Origin: Micavibrio sp.
GTDB lineage: Bacteria; Pseudomonadota; Alphaproteobacteria; UBA9219
NCBI GenBank assembly: GCA_020718105.1
Contig: DYDA01000012.1
Coordinates: forward strand, 1-60,763
Reading direction: 5' to 3'
DNA: 60,763 nt
Part shown: piece after piece, positions 1-60,763 of the stretch
Layout of the letters: every line of letters begins with the position of its first letter
Position numbering within the stretch: the first letter of the stretch is position 1
Made by a program: the position numbers and the translations under genes
The notes under the pieces: generated by a model
Database searches by the model: none
The model's input: the letters and a program-made list of their open reading frames with translations, nothing else
What the model was told of the DNA's origin: nothing

Positions 1-140
1 ACCCTCCCCTTGCGGGAGGGTCGAAAAACGCGTGAGCGTTTTTCGGGGAGGGGTTGTTTTTTATTGTGTTTTGACCCCTCCCCAAGATTTTTCCTCCCTG
101 CGGGATCAAAAATCTTGTGCCCTCCCGCAAGGGGAGGGCG
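1..140. repeat. Palindromic repeat, family A copy 1 (left edge of window)
   Basis: This is a nested palindrome. The outer arms CCCTCCCCTTGCGGGAGGG (near 2-20) and CCCTCCCGCAAGGGGAGGG (near 120-138) are each hairpins and also pair with each other. Inside lie two further hairpins: GAAAAACGC/GCGTTTTTC in the left half, and AAGATTTTT/AAAAATCTT in the right half. GGGGAGGGG and CCCCTCCCC pair across the middle. It may begin before the window. It ends about 25 bases before a truncated DUF4160 reading frame, so it may have caused the truncation (inference). Related copies lie at 1591-1764, 13873-14014 and 34796-34947. Confidence 0.85.
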
Positions 141-165
141 ATTTGAGTTCCAACTTTTGAAGTGA

Positions 166-264
166 AAGATATATACTGCTAAAGAGCTGAATGAATTGTT
201 GCGTATCGTTCAATCTAATCAAGGTGCGTTGAGGGAGGCTTGGGATGAACATTTTGGCCGTTAA
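166..264 (+). pseudogene. C-terminal remnant of a DUF4160 protein
   Basis: The frame ending at the TAA at 262-264 encodes about 32 residues that look like the C-terminal end of DUF4160 proteins: a KELNELL-type helix, a ...VQSNQ... stretch and a terminal AWDEHFGR. The same frame has a TGA at 163-165 and no start codon after it, so no complete protein is possible. DUF4160 genes are commonly followed by an overlapping DUF2442 gene. Here the DUF2442 start at 245 still overlaps the old stop. The 5' part of the gene is missing and a family A palindrome lies just upstream. Family assignment is from memory of the motif. Confidence 0.55.
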
Positions 265-517
265 TGCTGATATTCGGATCGCAGATGTTCGCGTGGACGA
301 TGAGCGCCTGTCTCTTGATCTCGTCGATGGTCGGTCGGTCAGCGCTCCCTTATCGTGGTATCCCCGTTTATTCAATGCAACGCCAGCGCAACGTGCCAAT
401 TGGCAAATCGCAGGCGGCGGTTATGGCGTTCATTGGCCTGACCTTGACGAAGATTTGAGCGCAGAGGGAATCTTGTTTGGGATTCCCGCGCCGTCATCGC
501 ACATCGAAGCAAGATAA
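245..517 (+). CDS. DUF2442 family protein
   Basis: A 90-residue protein whose VDDERLSLDLVDGRSVSAPLSWYPRL core matches the DUF2442 pattern: a strand, then a D/E-rich turn, then a P-L-x-W-Y/F-P-R-L motif. The later WQIAGGGYGVHWPDLDEDLSAEGIL segment is equally typical (W-x-D-L-D-E-D-I/L-S-x-x-G-L/I-L). The family has no firm biochemical function; it is often paired with DUF4160 and discussed as toxin-antitoxin-like. The ATG overlaps the end of the DUF4160 remnant by 20 bases, the usual overlap of the intact pair. With its partner broken, this gene may be an orphan that has lost its original translational coupling. Confidence 0.75.
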   Translation: MNILAVNADIRIADVRVDDERLSLDLVDGRSVSAPLSWYPRLFNATPAQRANWQIAGGGYGVHWPDLDEDLSAEGILFGIPAPSSHIEAR

Positions 518-524
518 AGTCTGC

Positions 525-1202
525 ATGCCTTTCGACCTCCTCATCTGGGACTGTGATGGCTGTCTTGTTGATAGCGAGGTTTTGGCGTGCGCCGTTGCGG
601 CGCAATGCCTTACCGCTATCGGTTATCCTCTCACAGGGCAAGAATACGTCAATCGCTTTGCGGGGCAGACGATAGCCGCAACGCTGGCGGTGTTAGAGGC
701 CGAGACGGGTAAACCTTTTGCTGATCGGTTTTCTTTGGACTCTTTTCGGCAACAAGTTCTGGCTCTTTTTGAAACGTCGCTTAAGCCTACGCCCTATGTG
801 GCTGAGGTTTTGCCGCTTTTGGCTTTGCCGATGTGCGTAGCGTCAGGCAGTAGCCTTACGCGCAATGCGCGGGCGCTGGCTTTGACGGGGCTGGGGGGCT
901 ATTTCGATAAGGACAATCTTTTCAGCGCCGAGCAAGTGGCGCGTAGTAAGCCCGCGCCGGACGTTTTTCTCTTCGCGGCGGAACAGATGAAGGCGGCTCC
1001 TGAAAAATGCTTGGTGATAGAAGATTCCGTGACGGGCATCACGGCGGCCAAGGCGGCGGGGATGCGGGTTTTGGCGTACCTTGGCGGCAGTCATGTGAGT
1101 GAGATGTGGCGGCAGCGCGTCGCGGCCGCGCAGCCGGATGCGCTGTTTGATGATATGCGGGCATTGCCAGAGATGGTTCTTCATTACAAAAAAGGGGGAT
1201 AA
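525..1202 (+). CDS. HAD-superfamily hydrolase (phosphoglycolate/beta-PGM-like phosphatase)
   Basis: A 225-residue haloacid-dehalogenase-type phosphatase. Motif I is WDCDGCLVDSE at residues 8-18, with the nucleophile Asp followed two residues later by the acid/base Asp. Motif II is CVASGSS, motif III is the Lys in the RSKPAPDVFLFA segment, and motif IV is EDSVTGITAAKAAGM. The helical cap between motifs I and II has the size of the phosphoglycolate phosphatase/beta-phosphoglucomutase subgroup. I chose the ATG at 525 because motif I then falls at the normal distance from the N-terminus; a longer frame from 477 overlaps the DUF2442 gene. The start is 7 bases after that gene's stop. The substrate cannot be told from sequence; a sugar phosphate or phosphoglycolate is likely. 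Confidence 0.8.
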   Translation: MPFDLLIWDCDGCLVDSEVLACAVAAQCLTAIGYPLTGQEYVNRFAGQTIAATLAVLEAETGKPFADRFSLDSFRQQVLALFETSLKPTPYVAEVLPLLALPMCVASGSSLTRNARALALTGLGGYFDKDNLFSAEQVARSKPAPDVFLFAAEQMKAAPEKCLVIEDSVTGITAAKAAGMRVLAYLGGSHVSEMWRQRVAAAQPDALFDDMRALPEMVLHYKKGG

Positions 1203-1203
1203 G

Positions 1204-1533
1204 ATGACAAAAAAAGTCCTAACAGGTTTTTTGTTTGCTGTTGTTCTTTTAAGCGCTTCGCCTGTGTTGGCTTGTGGTGAGGAGGGCAACACGCCAGAAA
1301 AATTAGCCCAAAGACAACGTGAAGATTTTGCCCGTAAGGACAAGGATCACGACAAGCTTTTATCCTTTGCCGAATTTTCTGTTTTCCAAGATTGGGAAAT
1401 GAATGGGCAAAAGGATCACACCGTCTTTTTTCGTGCGTTGGATAAGGATGCCTCTGGCTCTTTGACTTTTGATGAATGGCAGGTAGGCTTTCCGTTTAAT
1501 GGCTATAACTATCGAACAAAGGGGGGCTGTTAA
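1204..1533 (+). CDS. Secreted EF-hand (calcium-binding) small protein
   Basis: A 109-residue protein starting one base after the HAD gene's stop, so translation is probably coupled. Residues 1-20 form a signal peptide: a lysine pair, a hydrophobic core FLFAVVLLSASPV, then LACGEE, which could be read as a lipobox (VLAC) or a plain cleavage site. Two EF-hand loops follow: DKDHDKLLSFAE and DKDASGSLTFDE, both with acids at positions 1 and 3 and a Glu at position 12. The pair is expected to bind calcium in the periplasm or at the outer membrane. A Cys-Gly-Glu near the N-terminus and a terminal Cys are present. The partner protein is unknown. Confidence 0.75.
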   Translation: MTKKVLTGFLFAVVLLSASPVLACGEEGNTPEKLAQRQREDFARKDKDHDKLLSFAEFSVFQDWEMNGQKDHTVFFRALDKDASGSLTFDEWQVGFPFNGYNYRTKGGC

Positions 1534-1590
1534 TAACGTGAGACATAGTCCCTAAACAGGTCAAGAGTTGGCAAAGTAAGCACCATAAAT

Positions 1591-1764
1591 CACCCTCCCC
1601 TTGCGGGAGGGTCGAAAAACGCACTAGCGTTTTTCGGGGAGGGGTCAGAAAATGTTGAAGAAAAGCAAGCCTTCGTTCTATTTGTGTCCTATCGTCGAAC
1701 CCCTCCCCGAAGTTTTTGATCCCTGCGGTCTCAAAAACTTCGACCCTCCCGCAAGGGGAGGGTG
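1591..1764. repeat. Palindromic repeat, family A copy 2
   Basis: A complete copy. The outer arms CACCCTCCCCTTGCGGGAGG (from 1591) and its complement (to about 1764) each form a hairpin and also pair with each other. The inner left stem is GAAAAACGC with a four-base loop. The inner right stem is GAAGTTTTTGA paired with TCAAAAACTTC. The central spacer (about 1645-1690) is unrelated to the other copies. It lies between the EF-hand gene and dnaE and fills most of that 294-base gap. Confidence 0.9.
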
Positions 1765-1776
1765 GTGTATCCTTTG

Positions 1777-1824
1777 AACCCTAACCTCTAACCCCTAACC
1801 CCTAACCCCTAACCCCTAACCTCT
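1777..1824 (+). repeat. Heptamer tandem array (AACCCCT) ending 3 bases before the dnaE start
   Basis: Seven consecutive units with exact 7-base period: one 6-base unit, AACCTCT, four AACCCCT, and a final AACCTCT at 1818-1824. CTT follows, then the dnaE ATG at 1828. There is no purine-rich Shine-Dalgarno site in the 30 bases before this ATG, because the array occupies that position. Similar degenerate heptamer arrays precede fliM (56205-56238) and waaA (45543-45577), with weaker traces before recJ and chvI. Confidence 0.9.
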
Positions 1825-1827
1825 CTT

Positions 1828-4800
1828 ATGCCCCTTGCCGATTTCATCCATCTTCGCGTGCATTCCGCTTATTCGTTGGCGGAGGGCGCCATTTGCGTGG
1901 TGGAGGCCAAAAGCAAGGATGGCAAGCCAACGGCTCGCAAGGATATGATCAAGCTTTGCACGCAAAACGATATGCCTGCCGTTGCTCTGACGGATAAGGG
2001 CAATCTGTTTGGCGCGTTAGAATTTTCGATGGCGGCCAGCGGTGCGGGCGTGCAGCCCATCATCGGCTGCCAGCTGGCGGTGGTGAGGCCGGATCAAAAG
2101 GATAAGCTTCCGGCGCGGCGCGATTTGTATGACCAGCTTGTCTTGCTGGTTCAAAACGAGCTGGGCTATCGCAACCTGTGCGCCCTTGTCACGCAGTCTT
2201 TCTTGGCGGCGGACCGCCCCGATCCTTATGTGACTGAGGAAGAATTAGCGCGTCACGCGGGCGGCCTTATCGCGCTGACGGGCGGCATCGATGGCGTGGT
2301 GGGGCGGCTTCTTGCCGAAGGACAAGGCGAGGCCGCGCAGGAAAAACTGCTGACGCTGCGCGATTTGTTTTTTGATCGTCTTTATGTGGAACTCACGCGC
2401 CACCATGGGGGCGAGGTGAGCGTCAGAGAACAAAAAATAGAAAGCGCGTTGATCGATTTTGCCTACCGCCATGATTTGCCGCTTGTCGCGACGAACGATG
2501 TTTATTTCGGCAGCGAAGATATGGCGTCAGCGCATGACGCGCTGCTTTGCATTGCTGACAAGCGCTTGGTAGAGGAGGCGGATCGCCGCCGCCTGACCCC
2601 CGATCATCGCTTTAAATCGGCTGCTGAGATGCGTGCGCTGTTCGCGGATTTGCCCGAAGCGTGTGACAATACGTTGGTGATCGCGAGGCGCTGCGCTTTT
2701 ATGCCAGAGCCTCGCCGTCCGATCCTGCCGCCTTTTCCGATGGAAGCAGGGCGGACGGAGGTGGAGGAGCTAACCGCGCAGGCGCAAGGCGGGCTGGCCA
2801 AACGATTGGATGCGGCGGGCATTACGGAGCGCAAGGTTTATGAGGATCGTTTGGCGTTTGAGTTGAATGTGATCATCAATATGGGCTTTCCCGGTTATTT
2901 TTTGATTGTGTCCGATTTCATCAAATGGTCGAAGGCGAATGGGATTCCTGTCGGCCCTGGGCGCGGCTCTGGCGCGGGGTCGGTGGTCGCGTGGTCGCTG
3001 CTTATTACCGATCTTGATCCTATTCGCTTTGGCTTGCTGTTTGAGCGTTTCTTGAATCCTGAACGCGTTTCCATGCCTGACTTTGATATCGATTTTTGCC
3101 AAGAGCGCCGCGATGAGGTCATTCGTTACGTGCAAGGCAAATACGGCGCGGATCGCGTCGCGCAGATTATCACGTATGGCAAGTTGCAAGCCCGTGCCGT
3201 TTTGCGCGATGTCGGGCGCGTTCTGGCGATGCCGTATGGCTATGTCGATAAAATATGCAAGCTTGTGCCGTCCAATCCCGCCAATCCCGTGACGCTGGCG
3301 CAGGCGCTGGAGATGGAGCCTCAGCTGGAGGCCATGCGGCAGGAGGATCCCGTCGTGGCGCAGATGATGGACCGCGCGCTTAAGCTGGAGGGGCTTTATC
3401 GCAACGCTTCAACCCATGCGGCGGGCGTGGTGATCGGGGATCGGCCTTTGGTGGAGCTTGTGCCTCTTTACCGCGACCCTGCCGCGACGTTGCCCGCCAC
3501 GCAATTCAACATGAAGATGGTGGAGACGGCGGGGCTGGTGAAGTTCGATTTTCTCGGCCTTAAGACGTTGGACGTGATTCAGAACGCTGTTGATTTGATC
3601 AAGGCCAGCGGCATTGATCTGGATCTGGCGGGGTTGCCTTTGGATGATCCGAAAGCCTATGCCCTGATGGCCAAGGGCGACACAACGGGCGTGTTCCAGC
3701 TGGAAAGTTCGGGTATGCGCGACGTTCTGCGCCGCATGAAGCCCAATAGGTTTGAGGATATTATCGCGCTTGTCGCGCTTTATCGCCCAGGCCCGATGGA
3801 TAACATCCCGCGCTATATCAAATGCAAAAACGGCGATGAAAAACCCGATTATCTGCACCCGCTGCTTGAACCTATTTTAAAAGATACCTTCGGCATCATG
3901 ATCTATCAGGAACAGGTCATGCAATCCGCGCAGTTTCTGGCAGGCTATAGCCTTGGCAGCGCGGATTTATTGCGCCGTGCGATGGGTAAGAAAAAAGTCG
4001 AAGAGATGGCGGCGCAACGCGCCACCTTTATCGCGGGCGCGGCCAAGAATGGCGTGGATGAAAATCAGGCAGGTTTGATTTTTGATCAAATCGATAAATT
4101 CGCGGGCTATGGCTTTAATAAATCGCACGCGGCGGCGTATGCCTTAATCGCGTATCAAACCGCGTGGCTGAAGGCCAATCATCCCGTTGCGTTTTATGCG
4201 GCGGCGATGAACTTTGAAATGAACGACACCGATAAGCTGGGCGTGTATCGCCAAGAGCTTCAGCGCCATGGCATCACGCTTTTGCCGCCCGATGTGAATC
4301 GCTCGCGCCCGCATTTTATGCCAGAGGAAGCGGCTGGCGGGAGCGGCGCCATTCGCTATGCTTTGGCGGCGATTAAGGGCGTCGGCGCGGCGGCGATGGA
4401 AAGCTTGATCGCGGCGCGGGCTAGCGGCAAACCGTTTACCGACCTGTTCGATTTTGCCGAGAGGATTGATCCGCGAGTCATCAATCGCAAGCAGATGGAA
4501 GGCCTTGCGATGGCGGGCGCGTTTGACTCTCTTCTTAAAAATCGCGCGCAGGTCATTGCGGCCATCGATATTGTGCTGAAACATGCGCACGTCATGGCCG
4601 ATGAAAAAGCCAGCGGGCAGGCCAGTATCTTTGGCTTTATGGAAGCTGCGGCGCGTCCGCCCTTGCCCCCCGCCAAAGCGTGGGACGAATTACTTCGCTT
4701 GCAAAAAGAGTTTCAGGCGCTTGGTTTTTATCTGTCCGCGCATCCTTTGGATAACTATGGCGCTTTGCTGGATCGTCTTGGCGTTGTGGCTTCGGCCTCG

Positions 4801-5331
4801 GTGGCTTCGCTCATGACGCCCTCTCGATCTTCGCGTTTTAAGTTGGCGGGCATTGTGATGGGTAAACAGGAACGCACTGCGAAATCAGGCAACCGTTTTG
4901 CCTTCGCGCAAATATCGGATGCCAGCGGCTCGTTCGAAGTGACAATTTTTTCCGATCTTTTGACCTCTAGCCGTGAGCTTCTTGAGGCAGGGCAGGCCGT
5001 CCTTGTCGAGGTGGACGCGCAAGGCGGACGCGGCGGCGCGGATGACAGCGGCGGTGAGCTGCGCTATATCGCGCGAAGCTTTGATCGTCTGTCCGATGTC
5101 GCGGCGCGGCTGGCCAAAGGCATTCGCATCAAGCTTTATGAGGACAGCGCCTTGCCCGCCATTCAAAAGCTTTTGGCCAGCGCTCCATCAGGGCGTGGTA
5201 AGGTGGTGCTGTCGCTGGATCTTGACGACGATGTTGCTGAGCTGGAGCTTTCGGGCGCGTGGCTGCTTACCGATGCGCTCAAAACCAGCCTGCGCCAAGT
5301 CGGCAACGGTCTTGAAGTGCAGGAGTGGTAA
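1828..5331 (+). CDS. dnaE: DNA polymerase III alpha subunit (replicative polymerase)
   Basis: At 1167 residues this is the size of bacterial DnaE1. The N-terminal PHP domain begins with FIHLRVHSAYSLAEGA. The polymerase palm holds GPGRGSGAGSVVAW and then PDFDIDF (about residues 417-423), whose two acids are the catalytic metal ligands. The fingers carry ...YGFNKSHAAAYALIAYQTAWLK (about 760-780). A helix-hairpin-helix region (IKGVGAAAMESL) and an OB-fold beta-binding region (KLAGIVMGKQERTAKSGNRFAF) follow. It performs chromosomal DNA synthesis in the Pol III holoenzyme. The start at 1828 places PHP at the very N-terminus, as in homologues. It lacks a Shine-Dalgarno site and is preceded directly by a heptamer array. 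recJ follows after 84 bases. Confidence 0.98.
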   Translation: MPLADFIHLRVHSAYSLAEGAICVVEAKSKDGKPTARKDMIKLCTQNDMPAVALTDKGNLFGALEFSMAASGAGVQPIIGCQLAVVRPDQKDKLPARRDLYDQLVLLVQNELGYRNLCALVTQSFLAADRPDPYVTEEELARHAGGLIALTGGIDGVVGRLLAEGQGEAAQEKLLTLRDLFFDRLYVELTRHHGGEVSVREQKIESALIDFAYRHDLPLVATNDVYFGSEDMASAHDALLCIADKRLVEEADRRRLTPDHRFKSAAEMRALFADLPEACDNTLVIARRCAFMPEPRRPILPPFPMEAGRTEVEELTAQAQGGLAKRLDAAGITERKVYEDRLAFELNVIINMGFPGYFLIVSDFIKWSKANGIPVGPGRGSGAGSVVAWSLLITDLDPIRFGLLFERFLNPERVSMPDFDIDFCQERRDEVIRYVQGKYGADRVAQIITYGKLQARAVLRDVGRVLAMPYGYVDKICKLVPSNPANPVTLAQALEMEPQLEAMRQEDPVVAQMMDRALKLEGLYRNASTHAAGVVIGDRPLVELVPLYRDPAATLPATQFNMKMVETAGLVKFDFLGLKTLDVIQNAVDLIKASGIDLDLAGLPLDDPKAYALMAKGDTTGVFQLESSGMRDVLRRMKPNRFEDIIALVALYRPGPMDNIPRYIKCKNGDEKPDYLHPLLEPILKDTFGIMIYQEQVMQSAQFLAGYSLGSADLLRRAMGKKKVEEMAAQRATFIAGAAKNGVDENQAGLIFDQIDKFAGYGFNKSHAAAYALIAYQTAWLKANHPVAFYAAAMNFEMNDTDKLGVYRQELQRHGITLLPPDVNRSRPHFMPEEAAGGSGAIRYALAAIKGVGAAAMESLIAARASGKPFTDLFDFAERIDPRVINRKQMEGLAMAGAFDSLLKNRAQVIAAIDIVLKHAHVMADEKASGQASIFGFMEAAARPPLPPAKAWDELLRLQKEFQALGFYLSAHPLDNYGALLDRLGVVASASVASLMTPSRSSRFKLAGIVMGKQERTAKSGNRFAFAQISDASGSFEVTIFSDLLTSSRELLEAGQAVLVEVDAQGGRGGADDSGGELRYIARSFDRLSDVAARLAKGIRIKLYEDSALPAIQKLLASAPSGRGKVVLSLDLDDDVAELELSGAWLLTDALKTSLRQVGNGLEVQEW

Positions 5332-5415
5332 GCGGCGTATAAAAAGATAACAAAAAAGAGGGCAACGCTTGAACTGGTTTAGGCAGAGTCTCCTTAGACG
5401 CAAAAACTCTAACCC

Positions 5416-7197
5416 ATGATTTTTAAAATGACCCACACACTCTTTCTTGGTATAGAGAATTCCTTCGCGGGGCGACGGTGGGTGGCGCGTTCTTATGATG
5501 AACGCCAAGCGCTGGCCATCGCGCAGCGCCACAACCTACCCGATATTTTGGCGCGGAGCCTTAGCGCACGCGGCCAAACGGTAGAAACGGCGGCGGCTTT
5601 TTTGACGCCACGCTTGCGGGAATCCATGCCCGATCCTTCTTTGCTTCAAGATATGGACAAGGCCGTCTCGCGCTTTATTCTGGCGTTGGAAAACAACGAA
5701 CGCGCTGTTGTTTTTGGCGATTATGACGTGGATGGCGCGACGTCCTCGGCGCTTTTGATCCGCTTTGCGCGGGCGCTGGGGTACACGCTTGATCTTTATA
5801 TTCCCGATCGTTTGAGCGAAGGGTATGGGCCGAGCGAAGCCGCCATGAAAAAGCTGGCGGAGCAGGGCATCACGCTGGCGCTTTGTGTGGATTGCGGCAC
5901 AACGGCGCACGCGCCGCTGGCTGCTGCGCGGCAGGCGGGGCTTGACGTGATCGTGATCGACCATCATGCGGCGGAGCCATCCTTGCCGCCTGCGGTGGCT
6001 GTTGTGAATCCCAACCGTCTTGACGATGAGATGACGGACACGTTGGGGAGTTTGGCTGCCGTGGGCGTGACGTATCTGTTTGTTGTGGCTGTGAACCGTG
6101 CCTTGCGTGAAGCCCGCTTTTATAACGAGGCGCGGCCAGAGCCAGACTTGAAACAATGGCTGGATCTCGTCGCGCTTGGAACCGTGTGCGACGTTGTGAA
6201 GCTGACGGGCCTCAACCGCGCCTTTGTCATGCAAGGGCTGAAGGTGATGGAGGCTCGCGGCAACGTGGGAATCGCCGCGCTGGCGCGGGTCAGTGCCGCC
6301 ACGCCGCCGTTTGACACTTACACGGCGGGGTTCCTGTTGGGGCCGCGTTTGAATGCGGGCGGGCGCGTCGGTAAGTCCGACACGGGGGCAAGGTTGCTGG
6401 CGATGGAGGATGAAGCCGAGGCCATTGGCGTGGCCGAGTATCTGAACCAATTGAACAGCGAGCGGCGCGTTCTTGAAGCCGATGTTTTGGCGCAGGCCGA
6501 GATGATGATTTTTGATGAGGACGCGCCGCTTACGTTCGTCGCTTCGGAAAATTGGCATGCGGGCGTGATCGGTATCGTCGCCTCGCGCCTTAAAGATAAG
6601 TTTCACCGTCCTGCTATTGTGATTGGCATTGATCAAGCGATTGGCAAAGGATCGGGGCGCAGCGTTGGCAGCATTGATTTGGGGGCGGCCATTATTGCGG
6701 CGCGGCAGGCGGGTCTTTTGATCAACGGCGGCGGGCACAAGATGGCGGCGGGGCTAACGGTTGCCAAGGACAAGATTGACGCGCTTCACGCGTTTTTGGT
6801 GGAGCGTATCGGCAAGCAGCTAGAGGCTGAGCCGTTTGTGCCAACCTTGACGTTGGACGGGTTGGTTTCGGCTGGCGCGTTGGATAGCGCGTTTATCGAT
6901 AGGCTTTCGGCGCTCGCGCCCTTTGGCACAGGCAATGCCGAGCCGCGCTTTGCGCTGGCGGATTGCAAAATCATTCGTGCCGATATCGTGGGCGAAAAGC
7001 ATGTTCGCGTGATCGCCAGCCAAGGCGGCGCATCGCTTGCCGCCATCGCCTTTCGTGCTATGGAAAGCGACCTTGGCGCATCGCTTCTGGCGCATGTAGG
7101 GCACAGCGTGCATCTGGCGGGGCACGTTCGCCGCAACGTATGGCAAGGCCGCGAGACAGTCCAGCTTATCATCGACGATGCGGGAAAGAGTGAATAG
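5416..7197 (+). CDS. recJ: Single-stranded-DNA-specific exonuclease RecJ
   Basis: 593 residues, normal for RecJ. The DHH domain has GDYDVDGATSSALL (motif I), CVDCGTTAH, and the family signature VIDHHAAEP (motif III). GPRLNAGGRVG links to the DHHA1 domain, where GSGRSVGSIDLGAAI and NGGGHKMAAGL are present. A C-terminal OB-like region ends the protein. It degrades single-stranded DNA 5' to 3' in RecF-type recombination, mismatch repair and base-excision repair. Two starts are possible, ATG 5416 (preceded by CTCTAACCC, a single heptamer-like unit) or ATG 5428; neither has a clear Shine-Dalgarno site. It probably shares a transcript with dnaE. The downstream gene is convergent. Confidence 0.97.
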   Translation: MIFKMTHTLFLGIENSFAGRRWVARSYDERQALAIAQRHNLPDILARSLSARGQTVETAAAFLTPRLRESMPDPSLLQDMDKAVSRFILALENNERAVVFGDYDVDGATSSALLIRFARALGYTLDLYIPDRLSEGYGPSEAAMKKLAEQGITLALCVDCGTTAHAPLAAARQAGLDVIVIDHHAAEPSLPPAVAVVNPNRLDDEMTDTLGSLAAVGVTYLFVVAVNRALREARFYNEARPEPDLKQWLDLVALGTVCDVVKLTGLNRAFVMQGLKVMEARGNVGIAALARVSAATPPFDTYTAGFLLGPRLNAGGRVGKSDTGARLLAMEDEAEAIGVAEYLNQLNSERRVLEADVLAQAEMMIFDEDAPLTFVASENWHAGVIGIVASRLKDKFHRPAIVIGIDQAIGKGSGRSVGSIDLGAAIIAARQAGLLINGGGHKMAAGLTVAKDKIDALHAFLVERIGKQLEAEPFVPTLTLDGLVSAGALDSAFIDRLSALAPFGTGNAEPRFALADCKIIRADIVGEKHVRVIASQGGASLAAIAFRAMESDLGASLLAHVGHSVHLAGHVRRNVWQGRETVQLIIDDAGKSE

Positions 7198-7252
7198 CCC
7201 AGTCAAACAAGGAGGGCGATGAAACGGATTTTATGTAGGAAAGGGAAACTTT

Positions 7253-7320
7253 CTATACATGTTAAGGTTAACGTGTATAGGAAACGACCATTTTCTATAC
7301 ACGTTCTGAGGACGTGTATA
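7253..7320. repeat. Two adjacent inverted repeats between convergent recJ and fic
   Basis: The first is CTATACATGTTAA, two bases, TTAACGTGTATAG (7253-7280, one mismatched pair). The second is TATACACGT, seven bases, ACGTGTATA (7296-7304 with 7312-7320, perfect). All four half-sites are versions of TATACRYGT or its complement. They lie in the 129-base gap between two converging genes. They could be terminator-like hairpins serving both directions, but neither is followed by a run of T, so a protein-binding site or a small repeat element is equally possible. Confidence 0.6.
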
Positions 7321-7326
7321 AAAGGT

Positions 7327-8406
7327 TTATGTTTCAGGGCCATTCTTAAGTAAATCAAATAGTTGAGCGTTTATATAATAATTGCTCCGTCCGATTTTGT
7401 GCTTACTTAGAAGCCCCATGGTGACCAATGTGTCCAAATAGCGAGTTGCCGTGAGGCGGCTGATTTCTAGATCACGGATCAGGAACTCAATCTTACTATA
7501 GGGATGGCTAAACAAGACATTGATCAAATCTTGAGAATACATTTTCGGCTGTTCGGCGCGAATTTTGTGTTTATAGGATAGCATCAGGTCACGTATGTCT
7601 TCGATCAATTGTGTCGTCTGTTTGGCTGTTTTTTCGATTCCCGTGAGTATGTACAGAACCCAATCTTGCCATGCTCCATCGTCACGGACAGCTTGCAGTA
7701 GACGATAATATTCATTTTTGCTGCGATTGATGTAGCGAGATAGATAAAGTACGGGCGAGTTAAGCAAATCCTGCTTTACGAGATAGAGAATATTGATAAT
7801 GCGCCCCGTGCGGCCGTTGCCATCGTAAAATGGATGGATGCTTTCAAACTGATGGTGAATTATGCACATTTTTATCAGGGGATGCCAATCACAAACACTT
7901 TCATCATTAATGAATCGTTCTAGGTCTGCCATCAAAGAGAGAACTTGTTGGCCGTCTTGAGGCGGTTCATAAACAATCTCGCCTGTCTGATCATTTTTGA
8001 GCGCTGTACCTGGTATTTTTCGGAATCCCGCTCCGTTTTGTTCCAGAGTTTTTTGAATCTCTAGAATGTGATTATTTGTTAAAAGGTGAGTCTTTTTAAC
8101 CATGGAGAATCCGCAGCGTAAGGCATCGACATAGCTGTAGACTTCTTTTGACGCTGAATTGGCAAATTCTTTGGCAATATTATCGCTGCGATAAAGCGCA
8201 TCGTGGGTGGTTATGATATTTTCGATGGCGGAGCTTTCTTTTGCCTCTTGTAGTGAAAGCGTGCTGATTAAAATGTCTTGGTTGGGAATGCTGACGCAAA
8301 CCCCGCGCAGTTCTGCCAAAGCATCTCTAGCGTCACCAAGTTTTTTTAGGATGGCGATAGTCTCAAAGTTAATGCTTGGGGGAAGGTCTTTGGGAACGTA
8401 GGGCAT
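7327..8406 (-). CDS. Fic-domain protein (class II, AMPylation-type) with C-terminal winged helix
   Basis: 359 residues. The Fic active-site motif HPFYDGNGRTGR is complete at residues 191-202, with catalytic His191 and the Asn/Arg for nucleotide phosphates. The N-terminal part holds SSAIEN at 58-63, an inhibitory S/T-x-x-x-E-N/G motif whose Glu blocks ATP binding. Placement before the Fic core makes it class II. The last 80 residues look like a winged helix-turn-helix (SKIEFLIRDLEISRLTATRYL, then MGLLSKHKIGRSNYY), common in chromosomal Fic proteins and a possible self-regulation module. Known relatives transfer AMP to hydroxyl side chains. The start at 8406 has only a weak AAGGT site 6 bases upstream. 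It is monocistronic, and base composition is more AT-rich than its neighbours. Confidence 0.92.
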   Translation of the reverse strand: MPYVPKDLPPSINFETIAILKKLGDARDALAELRGVCVSIPNQDILISTLSLQEAKESSAIENIITTHDALYRSDNIAKEFANSASKEVYSYVDALRCGFSMVKKTHLLTNNHILEIQKTLEQNGAGFRKIPGTALKNDQTGEIVYEPPQDGQQVLSLMADLERFINDESVCDWHPLIKMCIIHHQFESIHPFYDGNGRTGRIINILYLVKQDLLNSPVLYLSRYINRSKNEYYRLLQAVRDDGAWQDWVLYILTGIEKTAKQTTQLIEDIRDLMLSYKHKIRAEQPKMYSQDLINVLFSHPYSKIEFLIRDLEISRLTATRYLDTLVTMGLLSKHKIGRSNYYINAQLFDLLKNGPET

Positions 8407-8570
8407 GCGATACCTTGTAATGGTTTTCTGTGTTAGGTTGAGAAAGTACCACTTTTTCTTTCATTAAGCCAAGAGGCACATACAGCCCGACGTCGTTGTT
8501 TTAACCATTTCCTTAGAAATCGTCATGGATACTTCTGTTAGCCCATTTTTTCTGGCAGCGGAGGAATATC

Positions 8571-9578
8571 ATGACGTGGCTTGATAACTCGCGGATCTTG
8601 GCGATTTTTGCCGTTATTTTTGTGCATGTTTCCGTGGGCGTGCCATGGCACAGCGAACCCGGTTCTTTCCTTTGGCTTTATGGCAGCAGTTTTGACGTTC
8701 TGGTGCGCTGGTGCGTGCCTGTCTTTGTGATGGTCAGCGGCGCTCTCTTGCTCGCGCCCCATGACAACGAAAGCCTTGGCGATTTTTATAAAAAGCGCAT
8801 GAGCCGCGTTCTCCTCCCCATCCTGTTTTGGTCGCTGCTTTATATCGTGTGGGGTTACTTCCGTGAAAACGTGCAAGAGCCGTTCACGTTTTCCTATGTC
8901 GTTGGGAAACTGGCGTCGGGCAAGCCTTATTATCATATGTGGTTCATGTATATGCTGCTGGGCCTGTATCTTTTCACGCCCGTGTTCCGTGCTATCATCG
9001 CGAAGCTGACAACGAGAGAGCTGGTCTTTTTTATCGGCGTAGCCTTTGCCATCGATGCCGTTCAAACAATGTACGAGGCGTGGTATGTCGGTGAATCCAA
9101 CCTGTTTTTGACGTGGTTTTTGACGTATGTGCCCTATTACCTGACGGGGTATCTGGTGCGTTATCATGACCTGCCGATCTCAACGCGCAAACTGGCGCTG
9201 GCAACGGTGGGCATGGCCATCATAACGCCAGCGGCGCTGTATGTCGTGAACATGACCACGCAGCATGGCGAGGCCGCGTACTTCTTCAAGAACCTTAGCG
9301 TGACGAACATCTTCCTTTCGCTCAGTTTGATGTTCTTGTTGCGGCGGATGGACTTTCCGTTGTTGGGCGCGAAGCTAACGCCCGCTGTGGCTAAGCTGAC
9401 GTTTGGTATCTATCTGCTGCACATGATCCCATTGGCTTATTTGCATGACCTGCAGAGCTTTTGGGGGATGTTCTCGCCGTACATCTATATTCCGGCGTTT
9501 AGCCTTGCCACGTTGGCGGTAACGGCGGTGCTCGTGTGGATCATAAGCCGCGTGCCCTACCTGCGGCGGACGATTTAA
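8571..9578 (+). CDS. Acyltransferase family 3 membrane protein
   Basis: 335 residues and about ten hydrophobic segments. The N-terminus has the family hallmarks: an Arg in the first helix (NSRILAIFAVIFVHVSVG) with a conserved His, then a second conserved region FVMVSGALLL. These integral membrane enzymes move acetyl or other acyl groups from the cytoplasm onto surface sugars such as O-antigen, exopolysaccharide or peptidoglycan. GGAGG lies 6 bases before the ATG. Its stop overlaps the ftsA stop (opposite strand) through a shared TTAA, so it sits exactly where ftsZ usually follows ftsA in dcw clusters. The substrate is unknown. Confidence 0.85.
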   Translation: MTWLDNSRILAIFAVIFVHVSVGVPWHSEPGSFLWLYGSSFDVLVRWCVPVFVMVSGALLLAPHDNESLGDFYKKRMSRVLLPILFWSLLYIVWGYFRENVQEPFTFSYVVGKLASGKPYYHMWFMYMLLGLYLFTPVFRAIIAKLTTRELVFFIGVAFAIDAVQTMYEAWYVGESNLFLTWFLTYVPYYLTGYLVRYHDLPISTRKLALATVGMAIITPAALYVVNMTTQHGEAAYFFKNLSVTNIFLSLSLMFLLRRMDFPLLGAKLTPAVAKLTFGIYLLHMIPLAYLHDLQSFWGMFSPYIYIPAFSLATLAVTAVLVWIISRVPYLRRTI

Positions 9579-10903
9579 AGCCCTTGCTTCATCCATTGGC
9601 CGAAGCGACCCAGAAGGCCGCCTCCGCCGCCAAGATCAAAGCCTGCTTGCGGATCAAGGCCATCCGGTTGTAGTGCAGAAACCAGCAAGCCTGCCGTTGT
9701 CGCAAAAGCGGGGCCGGATGTTGCCTCGGCAAGGCCCGTTAAGGTTGGAGACGTGCTGCGCTGACCCTGATAAGGCTTTGTGATTCTAAGGGGGCGACCT
9801 AGGCGAACTTGTTTGTCTAAGATGCGACTGGCCAGATCGCGAATGCCCGGAAGCTGGCTTGTGCCGCCCGTCAAAACGACGCGCCGCCCGGCCATTTCTG
9901 AAACGCCGCTTTTGATAAGGCGGGCGCGGATCATCTCAAAGATTTCTTCAAGGCGTGGTCCGATGATGCGGATCAAATGCGATTTGGGGAGATGGTTGGC
10001 GAACTCTGGCGCTTCCTCACCGACTTGGGGCACGTTGATGATGTCCCGTTCATCCGCAGGGGAAAGCGTGGCGTTGCCGTAAAGCGTTTTCATCCTCTCG
10101 GCATAGGAAAAGGTGGTGGTCAGGCCGCGTGCGATATCGTTTGAGATATGAAGCCCGCCGATAGGAAGGCCATCGGAAAAGATCATGTGGCCGTCAAAAA
10201 AGATGCCGATGCTGGTTGTTCCCGCGCCGATATCGATCAGCGTGCAGCCCAGATCCATTTCATCTTCGACAAGGCAGGACAGGCCGCTGGCGAGGGGCGA
10301 GGCGACAAGGCGCTCGACTTCCAAGTGACAACGCGCAATGGCCGTTTCCAGCGTGCGTACGGGACCAAAGGCGGCTGAGATTAAATGGTAATCAGCTTGC
10401 AGCGTATTACCGATCATGCCGATGGGCTCACGAATTCCGTGGCCTCCATCCAAAGCGTAATGAACGGGCAGGGTGTGGAGAAGCTCCATCGCATGGCCGT
10501 CGCTATCCTCGGCGGCCATCGTTTGCGCTTGCGCCACAAGGCGATCCATATCCGCGCCTGTAATCTCACGCCCGCCCAAAGGCAGCGCGACAGCCGCCGT
10601 TTGGGAAAGGAGTTGTGGCGCGGCGACGTTCACGATGACGCGTTCAATGTTTTCGCCTGCCATTTGTTCGGCTGTGGCAACGGCGGCGGATACGGCGCGG
10701 CGCACCGCGTCCATATCGGCAACAAGACCTGCGCGAATACCTTCCGACAATTGGTGGCCAATGCCGATGACATGAGGTTGTCCCATTTCGTCAAGGTGAG
10801 CGATGAAACAAGCCACCTTGCTTGTGCCAATATCCAGCGCGGCAAAAACATCGCCTTGCGTTGCGTTGGGTTTATCGAAAAGCCATTGAGCGATGCGGTT
10901 CAT
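9575..10903 (-). CDS. ftsA: Cell division protein FtsA (actin-like Z-ring anchor)
   Basis: 442 residues. Actin-fold nucleotide motifs are visible: phosphate-1 AALDIGTSKV (about 21-30), phosphate-2 LIDIGAGTTSIGIF (222-235) and the adenosine motif VVLTGGTSQLPGI. The 1C subdomain lies between 100 and 180. The last residues, GRFGQWMKQGL, form the amphipathic membrane-targeting helix. FtsA tethers FtsZ filaments to the membrane and recruits late divisome proteins. Its start overlaps the ftsQ stop by 4 bases (ATGA type). Normally ftsZ follows; here the next gene is convergent, so ftsZ must be elsewhere. Confidence 0.97.
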   Translation of the reverse strand: MNRIAQWLFDKPNATQGDVFAALDIGTSKVACFIAHLDEMGQPHVIGIGHQLSEGIRAGLVADMDAVRRAVSAAVATAEQMAGENIERVIVNVAAPQLLSQTAAVALPLGGREITGADMDRLVAQAQTMAAEDSDGHAMELLHTLPVHYALDGGHGIREPIGMIGNTLQADYHLISAAFGPVRTLETAIARCHLEVERLVASPLASGLSCLVEDEMDLGCTLIDIGAGTTSIGIFFDGHMIFSDGLPIGGLHISNDIARGLTTTFSYAERMKTLYGNATLSPADERDIINVPQVGEEAPEFANHLPKSHLIRIIGPRLEEIFEMIRARLIKSGVSEMAGRRVVLTGGTSQLPGIRDLASRILDKQVRLGRPLRITKPYQGQRSTSPTLTGLAEATSGPAFATTAGLLVSALQPDGLDPQAGFDLGGGGGLLGRFGQWMKQGL

Positions 10904-11766
10904 TCGCTGGTTTCTCCATACTGTGGGCTTGCGGGTTGTGCCCCCGGCTCAATGACGGTGCGATCAGGAAAGCGAAGATCGATCGAGGCAATCGCACGGT
11001 TGAGGATATTTTGTTCTTGGATCAAGGTTGTCAATTTGGCTAGCGCTTCTTCGACGTTAAGCTCTGGCAGGCGGATTAAAAGATTGGGATTAAGAAAAAA
11101 ATTCCAACGCCTTTGCCCAACGCGAACGGCGGCCTTAAGCGAACGAGTGACAAGCGGATAATCAACCAGCAGAGCCAAAAGCGCTTGCGTTTGCTCTGGC
11201 GCGGCGTTGCCGACGACAAGCGGCAAATTAGTAAACTCTTCAGGCTTGGCGGCGGGAAGCTCTTGGCCGTTTTGATCGATAACGATGGTCTTTTCGTTGT
11301 GTTGCCACCTTGCGATAGGCTGCTTCTCGGTGAGGCGAATGATGATTTTATTGGGTAGGCTGCGGATAATCGAAACGCTATCCGTCCATGGGAGCCCCAT
11401 AATTTTATTATGAGCGTCTTGTGGATTAAAGGTAAAGATGGGGCTTCCCGCCGTGATGCCTAGTGCCGCGAAAAGGGCGGCGCGATCCGTATAGTGGCGG
11501 CCTTCAACCGTCACGTCGCTGATAGAAAAGCCGATGTTTTTCGTGGCGGTCAGACTTGCCATTTTGATGCTGTCCATAGCGCGATGAGGCCAGCGATTAT
11601 GCCAAGACCAAGAGGCAAAACTTAAGACAGTAAGCGCGATGAGAACCATGATGGCAAGGCGTGCACCAAAGCCAAGGCGCGGCGAATCCTCCTCTTCCAC
11701 GAAGCGGCGGCTTTGAGTGTTTTGACGAACGCTGCCACGCAGCGGTTTTTTAACTAGGCGGGGCAT
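10900..11766 (-). CDS. ftsQ: Cell division protein FtsQ
   Basis: 288 residues from the ATG at 11766; a longer form starts at 11787. The topology is a basic cytoplasmic tail, one transmembrane helix (ARLAIMVLIALTVLSFASW), and a periplasmic POTRA domain beginning FSISDVTVEGRHY, followed by the FtsQ beta domain. FtsQ links early and late divisome proteins through FtsB/FtsL. The gene overlaps the ddl stop by 13 bases (34 with the longer start), so the two are translationally coupled. Weak sequence conservation is normal for FtsQ; the call rests on topology, POTRA pattern and position between ddl and ftsA. Confidence 0.93.
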   Translation of the reverse strand: MPRLVKKPLRGSVRQNTQSRRFVEEEDSPRLGFGARLAIMVLIALTVLSFASWSWHNRWPHRAMDSIKMASLTATKNIGFSISDVTVEGRHYTDRAALFAALGITAGSPIFTFNPQDAHNKIMGLPWTDSVSIIRSLPNKIIIRLTEKQPIARWQHNEKTIVIDQNGQELPAAKPEEFTNLPLVVGNAAPEQTQALLALLVDYPLVTRSLKAAVRVGQRRWNFFLNPNLLIRLPELNVEEALAKLTTLIQEQNILNRAIASIDLRFPDRTVIEPGAQPASPQYGETSE

Positions 11767-12716
11767 GTGGGGTGGTCCACCATCCATTGAATCAGGTCAT
11801 TAAATGTCATTCCAGCATATTGGGCTTGCTCTGGCAAAAGGGAAAGAGGAGTCATGCCCGGCTGGGTGTTGATTTCAAGAAAATAAAGGCCTTCCGTCCC
11901 TTTTTGGGCATCGTCCCAGCGGAAATCGGCGCGGGCTGCGCCTTGGCAGCCTGCTGCCCTATAGGCTAAAACGGCTAGCCGCAAGGCTTCATCATAGATT
12001 TCTTGTGGTATCGGCGCGGGGAGGAGGTGATCCGTCTCGCCGCTTGAATACTTGGCTGTGTAGTCATAGAAGGCGTGCCCACCTTTAGGGCGCAACTCGG
12101 TTACCGCCAAAGCTTTGGCTTCATGCTCGTGCCCCAGAACAGCGACGGTTAGTTCATGCCCTGCGATAAAGGTTTCGATCAATACCGTATCGCCATAGAT
12201 CCAGCCGTCCTCTTCGATTTTCTGAAGGTCTTCTTCGGACGCCACCAAACGCACGCCGACGCTAGAGCCTTCGTTGGTCGGTTTGATGACAAACGGCGGC
12301 TTCATGGGATAGCCGTCTTGGACGATTGCCTCGCGGGTTACGACAACGCCTTGTGGGCAGCGCACGCCTGCTTGACTGGCCACGATTTTCATCATGGGTT
12401 TATCCATGGCGATGGCCGAGGCCAAAACGCCCGAATGCGTATAGGGAATGCCGATGAACTCAAGGAGGCCTTGGATCGTGCCGTCCTCACCCACGCGGCC
12501 ATGAAGCGCGTTGAAAATAACGTCGGGCTTTCCCGTTGATTGCAAGGTGAGGGTTTGGACGATGCCCAGTGGATCACGTTGCACATCGATGGCCAGAACC
12601 TCATGCCCTAGCTCTTGCAAAGCTTTGCATGCCGCGCCGCCGCTAATCAGCGAGACTTCGCGTTCAGCGGACCATCCGCCCATGAGAACAGCGACTTTCT
12701 TTTTTGTAGGGGGCAT
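11754..12716 (-). CDS. ddl: D-alanine--D-alanine ligase
   Basis: 320 residues, DdlB-type size. The N-terminal VLMGGWSAEREVSLISG is the family signature, NALHGRVGEDGTIQGLLE binds substrate, and the ATP-grasp domain shows PFVIKPTNEGSSVGV and a metal-binding end YFLEINTQPGMTPLSLLPEQA. It joins two D-alanines with ATP to make the dipeptide that MurF adds to the UDP-MurNAc-tripeptide. It lies between murB and ftsQ in canonical order. A family B repeat fills the 194-base gap back to murB, so a separate promoter or RNA-processing point here is possible. Confidence 0.97.
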   Translation of the reverse strand: MPPTKKKVAVLMGGWSAEREVSLISGGAACKALQELGHEVLAIDVQRDPLGIVQTLTLQSTGKPDVIFNALHGRVGEDGTIQGLLEFIGIPYTHSGVLASAIAMDKPMMKIVASQAGVRCPQGVVVTREAIVQDGYPMKPPFVIKPTNEGSSVGVRLVASEEDLQKIEEDGWIYGDTVLIETFIAGHELTVAVLGHEHEAKALAVTELRPKGGHAFYDYTAKYSSGETDHLLPAPIPQEIYDEALRLAVLAYRAAGCQGAARADFRWDDAQKGTEGLYFLEINTQPGMTPLSLLPEQAQYAGMTFNDLIQWMVDHPTCPA

Positions 12717-12770
12717 GGAGCATTTCCTTTTTAGTTAGGGTCGAGGCATTGAATAACATTATTCCTTCTC

Positions 12771-12893
12771 GTCATTGCGAGGAGCGAATGCGACGAAGCA
12801 ATCCAGCGCCGAGCGTCTGCGAGGCACAAGACTCACGTGCGTTGCGGACGCAACGCAGCTGGATTGCCACGCGCCTACGGCGCTCGCAATGAC
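12771..12893. repeat. Palindromic repeat, family B copy 1
   Basis: It starts GTCATTGCGAGGAGCGAA and ends in the near-complement CGCTCGCAATGAC. GCAATCCAG and CTGGATTGC form the next inner pair, and GCGTTGCGGACGCAACGC makes a central hairpin. It fills the gap between murB and ddl inside the dcw operon. This GTCATTGCGAG...CAATCCAG type of palindrome is widespread in bacterial intergenic DNA. A second copy lies at 33223-33351. Confidence 0.9.
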
Positions 12894-12910
12894 GGGGAGA
12901 GGTGACGTGC

Positions 12911-13837
12911 CTAATCTCTCGTCCCTATTCTCCTGATTTCCCATTGTAATTCAATACCTGATTGTTCGCGCACGCGGCGGCGAACTTCCTCGCCAAGGGC
13001 TTCAAGGTCGGTGGCAGTCGCGCTGCCCGTGTTAATCATGAAATTACAGTGTTTTTCCGACATCATCGCGCCACCGATAGCAAGGCCGCGACAGCCAGCC
13101 TTGTCAATCAACTCCCACGCTTTATGGCCTTGAGGGTTGGCAAAGGTGGAGCCTCCCGTCTTTTCGCGAAGCGGTTGCGCGGCGGCTCTCGCCTCCGCAA
13201 TGTCTTTCATGCGGGCGGCGATGGCTTCGGGCGGCGCTGCGCGGCCTTGCAGTGTCGCGCTCATAAAAATAAAATCCGATGGCGCGGCGCTGTGGCGATA
13301 GGTAAAGCCCATCTCTGGGGTGGTAAGCGTGCGTGTTGTTCCAGTGCGATCCAGCGCGGTGATGGATGTCACGATATCTTTTATCTCACCACCATGCGCA
13401 CCCGCATTCATGCGGAGTGCGCCGCCCAGCGTTCCTGGTATACCAGAGAGGAATTCCAATCCCGCAAGGCCTGCCTTATGCGCGGCGCGGGCGATGTTGA
13501 GATCAAGCGCCGCCGCGCCTGCCGTGATCGCTTCGCCTTCGGTTGTGATAGAGGCGAAAGCGGGGCCAAGCTTGATGACAACGCCCGCCACGCCGCCATC
13601 GCGGATCAAAAGGTTTGAGGCAACGCCGATAACGGTGAGCGGAACATTGGCGGGGCAGGCGGCTAGAAACGCTGCTAAGTCTTCTTTATCTTTAGGCGAA
13701 AAAAGAACCTCGGCGTTGCCGCCAACACGAAACCATGTGTTGTCTTTTAAGGGCGCGTTCGCGGTCATCTTGCCGCGCACGGGGGGAAGTCGCGAAAGCA
13801 GAGTGGCGGAAAGAGGAGGCTGGTGTGAGTGATACAT
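12911..13837 (-). CDS. murB: UDP-N-acetylenolpyruvoylglucosamine reductase MurB
   Basis: 308 residues. The FAD-binding FRVGG is at 36-40, followed by VIGVASNLLIRDGG, the pyrophosphate loop SGIPGTLGGALRMNAGAHG at 131-149, and catalytic KTGGSTFANP with Ser230 as proton donor. This is the shorter (type II-like) MurB found in alphaproteobacteria. It reduces UDP-GlcNAc-enolpyruvate to UDP-MurNAc with NADPH. The first ATG (13837) has no obvious Shine-Dalgarno site, and an ATG at 13768 is an alternative that still precedes FRVGG. A family A palindrome sits between it and murC. Confidence 0.97.
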   Translation of the reverse strand: MYHSHQPPLSATLLSRLPPVRGKMTANAPLKDNTWFRVGGNAEVLFSPKDKEDLAAFLAACPANVPLTVIGVASNLLIRDGGVAGVVIKLGPAFASITTEGEAITAGAAALDLNIARAAHKAGLAGLEFLSGIPGTLGGALRMNAGAHGGEIKDIVTSITALDRTGTTRTLTTPEMGFTYRHSAAPSDFIFMSATLQGRAAPPEAIAARMKDIAEARAAAQPLREKTGGSTFANPQGHKAWELIDKAGCRGLAIGGAMMSEKHCNFMINTGSATATDLEALGEEVRRRVREQSGIELQWEIRRIGTRD

Positions 13838-13872
13838 TTTTTCAAAATCAATCAGTAAAAACGCAGATTAAT

Positions 13873-14014
13873 CGCCCTCCCCTTGCGGGAGGGCACGAAA
13901 TTTCTGAGACCAACGGGATCAGAAATTGCGGGGAGGGGTCTCTTTATAAGGGTCAGCAAATGACCCCTCCCCGAAAACGCTTGCGCGTTTTCGACCCTCC
14001 CGCAAGGGGAGGGT
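13873..14014. repeat. Palindromic repeat, family A copy 3
   Basis: The outer arms are CGCCCTCCCCTTGCGGGAGG and its complement ending near 14014. The inner left stem is AAATTTCTGA/TCAGAAATT, different from the other copies. The inner right stem is GAAAACGC/GCGTTTTC. It fills the gap between murC (ends 14030) and murB (starts 13837), again inside the dcw operon, so read-through transcripts would carry this structured RNA. Confidence 0.9.
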
Positions 14015-14029
14015 GATGATAGTTGGCCT

Positions 14030-15505
14030 TCATACCGTTTTCCCATCCTTCTTTTCTTTCAAAACTTCCAGCTCATTCGGCAGAGCGTGCGCCCATGCGG
14101 AAATAGTCCCTGCGCCAAGGCAGATGACGTAATCGCCTTCGCTGGCCAGCTCGCTGACCGTTTGTGCCAGCGCTTGCGGTGAGGGCAGGGCGATGGCCTC
14201 GCGGTGGCCGTGGGCGCGAAGACCTTCAACAAGAGCTTCTTTATTCGCTCCTTCGATAGGACTTTCGCCAGCAGGGTGAACGTCTGCGATAATCACGCAA
14301 TCGGCATCGTTAAAGCAGGTGCAGAACTCGGCCATCAAACTAGAGAGGCGGGAATAGCGATGAGGCTGCATCACGGCAATCACGCGGCCCTTTTCGCCTT
14401 TGGCTTGCAGCGCGGCTTGCAGCGTTGCTTTGATTTCGATGGGGTGATGCGCGTAATCATCGACAACCGTGATGCCCTTCACGCAGCCGGTGCGCGTGAA
14501 GCGGCGCTTGACGCCTTCGAACTTGCTTAAGGCGCTCCGCATGACATCGTGGGTTAAGCCCAACTGCCAGCCGACCGCCAAGGCCGAGAGGACGTTTTGC
14601 ACATTATGAAGGCCGATGACGGGCAAGAAAAGCTGCGCCAGCGTTGTCGTTTGATCCGTTTTGCGACATGTAAAGTGGACATCAAAGGTCGATCCATCAG
14701 GGCTGGCCTTGATATTGACGGCGCGGACATCGGCTTGCGGTGATAGGCCATAGGTGATGATCTTGCGATCTTTGATGCGTGCGACCATGGCTTGCACTTC
14801 GGGATGATCGATGCACAAAACCGCAAAGCCATAGAAGGGGATGTTTTCAACAAAGGTATCATAGGCGCGGCGCACCGCGTCAAAAGTTTTGTAATGATCC
14901 AGATGTTCTGGATCCATGTTGGTGACGATGCAAATGGTGGCGGGAAGCTTGGTAAAGCTGCCGTCGGATTCGTCTGTTTCCACAACCATCCAATCGCCGC
15001 TGCCAAGGCGAGCGTTGGTTCCATAGGTGTTGATAATCCCGCCGTTGATAACGGTGGGGTTAAGGCCCGCTTCATCAAACAGCGTCGCGATCATGGAGGT
15101 TGTTGTTGTTTTGCCGTGCGTGCCGCCTACACCAACCGCCCATTTCAGGCGCATCAGCTCCCCCAACATTTCGGCGCGGCGCACGATGGGGAGAAAGGCT
15201 TCACGAGCGGCGATGACTTCGGGATTGTCTTTTTTAACGGCGGAGGAAATGACAACGATGGCGGCGTTGCCAATGTTTTCGGCCTTGTGGCCGATCATGA
15301 TGGAAAGCCCCATGCCGCGCAAACGGCGGGCGTTCGCATTGTCGGTCAGATCGCTGCCCTGCACTTTATAGCCAAGGGTGTGCAGGATTTCGGCAATCCC
15401 GCTCATCCCTATGCCCCCGATTCCGACGAAGTGGATCAGCCCGACGTTAAGGGGCGTGAAAAGCTGCGTCTTATTGGCCGTCAAGGGCGCTGTCGGTAGG
15501 GTCAT
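14030..15505 (-). CDS. murC: UDP-N-acetylmuramate--L-alanine ligase MurC
   Basis: 491 residues. The N-terminal dinucleotide-fold motif [17 protein letters not shown] (25-41) is the MurC signature. The ATP loop is [15 protein letters not shown] (125-139), and the Mur ligase central residues include ETDESDGSF and [10 protein letters not shown]. The C-terminal domain has [15 protein letters not shown]. It adds L-Ala to UDP-MurNAc, the first peptide step. The start overlaps the murG stop by 4 bases. Confidence 0.98.
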
Positions 15506-16692
15506 GAATAAAACTCGTGCGTTGCTAGAGCCAAAAGGCTTTCTTGGCCGTCTCTGTCGGGGTTGGCGCTGAGGGCTGCGAGCGTTTTGGGTGTAGGCAG
15601 CCCCATGGCTTTATAAACGCAATCGGCTAAGGCATCGGCTGCCGTGATGCTGCCCCAGCCTCGTGCGGCCGCAGCGGTTTTGCCAAGTGTGGCGGGCATG
15701 GTTAAAAGCGATTCAAGGCGCATGGCTAGAGATTCTGGCAAAAACGCTTCTTCGGGAATAAGCCATGCGCCGCCTGCATCGGCCAAGGCTGCCGCGTTGG
15801 CTTTTTGCTCACCCGCATGGCCGTGGGGAAAGGGGACAAGGATGGAAGGGCGGCCAATCGCGGCCAGCTCGGCAATCGCGCCGCCGCCTGCGCGGCCAAT
15901 CACCAAATGGGCGGCGGCCATGCGTTCGGGAACGTCTTTGAAGAAGGCCGACACTTCAGCCACGATGCCAGCGGCGGCAAAAGCGGCGCGTGCGGCCTCA
16001 ATGTCTTCGGCACGGCATTGCTGCGCGACGATCATGCGGCTACGCAAAGCTTCGGGTATAAGGCTCAGCGCTTGGGGGACAACATGGGTGAACACACTGG
16101 CGCCTAAAGAGCCTCCAAGAATAAGAAGGCGGATGGAATCGTCCTTGCCAAGGGAGGGGTAGGGGTCGCCCCGATGCGCTGCAAAGGCGGGACGAACGGG
16201 GTTGCCGGTGTGAACGATATGCGTATCGTTTAAAACGGGCACGTCCGCCACATGGGGAAAGGCTGTGCAGAGCGTATGCGCCATGGGAGCCATCGTGCGG
16301 TTGGCACGGCCTAGGACGGCGTTTTGTTCGTGAAGGATGATGGGCACGCCAGACCTTACGGCGGCGTAGAGCAGCGGAACGGAAGGATAGCCGCCAAACC
16401 CGACAACAGCCGCTGGGCGTTGGCGGTGAATGAGCCATAAGGCTTGCGCAACGCCGATGCCCATAAGGGCGATGCTTAGCGCTTTGCGGATAAGGCCTTT
16501 GCCCAAGGGGCAGGCATGAAGGCGATAAACGGGAAGAGAAAGCTCGCCGCCAAATTGCTGCCCGCGTGAGTCTGTGACAAGAGCCACACGTGCCCCGCGA
16601 CCCAGAAGCTCACGCGCGAGCGCCTCGGCTGGAAAGACGTGGCCACCGGTTCCTCCGGCAGCCAAAAGGATCAAAGGCGGCGTATCGCGCAT
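15502..16692 (-). CDS. murG: UDP-GlcNAc:undecaprenyl-PP-MurNAc-pentapeptide transferase MurG
   Basis: 396 residues from the ATG at 16692. The N-terminal [14 protein letters not shown] (13-26) is the glycine-rich lipid I-binding loop. [12 protein letters not shown] is the second signature, and [24 protein letters not shown] is the C-terminal UDP-GlcNAc site (GT28). MurG makes lipid II at the inner membrane face. The frame stays open upstream to 16779, but that extension runs to within a few bases of a family C repeat and has no family resemblance, so I chose the internal start. No good Shine-Dalgarno site is visible there. The gap to ftsW holds the repeat. Confidence 0.96.
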
Positions 16693-16774
16693 GGGGCAAA
16701 ACCGTAAAAAGGGAAGGTTGAAACAAGGTCGTACAGCATGGCCTGTTGAAATGGAGACGAATTTTCCCGTTTGC

Positions 16775-16880
16775 GTCATCCCGCTGAAAAGCGGGATCCA
16801 GTCGCGCGGCGTCTGCCGCGCTTATGAGTCTTCTGCCGCGCAGACGCGCGGCACTGGATACCGGCCTTCGCCGGTATGAC
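16775..16880. repeat. Palindromic repeat, family C copy 1
   Basis: GTCATCCCGC...GCGGGATCCAGT at the left and ACTGGATACCGGC...GCCGGTATGAC at the right are complementary in outline and each folds on itself (CCCGCTGAAAAGCGGG; CCGGCCTTCGCCGG). The centre has GCGGCGTCTGCCGC and CTGCCGCGCAGACGCGCGGC. It lies between ftsW and murG. Related elements are at 31530-31601 and 38110-38179. Confidence 0.85.
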
Positions 16881-16983
16881 GGTTTAGGTTAAGGATTCAA
16901 CTCTAATTAAACAACTCATGCTTTACCCCCCTTAATAGAGCGCTTTTCATGGTGATCCGCAAGGGTTGGAAGCCAAAAAAGAA

Positions 16984-18102
16984 TCAAATATCCATAAGGC
17001 CATAGCGTTTGCGGGTGAGGGCAAGGAGCATGCCCATCTGGATCGCGATGGCCCACAGGGACGACCCGCCATAGGAGATGAAGGGCAAGGTCATGCCCTT
17101 GGCGGGGATTAGGTGCAAGGTGGAGCCAAGATTAATGGCGGTTTGAAGGCCGAATTCAACCAAAAGGCCGCTGACAGCCAGCAGGATGAAAAGGTTGTTT
17201 TCACCCCTTAGCTTCCACAGACCGCGTAGGATGATGAAGGAAAATAAAAGGACGATGACTAAAGCGCCAATCAGCCCCAGTTCCTCCCCCGCGACGGCAA
17301 AGATAAAATCCGCATGCGCGTCGGGAAGCGCCATCTTGACCGTTCCTGCGCCAGGCCCTGTGCCGAACAAGCCGCCGTGGGTAAAGGCTTCCAGCGCCTT
17401 GTCGGTTTGATAGGTATCACCACTGTGGCTGATAAAACGGTCAAAGCGCGAGGCAAAATGTGGAAAAAAGGAATAGGCGCAAAAGAGTCCGGCGATGCCT
17501 AAAACAGGAAGCGCCGCAGCAAGAATAAGTGGCATACCTGCCAAGAAGAATTGGGCAAACCAAATCAAAGAGACCAACGTGGCCATGCCGATGTCGGGTT
17601 GTGCTAAAAGGCCAAGGAGGATCAGCGCATAGAGGGTCATGTTCAGACCCATCGCGGGAAAGCCCAAACGGCTGCATTGGCGGGAAAAGAGCCATGCGGC
17701 GATCACCGTGAAAAAAGGCTTGATAAACTCGGAAGGTTGGAGGGATAGGCCAAGGAGGCTCAGCCAGCGCGTAGCGCCTTTAATCTCAACGCCGAAAAAA
17801 GGCGTGATGGCTAAAAGCGGCAAGAAGAGGAGAATCCCTCCTATGGCCAAAGAACGAACATGGCGCGGCGAGAGAAGCGAGATGGCCAACATCATGAACA
17901 ACGCTGGAACCAGCATGACCAAATGGCGTTCGACAAAGTAAAAGTTGCTCAACCCATGCTTGACGGCAACGGCAGGCGTGGCGGCTTGAATAAGAAGAAT
18001 GCCGATGCCTATCAGCACAACGATGGCGCCCAAGGTCCAGCGATCCACCGTCCACCACCAGCGGCCTATAATCGTTTGATCGGTGCGGGCAAGAGCTGGC
18101 AT
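16984..18102 (-). CDS. ftsW: Septal peptidoglycan glycosyltransferase FtsW (SEDS family)
   Basis: 372 residues with about ten transmembrane helices. SEDS hallmarks include ATRWLSLLGLSLQPSEFIKPFF (a W-L-x-L-G-x-x-x-Q-P-S-E signature), GLFGTGPGAGTVKMALPDAHADFIFAVAGEELG, and PAKGMTLPFISYGGSS near the C-terminus. FtsW polymerises lipid II into septal glycan with FtsI. It starts 10 bases after the mraY stop. In most dcw clusters murD sits between mraY and ftsW; here there is no room for it. A GGGG site precedes the ATG. Confidence 0.97.
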   Translation of the reverse strand: MPALARTDQTIIGRWWWTVDRWTLGAIVVLIGIGILLIQAATPAVAVKHGLSNFYFVERHLVMLVPALFMMLAISLLSPRHVRSLAIGGILLFLPLLAITPFFGVEIKGATRWLSLLGLSLQPSEFIKPFFTVIAAWLFSRQCSRLGFPAMGLNMTLYALILLGLLAQPDIGMATLVSLIWFAQFFLAGMPLILAAALPVLGIAGLFCAYSFFPHFASRFDRFISHSGDTYQTDKALEAFTHGGLFGTGPGAGTVKMALPDAHADFIFAVAGEELGLIGALVIVLLFSFIILRGLWKLRGENNLFILLAVSGLLVEFGLQTAINLGSTLHLIPAKGMTLPFISYGGSSLWAIAIQMGMLLALTRKRYGLMDI

Positions 18103-18112
18103 GATCGTCCCC

Positions 18113-19198
18113 TTAGCGCAGTTTCAAGGTGGACATGCCAATCAGCGCAAGGATACAGGCGATGATCCAAAAGCGGATCACAACGGTCGGCTCTGACCAG
18201 CCCAGCTTTTCAAAATGGTGATGAATGGGAGCCATTTTAAAGACGCGCTTGCCAGTTAACTTGAAGGCGGCTACCTGAATGATGACGGACACGGTTTCCA
18301 TCACAAACAGGCCGCCGATGATGGCCAACACAATTTCATGTTTGATGATAATAGCGATCACGCCGATAGAGCTGCCGAGCGCGAGAGAGCCTGTATCGCC
18401 CATGAACACCTGCGCGGGCGGCGTGTTGAACCACAGAAAGCCAAGACAGGCGCCGACCAAAGCGCCGCAAAAAACGGAAAGCTCGCCTGCGCCTGCCACG
18501 TGCGCGATTTGTAGGTAATTAGCGAAAACGATATTGCCGACAAGATAGGCGATCAGCCCAAAGCATAAGGCGACGATGAGAACGGGAACGGTGGCAAGGC
18601 CATCAAGGCCATCCGTAAGGTTCACGGCGTTGCTGGCCCCCACCATGACAAAGACGGCGAAAGCGATGAACAGGCTGCCCAAGGGCAACCACAAATCTTT
18701 GAAGAAAGGAATGGCAATATCGGTGATGTGGGTGCCTGTCGCTGTTTGCATGATGGCATAGGTTGCAAGGGCGGCAATCGCCACCTGAAGGCTAAGCCGC
18801 ACTTTGGCCGGAACGCCGTGGACGTTGCGTTTGGTGAGTTTTTGATAATCATCCAGAAAGCCGACCAGTCCAAAGCCCGCCGTCACGAACAGAACAATCC
18901 ATACATAGGCGTTTTTTAAATCGCCCCATAGTAGTGTGCTGACAATCACCGAGATAAGGATCATCAGCCCCCCCATGGTGGGCGTGCCGCGCTTTTTAAG
19001 GTGCGTTTCAGGGCCGTCATCGCGGATGGGTTGCCCCTCGCCTTGCTTGGCGCGAAGCCAGCGGATCAGGCGCGGGCCAAACACAAAGCAAAGGATCAAG
19101 GAGGTGAGTAGAGCGCCGCCCGTGCGAAACGTGATATAGCGAAAGAGATTGAACGCAATGAATTCCTGCGCGTAGGGAAAGAGAAGATAATAGAGCAT
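18113..19198 (-). CDS. mraY: Phospho-N-acetylmuramoyl-pentapeptide transferase MraY
   Basis: 361 residues with ten predicted membrane helices. Signatures: [11 protein letters not shown] (71-81), the catalytic Asp pair in [12 protein letters not shown] (115-124), [13 protein letters not shown], the metal/substrate motif [12 protein letters not shown], and the cytoplasmic histidine loop [22 protein letters not shown]. It transfers phospho-MurNAc-pentapeptide to undecaprenyl phosphate, making lipid I. It sits between murF (22-base gap) and ftsW. Its length and motifs are fully normal. Confidence 0.98.
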
Positions 19199-19220
19199 GG
19201 TGCGTTAAGGCCTTTTCTGC

Positions 19221-20645
19221 TTAACTTGCTAATTGATGAGGCTGTGCGGACAGGGCGCTTAGCGCCGCAACGATGGTTTCCATATGCATGCTGTGTGAGC
19301 CTTTGACCATGATGGCATCGCCCGTATGAACGGTTGCTGCCACAAGCGGCGCAAGAGCCGCGCTTTCCGCCGTCCAGCTTCCGCGCATAGAGGCGGGGAG
19401 TGTGTCAAAAAGATGTGCCATCATCTCGCCGCAGCAAAAGACTTGATCAATGCGGCTTTCAAGAAGCGAGGCCATCAGGTCGCGATGAAGCTCACTGGAC
19501 GTTGCGCCCAGTTCTTTCATATCGCCCAAAACGGCGATACGGCGGCCTTGATTCATGACGGGTGTTTGCCCCAGCGTTGCAATGGCAGCATGCGTTGAGG
19601 CAGGACTAGCGTTAAAGCTTTCATCGATGAGCGTGAAAGAGTCTTTGCCAGCAAGGGTAACGCGTTGTCGCGTGCCTCGTCCTTGGGGAGGGCGATAGCC
19701 TGCCAGCGCTTCGGCGCAAGTGGTCAAATCGGCGTCAAGCGCGGCGCAAGACAAAAGGCAGCCTAGCGCGTTAAAGGCCAAATGCATCCCCGGTGTGCCA
19801 ACGCGATAGGTGATTTTTTGATCCAGAATGATGGCTTCAACCGTTGTGCCTTCGCTGTCGGGGGCCAAGGCCAGAAGCCGCGCATCGCTTTTAGGGTCTT
19901 GGCCAAAACTGAGAACCTGGTGCAGGCCTTGCGTGCGCGCAGCGGCAAGCAATCGGCCGAAATAGGCGTTATCGCGGTTTAAAACGGCAATGCCGCTTGG
20001 ATCCATCCCTAAAAAGATTTCGGCTTTGGCATCGGCAATGGCCTCGACGGACGCAAAGTGTTCTAAGTGGACGGCCTCAATGGTGGTGATGAGGGCAAGA
20101 TGAGGTTTGACATCGCGTGTCAGTACCGCCAACTCGTTCGCATGGTTCATGCCAAGCTCAACAATGCCATACTTGGCCGAGGCGGGAAGCCGCGCCAGTG
20201 TCAAGGGAACGCCCCAGTGATTATTCAAACTGCCTTCGTTGGCATAGGTATCGTTCACCGCGCCCAGCATGAGGCGCAGTTGTTCCTTGCTGCTGGTTTT
20301 GCCGACAGAGCCTGTGACGGCCACAATCTTGGCGTTAGAGCGACAGCGACCCACGCGTCCCAAATCTTGCAGCGCGGTAAGGGTATCTTCAACGAAAAGA
20401 AGCGGCGCGCCTGCCGCGACTTGGGGAGGCTGATGATCCACAATGGCGGCGGCTGCGCCGCGTTCCATGGCGGCATGAACATAGGCGTGCCCGTTATAGG
20501 CATCGCCTTTGATGGCCACGAATAGCTCACCCTTTTGCAAGGTGCGGCTATCGATGCTGACGCCGCTTGCGACCCAGTCTTGCGTGTGAAGACTTTGACC
20601 GCGCACCGCGCATAAAACTTCTTCGGCTGTCCAAGAAACGTTCAT
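19221..20645 (-). CDS. murF: UDP-MurNAc-tripeptide--D-alanyl-D-alanine ligase MurF
   Basis: 474 residues. The N-terminal MurE/MurF domain has SGVSIDSRTLQKGELFVAIKGD. The ATP loop is AVTGSVGKTSSKEQLR (109-124). ELGMNHANEL and an IDESFNASPAS segment are typical of MurF, and the C-terminal domain contains VLGDMKELG. It adds D-Ala-D-Ala, the ddl product, to complete the pentapeptide. Its start overlaps the murE stop by 4 bases, so the two ligases are translated together. Confidence 0.97.
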   Translation of the reverse strand: MNVSWTAEEVLCAVRGQSLHTQDWVASGVSIDSRTLQKGELFVAIKGDAYNGHAYVHAAMERGAAAAIVDHQPPQVAAGAPLLFVEDTLTALQDLGRVGRCRSNAKIVAVTGSVGKTSSKEQLRLMLGAVNDTYANEGSLNNHWGVPLTLARLPASAKYGIVELGMNHANELAVLTRDVKPHLALITTIEAVHLEHFASVEAIADAKAEIFLGMDPSGIAVLNRDNAYFGRLLAAARTQGLHQVLSFGQDPKSDARLLALAPDSEGTTVEAIILDQKITYRVGTPGMHLAFNALGCLLSCAALDADLTTCAEALAGYRPPQGRGTRQRVTLAGKDSFTLIDESFNASPASTHAAIATLGQTPVMNQGRRIAVLGDMKELGATSSELHRDLMASLLESRIDQVFCCGEMMAHLFDTLPASMRGSWTAESAALAPLVAATVHTGDAIMVKGSHSMHMETIVAALSALSAQPHQLAS

Positions 20646-22117
20646 AACCCGCTTAAAACCTTTCGCGCTTCGTCGGCATCGTTAAAGGGAAGCACTTGAT
20701 CACCGACGATCTGCCCTTCCTCATGTCCTTTTCCAGCGATAACCAAGACATCGCCTTCTTTCAATGATTCGATTCCTTCTTTGATCGCTTCGGCGCGGTT
20801 GCCTCTTTCTTTTAACTGAGGACTGGCCGTGCAGGCGGCTAGAATCTCTTGTCTTATGGTCTCGGCTTTTTCATGGCGCGGGTTGTCATCGGTCACGATC
20901 ACATCATCAGCCAAGCGTTGTGCGATGCCTCCCATAAGCGGGCGTTTCCCTTTGTCGCGATTCCCGCCGCAGCCAAACACAACGCGCAGTTTAGCGCCGC
21001 TTTGAGCCGCAACATGAGGGCGAAGAGCCGTTAGGACATTTTCTAACGCGGCGGGTTTGTGGGCATAATCAACAAAAACCGTACCACCCGAAGGGGTTGT
21101 TCCGATTTTTTCAAGACGGCCTGCCACGCCTGCCAAGTGCTCCATAGCGTTCACCATGGTTTCTTGATCTTCACCGCTGGCGATTGCAAGGGTCAAGGCG
21201 CATAAGCTGTTCCATATTTGAAACTCACCGATGAGGGGGAGTGTGATTTCATAGGGCTTGCCCAAAAGTTCAAAGCGCAGGCGCTGGCCCCCCGTTTCTG
21301 GCGCGTTGGCTTTGAGAAGCAGGTGACAACCGCTTCGTCCAAAGCACATGACTTTGATCCCGCGTGTTTCGCAAGCGGCCTTCACATCGGCAAACTCTGG
21401 CGCATCGGCGTTAAGGACGGCTGTGCCGTCCTTTGCCAGCAGCGTTGTGAAAAGACGAAGCTTGGCGGCGAAGTAATCATCCATCGTTTTGTGATAGTCC
21501 AGATGATCGCGGGACAGGTTGGTGAAAGCGGCCAGTGAAATCTTGACGTGATCCAGCCGGTTCAGCTCAATCCCGTGGCTAGACGCTTCCATTGCTACAT
21601 GGGTCACGCCTTGCGCGGCGATCTCGTCTAGCGTTTTGTGGAGTGTTATGGGGTCAGGTGTGGTCAGTGAGCCATAACGCTTGATTTGCGGCGCAATCAG
21701 CCCCAGCGTGCCAAGACTGGCGGCCTGCTTGCCGCCTTGCGTCCACAGGTCGCGTGTGAATTGTACGGTTGAGGTTTTGCCGCTGGTTCCAGTCACGGCA
21801 GCAATCATAGAGGGCTGACGTGGATAGAACGTGGCCGCGATGGCGGTCAAAGCGGCGCGTGCATCGGGAACGGTGACGTAAGAAATGTCGGGTGGCAGTG
21901 TGGTAAGCTCTGTCCCGTCTTCTAGCAAAACAGCGACGGCGCCTTTGGCAACGGCGTCGTGGATAAAGGCGCGCCCATCGGCGGCCAATCCTGAAACAGC
22001 CACAAAAAGAGAGCCTCTTTCGATGGTGCGCGAGTCCGCGTTGATGCCGTTGATCGTGGCGTCAGGCCCCTGTAATTTTGCGCCCTTAATGGGCGCGATT
22101 AGATTCGACAGCCGCAT
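20642..22117 (-). CDS. murE: UDP-MurNAc-tripeptide synthetase MurE (meso-DAP type)
   Basis: About 491 residues from the ATG at 22117. ATGs at 22123 and 22132 and a TTG at 22138 are also in frame; none has a strong Shine-Dalgarno site, and all overlap the 3' end of ftsI. The ATP loop is VTGTSGKTSTVQF, MEASSHGIELNRLDH binds nucleotide, and the specificity motif VTDDNPRHEKAETI contains DNPR, which in the family selects meso-diaminopimelate over lysine. This supports a Gram-negative DAP-type wall. Confidence 0.97.
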   Translation of the reverse strand: MRLSNLIAPIKGAKLQGPDATINGINADSRTIERGSLFVAVSGLAADGRAFIHDAVAKGAVAVLLEDGTELTTLPPDISYVTVPDARAALTAIAATFYPRQPSMIAAVTGTSGKTSTVQFTRDLWTQGGKQAASLGTLGLIAPQIKRYGSLTTPDPITLHKTLDEIAAQGVTHVAMEASSHGIELNRLDHVKISLAAFTNLSRDHLDYHKTMDDYFAAKLRLFTTLLAKDGTAVLNADAPEFADVKAACETRGIKVMCFGRSGCHLLLKANAPETGGQRLRFELLGKPYEITLPLIGEFQIWNSLCALTLAIASGEDQETMVNAMEHLAGVAGRLEKIGTTPSGGTVFVDYAHKPAALENVLTALRPHVAAQSGAKLRVVFGCGGNRDKGKRPLMGGIAQRLADDVIVTDDNPRHEKAETIRQEILAACTASPQLKERGNRAEAIKEGIESLKEGDVLVIAGKGHEEGQIVGDQVLPFNDADEARKVLSGL

Positions 22118-23933
22118 AGTCATCCGCTTCATCGTCAAGGTTGAGGCTTTCTATAACATCAGATCCTAAGGGACGCAGCAGTTGCTTCTCCGTGGCGGCC
22201 ATGACATCGGCATCAACAGGGGGCATATCCAGCAAGGGACCAATTTGACTTACGACATTACCGATCACGGGCGCAGCCGTCCAGCCGCCTGTCGCAAAGC
22301 CATAGGTTTTTGCATTGCCTTTAGGGTCATCCAAAAGGGCAAAAACGATATAGCGTGGGGCAGAGGCTGGGAAAACGCCCAAAAACGACGACATACGAGC
22401 ATTTTGGCTGTAGTGTTTGCCTGTAATTTTATCGGCTGTGCCTGTCTTGCCGCCGACGAGATAACCGGCTACTTCAGCCTTTTTGGCCGTGCCATGTTTG
22501 ACGACAAGGCGCATCAGGGCGCGCATTTGCGCCGAGGTTTTCTCGGAAATCACGCGAATCGATCCGTTTTCCTGTGTGGCTTTGTCGGTGGATCCTTTGA
22601 TGAGGGTAGGGCGCACCAAAAGGCCGCCGTTCAGCAAAGAGGCGGCGGCAGAGCAAAGCTGCACCGCATTGACCGCAAGACCGTGGCCAAAGGCGATGGT
22701 CATGGTGGCCGTGTCGCGCCAGTTGGCAGCGGAGGGAACCAGCGGCGCGCCAACCTCTGGTAATTCTAAAGGTGTTTTATTGGTCAGGCCAAGGCGAGCA
22801 AGGAAGGCGCGTTGCTGCGTTGTTCCTATCTTGCTGGCCATTCGCGCCGAGCCGATGTTTGAGGATTCCATGAATATCTCGGCGACGTTCATCCAATGTT
22901 TAGCGGGATGAAAATCGCGGATGGTCTTGCTGCCGACCACGATGGGTTGTGTTGTGTCAAAGCGCTCGCCCACTTTGATGAAGCCAGAGTCAAGCGCCAT
23001 GGCGGTGTTGAAGCTTTTAAAGGTTGATCCCATTTCATAGACGCCTAGCGTGGCGCGGTTAAACTTGGAATCATCGCTGGCCGCGCCCGCGCTTTGAGGA
23101 TTGAAATCAGGCAGGGAGACCAGCGCCAGAATCTCGCCGTTGCTCACATCCATGATGATCCCCGCGCCGCCGATCGCTTTATAAGTATCGATGGCTTGCG
23201 ACAATTCACGATGGAGAACCGTTTGAAGGCGAATATCCAGCGTCGTGATCAATGGCTCGTCTTGCTTTTGAAGGCGCTCGTTCTGGCTTTTTTCCAGTCC
23301 CGCGATGCCTTCGTTATCCGTATCCGTATAGCCCAGAACGTGAGACGTGATCGCGCCTGCGGGATAGATGCGGCTTTCGTCAGGGATAAACTCTAAGCCC
23401 GCGATTCCCATTTTGTTGATTTCATAATACTGGCGCGGCGTCAGGTGGCGCCAAAGAGTGATAAAGCGTTTGGCGGTCTGAAGCTCTTGTGTCAACGCGG
23501 CGATGTTCAACGTGGGCAAAACGGTTTGAAGTTTTTTGGCCGCGTCTTGGGCGTCAAGGATTTTACGCGCATCGGCCATCAGCATCATGGTTGGCAACGA
23601 CGTTGCCAAAACCGTTCCGTTGCGATCCGTCATGTCTGAACGCGCTGTGACGGAACCTGTTCCCGATGCAGCGTGAAGAGGCTGCGCTTCTGCTGGTTCA
23701 TGGCCAAGGCTTAAAAGAGCCAAACGGCCTGAAACCAGAACGAAAAAAAGGAAAAAGGATAAAAAGACAAGGCCAAGACGGGCAGAGGCCAAAGTGAGCG
23801 CGTATTCAGAAGGCGAAGAGGGCGAGCGCGTTTTTTTTGTATCTGTGTGCGCCTTTAAGCCGCTGAATAAACCGGGAAGCGATGGTTGGTTTGTGCTAGA
23901 GCGGCGGCGACCATGCTCGCGCCACGATCTCAT
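22086..23933 (-). CDS. ftsI: Peptidoglycan transpeptidase FtsI (penicillin-binding protein 3)
   Basis: 615 residues. A basic, Ser/Thr-rich cytoplasmic tail of about 50 residues precedes one membrane helix (52-75). The pedestal/dimerisation domain includes RSDMTDRNGTVLATS and SRIYPAGAITSHVLGYT. The transpeptidase domain has STFK at 303-306 (catalytic Ser303), SSN at 357-359 and KTGT at 496-499, a complete class B PBP set. It cross-links septal peptidoglycan with FtsW. The start overlaps the ftsL-like gene's stop by 4 bases. It is the target class for beta-lactams such as aztreonam. Confidence 0.97.
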   Translation of the reverse strand: MRSWREHGRRRSSTNQPSLPGLFSGLKAHTDTKKTRSPSSPSEYALTLASARLGLVFLSFFLFFVLVSGRLALLSLGHEPAEAQPLHAASGTGSVTARSDMTDRNGTVLATSLPTMMLMADARKILDAQDAAKKLQTVLPTLNIAALTQELQTAKRFITLWRHLTPRQYYEINKMGIAGLEFIPDESRIYPAGAITSHVLGYTDTDNEGIAGLEKSQNERLQKQDEPLITTLDIRLQTVLHRELSQAIDTYKAIGGAGIIMDVSNGEILALVSLPDFNPQSAGAASDDSKFNRATLGVYEMGSTFKSFNTAMALDSGFIKVGERFDTTQPIVVGSKTIRDFHPAKHWMNVAEIFMESSNIGSARMASKIGTTQQRAFLARLGLTNKTPLELPEVGAPLVPSAANWRDTATMTIAFGHGLAVNAVQLCSAAASLLNGGLLVRPTLIKGSTDKATQENGSIRVISEKTSAQMRALMRLVVKHGTAKKAEVAGYLVGGKTGTADKITGKHYSQNARMSSFLGVFPASAPRYIVFALLDDPKGNAKTYGFATGGWTAAPVIGNVVSQIGPLLDMPPVDADVMAATEKQLLRPLGSDVIESLNLDDEADDYAAVESNRAH

Positions 23934-24451
23934 GGCGCATCGCCGGAATTGGCCAGTGTGTACGTTTGATTTTTAGGCCAATGAAATTCCGCCGTTTCAT
24001 GCGCTAAAGGCTCCGCGCTTGCCGTCTTTTGAATGATCATGCGCGTGTTGAGACGATTTTTTTCGTCGCTTGTCGCCTTGGGGTTATGCGCGGCAGGATG
24101 TTGTTTGTTCGAAGACGCGAGGCGGTCTGTTTGTGTCGCTGCCGCTGTCTCTATGGTTTCATTGTGGGTAGGCAACAGCGTGGCCACTTTGCTTAATTTG
24201 GCAATTTGCGAAGGCGTTGTTGGTTGCAGTGAAAGATATTTGCGCGCGGCGACTTCAAGGCGAGCAGGGTTGGCCAGAAAAACCCATTCGGCTTTTAGAA
24301 TATGCAAAGAACGCTGTTCTGCTTTGATTTGCGCATTGATTTCCTTCAGCTGCCGCGTGTTGTGCTCAACTTGATAGCTTGTGTGATAAAGGCCCAAGCT
24401 GACAAAGAGGGTCAGTGAGAACCAAAAAAGGATAGTCGATGCGCGTGTCAT
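23930..24451 (-). CDS. ftsL: FtsL-like cell division protein
   Basis: 173 residues. One N-terminal membrane helix (STILFWFSLTLFVSLGLYHTSYQV) leads directly into a leucine/heptad-rich coiled coil (NTRQLKEINAQIKAEQRSLHIL) and a short conserved stretch around EWVFLANPARLEVAARKYLSLQP, which is the FtsL pattern. The C-terminal 70 residues are low complexity, longer than in E. coli FtsL (about 120 residues) but common in alphaproteobacteria. It forms the FtsQ-FtsB-FtsL complex. It overlaps rsmH and ftsI by 4 bases on each side. The call rests on topology plus position. Confidence 0.88.
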   Translation of the reverse strand: MTRASTILFWFSLTLFVSLGLYHTSYQVEHNTRQLKEINAQIKAEQRSLHILKAEWVFLANPARLEVAARKYLSLQPTTPSQIAKLSKVATLLPTHNETIETAAATQTDRLASSNKQHPAAHNPKATSDEKNRLNTRMIIQKTASAEPLAHETAEFHWPKNQTYTLANSGDAP

Positions 24452-25407
24452 GCGGCAGTCTCCGTTGGGATCGATGGAATTGTTTTTTCAGCGATCCGCA
24501 ACCGTGCGGAACGCGATCTTGGATTCGCGTCGATCTCGGTTGGGGATGGTACTTGTGGTTTGCGTGTGATCAAGAGAAAAGAAGTCTTGACACCTTTTTC
24601 GTTGGGAGGCTCGTGGCGCGAGGCGCGGGGCGCTGACTCGCTGCGTGTGCGCATAAACTCTTTGACGCAACGATCCTCTAGTGAATGGAACGACACGACG
24701 GCCAGCCGTCCTTGCGGTTTTAAAAGCTGCTCTGCTGCGGCAAGGCCGCGCTCTAACTCGCCCATTTCGTCATTGACGGCGATGCGCAGCGCTTGAAACG
24801 TGCGCGTGGCGGGATCAACACCGTCTTTGGAACGTGGCACAACATCGCGGATCAGCGCGGCCAGCTGCGTTGTGCGCGTGATGGGTTTTTCTTTGCGCGC
24901 TTCGATGATGCGCTTAGCCACGCGACGAGAAAAACGCTCATCGCCATAGGTGTAGATAAGATTGGCCAGCGCACTCTCGCTGGTTTCGTTGACAAGATCG
25001 GCGGCGCTTGAGCCTGTTTGGCTCATGCGCATGTCAAGCGGGCCGTCTTGCTGAAAGGAAAAGCCGCGCTCCGCTTCATCCAGTTGAGGCGAAGAGACTC
25101 CTAGATCAAGGGTCACGCCGTCCACGGCCATAATGTTTTTTTGATCCAGCATTTCTTTCATTGCGCCGAAGGTTCCTTGAAGGAGCGTTAAGCGCGGCGC
25201 AAAGGCGGCCACCATTTCTTGCCCCGCCGCGATGGCGTCGGGATCGCGGTCAATGCCGATGACGTTTGTTTGCGTGCGCTCAAGGATCGCGCGGCTATAG
25301 CCGCCACGGCCAAAGGTGCCGTCGATATAGATACCGCCTTCGCGAGGCGCAAGCGCCTCAACAACTTCGCTGAGCATCACGGGGATATGGGATTGCGGCG
25401 TTGTCAT
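24448..25407 (-). CDS. rsmH: 16S rRNA (cytosine-1402-N4) methyltransferase RsmH
   Basis: 319 residues. The signature HIPVMLSEVVEAL starts at residue 7. The SAM-binding GTFGRGGYSRAIL and the family-specific GVTLDLGVSSPQLDEAERGFSFQQDGPLDMRM follow, then the insertion domain, and VVSFHSLEDRCVKEFM near the C-terminus. It methylates C1402 in the ribosomal P site. The ATG at 25407 is 4 bases after the mraZ stop with a GGGAG site upstream. It is second in the dcw operon as in most bacteria. Confidence 0.98.
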   Translation of the reverse strand: MTTPQSHIPVMLSEVVEALAPREGGIYIDGTFGRGGYSRAILERTQTNVIGIDRDPDAIAAGQEMVAAFAPRLTLLQGTFGAMKEMLDQKNIMAVDGVTLDLGVSSPQLDEAERGFSFQQDGPLDMRMSQTGSSAADLVNETSESALANLIYTYGDERFSRRVAKRIIEARKEKPITRTTQLAALIRDVVPRSKDGVDPATRTFQALRIAVNDEMGELERGLAAAEQLLKPQGRLAVVSFHSLEDRCVKEFMRTRSESAPRASRHEPPNEKGVKTSFLLITRKPQVPSPTEIDANPRSRSARLRIAEKTIPSIPTETAA

Positions 25408-25410
25408 GGG

Positions 25411-25890
25411 TTAAACGCTCCCTTCCATTTTAAGGGAAGCGGCAGCGATAATTTTGCTCAGTGATAAATCTTTGGCTCTTGCGGCGCTGCGTGTGGCGGC
25501 ATCGTGCGCGGCAAATTTTTCGGGGCTCCATAGCTGAAAAGTTTTGCGGCGTCCGACAAAAACGACTTCATCCGTGATCGATGCGGCCTCAGTCAGCGCT
25601 TGGGGCAGGGACACGCGCCCTTCGCTATCGAAAGGAACCTGATGCGAGCCGCCGAAGATGGTGGTTTCGATCAGCTCATAGGCTTCGGGTGGCAAATCGA
25701 GTTTATCAAGGCTCTGGCTGAGCAGTTCAAGATGCGCGATAGAGCACCCATCCAGCGCATCGTATTGTAAAGAACGGAAGACAACGATGCCTGTCGCATC
25801 GGGTCCCAAAACAGCGCGGAAGGAGGCCGGAACCGACACGCGTCCCTTCTTGTCAACCCTATTGACAAAACTGGAAAGGAACACGGCCAT
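25411..25890 (-). CDS. mraZ: Transcriptional regulator MraZ
   Basis: 159 residues starting at the ATG at 25890 (MAVFLSSF..., the usual MraZ N-terminus, with AGAGG 5 bases upstream); a frame from 25908 is less likely. It has two SpoVT/AbrB-like half-domains, NRVDKKGRVSVPASFRAVL and VPFDSEGRVSLPQALTEAA, each carrying the conserved DxxGRxxxP pattern. In E. coli MraZ represses its own dcw operon by binding TGGGN repeats. A run of five such boxes lies at 25975-26019, so autoregulation of the operon is strongly implied. Confidence 0.97.
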   Translation of the reverse strand: MAVFLSSFVNRVDKKGRVSVPASFRAVLGPDATGIVVFRSLQYDALDGCSIAHLELLSQSLDKLDLPPEAYELIETTIFGGSHQVPFDSEGRVSLPQALTEAASITDEVVFVGRRKTFQLWSPEKFAAHDAATRSAARAKDLSLSKIIAAASLKMEGSV

Positions 25891-25974
25891 AAAAGCCTCT
25901 ACAATCAAAGGGTTGGTAAAATTTCATACCGTTCTTTTCGTCGCATGATGTCGCGCCGCACAAAACAGCATGTT

Positions 25975-26019
25975 TGGGTATATATGGGATAGCATGGGTC
26001 GCTATGGGAAATCAAGGGA
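25975..26019 (+). promoter_or_regulatory. MraZ operator: five GGG boxes with 10-bp period
   Basis: GGG trinucleotides start at 25976, 25986, 25996, 26006 and 26016, exactly 10 bases apart. Four are TGGG followed by A or T; the fifth is AGGG. The 5-base spacers (ATATA, TAGCA, CGCTA, AATCA) are unrelated to each other. This is the TGGGN-N5 direct-repeat pattern known for MraZ. It sits 85-130 bases upstream of the mraZ start. A possible promoter on the minus strand, TTGATT then CTATCC 17 bases later, runs through the boxes, so MraZ binding would block it. The boxes read on the strand opposite to mraZ transcription. The rest of the gap, 26020-26331, shows nothing I recognise. Confidence 0.85.
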
Positions 26020-26353
26020 TTATGTGATAAAAATGTATTAATTCTGTGAAAAAAATAGTTACTAAACAGGAATGACAAAGGATTGATCTTCGTTAGTTTG
26101 TCAGGATGAAGTAAACAAAGAGTGAACCATCGTTCTGTTCTTTGTTTGTTCTTGTTTTTGTGGCTGGCCTTGCGCGGGGAAAGAGCGTGCGGTTTGCCCC
26201 TTTTTTCCGCCCGTTTTGAGTTCCTAAAAAAACCAATAGAATCAACGAATCGAGCCTTTTTCGAGGCCGTACGTCGAGCAGAAGGCTACTAAGAGACGCT
26301 TTTGAGTCTGTTTGTACCGGATTAACCATTTATGTCCATGAAATATAACGATT

Positions 26354-26590
26354 TTGTCAAAATCGAAGACCCCATGCATCCCCTTGAAAACAAACACTTT
26401 TCTGAATCATCTTTTTGCGGAAGCTAATTCGGGCGAAGTTTTGGGGATCGCCGTTCTTTCTTCTCTTATCATTCCTCTTTATGCTGCCCATGGCTTTTCA
26501 GGTAAAAACGTGGCACAAGGCCATGAAGATAAGGCGATGCCGCCCTCAACGAGACAGGAGGCTCCATGCGCTTCTTGTCACATGCGATAG
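26354..26590 (+). CDS. Possible small membrane/secreted protein with C-terminal CxxCH (doubtful)
   Basis: A 78-residue frame from a TTG. It has a hydrophobic stretch GIAVLSSLIIPLYAAHGFS (about residues 31-49) and ends in APCASCHMR, which contains a CxxCH heme-attachment-type motif. Codon choice in the second half resembles neighbouring genes. Against it: no Shine-Dalgarno site, a TTG start, and a competing overlapping frame from 26415 with an equally convincing signal-peptide-like N-terminus (RKLIRAKFWGSPFFLLLSF). A perfect palindrome CGATTTTGTCAAAATCG (26349-26365) covers the start. It may be a frameshifted remnant or a real small gene. Confidence 0.25.
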   Translation: MSKSKTPCIPLKTNTFLNHLFAEANSGEVLGIAVLSSLIIPLYAAHGFSGKNVAQGHEDKAMPPSTRQEAPCASCHMR

Positions 26591-26623
26591 CCAAGAAAAG
26601 CGTCTTAGCCGAATAGGAAAAAC

Positions 26624-27532
26624 ATGAAAAAGACGGAAACGCCTGTAACCCATGCGGGGTTTGTCGCCATTCTTGGTGCGCCAAACGCGGGGAAGTCAAC
26701 GCTTCTCAACCAATTGTTGGGTGAGAAGCTCTCCATCGTTACGCGTAAGGCTCAAACAACGCGCATGCGCGTTCTTGGGTTGATGACCGAGGGCGACACG
26801 CAAATTGGCATGATCGATACGCCCGGTCTTTTTCAACCGAAAAGCAAGTTAGAGCGCGCGATGGTGCAGACGGCGTGGGACAGCCTTGAGGGAGCCGATC
26901 TTGTCTTATTGATTGTTGATGCGGCCTCGCGTCAGCCGGATGCGAAGGTTGAGGCGATTATCGAAGAGCTGACCCGTCGCCAGCAAAAGGCGACGCTGAT
27001 TTTGAACAAAGTGGACAAGGTCAGGGTTGAAAAGCTTTTGCCGTTGGCTGAGCGTTTGCACGATACGGCGATGTTTGACGAAGTCTTTATGCTCTCGGCG
27101 CTGAACGGCGATGGCGTGGAAAAGCTTAAGGCTAAACTTTTCGCCGCGATGCCCGAAGGGCCTTGGCACTTTCCGGAAGACCAGTTGACGGATGTGTCTG
27201 AGCGCCTTTTGGCCGCCGAGATCACGCGCGAAAAATTGTTTGAACAAATCCATGATGAGCTGCCTTATGGCGCGGCTGTTGTTCCCGAAAGTTGGGAGGA
27301 ACGCAAGGATGGCTCAGTTGTGATCCGTCAGACAATCTTGGTCACAAAGCCAACGCATCGTGCGATGGTTTTGGGTAAAAACGGTTCACGCATTAAGGAA
27401 ATAGGCTCTGCCGCTCGCATCGATTTGGTCGAGCAATTAGGGCGTCCCGTTCATTTATTCCTAGAGGTCAAAGCCGACGAACGCTGGCAAGAGCGCGGCG
27501 AGTTCTATCGTCTTTTTGGATTGCAGGGATGA
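26624..27532 (+). CDS. era: GTPase Era (ribosome assembly)
   Basis: 302 residues. G1 is GAPNAGKST (18-26), G2 lies around KAQTTR, G3 is DTPG (65-68) and G4 is NKVD. The C-terminal KH domain has VLGKNGSRIKEIGSAARIDLVEQLG, which binds the 3' end of 16S rRNA. Era is needed for 30S maturation. The ATG has AGGAAA a few bases upstream. The usual upstream partner rnc is not next to it. Right after the stop a G/C run (GGGGGGGCGCCCCC at 27533-27546) followed by TTGCTTTT may act as a weak terminator. Confidence 0.98.
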   Translation: MKKTETPVTHAGFVAILGAPNAGKSTLLNQLLGEKLSIVTRKAQTTRMRVLGLMTEGDTQIGMIDTPGLFQPKSKLERAMVQTAWDSLEGADLVLLIVDAASRQPDAKVEAIIEELTRRQQKATLILNKVDKVRVEKLLPLAERLHDTAMFDEVFMLSALNGDGVEKLKAKLFAAMPEGPWHFPEDQLTDVSERLLAAEITREKLFEQIHDELPYGAAVVPESWEERKDGSVVIRQTILVTKPTHRAMVLGKNGSRIKEIGSAARIDLVEQLGRPVHLFLEVKADERWQERGEFYRLFGLQG

Positions 27533-27552
27533 GGGGGGGCGCCCCCTTGCTT

Positions 27553-27822
27553 TTATTTCAGCGCGGTTAATCGCGATTGTGCTACGGCTATTTGCTTTTC
27601 AAGCAAAGAGATTTCTTCATCCCGCGATAAAGCTTCTTGTCCGCGCCCCTTGCCTTGGCGGTTGCAACGGCCACGTCCCTGCCCAAGACCTTTGTCTTGG
27701 CAACGTCCGCCACCGCCTTGGCCTTGTGGAGATTGCGTTGCGTTGTCCGTAATCTGGCATCCGCCGCGACCACGTCCCATCGGCCCTGTTCCCAGTGGCC
27801 CTGTTTTATCCATTAATGGCAT
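27553..27822 (-). CDS. DUF5320 family Gly/Arg-rich small protein
   Basis: 89 residues beginning MPLMDKTGPLGTGPMGRGRGGC, the typical DUF5320 opening (P-x-G-D/T-x-x-G-P-x-G-x-G-P-M-T/G-G-R-G-x-G-x-C). A Gly/Gln/Arg-rich low-complexity middle with Cys residues follows, then a short C-terminal helix (RDEEISLLEKQIAVAQSRLTAL). Such proteins are usually encoded beside UPF0251/DUF134 regulators and NifX/NifB-type dinitrogenase-cofactor-like proteins; their function is not established, and metal handling has been suggested. Its start overlaps the DUF134 stop by 10 bases, so the two form one unit. No NifX-like gene is in this window. Confidence 0.8.
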   Translation of the reverse strand: MPLMDKTGPLGTGPMGRGRGGCQITDNATQSPQGQGGGGRCQDKGLGQGRGRCNRQGKGRGQEALSRDEEISLLEKQIAVAQSRLTALK

Positions 27823-28154
27823 TGTTTATTCCTTCCTTTGTTTTCGATCGGTGTTGCTTCGTTATCAAGAGCGAAATGGCCGCCCTCAATTCTCAGCGCA
27901 GCGCCTTCAACCAACGCTGTCGCTACGGCCTTTCGCGCTTCGGCTAAGATGCGTGAAAAAGTCGAACGGGATACGTTCATAAGAGCCGCGGCAGATTCAT
28001 GATCCATCTCTTTAATGTCTGCCAGTGAAAGAGCCTCAAGCTCTTCTTCCTTTAAACAAACAACGCGCAGTTGCCTAACAGGAACCCCTTGAGGCTTGTA
28101 AAAGCGAGATACGGGGCTAAGGCTAATGCGCCTGCATTTTCTTGGTCTTGCCAT
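27813..28154 (-). CDS. DUF134/UPF0251 DNA-binding protein
   Basis: 113 residues. The N-terminal MARPRKCRRI is the UPF0251 signature. FKP-like YKPQGVPVRQLRVVCLKEEELEALSLADIKEMDHESAAALMNVSRSTFSRILAEARKAVATALVEG is a sigma-70 region-4-like helix-turn-helix typical of the family. It is presumed to be a transcription factor. Immediately upstream lies a perfect 8-bp inverted repeat (28171-28192) overlapping a promoter-like sequence, so it probably regulates itself and the DUF5320 partner. It is divergent from the deaminase gene, 165 bases away. Confidence 0.88.
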   Translation of the reverse strand: MARPRKCRRISLSPVSRFYKPQGVPVRQLRVVCLKEEELEALSLADIKEMDHESAAALMNVSRSTFSRILAEARKAVATALVEGAALRIEGGHFALDNEATPIENKGRNKQCH

Positions 28155-28170
28155 GAATTTTTCGCAACCT

Positions 28171-28192
28171 GTTATGAGCGTGATCTCATAAC
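28171..28192 (-). promoter_or_regulatory. Palindromic operator upstream of the DUF134 gene
   Basis: GTTATGAG, six bases (CGTGAT), CTCATAAC: a perfect 8-bp inverted repeat, centred about 28 bases before the DUF134 ATG. It lies directly downstream of a minus-strand promoter candidate, so it would cover the transcription start. This is the classical position for autorepression. A looser half-site-like TTCATAATGG lies at about 28230-28239, toward the divergent deaminase gene. Confidence 0.65.
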
Positions 28193-28221
28193 AACATAAG
28201 CTGATTAAGAAAGGGCGTCAA
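28193..28221 (-). promoter_or_regulatory. Predicted promoter of the DUF134-DUF5320 pair
   Basis: On the minus strand, TTGACG (complement of 28216-28221) is followed after exactly 17 bases by TATGTT (complement of 28193-28198). The -35 matches the sigma-70 consensus at 5 of 6 positions and the -10 at 4 of 6. The predicted transcription start, near 28186, falls inside the palindrome at 28171-28192. Confidence 0.6.
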
Positions 28222-28319
28222 GACAATTATGCACAAGCGTTCATAATGGCTCTAGCCCGTTAATAAATTTGTAAAAGCCTTGGGTCTATACTGTTTGTCC
28301 CCTTGAAGAACGGTGGTTT

Positions 28320-28826
28320 ATGGATAAAGTGAAACAAAAAGAACAACAAGTTGATCATGCCGCGTGGTTAAAAAAAGCCTTGGCCTTTAGTCACGGTGAT
28401 CCGGCGCAGGGTGGAAGCCCTCATCCGATGGTGAAGGTTGGCGCGATCCTTGTCGGAGCCGATGGCCAAGAAATCTCACGCGCCTCTAACCGTTTTGCTC
28501 ATGGCGTCGATCAAAACGCGCCAGAGCGTTATGTGGATGGCTCGCGCTCTCTTTGGATTAATTGCGCCGAGCAACTGGCGATTATCGGCGCTGTGCGAAA
28601 GCAAGCCAGCCTAAAAGGGGCGCGGCTTTATGTGACGCTTGCGCCTTGTGCTGTTTGCGCGGGGCTCATTGCTGAATGTGGAATTCGCGAGGTCATCGTG
28701 CCCAAGGATTCCGATCACGCCCATGGCCGCCTTAAAGCGAAATGGAAAAAGAGCATTTCTATTGGTCAAACAAAACTTCAAGAGGCCGGCGTTATCGTGA
28801 CATTGATCGATGGGGTTGAGGTGTAG
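28320..28826 (+). CDS. Cytidine/deoxycytidylate deaminase-like zinc protein with CAE motif
   Basis: 168 residues with the layout of dCMP deaminases: SNRFAHGV, then the zinc/catalytic motif, a spacer, then PCAVC (109-113) in LYVTLAPCAVCAGLIAECGIREVIVP. The first zinc ligand, normally His in HAE of dCMP, tRNA and riboflavin deaminases, is here Cys: NCAEQ with Cys82 and catalytic Glu84. Cys at this site is usual for cytidine deaminases (CDA), so zinc binding should still work, but the combination with a dCMP-deaminase-like frame is uncommon. The likely reaction is hydrolytic deamination of a cytosine nucleoside or nucleotide. It is monocistronic, starting with an ATG after GGTGGTTT. A TATACT at 28287-28292 may be its -10. 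Confidence 0.75.
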   Translation: MDKVKQKEQQVDHAAWLKKALAFSHGDPAQGGSPHPMVKVGAILVGADGQEISRASNRFAHGVDQNAPERYVDGSRSLWINCAEQLAIIGAVRKQASLKGARLYVTLAPCAVCAGLIAECGIREVIVPKDSDHAHGRLKAKWKKSISIGQTKLQEAGVIVTLIDGVEV

Positions 28827-28841
28827 CGTTTCAGTCGTCCC

Positions 28842-29168
28842 CTAATGCAAAAGGCGGGGGATGGTGGATGGGTTGATGTCGCGTTCGGTCATCTCTAACC
28901 GGCCATCTAAATGATTGATGTCTTGCCTCATGCGAAGGGTGGCTGCTGTCAGCGTCTCTAGCCTTTGCTCATAATGGTGTTGCTGACGTTCAAGAGAATC
29001 GAGCGTATCGCTGAGCCGCCTTGTGGTTTTGATTTGCTGGCTGACGGATTCGCCAAGAGCAACGGCCAACGTCTCGCGGAGTTTCTTCAACCATAAAATA
29101 GCAACAACGACGAAAGCGCAAGCGGCTGCACCCGTCGAGATCACAAAAACAAGCCCCCAAAGCGACAT
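28842..29168 (-). CDS. Small single-pass membrane protein with coiled coil, unknown
   Basis: 108 residues from the ATG at 29168 (an in-frame ATG at 29180 would add four). Residues 2-25 form one hydrophobic helix (LWGLVFVISTGAAACAFVVVAILWL), followed by a basic junction KKLRE and a long heptad-patterned helix (about 45-95: TRRLSDTLDSLERQQHHYEQRLETL...MRQDINHLDGRLEM). I do not recognise the family. Topology suggests an inner-membrane anchor with a cytoplasmic coiled coil. The upstream gap to the gene at 29302 is 133 bases, so both could share a bidirectional promoter region. Confidence 0.6.
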   Translation of the reverse strand: MSLWGLVFVISTGAAACAFVVVAILWLKKLRETLAVALGESVSQQIKTTRRLSDTLDSLERQQHHYEQRLETLTAATLRMRQDINHLDGRLEMTERDINPSTIPRLLH

Positions 29169-29301
29169 GATAAGCCCCACTTTTGAAGCGATGAAGATAG
29201 CACGTTTTGGTTTTAAACACCATGACGCAAAAAATCCTTACCGTATCTTAGGAATTAAGAGATAAACTGCGCTGGATCGGATCGCGTTAAAGGAGAAAGA
29301 A

Positions 29302-29658
29302 ATGTCGGAGCAATATCTTACAGCCAAAATTCATGAGGCGCTTAAAGCGACGAGCGGCGATAAAAAGGATGCGCAAAAGTTGCTGATTACATGGGCTGTG
29401 CGCGATCAGGCTCTTTTGCTTGGCCTTGCTAAACCGCATCTGAAAGAGCTGGCTGCCGTGCATATTGATCAAGTGTCGCGTGAGACGAAAAAGGGAAAAG
29501 CCGCGCCGATGCTCAGCAAGGAAGACGTTGAAACGCTCCTTCATAGCCATACGAAAGGCGAGAAACGCTCTGCCGTTAAAGTCCCGCCGCCTAAGACCTC
29601 TTTGCGGCAAGCCTCGGTTATGCACCAAATCGTTGCGGCGTTTAAAGGAAAGAAATAA
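29302..29658 (+). CDS. Conserved-looking small protein, unknown function
   Basis: 118 residues, charged and mostly helical, with no signal peptide or membrane helix. AAAGGAGAAAG lies just before the ATG, a strong Shine-Dalgarno site, which supports a real gene. The N-terminal half (YLTAKIHEALKATSGDKKDAQKLLITWAVRDQALLLGLAKPHLKELAAVHIDQV) looks like a compact helical domain; the C-terminal half is Lys/Pro-rich and ends MHQIVAAFKGKK. The pattern resembles small alphaproteobacterial proteins of unknown role, but I cannot assign a family. It is followed by a 408-base gap with DnaA-box-like sites. Confidence 0.65.
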   Translation: MSEQYLTAKIHEALKATSGDKKDAQKLLITWAVRDQALLLGLAKPHLKELAAVHIDQVSRETKKGKAAPMLSKEDVETLLHSHTKGEKRSAVKVPPPKTSLRQASVMHQIVAAFKGKK

Positions 29659-29744
29659 GAGAATTTTCTTTACCGTTTGCCAACTCTTGACGAGTGATCC
29701 TCCTTCTAATCTTAAAATCGCCATGTTTTGACTTCTCATCTTCC

Positions 29745-29778
29745 TTATCCCCAAAGCTGTGGATAAGTCTGTGGCTAA
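29745..29778. promoter_or_regulatory. Cluster of DnaA-box-like sequences
   Basis: TTATCCCCA (29745-29753), TGTGGATAA (29758-29766, a perfect DnaA box in reverse orientation) and TGTGGCTAA (29770-29778, one mismatch) lie within 34 bases. They are followed by a G-rich stretch and then moderately AT-rich DNA to about 29935. The gap 29659-30066 contains no gene I can support. DnaA boxes this dense occur at replication origins and at some DnaA-regulated promoters. No usual alphaproteobacterial oriC neighbour (hemE, dnaA, parAB, gidA) is in the window, so an origin is only a possibility. Confidence 0.5.
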
Positions 29779-30066
29779 CTGGGGGAGGGAGGGGCATAAG
29801 GGCGATAAAACCTAGGATTCCCTATTGTTGCCTATTTTTCAGGCAAATCGTGCAACATGTTGAAATGCATTAATGATTTTGTAGTCTATGGTGTGTTGGC
29901 TCTGTTTTCTGACGGAACAAAGGGAAAGCATGCCTTTTTTAAGGCAGATGTGAACAAAAGCGGCTTTGGCTGCACAGGATTCTTTTCAGAGTCAAGAGAC
30001 ATAAAAGCGTATTCCTGCCCATAATGGTTAGGTTCTTTTCCAAAAATGGGAGGACAAAAAAGATTT

Positions 30067-30750
30067 TCAAGAATCAGCGCTTGTTATTGTTCCCGTGATT
30101 CCCTCTGGCTCTATCAGGGCGAGAAAGTGACGTATTAAATCTGCCCCTTCTGTTGGTTTTTGAGACGGCGTTGCGGCGATCAGCGCATCAAAATGCGCTT
30201 GCGATTGGCGTTCATTCTTCAGCGTAGGGCCAAGGGCAAGGCCGTTGATCCTTGCGTGTGGGGCATAGCGCTGTGCCAATGCGGGAAGTTTTTCTTCCAT
30301 CATCCTGCGGCTTTGGGCATAGGCGCTCATAAAAAGGGGGATGGGGGTGGAGTCCAAAATCTGCACAATCGCGCCTTTAGTGCCTTGTGGGAGTTGCTCC
30401 AGAAAAGCAGCATTTAAAGCCAATGGCGCATCGATGTTTACGGCGCGGTGACGCACGCCATCGGGATCCTCGGTATCATGGATGAACAGGCTGGCATTGT
30501 GGATCAGCGTGGTGAGCGGCGGCGCGTCCTTAATGGGGATAAGCAGCGCAACCTCGTCCGTCTTTTCCAAATCGGCTTGCGCCAGAAAGACGGCGCGCCC
30601 CAGCGCAGTGATTTCTTGCGCCAGCGTTTCAGCTTCTGCTTTCGACGTGTTGTAATGGATCGTAACGTCCCATCCGTTTTGAGCCAAGCCCAACGCAAGG
30701 CTTCGTCCTATGCGCTTGCCCGCGCCGGTGATCAGGACGTGGCGATTCAT
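30067..30750 (-). CDS. Short-chain dehydrogenase/reductase, pteridine-reductase-like, atypical active site
   Basis: 227 residues. The N-terminal TGAGKRIGRSLA (8-19) is the TGxxxRIG variant seen in pteridine reductases and FolM, which bind NADPH. NAS at 85-87 replaces NAG, also usual in that group. The catalytic Tyr is present in YAQSR (144-148), but the expected Lys (YxxxK) is Arg148. FolM-type enzymes reduce dihydrobiopterin/dihydromonapterin. With the Lys changed and a short C-terminus, activity is uncertain. Its ATG abuts the trmJ stop (1-base spacing), so it is cotranscribed with trmJ. Confidence 0.75.
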   Translation of the reverse strand: MNRHVLITGAGKRIGRSLALGLAQNGWDVTIHYNTSKAEAETLAQEITALGRAVFLAQADLEKTDEVALLIPIKDAPPLTTLIHNASLFIHDTEDPDGVRHRAVNIDAPLALNAAFLEQLPQGTKGAIVQILDSTPIPLFMSAYAQSRRMMEEKLPALAQRYAPHARINGLALGPTLKNERQSQAHFDALIAATPSQKPTEGADLIRHFLALIEPEGITGTITSADS

Positions 30751-31503
30751 TTATGACTTTTTCTTGCGCTTGGGTCCATCGACCAGCGCGGATAGAACGC
30801 CATGCCATGAGCGGATTTCTTGCTCGGTCATTTCGGCGCGACCTAAGGTTGATTGTAGGTTGCGCGTTATGGTGGGGCGCATATCATCGGCTACGAAAAA
30901 GCCAGCCTTGTCCAGCTCATCTTCAAAACGGTCAAAGAATTTCTGATATTCCTCGCGCAAAGCGGGGCGGCTTTTGCCTATGCGAATACGGTTTTCGGGG
31001 GTGGCATCGTTCGCCTGATACCACTCATAGCCAATCAGCAAAACCGTTTGCGCCAGATTGAGCGACATAAAGTCGGGGTTCAGCGGAATGGTGATCTTGG
31101 CGTTCGCCAGCGCGACGTAATCGTTGATCAGGCCCATGCGTTCGGGCCCAAACAGGACGCCTACTTTCTGCCCATCAGACGTGCGCTCAATCATATCGGG
31201 AACAGCAGCGCGAGGCGTCATGATGCGGTTGACCATATCGTTGCCACGCGCCGTTGTGGCGTAAACGTAATTCAAATCCGCAATCGCGTCCTTCACCGTG
31301 TCATAGTGCTTGGCGTTTTCAAGGATATCGTCTGCGCCAGAGGAGGCTGCCATCATGCGTTGACGATGAATATCGCCCAGAGGCCACGGATCGCGAGGGC
31401 TTACGATGCGCAGTTCAGGCAGGGCGCAGTTCGCCATGGCACGCGCCGTCATGCCGATGTTTTCGACAAGCTGCGGATGAACAAGGATGATGATGGGATT
31501 CAT
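30751..31503 (-). CDS. trmJ: tRNA (cytidine/uridine-2'-O-)-methyltransferase TrmJ (SpoU family)
   Basis: 250 residues. SPOUT motif 1 is HPQLVENIGMTARAMANC, with the catalytic Arg in ARAM; motif 2 is VLFGPERMGLINDYVALANA; motif 3 is IPLNPDFMSLNLAQTVLLIGYEWY, forming the SAM-binding trefoil knot. This is the TrmJ/TrMet(Xm32) pattern, methylating the ribose of tRNA position 32. The start is unusual: the first codons (MN) are provided by an inserted palindromic element, and a second copy of the next 24 bases lies 137 bases upstream. The ancestral start was probably the ATG overlapping the upstream gene's stop at 31640. Confidence 0.93.
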   Translation of the reverse strand: MNPIIILVHPQLVENIGMTARAMANCALPELRIVSPRDPWPLGDIHRQRMMAASSGADDILENAKHYDTVKDAIADLNYVYATTARGNDMVNRIMTPRAAVPDMIERTSDGQKVGVLFGPERMGLINDYVALANAKITIPLNPDFMSLNLAQTVLLIGYEWYQANDATPENRIRIGKSRPALREEYQKFFDRFEDELDKAGFFVADDMRPTITRNLQSTLGRAEMTEQEIRSWHGVLSALVDGPKRKKKS

Positions 31504-31610
31504 GAAATGACCTGTAACACAACGGCAGTGTCATCCCCGCGAAAGCGGGGATCCCGTTTCTTTTCTAAACCAAACGGGACTCCCGCTTGCGCGGGAGTGA
31601 CGGAAAAATA
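31498..31610. repeat. Family C palindromic element inserted in the trmJ 5' end, flanked by 24-bp direct repeats
   Basis: 31474-31497 and 31611-31634 are identical 24-base direct repeats, being codons of the trmJ N-terminus (PIIILVHP). The 113 bases between contain a family C palindrome (31530-31601): GTCATCCCCGC...GCGGGGATCCCGTTT and AAACGGGACTCCCGC...GCGGGAGTGAC, two hairpins that also pair with each other. The structure reads as an insertion with target duplication, or as a tandem duplication that includes the element. The inserted DNA provides AGG and the ATG now used by trmJ. The displaced 5' copy still follows the AbrB-like gene with an ATGA overlap. Confidence 0.85.
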
Positions 31611-31639
31611 CGGATGAACAAGGATGATGATGGGGGCGG

Positions 31640-31810
31640 TCATTTGTGCTTGCAAGGTTCTTTTTGTTTTAGGGCTGTAAAGTGAAGCCCATGAGGTGTT
31701 GGCCTAATATCGAAATCATCGCCAAGCTTTACGTCGAGCCAGTCAAGGGCTTCTTGCGGAAAATTAATAAACAACTCGCCATCGGGTGTTTCTTCGATTT
31801 TTGCGCGCAT
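31640..31810 (-). CDS. Small AbrB/SpoVT-like domain protein
   Basis: 56 residues from the ATG at 31810; a longer frame starts at 31831 and overlaps cysS. The sequence ELFINFPQEALDWLDVKLGDDFDIRPTPHGLHFTAL has the AbrB-type swapped-hairpin pattern: strand, P-x-x-x-L, then lxxGDxxxixxxxxgi-x-l. Such small proteins are often antitoxins or DNA-binding regulators; no toxin gene is adjacent. Its TGA overlaps an ATG (31641-31643) that begins the displaced 5' fragment of trmJ, suggesting that it and trmJ were once translationally coupled. The start lies 5 bases after the cysS stop. Confidence 0.6.
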   Translation of the reverse strand: MRAKIEETPDGELFINFPQEALDWLDVKLGDDFDIRPTPHGLHFTALKQKEPCKHK

Positions 31811-31815
31811 TATTT

Positions 31816-33198
31816 CTACCCTCTCCGCCATGTCGTGCCTGCCGCGCTGTCCTCTAGGATCACGCCTTGCTGCGCAAGGGCGTCGCGGATGCGGTCGGAT
31901 TCGATGAAGTTCTTGGCCTTTTTGGCGGCCAGACGCGCCGCGATTTGCGCGTCAATTTCGGCATCCGAAAGGCCGCTTACCGCGCCGCCGCTCTTGAACC
32001 ATGCCTCCGCGTCCTGTTGCAAGAGGCCAAGAGCCTCACCCGCCGCAAGAAGGGCGGCTTTCAGCTCTGCTTTCGCTTCGTTCGTGGTGGCGCGGTTGAG
32101 CTCGCCCACCAGTTCATGAATATGCGCAATCGCCAGCGGTGTGTTGAGATCGTCAAGAAGGGCGGCTTCGACGGCTTCGGGTGTTGTCGCGGTGGAAGTG
32201 GGCGTGTCCTTCACATTCCGCAACGCCCCATACCATTTGTCCAGCGTCGCCTTGCATTGCGCCAAGTTATCCTTGGTGAAGTCGCAAGGCTGGCGATAGT
32301 GCGATTGAAGGAGCGACAGGCGGATTGCCTCGCCAGAGGTTTCGTCCAGCAATTCATGCACCGTAAAGAAATTGCCCAAAGACTTGGACATCTTCTCGCC
32401 ATTCACGGTCAAAAAGCCGTTATGCACCCAGTAGTTTGCCGGAGGCGCGCCATCATGGGCGCACGCGCTTTGCGCGATTTCGTTTTCATGATGCGGAAAA
32501 ATCAAATCCAGCCCGCCGCCGTGAATATCGAACGTCGTGCCCAGCAAATCATCCGCCATGGCCGAGCATTCCAAATGCCAACCCGGACGGCCATAGCCCC
32601 ACGGGCTATCCCATCCTTCGCCGCCTTCGGGCGCAGGCTTCCACAACACGAAATCGGCGGGGTCTTTTTTATACGGCGCGATTTCCACGCGGGCTCCGGC
32701 GATCAGCTCATCACGCGTGCGGCGGGAAAGTTTGCCATAATCCGCCATCGATTGAACGGAAAACAGGACGTGCCCTTCCGCCTCATACGCAAAGCCCTTG
32801 TCGATCAGCGTTTGCGTGAGCGCGATCATTGGCGCGATATAGGCCGTAGCGCGAGGCTCATGATCGGGGCGCAGCGCGTTCAAATGATCCATGTCCTGAT
32901 GGAACATTTTTGTCGTGCCAACCGTTAGCTCTTTGATGGAAACGCCGTTCTCTTTTGCGCGTGCAAGGATCTTATCATCCACGTCTGTGATGTTGCGGGC
33001 ATAGGTGACCTTGGGATAGTGGCGCTTCAAAAGGCGATACAGCGTATCAAACACCACGATAGGCCGCGCATTACCGATATGCGCAAAATCATAAACCGTG
33101 GGGCCGCAGACATACATGCGAACATTATTCGCATCAATGGGGGTGAACACTTCCTTGGTGCGGGAGAGGGTGTTGTAAAGGTGGAGGGTGGTGGTCAT
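31816..33198 (-). CDS. cysS: Cysteinyl-tRNA synthetase
   Basis: 460 residues from the ATG at 33198, which has GGAAGG 6 bases upstream; the frame extends to 33213, but that ATG would sit inside the Shine-Dalgarno site. Class I signatures: HIGN at 40-43 in YVCGPTVYDFAHIGNARP (Cys31 is a zinc ligand) and KMSKS in NGEKMSKSLGNFFTV. Other zinc ligands lie in GWHLECSAM and HHENEIAQS. It charges tRNA-Cys. It is monocistronic or shares a transcript with the AbrB-like gene and trmJ downstream. A family B repeat separates it from gltX. Confidence 0.98.
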   Translation of the reverse strand: MTTTLHLYNTLSRTKEVFTPIDANNVRMYVCGPTVYDFAHIGNARPIVVFDTLYRLLKRHYPKVTYARNITDVDDKILARAKENGVSIKELTVGTTKMFHQDMDHLNALRPDHEPRATAYIAPMIALTQTLIDKGFAYEAEGHVLFSVQSMADYGKLSRRTRDELIAGARVEIAPYKKDPADFVLWKPAPEGGEGWDSPWGYGRPGWHLECSAMADDLLGTTFDIHGGGLDLIFPHHENEIAQSACAHDGAPPANYWVHNGFLTVNGEKMSKSLGNFFTVHELLDETSGEAIRLSLLQSHYRQPCDFTKDNLAQCKATLDKWYGALRNVKDTPTSTATTPEAVEAALLDDLNTPLAIAHIHELVGELNRATTNEAKAELKAALLAAGEALGLLQQDAEAWFKSGGAVSGLSDAEIDAQIAARLAAKKAKNFIESDRIRDALAQQGVILEDSAAGTTWRRG

Positions 33199-33222
33199 GA
33201 GTTTTCCTTCCAATTATAAACC

Positions 33223-33351
33223 GTCATTGCGAGGAGGCCGTTAGGCCGACGTGGCAATCCAGGCTGCCGAGCGTCTGCGAGGCTGATGAGTTACATGCGC
33301 CACGGACGTGGCGCAGCTGGATCGCCACGTCGCTGCGCTCCTCGCGATGAC
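33223..33351. repeat. Palindromic repeat, family B copy 2
   Basis: GTCATTGCGAGGAGGCCG at the left, CTCCTCGCGATGAC at the right. GTGGCAATCCAG and CTGGATCGCCAC make the next pair, and GCGCCACGGACGTGGCGC is the central hairpin. The centre also keeps GAGCGTCTGCGAGGC, which is shared with copy 1 at 12771-12893. It fills the gap between gltX and cysS, both on the minus strand. Confidence 0.9.
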
Positions 33352-33360
33352 GGGAAAATG

Positions 33361-34707
33361 TCATGCCATTACTCCCGATAAACGACTCTGCGCTCGCTCC
33401 CGCCCAATCAGCGGCAGGAGGGTTTTAAGTTCGGGGCCGTGATCCATGCCCGTCAGGGCGCGGCGCAGCGGCATAAACAGCTCTTTGCCCTTGCGGCCTG
33501 TTTTTTCTTTGACGGCATTCGTCCATGCGCTCCATGTTGCCTCATCCCACGGCGAGGGCGGCAGCAGCGCGGCGGCTTCGGCGATAAACGCCTTGTCCTC
33601 AATCACTGGCGTGACGGGGCCGTTGGCGACATGCCACCACAGGCGAACATCCTCAATCGTCATCAGATTGGTGCGAACGGCGTTCCAGAAATCTTCCGTA
33701 ACGTGTCCAAGGCCAAGAGCGTCCAGACGCTTCCCAATGGACGCAAAGGGCGTCATGTGCAGGATTTTGGAGCTCATATGCTTCAGCTCTTCCAGATCGA
33801 ACTTGACCGTGGAGCGCGAGATTTTGGACAAATCAAATGTGGTCGCCAGTTCATCAAGGCTGAGGCACGGCACGGCGGAATCGGATGTGCCCAGCTTGGC
33901 CAAAAGGGCATTGATCGCCATCGCCTCAAGGTGCAATTCCTCGCGCAGGGAGGCGATGCTCATCGTGCCAAGGCGCTTGCTCATCGCCTCGCCCGTGATG
34001 TTGACCATCAGGGGATAATGCGCCCATTGCGGCGCGGGCTTGTCCGTGATTGCTTGCCACAGCTGGATTTGTACGGAGGTATTGGTGACGTGATCCTCGC
34101 CGCGAATGATATGCGTGATGCCCATATCGGCATCGTCCACAACCGAGCAAAAGGTGTAAAGCGGCACGCCGTCTTCGCGCACGATCACGGGATCGGACAG
34201 GGAGGAGGCAGGGAAAATCTTGTGCCCTTGGATCAAGTCATCCCACACGACATCGCCCGCGTTCAGTTTAAAGCGCCAGTGCGGCTTTTTGCCCTGTGCG
34301 ATCAGCGCGGCAACATCGTTCGGCGAAAGCTTCAGCGCTGCGCGATCATAAACAGGCGGCAGGCCGCGCCCCAGCTGCGTCTTGCGCTTAAGGCCCAGCT
34401 CATCCGCTGTTTCGAAACAGGGATAAACGCGTCCCGCTGCTTTCAGCGTTTCCAAAACCTCTTGATAGCGCGTGGTGCGATCCGACTGCTTGGCATAGGC
34501 ATCCCATGTCAGGCCTAGCCACGCCATATCGTCCTTGATCCCTTGCTCAAACGCGGGGGTTGATCGCTCTTGATCCGTATCATCCATACGCAGCAGGAAA
34601 CGCCCACCATGCTGGCGGGCGAAAAGGACATTGAACAGAGCCGCGCGGATATTGCCAATATGCAAAAGACCGGTGGGCGAGGGCGCAAAGCGTACAAATA
34701 CAGTCAT
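33361..34707 (-). CDS. gltX: Glutamyl-tRNA synthetase
   Basis: 448 residues. [21 protein letters not shown] (6-26) holds the class I HIGH-type motif (HIGN). The KMSKS-type motif is [12 protein letters not shown]. The mid-domain has [12 protein letters not shown] and [25 protein letters not shown]. It charges tRNA-Glu; if the genome has gatCAB it may also serve tRNA-Gln. The length is typical of alphaproteobacterial GltX; many alphaproteobacteria carry two copies, and which one this is cannot be told here. The start codon is unambiguous because the RFAPSP motif must be at the N-terminus. Confidence 0.97.
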
Positions 34708-34795
34708 GACGTTGTTCTAGCAGGAAAAAGGCAGCGGAGGGAAGGGGGTTTAGGGATCCAAACGCAGGTTAACAAAAAAGGAAACCCAACAAAAT

Positions 34796-34947
34796 CACCC
34801 TCCCCTTGCGGGAGGGTCGAAAAATAAGGCTCCGCAGGAGACGGATTTTTCGGGGAGGGGTTATAAACCCACGCATTTTTGACCCCTCCCCGAAGATTTT
34901 ACGCGCTACGCTTATAAAATCTTCGACCCTCCCGCAAGGGGAGGGTG
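34796..34947. repeat. Palindromic repeat, family A copy 4
   Basis: The outer arms CACCCTCCCCTTGCGGGAGG and complement match copy 2. The inner left stem is GAAAAAT...ATTTTTC with a 19-base loop. The inner right stem is GAAGATTTTA...TAAAATCTTC, again different from the other copies. The middle pairs GGGGAGGGG with CCCCTCCCC. It occupies most of the 394-base gap between gltX and the orphan gene at 35102. The remainder, 34948-35101, shows nothing else recognisable apart from the orphan's ribosome binding site. Confidence 0.9.
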
Positions 34948-35101
34948 GTTTAGTGCTTTTGTTAATCTGAGTTCGGAGCCCTTGGGTACAGCCCTATTTT
35001 GTCCTCTTTTAAACAAAAATATACCTTTTTGTGCTTTAATGATGAGGATCGTTTCGTTCACAACAATTAGTTATTATCATTATTATTGGGTTGAGGCGCT
35101 G

Positions 35102-35911
35102 ATGTCCTCTGACAAGCAATATCAAGGTTTTTTTGGAACTCTCCGCAGAGAATCGGAGAGGCGTAAGCTATGGAAAGAAATTGCGCTGGATGAGAAACAG
35201 GAGGGGCTTTTATCTTATGCGCGGCACAAACTTGACTCACACTTGTTAGAATTCACCAATGAGGCAGCATGGAACGGGTTAAGGAAGAGTGTCGTTCAAC
35301 AAGATCCACGTAGAGAATACATATTGGATTGTGCTGAACGGTGGGGGAAAAAAATTCAAGTTGAAATGAAAAAGTATGGTCAACGTCCAGTTGATGATAT
35401 TGCGTTCACCAAGATAGCACGGAGCTGTAAGGACTTTGCGTTTGTTTTGGATGATTTTTCAGGAGAAGACGTTCGTTTGGCTGTTTCCTTTCTATCAAAT
35501 ACAATACGATATGGAGACCGTATAAAAAATTGGTATAGTAAGGAAGTTAATGAACCACAGCTTGTTAATGGGAAAATATATCTTGAATGGGGCGCTTCTA
35601 GCAGAAAGGACACACCGGCAGAGGCGCAGGCGCGAATCCCAACATTAGAACAGCAGAAAAGGGACAGAATAGCGTTTAGGAGAAAAGGATATTATGAAGG
35701 CCTGAAGAGATTTACCGCAGATCCTAAAGGTGCGACGGAAAAGGCGATAAGGATTGCTTGGCGAGAAGCGGCAAGCGCAATAACTGTTTTTAGAAAAGCA
35801 CTGAACGAGGTGCCAAAAGCGATGGAAGTCAAGGCGGTAGTTAATGTTGTGGGGAATAGGCCGAGAAAGCCTTTGTCAAAAGTTGTTCATCCTTTTCGAT
35901 ATGGCCTCTAG
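35102..35911 (+). CDS. Unknown protein, AT-rich orphan gene
   Basis: 269 residues from the ATG at 35102, preceded by TTGAGGCGCTG (GAGG, 6 bases spacing). The frame is open to 34982, but that extension reads as non-coding DNA. The protein is soluble, basic and helix-rich (for example QGFFGTLRRESERRKLWKEIALDEKQEGLLSYARHKL). No signal peptide, membrane helix or known motif is visible. Its DNA is clearly more AT-rich than uvrB or gltX and uses codons such as AGA, AGG and ATA that neighbours avoid, a sign of transfer. It lies between a family A palindrome and uvrB. I do not recognise the family. Confidence 0.65.
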   Translation: MSSDKQYQGFFGTLRRESERRKLWKEIALDEKQEGLLSYARHKLDSHLLEFTNEAAWNGLRKSVVQQDPRREYILDCAERWGKKIQVEMKKYGQRPVDDIAFTKIARSCKDFAFVLDDFSGEDVRLAVSFLSNTIRYGDRIKNWYSKEVNEPQLVNGKIYLEWGASSRKDTPAEAQARIPTLEQQKRDRIAFRRKGYYEGLKRFTADPKGATEKAIRIAWREAASAITVFRKALNEVPKAMEVKAVVNVVGNRPRKPLSKVVHPFRYGL

Positions 35912-35981
35912 CCCCATCTTGCTCCCCCTTCCTATTCCGCCTACACTCCGCTTCTGCCGTTAAGACAGGAGCGGATTTTTT

Positions 35982-38039
35982 ATGACCTTCCCCACCTTTG
36001 CCGATGTGAAGAAGCCCGACTATCGCCCCGAAGCGGGGCGGGGGTTTCGGCTGGTATCCGACTATCAGCCTGCTGGCGATCAGCCTGCCGCGATTGATGC
36101 GCTGTGCGCGGGGCTAGAGGCCGGTGCGCGGGATCAGGTGCTGTTGGGCGTCACGGGTTCCGGTAAGACGTTCACGATGGCGCAGGTAATCCACCGCTTG
36201 CAGCGGCCCGCTTTGGTTCTTGCGCCCAACAAGACGCTTGCCGCGCAGCTGTATGGCGAGATGAAAAGCTTTTTCCCCGACAACGCGGTGGAGTATTTCG
36301 TCAGCTATTACGATTACTATCAGCCCGAAGCCTATGTCCCCAAGACGGACACCTATATCGAAAAAGAGTCGATGATCAACGAGCAGATTGACCGCATGCG
36401 CCATGCGGCCACGCGCTCGCTGCTGGAGCGCGACGACGTGATCATTGTCGCGTCCGTGTCGTGCATTTATGGCATCGGGTCGGTGGAGACGTATCAGGAC
36501 ATGGTGCTGGCCTTGCAGATGGGGCAGACGATCCCTCGGCAAGAGCTTCTCGCGGGGTTTGTGCAGCTTCAGTACAAGCGCAACGATATTGGTTTTGGGC
36601 GTGGTGATTTTCGCGTCAAGGGCGATACGGTTGAGGTGTTTCCTGCGCATTTGGAAAGCACCGCGTGGCGCTTTTCCCTGTTTGGCGATGAGGTTGAAAA
36701 GATTATTGAGATCGACCCCCTGACAGGCGAAAAGGGCAAGGTTTTGGATGGCGTGAAGCTCTATGCCAACAGCCATTACGTTACGCCGCAGTTTACGGTT
36801 GAGCAGGCGGTGGCCAAGATTAAGGTGGATTTGCAAGAACGCCTTAAGGAGCTGCTGGCGGAAGGCAAACTGGTGGAGGAGCAACGCCTGCGTGAGCGCA
36901 TCACGTTTGATATGGAAATGATGCTGGCGACGGGGAGTTGTTCGGGCATTGAAAACTTCTCGCGTTATCTGACGGGTCGCGCGGCGGGGGAGCCTCCGCC
37001 TACGCTGTTTGAGTATCTGCCAAAAAACATGCTGCTCTTCGCGGATGAAAGCCACAACATGATCCCGCAGCTTCATGCGATGTATCGTGGTGATTTTCAG
37101 CGCAAAACGACGCTTTCCAACTTTGGCTTTCGCCTGCCATCGTGCGTCGATAACCGCCCCCTCAAGTTTGAAGAGTGGGATGCGATGCGACCGCAAACCA
37201 TCTTTGTGTCGGCGACCCCAGGCCCGTGGGAGTTGGAGCAAACGCAAGGCGTTTTTGTGGAGCAGGTTGTGCGCCCGACCGGCCTTATCGATCCGCCCGT
37301 GATTATCCGCCCCACGGATCATCAGGTGGATGACCTGCTGGCCGAGGTGCGCGAGGTCGTGAAAAAAGGCATGCGGATTCTGGTGACGACGCTCACCAAA
37401 AAAATGGCCGAGGCGCTCACCGATTACATGACCGAGGCGGGGATTAAGGTGCGCTATATCCACTCGGACGTGGATACGCTGGAGAGGATCGAAATTATCC
37501 GTGATCTGCGCCTTGGCGTGTGCGACGTGCTGGTGGGGATCAATCTTTTGCGCGAAGGATTGGATATTCCCGAATGCGGGCTTGTCGCCATTTTGGATGC
37601 GGATAAGGAGGGCTATTTGCGCTCACGCGTGTCGCTCATCCAAACAATTGGCCGTGCGTCCCGCAATGTGGAGGGGCGCGCCATTTTATATGCCGATAAA
37701 ATCACAGGCAGCATGCAGGCGGCCTTGGATGAAACAGGCCGAAGGCGCGAGAAACAGCAGGCCTATAACGCGCTTCACGGCATCACGCCCGAAAGCATTA
37801 AGAAGAACATCGGGGATATCCTGTCCTCGGTCTATGAGCGTGGCGATCACGTCAACGTGAACGTGGGAGAGGAAGTCCTTAGCGGGAAGAAGTTGCAAGC
37901 ATACTTGCGTTCTTTGGAAAAACGAATGAAGGAAGCTGCTGGGAACCTAGAGTTTGAAGAAGCCGCTCGCCTGCGCGATGAAATCCACCGGCTGGAAGCG
38001 GCAGAGATGGAAATTATTGACGATGTATCTGTCCCATGA
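35982..38039 (+). CDS. uvrB: Excinuclease ABC subunit B (UvrB)
   Basis: 685 residues. Walker A is [13 protein letters not shown] (55-67). The beta-hairpin that grips DNA is in [21 protein letters not shown]. Helicase motifs include [20 protein letters not shown], and [19 protein letters not shown]. The C-terminal UvrC-binding helix pair is [28 protein letters not shown]. It verifies damage in nucleotide excision repair. The start at 35982 has GGAGCGG upstream. No clear alphaproteobacterial LexA box (GTTC-N7-GTTC) is visible in the 70-base upstream gap. Confidence 0.98.
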
Positions 38040-38109
38040 AGTGTGAGATCAGGACAGGGACAGAAGAATAGATATTTTGCATAACCTTCAAGATTCCAAC
38101 AAACCTCTC

Positions 38110-38240
38110 GTCATTCCGGAAGTTTTGCGGCGCGTGAGCGCCGAAAAACTATCCGGAATCCGATTTGGTTTAAAATGACGCCAGAAAACAAATCGGATTT
38201 CCGCCTCTTCGTCCCGCTCTACGCGGGACTTCGTGCGGAC
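38110..38240. repeat. Palindromic repeat region, family C-like, two overlapping units
   Basis: The first unit (38110-38179) runs from GTCATTCCGGAAGTTTTG through GCGGCGCGTGAGCGCCG to ATCCGGAAT and ends AAAATGAC. The second (38185-38240) begins AAACAAATCGGAT, which is complementary to ATCCGATTTGGTTT of the first, and then has GTCCCGCTCTACGCGGGAC. It sits downstream of uvrB. The gap 38040-38565 otherwise contains one short open frame and heptamer-like sequence before chvI. Confidence 0.7.
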
Positions 38241-38307
38241 GGTGAGTTATGCAAGATGTCTAATGGGGGGCGTTAATAAATGTTAATGGCTGGGGGCGTC
38301 GGTAGAG

Positions 38308-38436
38308 ATGTGGATCAATCTTCAAAAGAGGCATGCGTTGCGTTTGGCAAAAAAAGAAACGGGCAATGAAATAAAGCACACCATTCGGCGGCTGATCGAC
38401 GCGCAGCGGCGGGCTGGGATCGCGTCGCTTTGTTGA
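38308..38436 (+). CDS. Possible 42-residue basic small protein (doubtful)
   Basis: ATG at 38308 to TGA at 38434-38436. The product is strongly basic and helical (LQKRHALRLAKKETGNEIKHTIRR then LIDAQRRAG). GGTAGAG precedes the start, a poor ribosome site. The sequence could be a remnant of a longer gene or a small DNA/RNA-binding peptide. A stop (38284-38286) bounds the frame upstream. No family recognised. Confidence 0.25.
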   Translation: MWINLQKRHALRLAKKETGNEIKHTIRRLIDAQRRAGIASLC

Positions 38437-38524
38437 ATAGTCTGATAAAAGCTGTAATATCTTCCAAATTATGCCATAGTTTGAAAGCCAATATGAATTG
38501 GCAAAGAGCTTTTTTCTTATAGGC

Positions 38525-38553
38525 TCTAACCCCTAAACCTTTAGCCCCTGTTA
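38525..38553 (+). repeat. Degenerate heptamer tract upstream of chvI
   Basis: CTAACCC, CTAAACC and two degraded units (TTTAGCC, CCTGTTA) lie at 38526-38553, just before GGAGG (38555-38559) and the chvI start. It has the same CTRA-rich heptamer theme as the arrays before dnaE, fliM and waaA, but here a normal Shine-Dalgarno site is also present. Confidence 0.55.
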
Positions 38554-38565
38554 TGGAGGCCGCCT

Positions 38566-39273
38566 TTGTCTCAAACCATTGTTCTTGTCGATGATGACCG
38601 CAACATCCTGACCTCCGTGAGTATGGCGCTGGAGGCCGAAGGCTATCAGGTGCGTACCTATTCCGATGCCGAGGAAGCTTTGCGCGGGCTTAGCCAACGG
38701 CCTGCCGACATGGCTGTTCTTGATATCAAGATGCCTCGCTTGACGGGGATGGAGCTTCTTTCCCGTTTGCGCCAGCAGCCCTTGACGCAGACCATGCCTG
38801 TTATTTTCTTAACCTCTAAGGACGAAGAGGTGGATGAGATTATGGGTCTGTCCATGGGCGCGGACGATTATATCACTAAACCTTTTTCCCAGCGTCTTTT
38901 GCTGGAGCGCATTCGCGCCATTTTGCGCCGCGAGCAGCTGCGCCTTAATCCGCCTACAGCTGATGCCTCGCAGCTTCTGACTCGTGGTGAGCTTGTTTTG
39001 GACGGAGCGCGTCATCAATGCACGTGGAAGGGCAAAGCGGTTGACTTGACGGTGACGGAGTTTCTGCTCGTCAAAGCGTTGGCTCAACGTGTTGGACATG
39101 TCAAAAGCCGCGATCAGCTGATGGATGCCGCCTATGGTGAATCCATTTATGTTGATGATCGCACAATTGATAGCCATATTAAACGTCTTCGCAAAAAGTT
39201 TCGTGTGGTCGATGATGGGTTCGAACAAATTGAAACGCTTTACGGCGTCGGCTATCGCTATAAGGAAGATTGA
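38566..39273 (+). CDS. chvI: OmpR-family response regulator ChvI
   Basis: 235 residues starting at TTG 38566, with GGAGG 6 bases upstream. Receiver domain: acidic pocket VDDDRN, phosphoacceptor Asp53 in VLDIKMP, then a switch Thr in FLTSKD and the Lys in ITKPF. The opening ([19 protein letters not shown]) is nearly diagnostic of ChvI/ExoR-system regulators. The C-terminal winged helix has [16 protein letters not shown] and [25 protein letters not shown]. With ChvG it controls envelope, acid-stress and exopolysaccharide genes in alphaproteobacteria. The stop overlaps the chvG start. Confidence 0.93.
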
Positions 39274-40982
39274 GCTTTCGGATGTTTTTCTCCGCGTTGC
39301 GTTCTTTATTGTTCCGTTCGCCCGTCGCGCCAGCTTGTCCTTGGCCGCCGCGTTTTTGGCATAGGCGAACGCCACCGCGTTTGTCCCCCCTCATGCTTCG
39401 CATTATGGCCGTCAATGTCATGGCGCTTGCCATTCTGGTGGGGAGCTTACTCTACTTGGGGCGATATCAAGATCGCCTGATTGCGACAGAGTTGGACGGG
39501 CTTAGGATGCAGGTGAGGATGTCCGCCAGCGCGATTGCTGAAGGCGCGGTTGTTTTGGATCGTGATGAGCGCAACATCCTCTCGCCTCTTTTGGCGCGGC
39601 TTATGATCCGGCGTCTTGTGGAAGCCAGCGCAACGCATACGCGCCTTTATGACGTGGATGATACGCTTTTGGCCGATAGCCAAATCCTTCTTGACCCTGC
39701 AGGTAAGGTGCAGGCGCGGCGCTTGCCGTCTTCCACAGGCCATTGGCTTGGCGACCATGTGATGGGCTTTTTCGATTTGATGGATCGCTTGGCAACCAAG
39801 GCCGATTACCCTCTTTATCCTGAAGCGGAGATTCAACAAGGCGACCAATACGATATTGTTAAAAAGGCGCGTGATGGGATCGTTTCAACAGAGGTCTGGC
39901 GTGTGCCAGAAGGGGGGCTTTTGCTGTCGGCTGCCGCCCCTGTTCAGCGCTATAAGCAAGTGTTGGGCATGGTTATCTTAACGCGGCCTGATACGAAAAT
40001 AAGCGCGGCTATTCATGAAGTCCGTATCGATATTCTTAAGATATTCGGCGTTACGTTGTTGATCACGCTGCTTCTGTCCATCTATCTTGCGCGGGCGATT
40101 GCAAGGCCCCTCAAGCTGCTTGCCAAAGCGGCGGAAAGCGTGCGCCATGGACAGACGGAAATGGTGGGGCTTTCCGGCACAGCGCGGCTTTTGAACCATA
40201 ACGCAATCCCTGATTTCAGTGCGCGTCATGACGAGATTGGGGATCTCTCTGTGGCGCTTCGCGATATGACATCGGCCTTGGCCAAGCGTATTGGCGCGAT
40301 TGAAAACTTTGCGGCGGATGTCGCTCATGAAATCAAGAATCCACTCACGTCCTTGCGTAGCGCTGTCGAAACGGCGGGGAAGGTAAGCGACCCAGAACGG
40401 CAGAAAAAGCTGATGCAAGTGATCCGTGATGATGTGGATCGGTTGGATCGATTGATTTCGGATATTTCGCGAGCCTCGCGTTTGGATGCTGAGCTAACGC
40501 GAGATGAAGTCGCTGATGTTGATTTGGCACGGATGGTGCGCTCTCTTGTCGCGCTTTATGCGGACGATGAAAAAGGCGCGATTGTCGTGACGGATGTGCC
40601 GCTTGAAGCCAGATTTCATGTTGAAGGTATTGAACCAAGGCTTGTTCAGGTGATGCAAAATCTGATTGCGAACGCGCTGTCGTTTGCGCCGCCAAAGAGC
40701 AAGGTTGTGGTGAGCGTTGCGCCTCTTAAGGGGGGCTTTATCGATCTTATTGTCGAGGATGAGGGCGGCGGCATTCCTGAAAATAAGCTGGAGGCTATCT
40801 TTGATCGTTTTTATAGTGAGCGCCCCAAGGCCGAGAAATTTGGCACGCATTCTGGGTTAGGCCTCAGCATTTCTAAGCAAATTGTTGAGGCGCATCATGG
40901 CCGCATTTGGGCCGAAAATCGCACGAATGCCGAGGGGCGTGTCATTGGCTCTCGCTTTATCGTAAGGTTGACTTCTTTTTGA
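39270..40982 (+). CDS. chvG: Sensor histidine kinase ChvG
   Basis: 570 residues from TTG 39270, overlapping chvI by 4 bases; ATG 39282 is an alternative. A basic N-terminus leads to a first membrane helix (about 43-62), a periplasmic sensor of some 200 residues starting [27 protein letters not shown] (a ChvG hallmark), a second helix ([18 protein letters not shown]), HAMP, and the kinase core. The phosphorylated His is residue 353 in [18 protein letters not shown]; the N box is [13 protein letters not shown], followed by G boxes [18 protein letters not shown] and [16 protein letters not shown]. In other species ExoR inhibits the periplasmic domain; no exoR is in this window. Confidence 0.94.
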
Positions 40983-40990
40983 TAAGCCCT

Positions 40991-41005
40991 TGTTGCGCCG
41001 CAACA
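40991..41005. promoter_or_regulatory. TGTTGCGCCGCAACA palindrome upstream of phbA (PhaR-like site?)
   Basis: A perfect 7-bp inverted repeat around a single base, containing TTGC-N3-GCAA. It lies 138 bases before phbA and just after the chvG stop. PhaR repressors of alphaproteobacterial PHB genes bind palindromes of the TGC...GCA kind, so this is a candidate operator. It is too short to be sure. Confidence 0.35.
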
Positions 41006-41142
41006 TACAATCGTGACATAAGCATGTGGTTTGATTGATATTTCCTTGCCTTGCTTAACAATCCGCCTTATGGTTACCGCGATTTCTTAGAGACCGGTCT
41101 TTTCCTCTTTTTTCGTCTCACCTTCAAAGGAGTTTCCTATCC

Positions 41143-42315
41143 ATGACAAATATCGTGATTGTTAGCGCTACGCGCACGGCCATCGGTTCTTTTAACGGCG
41201 CTTTGTCTTCGCGCCCTGCTGTTCAGCTTGGTGCTGATGTGATTAAGGAAGCGCTTATCCGCGCCAAGGTGCAGGCAGCGGATATTGATGAAGTTGTGAT
41301 GGGGAATGTTCTTTCAGCGGGGCTTGGCATGGGGCCTGCGCGTCAAGCGGCCATCGGGGCGGGTATTCCTTCTGAAAAGACAGCCTATGGCGTCAATCAG
41401 ATTTGCGGATCGGGTCTGCGCGCTGTGGCCAATGGCGCGATGGCGATCAAGGCGGGCGATGCTTCGGTTATCGTTGCGGGCGGCATGGAAAACATGAGCC
41501 TATCGCACCATGCGATTTATTTGCGTAATGGCATTCGCATGGGCGATGGCGCGATGGTCGATACGATGATCAAGGATGGCCTTTCGGACATTTTCAATAA
41601 TTGTCATATGGGCATTACGGCAGAAAACGTGGCCGAGAAGTTTGGCATCACGCGTGAGATGCAAGATATTTTTGCCGTGGAATCACAGCTGAAAGCCGAA
41701 GCCGCCATCAATGCGGGCAAGTTTAAGGATGAAATCGTTCCCGTCATCATTCCCAATAAAAAGGGTGATGTTACCGTTGCGCAGGATGAATACCCTCGCT
41801 TTGGCGCCAGCGTTGAGGGCATGGCGAAGTTGAAGCCTGCTTTCAAAAAAGACGGCACTGTTACAGCAGGCAACGCTTCGGGCATCAATGACGGCGCGGC
41901 TGCGTTTGTCTTGATGACCGAGGAAGAGGCTGCCAAGCGCGGCCTCACACCGCTGGCGCGTATCGCGTCTTGGGCCACGGCGGGCGTTGATCCCGCGCTG
42001 ATGGGAACGGGGCCTATCCCCGCGAGCCAGTTCGCGTTGAAAAAGGCGGGATGGAGCGTCTCTGATCTTGATTTGATTGAGGCCAACGAAGCCTTTGCCG
42101 CGCAAGCGATTGCCGTGAACAAGGAAATGGGCTGGGATGTTGCCAAGGTCAACGTCAATGGCGGCGCGATTGCTTTGGGTCATCCCATCGGCGCTTCGGG
42201 CGCGCGCGTTTTGGTCACGTTGATTCATGAGATGCAAAAGCGCAGCGCGAAGAAGGGGCTTGTGACTCTTTGCATCGGTGGCGGCATGGGCATCGCCATG
42301 TGCATTGAGCGGTAA
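41143..42315 (+). CDS. phbA: Acetyl-CoA acetyltransferase (beta-ketothiolase)
   Basis: 390 residues. The acyl-accepting Cys88 is in [11 protein letters not shown]; His347 in [21 protein letters not shown] and Cys377 in [12 protein letters not shown] complete the thiolase II triad. It condenses two acetyl-CoA to acetoacetyl-CoA, the first PHB step. AAAGGAG lies 10 bases before the ATG. A tautomerase-like gene follows after 5 bases and then the reductase phbB, so one operon is likely. The length matches biosynthetic thiolases. Confidence 0.95.
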
Positions 42316-42320
42316 CGCCC

Positions 42321-42560
42321 ATGCCTATCGTTCATATTGATGTCCTCAAGCGTCCTGTCGCGGCTAAACGCCGCATGGTGTATGCCGTGACAGAGGCGGT
42401 TGCCACGGCGCTGGACGTTTCTCCCGATAGCGTTCATGTGATCGTCAACGAAATGAAAGGCGATCAATACGCTGTGGCGGGCGTCCTGTGGGACGATAAA
42501 AAAACGCCTTTAAGAAAAACAGTCAAGAAACCAATCAAAACATCAAGGAAGAGAAAATGA
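42321..42560 (+). CDS. 4-oxalocrotonate tautomerase-family small enzyme
   Basis: 79 residues. After removal of Met the N-terminal Pro (MPIVHIDVLKRP) would be the catalytic base of the family. KRRMVYAVTEAVATALDVSPDSVHVIVNEM is the standard helix-strand core (usual size 60-75 residues). The tail PLRKTVKKPIKTSRKRK is unusually basic and not part of the fold. It lies between phbA and phbB, and its stop overlaps the phbB start by 4 bases (ATGA), so it is translated with them. The substrate is unknown; a keto-enol tautomerase role on a 3-oxoacyl compound is only a guess. Confidence 0.85.
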   Translation: MPIVHIDVLKRPVAAKRRMVYAVTEAVATALDVSPDSVHVIVNEMKGDQYAVAGVLWDDKKTPLRKTVKKPIKTSRKRK

Positions 42561-43300
42561 CAAGAAAAGTTGAAAAAGCGAGAGTCGTCGTCGTCACGGG
42601 CGGAACGCGTGGCATCGGTGCGGCGATTAGTGCGACCATGCATTCGTTTGGCTATAAAGTTGCCGCGACGTATATGGGCAATGATAAGGCCGCCGAAACG
42701 TTTAAGGAAAATTCTGGCATTGATGCTGTTTATAAATTCGATGTTGGTGATTATGATGCGTGCGCCGCTGGTCTTGCTTTGATCGAAAAGAAGCTTGGCT
42801 CCGTTGATATTTTGGTCAACAACGCAGGCATCACACGCGATTCTTTCCTGCATAAGATGACGCAGCAACAATGGCGCGAAGTTATCTCTACCAATCTTGA
42901 TTCCGTTTTCAATATGTCTCGTCTTGTGGTGGAAGGCATGCGCGAACGTGGGTTTGGTCGTATCATTTCGATCAGCTCGATCAACGGCCTTTCTGGCGCA
43001 ATGGGGCAGACGAATTATTCAGCGGCCAAGGCGGGCATCATCGGTTTTTCGAAATCGTTGGCGTTGGAAGTCGCGGCCAAGGGCGTGACTGTTAACGTGA
43101 TCGCGCCGGGTTATATCGAAACGGATATGGTGCGTGCGATTGCCCCAGAGATTCTGGAAAAGATCGTGGCCAAGATTCCCGTTAAAAAACTTGGTAACGT
43201 GCAGGGTATCGCGCGGCTTGTCGCCTTCTTGGCGGATGAGCAGAACGGTTTTACAACGGGTGCGACGTTCAATATCAACGGCGGCCAGTATTTGGCTTAA
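42557..43300 (+). CDS. phbB: Acetoacetyl-CoA reductase
   Basis: 247 residues, an SDR with NADP-binding TGGTRGIG (14-21), NNAG at 88-91, catalytic Tyr154 and Lys158 in NYSAAKAG, and the end NINGGQYLA typical of PhbB/FabG. The PhbB-like features MTQQQWREVISTNLDSVFNMSR and INGLSGAMGQTNYSAAKAG separate it from most FabG. It reduces acetoacetyl-CoA to (R)-3-hydroxybutyryl-CoA for PHB synthase, which is not in this window. The stop shares TTAA with the convergent lpxK stop. A strong terminator follows at 43321. Confidence 0.93.
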   Translation: MTRKVEKARVVVVTGGTRGIGAAISATMHSFGYKVAATYMGNDKAAETFKENSGIDAVYKFDVGDYDACAAGLALIEKKLGSVDILVNNAGITRDSFLHKMTQQQWREVISTNLDSVFNMSRLVVEGMRERGFGRIISISSINGLSGAMGQTNYSAAKAGIIGFSKSLALEVAAKGVTVNVIAPGYIETDMVRAIAPEILEKIVAKIPVKKLGNVQGIARLVAFLADEQNGFTTGATFNINGGQYLA

Positions 43301-44283
43301 GACACGTTTGGTTTTTCTTTGTTAAGGAGCGGCGTTAAAACCCGCTCCTTAACTTTTTGAGGATCAGCAAAGACAAGATCGACCGCTAGAACGGCGACAT
43401 GGGGCTGAAAGGCCGTGGGCACGCGCACGAAATCTTTGGCCGTGGTAATAAGCCGCAGTCCCTTTTCTTGCGCGCGTTGGGTAAGATTTTCCAGATCGCT
43501 TGCGCTGTAACGATAATGATCGGGAAAGTCTTGTGTCAGGGCAACGGCCAGTCCAGCCTTGCGGCAAGATTCATAAAACTTAGATGGTCGTCCAATCCCC
43601 GCAAAGGCCAGCACGTTCGGCTTGGCTAAAAAAGTGGGATTAAGGGCGGGTTTGAGCGAGGCTTGAAGGATGGGCGCGTCAAGAGCCTTGGCGCAGCCCC
43701 AAAGGTCCTCACCGATCAGAACGATGGCATCGATACGGGGTAGGGCGTCGCTTATCGTTTCGCGCAAGGGGCCAGCGGGAATAAGGCGCTGGTTGCCAAA
43801 GCCCGCTTCGCCATCAATGACAAGCAGAGCAACGTCCGCCGCAACTTTGGGGTTTTGCAGCCCATCATCAAGGATGATGACGGTGGCTTCTTTTTCTGCC
43901 TCGCGGATGGCGGCCTCGCGCTGCCTTGCAATCCAACATGGCGCTTTTTGGGCCAAAAGAAGCGCCTCGTCCCCGACATCTGCCGCCGTATGGCGGTTTA
44001 AATCGATGCGTAAGGGGCCTTTTTCGCTCCCGCCGTAGCCGCGTGAAACGAAGACGGGTTTTTGTCCTTCTTTGATCAACATCTGGGCCAGAGCTAAAGC
44101 CGTGGGTGTTTTCCCCGCGCCGCCCGCCACGATATTGCCGATGCATAAGATGGGAACGGACGCTGCATAGGGGGTGATCACGCCGCGCCGCACCAGCGTT
44201 GCCGCTCTGTAAAGCTGCCCAAGGGGGGAGAGCAAGTGGGCGCGAAGGCTTTTTTGACGATACCAGAAAGACGGTGTTTTCAT
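43297..44283 (-). CDS. lpxK: Tetraacyldisaccharide 4'-kinase LpxK
   Basis: 328 residues from the ATG at 44283, which overlaps the waaA stop as ATGA; the open frame to 44361 is inside waaA. The P-loop is GNIVAGGAGKTPTALALA (49-66), as in LpxK. SRGYGGSEKGP and ILDDGLQNPKVAADVALLVIDGEAGFGN (DDGxQ motif) follow, then FPDHYRYSASDLENL. It phosphorylates the 4' position of the lipid A precursor at the inner membrane. Its last codons contain, on the opposite strand, the terminator of phbB. Confidence 0.95.
   Translation of the reverse strand: MKTPSFWYRQKSLRAHLLSPLGQLYRAATLVRRGVITPYAASVPILCIGNIVAGGAGKTPTALALAQMLIKEGQKPVFVSRGYGGSEKGPLRIDLNRHTAADVGDEALLLAQKAPCWIARQREAAIREAEKEATVIILDDGLQNPKVAADVALLVIDGEAGFGNQRLIPAGPLRETISDALPRIDAIVLIGEDLWGCAKALDAPILQASLKPALNPTFLAKPNVLAFAGIGRPSKFYESCRKAGLAVALTQDFPDHYRYSASDLENLTQRAQEKGLRLITTAKDFVRVPTAFQPHVAVLAVDLVFADPQKVKERVLTPLLNKEKPNVS
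43321..43358 (+). terminator. Rho-independent terminator of the phb operon, inside the lpxK 3' coding end
   Basis: GTTAAGGAGCGG (43321-43332) and CCGCTCCTTAAC (43342-43353) form a perfect 12-bp stem with a 9-base loop, followed by TTTTT (43354-43358). It starts 21 bases after the phbB stop. The same bases encode the C-terminal residues of LpxK on the minus strand. Confidence 0.9.
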
Positions 44284-45542
44284 GGGGTTTGGTCCAGCGA
44301 AAAGAACGGATCCAGCGCGGTCAGTGTATCGCTTAGAATGGCTTGTTTGCTTTGCGCCCAAGCGCGTCCCGTCGTTGCCAGTGCTTCTATAGCGGCGGAG
44401 TCTTTGAGTAAGTGAGAGAGCGTATCGGCCAGATCGGTTTCGTCTAAGACTTGCCGCGCCGCGCCAACGGCCAGCATATCGTCGGCCATGATTGCGAAGT
44501 TATCCATGCGGGGGCCTAGAAGTGTCACGCAGCCAAGCAAGGCTGGCTCTATGGGATTATGGCCTCCCCATGTGAAGGATCCGGCAAGGCAGCATAAGGG
44601 ACAAAGGCGATAAAAGAGACCAAGTTCGCCCATCGTATCGGCAAGATAGAAAGCCGTTTGTGGCATAATCGGCTCGTTTTTAGAACGGCAGGCGAGGGGG
44701 ATGTTCTTTTTTTCGATCAAGTGGGCGATGTCATCACCACGTTGAGGGTGACGCGGCACGATCACCGTGAGAAGAGAGGGGAACACTTTGTGAAGGTGAG
44801 CGTGAACGCGCAGCGCAATTTCTTCCTCGCCCTCATGGGTAGAGGCCATAAGCCAAACGGGGCGCTTGCCGATGACGGCGCGAAGTTGTTCCAGTTCTTT
44901 TTCATCATGTGGCAAAGGCTCGGCAGCAAACTTAAGATTGCCGATGACACGTGTATCGCGAAGGCCAAGAGCGGCAAAGCGACTGCGTTCGGCGCCTGTT
45001 TGGGCAAGACCCAACGCAAAGACGCTCAACATCATCTTCGTGCTGCCAATCATCCGCCAGCGACGATAGGACTTTTCGGACATGCGGCCATTAAGGAGAA
45101 CGGCGGGGATTCTACGCTCTTTCATGGCGGCCAGCATATTGGGCCATAGCTCGGATTCTACCCACAAAGCCAAATCAGGCTTCCAATGATTCAGAAAGCG
45201 GTTGACGTAAGGCCAACGATCAACGGGCATGAATTGGTGAAAGACGCCCTTAGGAAGGCGTGATTCAACAAGGCCAGCCGATGTTGTTGTTCCTGTCGTT
45301 AAAAGGATGGACCAAGTCGGATGGCGTTCACGTAAGGCTTTGATAAGGGCAAGCACCGACATGACCTCGCCCACGCTGGCGGCATGACACCAGACCAACT
45401 TGCCATGAGGGCGGGGCAGGGAGGCGTGACCAAGGCGTTCATTAAACCGAAGAGCATCTTCGCGTCCCTTGGCTTTGCGAAAGCGAAGGTAGAGCGCGAT
45501 CAGCGGCGCAAAAAGGTTGGTAAGGAAGCGATAAAAGGGCAT
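44280..45542 (-). CDS. waaA: 3-deoxy-D-manno-octulosonic acid (Kdo) transferase
   Basis: 420 residues. An N-terminal membrane anchor (FLTNLFAPLIALYLRFR) precedes the GT30 domain: RFNERLG (32-38), WCHAASVGEVMSVLALI (51-67), LLTTGTTTSAG, and a C-terminal GT-B half with ASTHEGEEEIALRVH and SFTWGGHNPIEPALLG, the Kdo/CMP-Kdo site. It adds Kdo to lipid IVA. Directly before its ATG lie heptamers (ACTCTGA read on the coding strand) and no Shine-Dalgarno site. It is translationally coupled with lpxK. mlaC lies 158 bases upstream on the same strand. Confidence 0.96.
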   Translation of the reverse strand: MPFYRFLTNLFAPLIALYLRFRKAKGREDALRFNERLGHASLPRPHGKLVWCHAASVGEVMSVLALIKALRERHPTWSILLTTGTTTSAGLVESRLPKGVFHQFMPVDRWPYVNRFLNHWKPDLALWVESELWPNMLAAMKERRIPAVLLNGRMSEKSYRRWRMIGSTKMMLSVFALGLAQTGAERSRFAALGLRDTRVIGNLKFAAEPLPHDEKELEQLRAVIGKRPVWLMASTHEGEEEIALRVHAHLHKVFPSLLTVIVPRHPQRGDDIAHLIEKKNIPLACRSKNEPIMPQTAFYLADTMGELGLFYRLCPLCCLAGSFTWGGHNPIEPALLGCVTLLGPRMDNFAIMADDMLAVGAARQVLDETDLADTLSHLLKDSAAIEALATTGRAWAQSKQAILSDTLTALDPFFSLDQTP

Positions 45543-45577
45543 TCAGAGTTCAGAGTTCAGAGTTCAGAGATCAAGAG
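45543..45577 (-). repeat. Heptamer array abutting the waaA start
   Basis: On the plus strand: three TCAGAGT, then TCAGAGA and TCAAGAG, period 7. On the coding (minus) strand this reads ...TCTCTGA, ACTCTGA three times, then ATG directly. No purine-rich ribosome site lies between array and ATG. A second, more degenerate heptamer array in the inverse orientation lies at 45668-45702. Confidence 0.9.
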
Positions 45578-45667
45578 CGTGGAGTATAATGTAACTCGTA
45601 TTCAGCTTCATCGCCATTGGTTTTTCTTTGATAAGGTCGTGGCAAAGAAGATAGGGGGGGCTCTCCC

Positions 45668-45702
45668 CTGAGCTCTGATCTCTAAACTCTAATCTCTCTC
45701 TT
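45668..45702 (+). repeat. Degenerate heptamer array at the mlaC 3' end
   Basis: Five units with 7-base period: CTGAGCT, CTGATCT, CTAAACT, CTAATCT, CTCTCTT. It runs into the mlaC stop codon (45701-45703). Together with the inverse array at 45543-45577 it brackets about 90 bases (45578-45667) in which I see no gene or site. Confidence 0.8.
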
Positions 45703-46387
45703 ATCCCTTCTTTTCTTCTTTAGCGGGCGCTCCTGCGTTCACGCGATCACGCATCAGCGTTAGCAAAGCGCCGATGTCGCCGCCGTTGCGTTGAATAACC
45801 GCTGAGTATTCTTGTCGTTGCGTGACGCTCATGCTCACGCCTTCGACGACAACGTCAAGGATGCCCATTTTTCCGTCTTTTTGGCGCACGCGCCATGCAA
45901 CGGTTGTGGGGGCTGAGCCATCGGGATGCGTGATGTCGCTGTTCACCATAACATCCTTGTCGCCTTCTGGCGTTGATGAGCGAGCCTTGAAGCCTTCCCC
46001 CGTATACAGGGCAAAGCGGTCAGAATAGGTTTTGACGACAAGGGCTTCGAATAGATCCATATACTCTTTTTGCTGTTCAGGTGTCGCGGTGGCCCAGCTG
46101 CTGCGGCCAATGACGAAACGAGCAATGGTTGGCAGATCAAACGTCTCGCGCAGCATGTTGCGGAATTGGGTGTTGCGTTCTTCTGGCGAGGAGTCTTTAT
46201 TCGCCAAAATAGCGATGGCGCGATCACCAAGGGATTGAATGAACTTGGCTTGCTCAGAAAGCTCAACGACGGCCTCGGTCTTGGCGGCAGATTCTTGTGC
46301 CACAGCCATGAGGGGTGTCATTAAGCCTGCGACAAAGAAAAAAGCGCAAAATCGTACAAATGAGGAAGATTTTAACAACATCGACAC
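45701..46387 (-). CDS. mlaC: MlaC-family phospholipid-binding periplasmic protein
   Basis: 228 residues. A signal peptide (FVRFCAFFFVAGLMTPLMAVAQE, cleavage near residue 30) is followed by the MlaC/Ttg2D/Tol-tolerance domain: EERNTQFRNMLRETFDLPTIARFVIGRSSWATATPEQQKEYMDLFEALVVKTYSDRF, then WRVRQKDGKMGILDVVVEGVSM and a C-terminal helix SAVIQRNGGDIGALLTLMRDRV. In the Mla pathway it ferries phospholipid between outer and inner membrane. No mlaDEF genes are in the window. The mature end is Lys/Glu-rich. Confidence 0.93.
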   Translation of the reverse strand: MSMLLKSSSFVRFCAFFFVAGLMTPLMAVAQESAAKTEAVVELSEQAKFIQSLGDRAIAILANKDSSPEERNTQFRNMLRETFDLPTIARFVIGRSSWATATPEQQKEYMDLFEALVVKTYSDRFALYTGEGFKARSSTPEGDKDVMVNSDITHPDGSAPTTVAWRVRQKDGKMGILDVVVEGVSMSVTQRQEYSAVIQRNGGDIGALLTLMRDRVNAGAPAKEEKKG

Positions 46388-46484
46388 AACGCTCCGTAAG
46401 AGGGAAGAATCATAAAACAGCCCAGCAAGCTGTCATCAACATATAGCGATAGAAGAACAAAAGAAAAAGGGGAATTTTTCGACA

Positions 46485-46599
46485 TATAGTCCGTCCGATT
46501 GAAAACCCGAAAATTTTTTCTCCGCCAAGACGCATAAGGCCAAGGTCAATCAACAGCCGCGGCCAAAAAATTTTCGGGTTTTCAAGTTGACGTAGTATA
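46485..46599. mobile_element. Candidate MITE: 115-bp element with long terminal inverted repeats and TA flanks
   Basis: A perfect 21-bp inverted repeat (46499-46519 with 46565-46585; core GAAAACCCGAAAATTTTTT) is continued outward with mismatches to 35 bp (19 of 24 outer positions aligned), ending in TATA on both sides. A 45-base centre contains no coding sequence. TA at both ends fits the target duplication of Tc1/mariner/IS630-type transposases. It carries no transposase, so it would be a non-autonomous element. It lies upstream of mlaC in an 800-base gap. Confidence 0.55.
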
Positions 46600-46634
46600 C
46601 TGCAAAAGGGGGCGCTTGAGCTGCACCCCGTCGT

Positions 46635-46712
46635 TTAGACCAGCAGGTGGGGTAAATTAAGATCTATGGATTTATCCGTTTGTCCTGTTTCCACGCGCTC
46701 TTTGGGTTTCAT
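46635..46712 (-). CDS. Possible 25-residue peptide with strong ribosome binding site
   Basis: ATG at 46712 (minus), AGGAGA about 6 bases upstream, stop TAA at 46635-46637. The peptide is MKPKERVETGQTDKSIDLNL followed by PHLLV. The strong Shine-Dalgarno site is the main support; the ORF is too short to judge by codon use. It begins just after a 12-bp hairpin (46728-46759), which would sit in its 5' leader. It could be a small protein, a leader peptide or chance. Confidence 0.35.
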   Translation of the reverse strand: MKPKERVETGQTDKSIDLNLPHLLV

Positions 46713-46727
46713 GTTCGCTCTCCTGCA

Positions 46728-46765
46728 AATCAGGCGGCAATATAGTGTGCCGCCTGATTTTTTGC
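46728..46765 (+). terminator. Strong hairpin with T tract (plus-strand terminator shape)
   Basis: AATCAGGCGGCA (46728-46739), 8-base loop, TGCCGCCTGATT (46748-46759), then TTTT. On the plus strand this is a textbook Rho-independent terminator, yet no plus-strand gene lies upstream before mlaC (opposite strand). On the minus strand it would form in the leader of the 25-residue ORF. Confidence 0.7.
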
Positions 46766-47190
46766 TTTTGGCGATCCAAAATCGGGCGACGCTTACAAAA
46801 GCTTTATGAATCAATGAGTTAGCTGCTGCCCAAAACCGAGTCAGTTTTCTTATATTTCAATGGGTTACGGCATTAACTTTGAGCGGAAGGCGATCGAGAG
46901 GCACAATCTTACGCTCTTCGGGCTGAGAATCGATAAAAAACACAAGATTCGTTGATTTTATTGGGTTTTTTCTGAACAGAAAAGGAGGCGAAAAAGAGGG
47001 CAAAAAAGGGGTGGAGAAAAGAGGGGAGAAAAGGGGGGAATTCATTACCTGATCCTTATGTGCAGGCATCCATTAAACATCGTTTCCTGATGGCGCGCCG
47101 ACTACACTGTAATTTGTAAGGCTCAAAGACTTTTAAAAAGCACCCTCGCAGGCCGCAAATTTGCAACCCATAACCACAAAGGAAACCAAA

Positions 47191-47514
47191 ATGTTTGAAA
47201 CAATCAGAGACGGCAAAGACACGATGACCAAAGACTCGGCTCATCACGCCAGTGGCCACCTCGTTGACGAGGTCAAAAAGATGGCTCGCAATTTCAAAGC
47301 TGACGCAACCGATACCGCAAACGCCGCAAAAAATGATTTAGAAGGTGTGGCTCGCGAGACAGGCACGCAGATGCGCGCCTTTGCGGATTCTGCTGGGCAT
47401 AGCCTCAAGGATGCAGGTGACACAGTGGCCGTCAAGATTCGTGACAATCCCATTCAGTCAACTCTTATTGCTCTGGGTGTGGGGCTTCTTGCGGGCATTA
47501 TTTATCGTCGTTGA
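47191..47514 (+). CDS. DUF883/ElaB-YqjD-like small membrane-anchored protein
   Basis: 107 residues from the ATG at 47191 (AGGAAA upstream; the frame is open from 47161). A long amphipathic helical region (VDEVKKMARNFKADATDTANAAKNDLEGVARETGTQMRAFADSAG) precedes one C-terminal membrane helix, IQSTLIALGVGLLAGIIYRR, ending in the family's typical GxxxGxxxxRR. Known relatives (ElaB, YqjD) are stationary-phase or stress-induced inner-membrane proteins that bind ribosomes. The 803 bases between mlaC and this gene hold the MITE, the hairpin, the doubtful peptide and a purine-rich tract (46979-47040). A related membrane gene follows after 28 bases. Confidence 0.85.
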   Translation: MFETIRDGKDTMTKDSAHHASGHLVDEVKKMARNFKADATDTANAAKNDLEGVARETGTQMRAFADSAGHSLKDAGDTVAVKIRDNPIQSTLIALGVGLLAGIIYRR

Positions 47515-47542
47515 ACGTGGGCATCCATCCGATAATCTGTGA

Positions 47543-47938
47543 ATGGAAAATCCAATGATCAGCAACCTTCTTGGCGTAGCAAGTGTCGGCAGTGTTCTGG
47601 CAAGTGCAAACATCATGCACCGTTTTTTGTCATCCATGGCCAAAATCATGGTGCTGGCAATCGTCTGTGCCTTTATGCTCTGCGCCTTGCTGGTTGCTGT
47701 TTTTGTAGCGCTCTATTTTGGCTTGGTTCGCTATGGACTCGATCCTGTTGATGTCACGATGGCGTTAGGTGCCGTGGCGCTTTTGCTAACGATCACCTTG
47801 GTGGCAGCAACCGCTCATCAACTTCGACGTTTTCGCGATCACTCTGCTTACAGTTTGCCAAAATCAAACAGCCCTTGGCCTGATTTAGGAAGCATAGTGA
47901 ACGCCTTTATTGATGGCTTTCTCAACAGCAAGAAGTAG
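47543..47938 (+). CDS. Small two-helix membrane protein (putative Actinobacteriota-type holin-like/DUF1469 family)
   Basis: 131 residues with two strong membrane helices (IMVLAIVCAFMLCALLVAVFVALYFGLV and VTMALGAVALLLTITLVAATA) separated by a short polar turn, and a hydrophilic C-terminus. This layout after a DUF883 gene is the common ElaB/YqjD-YqjE-type arrangement (YqjE and Phage_holin_3_6), so it is probably the YqjE-like partner. An ATG at 47555 with GGAAAA upstream is an equally good start. Family naming is tentative. Confidence 0.65.
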   Translation: MENPMISNLLGVASVGSVLASANIMHRFLSSMAKIMVLAIVCAFMLCALLVAVFVALYFGLVRYGLDPVDVTMALGAVALLLTITLVAATAHQLRRFRDHSAYSLPKSNSPWPDLGSIVNAFIDGFLNSKK

Positions 47939-48014
47939 GTAGTCAAGCAACATTTTACAACCTCTTTTTGGCAAATGCCCTGCCTGATGGCGATTTAAGA
48001 TACTTCTCAAAAGC

Positions 48015-48184
48015 TGGTGGACCTGATCGGGATCGAACCGCTGTGCGCGTAGGCGCACAACATATATTTTGTCGGTTCGATTATCCTGATGATTGTTTTT
48101 GGTGGACCTGATCGGGATCGAACCGCTGTGCGCGTAGGCGCACAACATATATTTTGTCGGTTCGATTATCCTGATGATTGTTTT
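48015..48184. repeat. Tandem 85-bp repeat built from the tRNA-Ala 3' end
   Basis: Two identical 85-bp units (48015-48099, 48100-48184) directly adjoin the tRNA gene. The first 26 bases of each unit equal the last 26 bases of tRNA-Ala (T arm from its third pair, acceptor strand, CCA). The rest contains a hairpin (GTGCGC, 4 bases, GCGCAC) and GTCGGTTCGAT, an inverted copy of the tRNA T arm. The remainder of the 47939-48379 gap shows no gene. Confidence 0.95.
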
Positions 48185-48260
<76 letters not shown>

Positions 48261-48379
48261 GTTTTACCAAACGGCGAGGGTCTTTATGATGGGGGATGTG
48301 CGGGATGTCAAGCTTCCCTTGCCATTCTTATCGTTAACGATTATTGTGCAAACAGTTTTGCGAAAAAAAAGGAGGCCTT

Positions 48380-48682
48380 ATGTCTGTTCTGATGTCGTTT
48401 TTTGCCGCTTTGATTGAGGTTGTAAGGCTTGTTCTTGGTCTTTATATCTGGGTTTTGATCGTTGGCGCTGTGCTAAGCTGGCTCCTTGCTTTTGACATTG
48501 TTAATGGCCGCAGCCGGTTCGTTCAAAGCGTGGGAGATATTTGTTCGCGTCTGACAGAGCCTCTCTTGCGTCCGATTCGTCGTTTTGTGCCTTTGATCGG
48601 TGGGCTTGATCTTTCTCCTGTCGTTTTGATCTTTGCGATTATGTTTATCCAGTCCTTCCTGACCCATCTTTTGGCCTATTGA
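48380..48682 (+). CDS. YggT family membrane protein
   Basis: 100 residues from the ATG at 48380, with GGAGG 5 bases upstream. Two hydrophobic halves carry the YggT pattern: VVRLVLGLYIWVLIVGAVLSWLLAFDIVNGRSRFV, then LTEPLLRPIRRFVPLIGGLDLSPVVLIFAIMFIQSFL (the P-L-L-x-P-I-R-R-x-x-P motif is diagnostic). The family is linked to osmotic tolerance and division-associated loci (ylmG in Gram-positives). folD starts 3 bases after its stop. Confidence 0.92.
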   Translation: MSVLMSFFAALIEVVRLVLGLYIWVLIVGAVLSWLLAFDIVNGRSRFVQSVGDICSRLTEPLLRPIRRFVPLIGGLDLSPVVLIFAIMFIQSFLTHLLAY

Positions 48683-48685
48683 TCC

Positions 48686-49567
48686 ATGACCTCTCGTTTA
48701 ATTGATGGCTTGGCCATGGCGGCGCAAATCCGCGCAGGGCTGGCGGAACACGCGCTTGATATGAAAACGCGGCAAGGTGGCATTGTGCCCGGTTTGGCCG
48801 TGGTTCTTATCGGGGACGATCCAGCCAGTCAGGTTTATGTGCGTAACAAAAACCGCGTCTGCGAAGAGGTGGGGTTTCGTTCCTATAGCCATACGTTGCC
48901 GTCTTCGACGACGGAAATGGAACTTTTGGCGCTGATTAATGAGTTGAACAACAATCCTCAAATCAACGGGATTTTGATCCAGCTTCCTTTGCCAGATCAT
49001 CTTAATGAAAGAACGGTGATCAACGCGATTGATCCGATTAAGGACGTGGATGGCTTTCATCCTGTGAACGTGGGGCGGCAGACGACGGGGCTGATGAGCC
49101 TTGCGCCGTGCACGCCTTTGGGGTGCATGATGATGTTGAACGATGCGCTTCCTGATCTGGGGGGTAAAAAGGCGCTGGTCGTTGGGCGCTCCAACATCGT
49201 GGGCAAGCCGATGGCGCTCATGTTGCTTCAGTCCAGTTGCACGGTGACTATCGCGCACTCGCGCACGCAAAACCTGCGCGAGGAATGCCTTGCGGCCGAT
49301 ATTCTTGTGGCGGCGATTGGTCGTCCTGCCTTTATCAAAGGCGATTGGGTTAAAGAAGGCGCGGTGGTGATCGACGTTGGGATCAACAGAATTACAGACC
49401 CCGAAACGGGCAAGCATAAACTGTGCGGCGATGTTGAGTTTGACGTGGCGCGGGAACGCGCCGCCGCGATTACGCCTGTGCCGGGTGGCGTGGGACCGAT
49501 GACGATTGCCTGTCTTATGCAAAACACGTTGCAGGCAACGATGATGCAAAACGGCTGGGGATGGTAG
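48686..49567 (+). CDS. folD: Methylenetetrahydrofolate dehydrogenase/cyclohydrolase FolD
   Basis: 293 residues. Catalytic Lys55 lies in [16 protein letters not shown]. The signatures [16 protein letters not shown] and [12 protein letters not shown] are present, and the NADP site is [23 protein letters not shown] with [18 protein letters not shown] at the end. It interconverts methylene-, methenyl- and 10-formyl-tetrahydrofolate in the cytoplasm. It is part of a compact unit with yggT and the glycosyltransferase gene (6-base gap). Confidence 0.98.
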
Positions 49568-49573
49568 GGAGCC

Positions 49574-50365
49574 ATGGCCGCGCCTGCCTCCGCCTCTTTG
49601 CAGCTTAGCGCCCTTGTTGTGGCGCATAACGAGGCGGCGCAGTTGGCGGCTTGTCTTGACGGGCTTTCCTTTTGTGATGAGATTGTGGTGGTGCTTGACC
49701 GTTGTACCGATGACTCGCGGGCTATTGCCGTAACGCGTGGAGCTAAGATCATCGAAGGTGCATGGGAGATCGAGGGCGCACGGCGTCAAGCAGGCCAAGC
49801 GGCTTGCGCGGGGCGCTGGGTGTTTGAAGTGGATGCGGATGAGCGCGTCCCCGATGCCGTGGCGGCGGAAATCCGCGCTGTTTTAAACGCCCGCGAAGCG
49901 GCGGGGCAGGGGGCGGATTATTGGCGCATCCCGTTCGATAATTACATAGGGGATCGTCTGGTGCGCTATGGCTGGGGCGCTAGTTTTGGCGTGAGCGCTA
50001 AAGCGATTTTGTACCGCCAAGGCATCAAGCATTGGGGGGCGCAACGCGTGCATCCCAAAGTTCTTATGGATGGTGTGGCGGGTTTGCCTTTGCAAGGGCG
50101 CATGGCGCATTATGTGGATCACGATGTGTCGGACATGATCCAGCGGCTTGATCGTTATACCAGCCTCCATGCTCGTGACATGATGGATGAAGGCGATGCC
50201 AGCACGCTTGGCAAAAACGTGGCGAGAATTTTTGGGCGTTTTTACAAATGCTATGTCCTGCGCAAGGGCTACCGCGAGGGCGCGATGGGCATCGTGATCG
50301 CGCTGTGTGCGGGGCTTTACCCCTTCCTGTCCTATGTTAAAGCACAAGAATTAACGAAAAAGTAA
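49574..50365 (+). CDS. Family 2 glycosyltransferase (WaaE/KdtX-like)
   Basis: 263 residues. GT2 N-terminus: LSALVVAHNEAAQLAACLDGLSFCDEIVVVLDRCTDDSRAIA; donor-metal DxD in FEVDADERVP; then a GARRQAG motif that in WaaE-type enzymes precedes it. The later part (HPKVLMDGVAGLPLQGRMAHYVDHDVSDMIQRLDRYTSLHARDM) matches LPS core beta-1,4-glucosyltransferases. It probably adds a hexose or heptose to LPS core or another surface glycan. A C-terminal hydrophobic segment (GAMGIVIALCAGLYPFLSYV) may be membrane-associated. Confidence 0.88.
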   Translation: MAAPASASLQLSALVVAHNEAAQLAACLDGLSFCDEIVVVLDRCTDDSRAIAVTRGAKIIEGAWEIEGARRQAGQAACAGRWVFEVDADERVPDAVAAEIRAVLNAREAAGQGADYWRIPFDNYIGDRLVRYGWGASFGVSAKAILYRQGIKHWGAQRVHPKVLMDGVAGLPLQGRMAHYVDHDVSDMIQRLDRYTSLHARDMMDEGDASTLGKNVARIFGRFYKCYVLRKGYREGAMGIVIALCAGLYPFLSYVKAQELTKK

Positions 50366-50492
50366 GCAGAGTTTGTCGTTTTTTGCTGAAATAGGGCGAG
50401 AATGTGACCCTGAAACTAATACCTGAACATAATTTAAACCACTTTTGATGTATAATGGCCAAGTTGAAATTTTATTTAAAGTTAGGATTGAA

Positions 50493-51893
50493 ATGGCCCG
50501 TAAACCCGCCCCGCAAGAAGGACGAGTTCAGTTTTCTAAAAATTCTTTTCGTTCGCTTCTCACGAACAGCATGGTTGGCCTTGCCACCTGCGTGACGCTT
50601 TACGCGTCAACCCAAGGTTATCGTGATTATGCCCAACAAGTGACAACGCCAACGCTTTCCGCCTTTGCCGGATGGGTTGCTGAAATTGGAGCCAACCGTG
50701 TTCTGGGCGTAAAAACGCCAGAAACCTCTGCCTGTCGTGCCGCTGTGCTGGCTTCTATGACAGAGGAAGAGAAACAGGCGCCAACGGCAGAAGATTCAGA
50801 AGAGAAAAAGGCAAAGTCTATCACCGCGCAAGTTGACGCTATTCGCAACCTCAATTTTGTGGAGGCGCAGAGCCGTGCAATCGGTACGCAACCACCTTCC
50901 TATGCGCCTTTTTCACAGCATGCGGGGGCGTCTGTGGTGGCGATTGTCGCTGACGTTAAGGTTGAGCGTGCGAAGACAGAGAAAGAAGAAATGCCCGCTA
51001 AACTGAAGTCTTATCTTGAAGAAAATCCTTCTGTTGGTAAAGCGGTTCGGAAGAAAGCGGCCAAGGTCGGCGCACAATTGCCTCAGGCGATCGATAAGGC
51101 TCGCGCAAGCGGCCTTATGGATGATTGGGCGTTGATTGAAGAGATAACGGGTTTTTCTGTAGTGACTATCAGTTTTTTTGAATCAGATATGGGAACAAAC
51201 CCGAAGGCGGGCAAGGACGTTCTTCAAGTTAAAATGCCGACATTTCTGGATGGCATGGTTCGCTATGGCGATGCCTTTGTTCAATTGGTGCTCCCCTTTG
51301 ATCCCGCCTTGGCCGATGAGGTCGCGTGTTTATTGCCGTATGTTAAAGAGAAAAACGGAGAGTTTCTTTTCGATGATGCCGGTTATCGGCGCGATCATCA
51401 GGGTAAGCCTTTACACGTGAAGGGTATGAAAAAACCTCGTTTAGAGGATAAGGTCAAAAGCCTTCGCGATGATCCTTTTGTCGCAGGCATGTTTACGGCT
51501 CTTCGCTTAAAAGACGCTCAAGAAAAAATACGATCCCGCTATCAAGATGATCCTAAGGCGATAGAGTTCATTGATGTGATGGGCTCTCATGGTTTTGCTC
51601 GATTGGTTCATGTTTTTGGTGAAGCAGGTGTGAATGTCGCTATTAAGAATCGCAATCAACCAGCGGAAAAAGGATTCCCCAATGAGGGTATTCGCAATCA
51701 ATTCAAAATTAAAGATCAAGAGCTCACGCGTCATGTCTTCTGCCGTTTTGCTGGCGTGACCCATATAACATCAGAGGAAATTGATAGGCTTGTTGGGCAA
51801 GAAGACGCGCCCAAGCAAAAAAGCGTCGTCGCCCTGAATGCTTTGAGAGAGAGTCTTTATAAAGGCGCTGTTCCGCCCTCTTTAAAGTTATAG
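50493..51893 (+). CDS. Unknown protein with N-terminal membrane segment
   Basis: 466 residues from the ATG at 50493 (AGGATT upstream; the frame is open from 50445). A basic N-terminus (ARKPAPQEGRVQFSKNSFR) leads to one weakly hydrophobic segment (LLTNSMVGLATCVTLYAS), perhaps an uncleaved signal anchor, and then a charged soluble region with no motif I recognise. A sigma-70-like -10 (TATAAT at 50451-50456) lies 37 bases before the start, so it likely has its own promoter. It is followed by the convergent flgH gene. No signs of frameshift. Confidence 0.7.
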   Translation: MARKPAPQEGRVQFSKNSFRSLLTNSMVGLATCVTLYASTQGYRDYAQQVTTPTLSAFAGWVAEIGANRVLGVKTPETSACRAAVLASMTEEEKQAPTAEDSEEKKAKSITAQVDAIRNLNFVEAQSRAIGTQPPSYAPFSQHAGASVVAIVADVKVERAKTEKEEMPAKLKSYLEENPSVGKAVRKKAAKVGAQLPQAIDKARASGLMDDWALIEEITGFSVVTISFFESDMGTNPKAGKDVLQVKMPTFLDGMVRYGDAFVQLVLPFDPALADEVACLLPYVKEKNGEFLFDDAGYRRDHQGKPLHVKGMKKPRLEDKVKSLRDDPFVAGMFTALRLKDAQEKIRSRYQDDPKAIEFIDVMGSHGFARLVHVFGEAGVNVAIKNRNQPAEKGFPNEGIRNQFKIKDQELTRHVFCRFAGVTHITSEEIDRLVGQEDAPKQKSVVALNALRESLYKGAVPPSLKL

Positions 51894-51939
51894 CCGCTTT
51901 TACGGTAAACGCTGGTGAAGATAGAAGGCCGTTTATTAA

Positions 51940-52692
51940 TCAGAAGGGCATAAGGATGTCCATAACTTGGCTGCCATAGCGGGGCTGTTGGACATCTTGC
52001 AGTTGGCCTCGTCCGCCATAGGATATCCGCGCTTCAGCCACTTGATCATATTTGACCGTGTTTTCCGCGCTGATATCTTCGGGGCGAATGACGCCCGTGA
52101 CGACAAGCTCACGCATGTCGAAATTGACGGTGACTTGCTGCCGTCCTGCCATCACAAGATTGCCGTTAGGCAAGATTTGCGTGATGGTGGCCGCGACGCG
52201 CAGGTTGATTTTTTCCGACCGGTCAACCGAGCCTTTGCCAGCGTTGGAAAGATTGCTGCCTGTTTCCACAAGGTTTGCGCCTGTCACACTTTCGGGCAGG
52301 ACTTTTGTCAGCTGCGATTCAATGCCGAAAAGGTTCGTGACGTTGGCGTCTTCTGAATTTGTGCGCGTCCGTTTTGTTTCGTTGGATATCTGCGCCTTTT
52401 CATCGATGCTGATAAGGACGGTCAAAATATCGCCCACGCGGCTGGCGCGTTGATCACGAAAGAAAGCGCGTGAGCCTGTGCGCCAAAGGGAATTGGCTTG
52501 TTTTTCACCCATCTCAGGATTCGGCATCGGCATTTTAACGGGGTTTGGACCTGAAATCATGGAAGGGTCTTGCACCGCTGTCATGGTGGGGGCTTCACCG
52601 ACTTCGCGTGCGCGCGTCAACGCGTTGCAGCCAGAAAGGTTGAGGGAAAGAAGGCCGATAAGGCCAAGCGTGATAAGCGAGGAGCGTGGCAT
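51940..52692 (-). CDS. flgH: Flagellar L-ring protein FlgH (lipoprotein)
   Basis: 250 residues. A lipoprotein signal peptide with lipobox LSGC at 19-22 (acylated Cys22). The FlgH core is SLWRTGSRAFFRDQRASRVGDILTVLISIDEKAQISNETKRTRTN, and the end has GVIRPEDISAENTVKYDQVAEARISYGGRGQLQDVQQPRYGSQVMDILMPF. It forms the outer-membrane bushing of the flagellar rod. It is third after flgG and flgA, 3 bases from flgA, so coupled. Confidence 0.97.
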   Translation of the reverse strand: MPRSSLITLGLIGLLSLNLSGCNALTRAREVGEAPTMTAVQDPSMISGPNPVKMPMPNPEMGEKQANSLWRTGSRAFFRDQRASRVGDILTVLISIDEKAQISNETKRTRTNSEDANVTNLFGIESQLTKVLPESVTGANLVETGSNLSNAGKGSVDRSEKINLRVAATITQILPNGNLVMAGRQQVTVNFDMRELVVTGVIRPEDISAENTVKYDQVAEARISYGGRGQLQDVQQPRYGSQVMDILMPF

Positions 52693-52695
52693 AGT

Positions 52696-53673
52696 CTATT
52701 CTTCCTTCGCAGAATCAAGGACGGCAACCCGTTGCAAGGTCGTGACGCGAATAACGCCATCGGCTTCGACGATGCCTTCAACGATACGATTGCTTTGGTT
52801 GTTTTTCACGCGCACAGCTTCATTCCTTGCGCCGTCTTGCAAGGCGCGGCCCTGTGTCGTGATCAGCATCATTGGCGTTTCGATTTTAAGGGTGACCAGC
52901 GATCCGCGTGTGACAAGGCGGGGCGGAACAACATCGCGGGTGCGGATAAAATCACCCTCCGCTTGATCACGGCGAAGCTCTTGCCCGACGATGCTATCGA
53001 CCTGCGTTAAAATGTCGTTGTTCAGTTGTTCTTCTGGAACCTCAATCCAATTCAAATCACGTGTGCCGATCACTGTTCCCATCGTTAGCCTGCCCGCCAG
53101 AACGGGAACGGTTTTCTTAACGATAAGGCGGCCTGAAACGGTTTGGGTTGGCGCTTGCGGCATGGCGGGCAAGGACAGCGCGGCACGAAAGCGATGCGAA
53201 GTTTGATCATAGGAAAAGTTGACAAGAGAAAAAGAGGGGGCGTGTTCGCTGGGCAAAAGAATATCCAAATGTTTGTTGTCAAAAACAACTTCTGTGGAGC
53301 CGGAAGGCAGGCGGGACTCGTCTTGAATTTTGGCAAGAACGGCTTTTTGAATCATGGCGGGCGTGATGTGCGTAGCGGCGCGGGTCAAAACGATTTGATC
53401 GGCCTGACTTTGGGGTTGCCATGCCAGATTGTGTTGCTTGGCTACGTTGACGACAATCCGCGCATTATAGGTCACGCTTTTGCCCGGCGCGGGCGCGATG
53501 GCGATATCGGCATCTTTGCCTTCGGGCAAGCCTTCGAACACGTCGCTTAGCCTGATGATATCGTTCTCGACCGATCTTGCGGGGCGCAGCATCACGGCCT
53601 CTTGCCCAAGGCAGGGAAGGGGAAGCGTCACGAGGATCAAGGCCAGAAAGCCATAAAGAGAAAAGCGCATCAT
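52696..53673 (-). CDS. flgA: Flagellar P-ring assembly chaperone FlgA
   Basis: 325 residues with a signal peptide (FLALILVTLPLPCLGQEA). The C-terminal SAF-like domain starts VPVLAGRLTMGTVIGTRDLNWIEVPEEQLNNDILTQVDSIVGQELRRDQAEGDFIRTRDVVPP and includes RGSLVTLKIETPMMLITTQGRALQDGARNEAVRVKNNQSNRIVEGIVEADGVIRV, the standard FlgA ending. It helps assemble FlgI into the periplasmic P ring. Longer than enteric FlgA (about 219) because of the N-terminal part, as is usual in alphaproteobacteria. It lies between flgG and flgH. Confidence 0.95.
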   Translation of the reverse strand: MMRFSLYGFLALILVTLPLPCLGQEAVMLRPARSVENDIIRLSDVFEGLPEGKDADIAIAPAPGKSVTYNARIVVNVAKQHNLAWQPQSQADQIVLTRAATHITPAMIQKAVLAKIQDESRLPSGSTEVVFDNKHLDILLPSEHAPSFSLVNFSYDQTSHRFRAALSLPAMPQAPTQTVSGRLIVKKTVPVLAGRLTMGTVIGTRDLNWIEVPEEQLNNDILTQVDSIVGQELRRDQAEGDFIRTRDVVPPRLVTRGSLVTLKIETPMMLITTQGRALQDGARNEAVRVKNNQSNRIVEGIVEADGVIRVTTLQRVAVLDSAKEE

Positions 53674-53679
53674 GGGCGG

Positions 53680-54465
53680 TTACCTTAATTGACTGATGGT
53701 GGTCAGCATTTCATCGGCGGTTTTAATCACGCGTGAGTTCATTTCATAGGCGCGTTGCGCGGTGATAAGTCCCGTAATTTCTGAAACGACATTGACGTTA
53801 GAGCTTTCGACGGAACCTTGCACAAGGCTACCAAAACCTGCGGACTGCGGATTGCCGACGGTGGGTGAGCCAGAGGCAGCCGTTTCCTTCAGTAAATTAT
53901 CACCAATGGCTTCAAGGCCGGTTTGATTGATAAAAGTTGCCAATTGAAGCTGCCCAAGGCTTTGTTGCGCTGTTTGCCCGTCAATCGTCGCCGTGACTTG
54001 GCCAGAGGCGTTGATGGTCACCGACAGCGCATTCGACGGAACGGTAATCGCTGGAAGAACGGGAAAGCCGTTGGGCGTCACAAGCTGGCCTGTTTCGTTA
54101 AGCTGCAATGATCCGGCGCGTGTATAGGCCGTTGTGCCATCGGGAACTTGAACCTGTAAGAATCCGCGACCATTGATGGCGATGTCGTATTGATTGTTCG
54201 TCACGGTCAGGTTGCCTTGCTCGCTGATGCGATACGTCGCGACGGGCATGACGCCAAGGCCGACCTGCAAGCCAGAGGGTAACAACGTGCCTGTATCGGA
54301 TGAAGGCGATCCGACGCGGCGCATGTTTTCGTACAGCATATCCTGAAACTCAGCGCGAGAGCGTTTAAAGCCCGTCGTTGAGATATTGGCGATGTTGTTC
54401 GATATGACTTCGACGTTAAGTTGCTGGGCTTGCATGCCCGATGCGCCGATGCTCATGGCTCTCAT
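53680..54465 (-). CDS. flgG: Flagellar distal rod protein FlgG
   Basis: 261 residues, the standard length. N-terminal rod motif: IGASGMQAQQLNVEVISNNIANISTTGFKRSRAEFQDMLYE. The middle has the FlgG-specific GLQVGLGVMPVATYRISEQGNLTVTNNQYDIAINGRGFLQVQ, and the C-terminus the rod/hook helix VNVVSEITGLITAQRAYEMNSRVIKTADEML. It forms the distal rod. It is followed by flgA after 6 bases and preceded by flgF after 21. Confidence 0.97.
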   Translation of the reverse strand: MRAMSIGASGMQAQQLNVEVISNNIANISTTGFKRSRAEFQDMLYENMRRVGSPSSDTGTLLPSGLQVGLGVMPVATYRISEQGNLTVTNNQYDIAINGRGFLQVQVPDGTTAYTRAGSLQLNETGQLVTPNGFPVLPAITVPSNALSVTINASGQVTATIDGQTAQQSLGQLQLATFINQTGLEAIGDNLLKETAASGSPTVGNPQSAGFGSLVQGSVESSNVNVVSEITGLITAQRAYEMNSRVIKTADEMLTTISQLR

Positions 54466-54486
54466 GGTTTGTCTCTCCTTCTAGCG

Positions 54487-55230
54487 TTAGGCCGCTGTGG
54501 CCTTCCCTAATCGTTGAATAGCTCGTGATTGTCGGTCGTTTTCAAGCTCTAGCAAGCGCACAACTTGTTGATAGGTGCGTGAAACTTCGATCATGCGCGT
54601 CATTTCCGTGATGGATTGGACGTTGGATTGCTCAATCGCGCCTTGTACAAAACGCCCCTCGGTTGAGGGTTGCGGCGTTTCGTTGGCGCTGTAGAGGTTG
54701 TTGCCGACGGGCGTTAGGCCTTGTTCGTTTTGAAATTGAACAAGGCTGAGCTTGCCAACTTGAAGAGAGCTTGTGCCCGTGCCCGATATTGCCGTGATAA
54801 TGCCGTCGGGTCCGATCAGAATATCGCGCGCGTCTGTGGGCAGCGTGATGGCTTGATTGCCATCGCCCATAACCTTGTCGCCCGCAGCGGTCACAACGTC
54901 GCCATCGTTGTTCAGCTGAAACGCGCCAGAGCGGGTATAGCGAAGACCCGCCGCCGTTTGAATGGGGATATAGCCTTCGCCTTGAATGGCAACATCAAGG
55001 GGGTTGCCCGTCATGATGGTGGGGCCTTGCGCCGTATCGCGGTAGGTTCCTTTTTCGACAGCAAACGAAAAGGTTTGTTGTGGCGCGGGGCGCATAAGAT
55101 AGGTGTCAAAGGCGACGTTTTCACGCTTGAAGCCCGTCGTGTTGACGTTGGCAACATTGTTGGCCGTAATATCCATCGCCCGCGTCAGCGAGTCTTGGTA
55201 CGAAGTTAGGATAAGGCCGGCTCCTTGCAT
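54487..55230 (-). CDS. flgF: Flagellar proximal rod protein FlgF
   Basis: 247 residues. N-terminal rod helix with NNVANVNTTGFKRENVAFDTYL; VAIQGEGYIPIQTAAGLRYTRSGAFQLNNDGDVVTAAGDKVMG in the middle (FlgF-type DVAIxGxGxF); and C-terminal IEQSNVQSITEMTRMIEVSRTYQQVVRLLELENDRQSRAIQRLGKA. It is the first gene of the minus-strand rod/ring block. The divergent fliL operon starts 269 bases away; that gap probably holds both promoters, but I cannot assign a sigma class. Confidence 0.95.
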   Translation of the reverse strand: MQGAGLILTSYQDSLTRAMDITANNVANVNTTGFKRENVAFDTYLMRPAPQQTFSFAVEKGTYRDTAQGPTIMTGNPLDVAIQGEGYIPIQTAAGLRYTRSGAFQLNNDGDVVTAAGDKVMGDGNQAITLPTDARDILIGPDGIITAISGTGTSSLQVGKLSLVQFQNEQGLTPVGNNLYSANETPQPSTEGRFVQGAIEQSNVQSITEMTRMIEVSRTYQQVVRLLELENDRQSRAIQRLGKATAA

Positions 55231-55498
55231 GAGTCCTCAAAACGAATGAAGAGAAAAGATCGATAACAGCCTCTACCTTGCAGACTTCGTGCCAAATTAG
55301 AAAACAAGTCGTTATCAGTTGGTTAGGTGTTTGTTGCCGGTTTTTTATTGTTGGCTTTCTGGCCAAAAACGTCCCTTAGGCAGGGCATAAACTGCCGCCT
55401 TGCCTCGTTGCGCTTAAGGAAACCTAACGCCTTGTTAACCAAACTTGGTTGAGTTAAGTTGGGGGGACAAGACGCCTATTCAGCAGGAGTGGAAAGCC

Positions 55499-56152
55499 GT
55501 GGCCAAAGAAGAAGACAAAGACGAAAAACCTGACGATGCCAAAGAAGAGGGCGCGGCTGAAGGGGAAGAGGGCAAGGGCGAGGGCGGCGAAGAAGGTCTC
55601 CATCCTCCTAAAAAGAAACTCAGCAAAAAGATGATCATTATCATCGCGGCGGCAGCTTTTGTGCTTTTGGCTGGCGGTGGCGCTGGTTTGTATTTTGCGG
55701 GCGTTTTTGGTGGCGGGGAGCCTGCGGCGGAAGGGGCTGCGCACGACGATAAAGGCGGCGCTCAAGAGGGGCAGCATGAAGCCGATGCCAAAGAAGGTGA
55801 TGCCGAAACGGTTGAGGAAGAAGAAAAAGCAGGAGAGGCTCACGCCGTGCCCGTGTTCTTTCCCTTAGGCGATGTCCTTGTTAATCTTAGCGGAGACGGA
55901 AAACGTCCCAACTTTCTGAAAATTAAAGTCAATCTTGAGTTGGCCGATGAAAAAGACGCCGCCGCGCTGGAAGCGCTTAAGCCGCGCATCATTGATCATT
56001 TCCAGATTTACCTTCGTGAATTGCGCGTTGAAGATTTGCGTGGCTCGGCGGGGCTGTATCGTTTGCGTGAGGAGTTGCTTCTTCGTGTGACCGAAGCGGT
56101 AAAGCCCATTCGTGTTCGTGATGTGTTGTTCCAAGAAATGCTTGTTCAATGA
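55499..56152 (+). CDS. fliL: Flagellar basal-body-associated protein FliL
   Basis: About 217 residues from GTG 55499, chosen because AGGAG lies 9 bases upstream; the frame is open from a TTG at 55445. A very acidic, low-complexity cytoplasmic segment is followed by one membrane helix (MIIIIAAAAFVLLAGGGAGLYFAGVF), a second Glu/Ala-rich linker, and the conserved periplasmic FliL domain VFFPLGDVLVNLSGDGKRPNFLKIKVNLELADEKDAAALEALKPRIIDHFQIYLRELRVEDLRGSAGLYRLREELLLRV. FliL surrounds the stator and supports torque. First of the fliL-fliM-DUF6468-motE operon. Confidence 0.93.
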   Translation: MAKEEDKDEKPDDAKEEGAAEGEEGKGEGGEEGLHPPKKKLSKKMIIIIAAAAFVLLAGGGAGLYFAGVFGGGEPAAEGAAHDDKGGAQEGQHEADAKEGDAETVEEEEKAGEAHAVPVFFPLGDVLVNLSGDGKRPNFLKIKVNLELADEKDAAALEALKPRIIDHFQIYLRELRVEDLRGSAGLYRLREELLLRVTEAVKPIRVRDVLFQEMLVQ

Positions 56153-56204
56153 TAGGATACGATGTTGAAAAGGATGACAACACGATTCTTTTAGCTTAAC
56201 AATT

Positions 56205-56238
56205 GAACCTGACCCCTGACCCCTGACCTTTGATCCTT
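56205..56238 (+). repeat. Heptamer array (GACCCCT) before the fliM start
   Basis: GAACCT (56205-56210), GACCCCT twice (56211-56224), GACCTTT and GATCCTT (56225-56238), then GCC and the ATG at 56242. It has a 7-base period with increasing divergence toward the gene. No Shine-Dalgarno site is present between array and ATG. Confidence 0.85.
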
Positions 56239-56241
56239 GCC

Positions 56242-57309
56242 ATGACCGACGAAACGCCAACCGCTGAAATGAGTGAGGAAGAACGTCAAGCCGCCGAATG
56301 GGCCGCTATGGCGGAAGGCGGTGATTCGGCGGAAGGTGGCGCAACGCGTGTTCTTAGTCAGAACGAAATTGATTCTCTTCTGGGCTTCAGTGGCGGCCCT
56401 TCGGCGCAGGATAACTCTGGCATTATGGCGCTTATCAACAGCGCTCTCGTCAATTACGAACGCCTGCCGATGCTGGAGGTCGTGTTCGATCGCTTGGTGC
56501 GCATGATGTCTACCTCTTTGCGCAATTTCACGTCTGACAACGTGGAAGTTAGCCTTGATCAAATTACCTCGGTGCGGTTTGGCGATTATCTGAACTCGAT
56601 CCCTTTGCCTGCCATGTTGGCGGTCTTTAAGGCTGAGGAATGGGACAATTCGGCGCTTATGACCATCGATAGCGCTATGATTTATTCGATTGTGGATGTT
56701 CTTCTGGGCGGGCGGCGCGGTACGGCGGCCATGCGCATCGAAGGCCGCCCTTACACGACGATTGAGCGCAATTTGGTTGAGCGTTTGGTGCGCGTGATTT
56801 TGGCCGATGTCAGCGGCGCGTTTGATCCGCTCTCGCCTGTGACGTTCCGTTTTGATCGTCTTGAAACCAACCCGCGTTTTGCCACGATTGCGCGACCCGC
56901 CAACGCGGCGGTTCTGGCCAAGCTTCGCATCGACATGGAAGATCGCGGTGGCCGCATTGAGATTTTAATTCCCTACGCGACGTTGGAGCCTGTGCGCGAA
57001 TTGCTGTTGCAAATGTTCATGGGTGAAAAGTTCGGGCGTGATTCCATTTGGGAAACCCACTTGGGCAATGAGCTTTTGATGACCAATATGCATATGGACG
57101 CTGTTTTGGATGAAGTCTCCTTGTCTTTGGGGGATGTGATGAATTGGAAGGTTGGTTCAAGGCTGATGCTGAACGTCAAGCCTGATGACCTTGTGGCGCT
57201 TCGCGCTGGCGAAGTGACCCTCTTTAAGGGGCGCATGGGATCGGTGAACGATAACATCGCTGTGCGCGTGGATGAAATTACTTTGCAGGAGGCAGAGAAA
57301 CATCAATGA
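56242..57309 (+). CDS. fliM: Flagellar motor switch protein FliM
   Basis: 355 residues from the ATG at 56242; an in-frame TTG at 56230 lies inside the heptamer array. The N-terminal CheY-P-binding motif is VLSQNEIDSLLGF. The middle domain (FliM/CheC-like) has LPMLEVVFDRLVRMMSTSLRNFTSDNVEVSLDQITSVRFGDYLNSIPLPAML and IYSIVDVLLGG; the C-terminal SpoA domain has WKVGSRLMLNVKPDDLVALRAGEVTLFKGRMGSVNDNIAVRV. It forms the switch ring with FliG/FliN. The stop overlaps the next gene by 4 bases. Confidence 0.97.
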   Translation: MTDETPTAEMSEEERQAAEWAAMAEGGDSAEGGATRVLSQNEIDSLLGFSGGPSAQDNSGIMALINSALVNYERLPMLEVVFDRLVRMMSTSLRNFTSDNVEVSLDQITSVRFGDYLNSIPLPAMLAVFKAEEWDNSALMTIDSAMIYSIVDVLLGGRRGTAAMRIEGRPYTTIERNLVERLVRVILADVSGAFDPLSPVTFRFDRLETNPRFATIARPANAAVLAKLRIDMEDRGGRIEILIPYATLEPVRELLLQMFMGEKFGRDSIWETHLGNELLMTNMHMDAVLDEVSLSLGDVMNWKVGSRLMLNVKPDDLVALRAGEVTLFKGRMGSVNDNIAVRVDEITLQEAEKHQ

Positions 57310-57812
57310 CCAGTCTTATCGGTTTCGTTTTAGATATCGTTTTGATCGGCTTTTTAATCGCCGGTATTTCCTATGCCATCAAACTGACGCAACAGTTGGC
57401 CGATATGCGTGCGCAGCGTGCGGATATGGAGCGATTTGTCGCCAACTTTAGCGCGACGGTTGAGCGTGCCGAGGCGGGCATTCGCGGTTTGAAAAGCGTT
57501 TCACGCTCCAGCGGCGATGACTTGGAACGATTGATCGAAAAAGGCCAGAGCTTGCGCGATGAGTTGCACTTTCTGACCGAAAGCGCCGATCAAATCGCGA
57601 CACGTTTATCCATGGTGGCCACGCAACAGGTCAAGGGAGAGCAACCTCCTGTCGCAAAGGAAAGCAAGGCCTCTCCTCCAAAACAGGTGGACAAGCCACG
57701 GGTTGTTGACGCTGCGCCCTCTCAATCGTCCGCTCCCGCTATGGCCGCGCCTCAGCAAGCCTCTTCGGCGGCCGAGCGCGATCTTTTGCGCGTTCTTGGC
57801 AAGAGGGGCTAG
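57306..57812 (+). CDS. DUF6468 family flagellar-operon membrane protein
   Basis: 168 residues. One N-terminal membrane helix (FVLDIVLIGFLIAGISYAIKL), then a coiled-coil-like region (QLADMRAQRADMERFVANFSATVERAEAGIRGLKSVSRSSGDDLERLIEKGQSLRDELHFL) typical of the DUF6468 proteins found between fliM and motE in alphaproteobacteria. The C-terminal third is Pro/Ala/Ser low complexity, ending ERDLLRVLGKRG. Its role is unknown; location implies the motor. Coupled to fliM by ATGA and to motE by a 3-base gap. Confidence 0.8.
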   Translation: MTSLIGFVLDIVLIGFLIAGISYAIKLTQQLADMRAQRADMERFVANFSATVERAEAGIRGLKSVSRSSGDDLERLIEKGQSLRDELHFLTESADQIATRLSMVATQQVKGEQPPVAKESKASPPKQVDKPRVVDAAPSQSSAPAMAAPQQASSAAERDLLRVLGKRG

Positions 57813-57815
57813 GTC

Positions 57816-58508
57816 ATGAAGCTTCCTTTCACCCTTCATCCTCGCGTGTTGTTGCCGTTGATGATTCTGACGGCGCTGCTGATGGTGGGCGTGCGCTTGG
57901 ATGGCATGTGGGACGCTGTGACGGAAGGTAAAATCTATTCCGCCGTTCGTCAGGTGCAAGCGTCGGGGAACGAAAAGAAGGAAGAGGCCAAGCCCGACGT
58001 GCCAAAGATTGAAGAGCCTAAGGTTGCGGCGCCTAAGGCGGATGAAAAAAAGAATGAAAAGGCCCCCGCTCCCGCTGCTCCTGCTGTTAAGGAAAAAGGT
58101 TCACCGGAGAACGAGCTTTATCGGCAACTGCAAGGGCGGCGTGAACAGTTGGATGGGCGCGCTCAGGAATTGGATGCGCGTGAATCCCTAATCCTTGTCG
58201 CTGAAAAACGCATTGAGCAGAAAATTAAAGAAATGGAAGGCCTTCGCGCTCAGTTGCAATCCTTGGTGGGGCAGGCCAGTGAAGCGCAGCAGGCGCAGTT
58301 GGACAACCTTGTGAAAATTTATGAAATTATGAAACCCAAGGAAGCGGCCAAGATTTTTGAGACGTTAGAGCTTCCCATTTTGCTGGGGGTTGTGCAGAAA
58401 ATGAAGCCTGCGCGGACAGCGGCGGTTCTGGCTGAAATGAACCCAGAAAAGGCAAAAGAAATCACGACCGCGTTAACCAAACAGGATCAATTGCCCCAAG
58501 TGAAGTGA
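57816..58508 (+). CDS. motE: MotE-like flagellar motility protein
   Basis: 230 residues. An N-terminal membrane or signal segment (LLPLMILTALLMVGVRL), a Lys/Ala/Pro-rich linker, a coiled coil (RREQLDGRAQELDARESLILVAEKRIEQKIKEMEGLRAQLQSL) and a C-terminal MgtE-N-like helical domain (DNLVKIYEIMKPKEAAKIFETLELPILLGVVQKMKPARTAAVLAEMNPEKAKEITTAL). In Sinorhizobium MotE is a periplasmic chaperone for MotC; position after fliM and DUF6468 agrees. A 10-bp inverted repeat (58512-58521 with 58542-58551) follows in the gap before the ABC exporter. Confidence 0.85.
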   Translation: MKLPFTLHPRVLLPLMILTALLMVGVRLDGMWDAVTEGKIYSAVRQVQASGNEKKEEAKPDVPKIEEPKVAAPKADEKKNEKAPAPAAPAVKEKGSPENELYRQLQGRREQLDGRAQELDARESLILVAEKRIEQKIKEMEGLRAQLQSLVGQASEAQQAQLDNLVKIYEIMKPKEAAKIFETLELPILLGVVQKMKPARTAAVLAEMNPEKAKEITTALTKQDQLPQVK

Positions 58509-58511
58509 GAT

Positions 58512-58551
58512 GTTCTTTTCTAATGCGCTTAAGTTCTGTAAAGAAAAGAAC
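58512..58551. repeat. Inverted repeat between motE and the ABC exporter
   Basis: GTTCTTTTCT (58512-58521) and AGAAAAGAAC (58542-58551), perfect 10 bp, 20-base loop. No T run follows, so a Rho-independent terminator is doubtful. It begins 4 bases after the motE stop and could be an RNA-stabilising or weak terminator structure. Confidence 0.5.
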
Positions 58552-58588
58552 CTCTGGCGCTATCGTTTCAAAAAACTTTTTATAGGTT

Positions 58589-60409
58589 GTGACCTTGTCT
58601 TCTCCTTCTCCCCCTTCTTCCCCAACGGATAGCCGGACGATGGCGCTTATTGCGCGATTGTTTCGCGGTTATATCCGTCCGCATATCAAAGGTTTTGCGG
58701 CGTCGTTTGTGTTCATGGCGATTGCCGCAGGCGCGACGGGTCTTATGGCCAAAACGATTGAGCCGATTATCAACCAGCTTGGCAAAGGGCAGGACTCTGT
58801 TTTTGCCATGAAGCTTGGCGCGCTTGTTATGGGGTTGTTTGTTGCCCGTGGCGTTGCCACTTATTTTCATACCGTTATTATGAATTATATCGGCCAACGT
58901 ATTGTGACCGATGTTCAACAACAGATGCACCGCCATCTTCTTGATGCGGATCTTTCGTTTTTTCACGCCAACGCTTCGGGTCTTTTGATTTCGAAACTGA
59001 CCAATGATGTGGCGATTATGCGCTTGGCGGTGGGCGAGTGTTTGACCAATTCCTTTAAAGGAGGGCTGACGCTTGCTTTCTTAATTGCTGTTATGTTTTA
59101 TCAAGATTGGCGCCTTTCCTTGGCCGCTTTTTTTGTTTTTCCTCTTTCCGCTCTTTTCGTGGCACGCGTGGGTCGTCATATGCGGCGATACTCGTTGCGT
59201 ATGCAGGAAGAGACAGGGCGTTTTATCTCTCTTTTAAGCCAGATTTTCCAAGGCATCCGGCATGTTCGGGGCTATGGCATGGAAAATCATGAGCATAAGC
59301 GCGTGCAAGGGGTAACCGAAAACATCTTTAAATTGGCCATTAAAAGCTATCATGTCGGCGCTTTGTCCAGTCCGTTGATGGAAATAATGAGCGGCCTTGC
59401 TATCACAACCGTCGTTCTTTATGGCAATTGGCGCATTGAACAAGGCCACACGACAACGGGGGCGCTGTTCTCGTTTATTATGGCGTTTATCCTTGCCTTT
59501 GATCCTATGCGTCGCGCTGCGAAAGTGAATGGCCAACTGCAAGCGGGGCTTGCGGCGGCAGAGCGCGTCTTTGCGTTGCTGGATACGCGCCCTTCCATTG
59601 TGGATGCGCCGCAGGCGACAGCGATGACCATAAGGGACGAAAGCGTTGATCTGCGCGATGTTGTGTTCCGTTATCCGGATGGAACGCTGGCGTTGGATCA
59701 CGTATCCATCCATGTGCCGCATGGGAAAACGGTGGCTATCGTGGGGCCTTCGGGGGCTGGCAAATCGACCATCATCAATCTCATCCCGCGTTTCTATGAC
59801 GTGGAGGGCGGCGCGATCCTTATCGGCGGCATGGATATTCGTGCGGCGACGATGACAAGTCTGCGAAGCCGCCTTGCGTTGGTCAGTCAGGAAACAGCCC
59901 TTTTCGATGACACGGTTCGCGCGAATATCGCCTATGGCAAAGAGGGGGCGAGCGAGCAAGAGATTATCACGGCGGCTCAAAATGCCAGTGCCGATGGGTT
60001 TATCAGCCTTCTTCCACAGGGGTACGATACCGTTGTGGGCGAACATGGTGTCAAGCTTTCGGGAGGGCAGCGGCAACGGATTGCGATTGCGCGGGCCATG
60101 CTGCGCAACGCGCCGATCCTTTTGCTTGATGAGGCAACATCGGCGCTTGATAATGAATCTGAACGCGCTGTGCAAGAAGCGCTAACCCGCCTTCAAAAAG
60201 GGAGGACAACGATTGTCGTCGCCCATCGGCTGTCAACGATCGTGGATGCCGATAAAATCGTTGTGATCGAAGCAGGGCACATCGTTGAACAAGGGCGGCA
60301 TGACGAATTGTTGGCCAAGGCTGGCGTTTATGCGCGTCTTTATGGAATGCAAAGCTCGTTTTCTTCTCAAACGACAACGGCACGCGATCATACCGATGAT
60401 CTAATCTAG
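58589..60409 (+). CDS. MsbA-like lipid A/lipid ABC exporter (fused permease-ATPase)
   Basis: 606 residues from GTG 58589; ATG 58640 is an alternative that starts just before the first helix. Six membrane helices (type I exporter fold) include VTDVQQQMHRHLLDADLSFFHANASGLLISKLTNDVAIMR. The nucleotide-binding domain has Walker A GPSGAGKST at 386-394, Q-loop in LALVSQETALFDDTVRANIAYG, signature KLSGGQRQRIAIARAML, Walker B ILLLDEATSALD, D-loop and H-loop AHRLSTI. Members flip lipid A-core or other lipids across the inner membrane. lpxK and waaA elsewhere in the window fit. It could instead be another lipid or drug exporter of the subfamily. Confidence 0.9.
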   Translation: MTLSSPSPPSSPTDSRTMALIARLFRGYIRPHIKGFAASFVFMAIAAGATGLMAKTIEPIINQLGKGQDSVFAMKLGALVMGLFVARGVATYFHTVIMNYIGQRIVTDVQQQMHRHLLDADLSFFHANASGLLISKLTNDVAIMRLAVGECLTNSFKGGLTLAFLIAVMFYQDWRLSLAAFFVFPLSALFVARVGRHMRRYSLRMQEETGRFISLLSQIFQGIRHVRGYGMENHEHKRVQGVTENIFKLAIKSYHVGALSSPLMEIMSGLAITTVVLYGNWRIEQGHTTTGALFSFIMAFILAFDPMRRAAKVNGQLQAGLAAAERVFALLDTRPSIVDAPQATAMTIRDESVDLRDVVFRYPDGTLALDHVSIHVPHGKTVAIVGPSGAGKSTIINLIPRFYDVEGGAILIGGMDIRAATMTSLRSRLALVSQETALFDDTVRANIAYGKEGASEQEIITAAQNASADGFISLLPQGYDTVVGEHGVKLSGGQRQRIAIARAMLRNAPILLLDEATSALDNESERAVQEALTRLQKGRTTIVVAHRLSTIVDADKIVVIEAGHIVEQGRHDELLAKAGVYARLYGMQSSFSSQTTTARDHTDDLI

Positions 60410-60450
60410 AAACCCTCATCAACCGAAAAGGATAAGAGGAGGGCGTGTCA

Positions 60451-60600
60451 ATGTCGGTGTCAAAGGTCGCCTTCTTTATGGATAGGCGAACTTCTTCTCA
60501 GTCTTGGCCTTTGGGTACCCGAAGCTATCATCTTGCGCAAAGGGCTCTCCTTGCGCCTTTTGATCGTTTATACCAACGGCCTTTTGAACTGACCCATTAA
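60451..60600 (+). CDS. Possible 49-residue protein downstream of the exporter
   Basis: ATG 60451 to TAA 60598-60600. GAGGAGGG (60436-60443) lies 7 bases before the ATG, one of the best Shine-Dalgarno sites in the window. The product (MSVSKVAFFMDRRTSSQSWP... ending YQRPFELTH) is basic with aromatic residues and no membrane helix. It starts 42 bases after the exporter stop. I know no family. It may be a real small protein or a remnant. Confidence 0.4.
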   Translation: MSVSKVAFFMDRRTSSQSWPLGTRSYHLAQRALLAPFDRLYQRPFELTH

Positions 60601-60612
60601 AAAAATAAGAAA

Positions 60613-60674
60613 ACGGGATCCCCGCTTTGCCTTTTCGCCTGCCGCAAGAGCGGCGCGACCGCAAGGGGAGGGTG
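60613..60674. repeat. Fragment of palindromic repeats (families C and A joined)
   Basis: AACGGGATCCCCGC (60613-60626) resembles a family C arm, and CGACCGCAAGGGGAGGGTG (60656-60674) is a family A right arm lacking the bases CTCC. The pieces look like a decayed or recombined element. The remainder to 60763 shows no gene. Confidence 0.6.
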
Positions 60675-60763
60675 ATTGAGTGTGCTTGCCTTTACCAACG
60701 CTTGAACTATTTTGGGTATATACTCCTCGCACTTCAAGAGTTGGGATTGCTTTATCCGCAAGG

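Follow-up and report, generated by a model that had tools for sequence, protein, structure and literature searches.

A probable insertion of REP-bearing DNA with target duplication at the start of trmJ in a Micavibrio-like genome

REPs carrying a CGTC tag are widespread in the Alphaproteobacteria and have been reported in Micavibrio, with no transposase known for them (PMC3733652). The paper that defined them leaves open how they spread, and its text contains no occurrence of "duplicat" (PMC3733652). Rickettsia palindromic elements (RPE), to the extent that the work of Ogata et al. is represented where it is cited (PMC3733652), are palindromes inserted in frame in protein genes. Long and variable target duplications flanking insertions have been found between close genomes, according to the citation of Nobusato et al. 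(2000) in PMC3031569. There are also the PATEs of Haloquadratum, which are derived from IS605 and are short, transposase-free elements with palindromes near their ends, without terminal inverted repeats and without target duplication (PMC3119063). No report joining REPs with long target duplications was found in the open-licence literature. The locus described here, at the start of a trmJ gene, appears to join the two.

The trmJ start and its duplicated segment

The window, that is, the whole stretch of 60,763 nucleotides that was analysed, is one contig of a 1.91-Mb draft genome (G000; 42 contigs, 96% complete) whose nearest relatives, judging by record titles, are Micavibrio-like alphaproteobacteria. 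Gene order on the minus strand is cysS, a 63-aa AbrB/antidote-like ORF and trmJ. The trmJ product matches Pfam SpoU_methylase (2e-20) and TIGR00050 (8e-42, under the curated cut-off of that model), while a Pfam search with the 63-aa ORF gave no match. The slot between cysS and trmJ holds this orphan antidote-like ORF in G000 (window 31640-31831) and a MazE-like/Doc pair in its place in the sister species G005 (L061:3189-3802); in the relative G002 a MazE-like gene lies upstream of trmJ. The features of the locus are as follows.

30751..31503, minus strand: trmJ (TrmJ/YjtD-family RNA methyltransferase), 250 aa, starting at the new ATG 31503-31501
31474..31497, minus strand: inner copy of the 24-bp duplication, coding for PIIILVHP of the present TrmJ (sequence repeat)
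31498..31529, minus strand: 32-bp non-repeat spacer of the insert, holding the new ATG and an upstream AGG; no second copy in G000
31530..31601, no strand assigned: REP dimer of two inverted CGTC-type REPs, GTCATCCCC... / ...GGGAGTGAC, 72 bp; about 66 similar pieces in G000
31602..31610, minus strand: 9-bp flank of the dimer, resembling the tails of other copies (TGACGGAAWAA; sequence similarity)
31611..31634, minus strand: outer copy of the 24-bp duplication (sequence repeat)
31500..31643, minus strand: 47-codon ORF running from the putative older start through the REP dimer to the ATGA of the new trmJ start (frame reading)
31641..31643, minus strand: putative older trmJ start ATG, in an ATGA with the stop of the antidote-like ORF (compared with G002)
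31640..31831, minus strand: AbrB/antidote-like ORF, 63 aa, with a weak doc_partner antidote match (E 0.003, below cut-off)

The first-pass annotation of this DNA had claimed that two identical segments encode the PIIILVHP start of TrmJ, and the exact repeat is confirmed, the 24-mer CCCATCATCATCCTTGTTCATCCG being present twice, at 31634-31611 and 31497-31474. Its next-best match in the 60-kb window is 75%, and in 833 kb of G000 few exact repeats of this size lie 50-350 bp apart once coding repeats and tRNA arrays are set aside. The intervening 113 bp (31498-31610) consist of 9 bp, the 72-bp REP dimer and 32 bp. The palindrome of a repeat family (family C) that had been recognised between the copies is this CGTC REP dimer, but the inserted unit is larger, with 41 of the 113 bp lying outside the dimer and 29-32 of those 41 having no match elsewhere in the genome. 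A whole-genome search of G000 with the insert returned about 66 dimer-like pieces, with matches ending at insert position 84 and the outermost 29 bp of the 32-bp spacer having none; a search of G000 for donors of the spacers likewise found nothing. No inverted repeats were found at the ends of the 113-bp insert. When folded, the insert with its dimer is far more stable than shuffled versions (z -5.7).

The outer copy is preceded by ATGACCGCC, the ATGA of which overlaps the stop of the antidote-like ORF; with the matching left flank in G002, this agrees with the earlier suggestion that the outer ATG was the original trmJ start. The present ATG (31503-31501) had been attributed to inserted DNA, and it does sit in the non-REP 32 bp between the dimer and the inner copy, where ATGAAT precedes the inner copy and is, past an in-frame stop, the sole start available to the trmJ frame. 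The predicted N-terminus of TrmJ is now MNPIIILVHP, and would formerly have been MTAPIIILVHP. Three consecutive ORFs (antidote-like, 47-codon and trmJ) are joined by ATGA overlaps, which may couple their translation. In G005 the frame corresponding to the 47-codon ORF has no ATG, and this ORF is therefore not a conserved gene.

The junction in related genomes

Among the trmJ loci checked in related genomes, only G000 and its sister G005 have a second copy of the trmJ start. The TrmJ of G005 is 93% identical to that of G000, and in this independent assembly the same segment is duplicated over 30 bp around another REP dimer (L032/L061), with 8 bp separating this dimer from the outer copy and 41 bp from the inner one. 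The occurrence of this duplication in G005 means that an assembly error does not explain the repeat and that G000 is not alone in carrying the event; since the duplication in G005 surrounds a different palindrome, the event is either older or recurrent. The two trmJ palindromes differ strongly, and the spacers are weakly alike (p about 0.05). A native-looking ATGACCACC is located at the inner copy in G005, and therefore a longer original duplication or later changes would be needed there.

The trmJ locus of G002 is single-copy, reading ATGACCACCACCGCT-CCCATCATCATTCTTGTTCATCCG-CAGCTTGTC. Its flanks match the left side of the outer copy (ATGACC..CCGC.) and the right side of the inner copy (CAGCTTGTC), which is the pattern that a target duplication would be expected to leave. 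The earlier proposal of an insertion into the 5′ coding region of trmJ with duplication of the target fits these flanks, and other REP inserts repeat the pattern. When the junction is compared with and without the element, the distant relatives are single-copy, and such a site is known only from relatives at no more than 77% TrmJ identity; the sister G005 is duplicated around its different palindrome, and G002 lacks the ATGA overlap, its antidote-like gene ending upstream of trmJ.

Other REP-type inserts and the extent of duplication

Close exact repeats were searched for without bias in a first 460 kb and later in 833 kb (44%) of G000. These proved to be mostly coding repeats, tRNA arrays and MITE ends, together with four REP-type inserts with a duplication, namely trmJ (24 bp), purE/GGDEF (18 bp), nuoD-nuoE (18 bp) and L168:11360 (20-26 bp).

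The insert between nuoD and nuoE (L182:16627-16846; G000:C33:41627), genes named from a reading of the flanking codons and not from a database match, has an exact 18-bp target duplication. Both G005 and G001 have uninterrupted sites, and the matches to them from either side share exactly 18 bp; on sequence comparison, this is the cleanest empty-site evidence among the inserts found. The 165-bp REP insert adjacent to purE (L120/L165:12888-13088; G000:C42:52888) has an 18-bp target duplication, with the site being single-copy in G001, G002 and G004 and occupied at the same spot by a different MITE in G005. A member of that MITE family is also present in the window (46485-46599). The third, a 256-bp insert at L168:11360-11655 (G000:C42:111360) with a 20-26-bp duplication, is common to G000 and G005 and single-copy in G001. 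Between the two species its spacer is conserved while the interior of its palindrome has diverged, which would be the same course as that proposed for trmJ below. The inserts are asymmetric, with 8-9 bp on one side of the dimer and 32-45 bp on the other at trmJ (G000 and G005) and purE, and 8/49 at nuoD-nuoE. No shared ends or terminal inverted repeats were found among the REP inserts.

Flank-to-flank matches with a score of at least 16 occurred at 4 of 95 REP-type places against 0.25 expected from mismatched flanks, though L174, counted among the four, is a MITE remnant, and the grouping used missed the L168 insert. That family C is or was mobile, as the first-pass annotation had held, is borne out by insertions relative to single-copy relatives, and repeats in the 15-30-bp range that it proposed to look for flank three further REP-type inserts (18, 18 and 20-26 bp). 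However, most family C copies have no flanking repeat, and a long target duplication is thus not a general property of the family. No further REP inserts with long duplications were found in the scanned stretches of G016, G010, G003 and G002.

An in-frame REP dimer in nadB (L002:1016-2560, L100) occupies the same position in both G000 and G005 and is absent from G001-G004; its palindromes are nearly identical in the two species, while the flanking codons differ more. In cysS, in-frame REPs occupy the same codon region as a dimer in G005 (L061:2470-2600) and as a single hairpin in G002 (L088:2566), and are absent from G000 and G003. No long duplication was seen at the nadB or cysS REPs. A pairwise census of G000/G005 stretches also revealed further places where a REP has inserted into an overlapping gene junction and the duplication is small or lacking. 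In four of these differences (L182:10431, L254:10201, L254:10992 and L261:4268) the gene downstream appears to have gained a new ATGA start from the insert, and two of the starts lie directly after GGAGGTYGC, a strong ribosome site (GGAGGTCGCATGA in G000, GGAGGTTGCATGA in G005).

A number of candidates were rejected. The 15-bp repeat around a REP at L174:13264 belongs to a MITE, the same sequence being found with inverted ends ATACCAACGACCCTATGAA / TTCATTGGGCGGTTGGTAT at L168:17410, and the apparent duplication is an adjacent terminal remnant of that MITE. The 18-bp case at L216:36 appears, as judged by eye, to involve the ends of the AAGAGTTGG MITE, and the 12-bp flank repeats at L119 and L132 are unconvincing once all places are counted.

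Other repeat structures were also encountered. Several REP dimers lie between arrays of degenerate heptamers, with TTAGGGG to one side and CCCCTAA/CTGACCC to the other, which make larger inverted repeats (L015, L018, L026, L182:16780-16828). In the window at 48015-48210, the 26-bp 3′ end of a tRNA-Ala is repeated three times with identical 59-bp hairpin-containing inserts between, and at L179:14832-15016 (G000:C19) the last 38 bp of a tRNA-Ser are duplicated beyond a 109-bp hairpin-rich insert.

Origin of the insert and comparison with known systems

We put at about 0.78 the probability that REP-bearing DNA was inserted at trmJ with duplication of its target. A segment bearing a REP dimer, 113 bp as now seen, would have entered the older trmJ frame about 33 bp in, and at least 24 bp of target would have been duplicated on either side of it. 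The outer copy would retain the old junction (antidote stop/ATGA), while the inner copy would restore the conserved TrmJ N-terminus and the end of the insert would supply the ATG, the methylase therefore staying intact. The insertion is probably older than the divergence of G000 and G005, the palindrome having been replaced or rearranged afterwards, and this single ancestral event is preferred over two insertions.

With regard to mechanism, strand switching in repair or replication, returning 18-30 nt behind the point of departure, may have produced the duplication, although we would give it somewhat less than an even chance; a staggered cut followed by fill-in is almost equally likely. The narrow 18-30-bp range favours the staggered cut and the mixture with duplication-free insertions favours strand switching in repair, to which we lean slightly. 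The lack of a spacer donor in G000 counts against the explanation, being predicted by neither transposition nor strand switching. A Y1/RAYT transposase (PF01797) was not found in the 96%-complete G000, with positive controls, and neither was Ku.

The foremost rival concerns this mechanism and not the insertion itself. It is that a dedicated transposase moves the REP dimers, making an 18-30-nt staggered cut, with DNA of variable extent taken along at one side (one-ended ends). Such a mechanism is possible but not favoured: the duplications at four loci fall within the narrow 18-30 bp and the asymmetry is alike at trmJ (G000, G005), purE (8-9 vs 32-45 bp) and nuoD-nuoE (8/49), but no Y1/RAYT was found in the 96%-complete G000, the inserts are without terminal inverted repeats or shared ends, and other REP insertions show no or tiny duplications.

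Two independent REP insertions at one trmJ hotspot, one per lineage and each with its own long duplication, would account for the differing dimers, duplication lengths (24 vs 30 bp) and upstream genes, and the purE site has likewise taken different elements in G000 and G005. The segment is nevertheless the same in both species, as is the geometry, with 8-9 bp next to the outer copy, and the spacers are weakly alike (p about 0.05). L168 is also an example of a shared insert whose palindrome has diverged, and we regard two insertions as unlikely. It is less probable still that a local 24-bp duplication of the trmJ start came first, with REP dimers later entering or replacing each other between the copies. 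Both species do have the duplication with differing dimers, and the nearly identical nadB palindromes indicate that such elements need not diverge fast; however, dimer and duplication recur together at three unlinked sites, and at two of these only one species has both. An assembly artefact or a chance repeat can be dismissed, as G000 is a 42-contig draft but the independent assembly of G005 has the same duplication, and 24 exact in-frame coding bases are far beyond chance.

The preferred reading, one insertion of REP-bearing DNA with target duplication, would also fit a recurring theme, in which REP DNA enters stop/start overlaps and, in the survivors, a duplication or a new start has preserved both genes. 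Where genes adjoin tightly, selection would retain the insertions that leave both intact, and may thereby shape which REP insertions are visible. As a tentative and rather doubtful proposal, the CGTC REP dimers of this lineage may spread through a process not yet described, in which 40-57 bp of additional DNA are carried along and 18-30 bp of target are duplicated, so that overlapping gene junctions can be entered with neither gene broken, and the gene downstream often acquires a new ribosome site and start codon. Where empty sites are clean and duplications can be measured, insertions make the spread of CGTC REPs a testable question, and the 18-26-base copies at three more G000 insertions are a clue to how common, unexplained bacterial repeats may move. 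Such insertions also illustrate how hairpin repeats can settle between overlapping operon genes, rewriting the downstream start without killing the gene.

Compared with described elements, the trmJ dimer is like the CGTC-tagged REPs in its CGTC end, 8-9-bp stems, head/tail dimers, occasional location inside genes and lack of a dedicated transposase. Its arms (TGTCATCCCC.. and CGTCACTCCC..) carry the CGTC/TGTC tag and have about 66 related pieces in G000, 31530-31601 is one '+-' dimer, a class with 17 of the 66 C-type places tested, and no dedicated Y1/RAYT was found in G000. Like RPE, the in-frame palindromes of nadB and cysS would be translated within the host protein; unlike RPE, the trmJ insert is not in the protein, the frame restarting after the dimer with only the 47-codon leader ORF reading through. 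MITEs have terminal inverted repeats and a short fixed duplication, whereas the ends at trmJ have no inverted repeat and the duplication is 24 bp. The inserts resemble PATEs in shape but differ from them in this same duplication. Single-copy relatives and two flanking copies, as in the long target duplications of Nobusato et al., are found at trmJ against G002 and, exactly, at nuoD-nuoE against G005 and G001; the case of those authors, as far as it is described where cited, involves restriction-modification gene blocks, while here it is hairpin DNA of REP size. What sets some of these inserts apart from the CGTC REPs as described in PMC3733652 is a target duplication of 18-30 bp together with 40-57 bp of additional DNA, and it is this combination of a long target duplication with extra carried DNA at REP inserts that is, as far as we have found, new.
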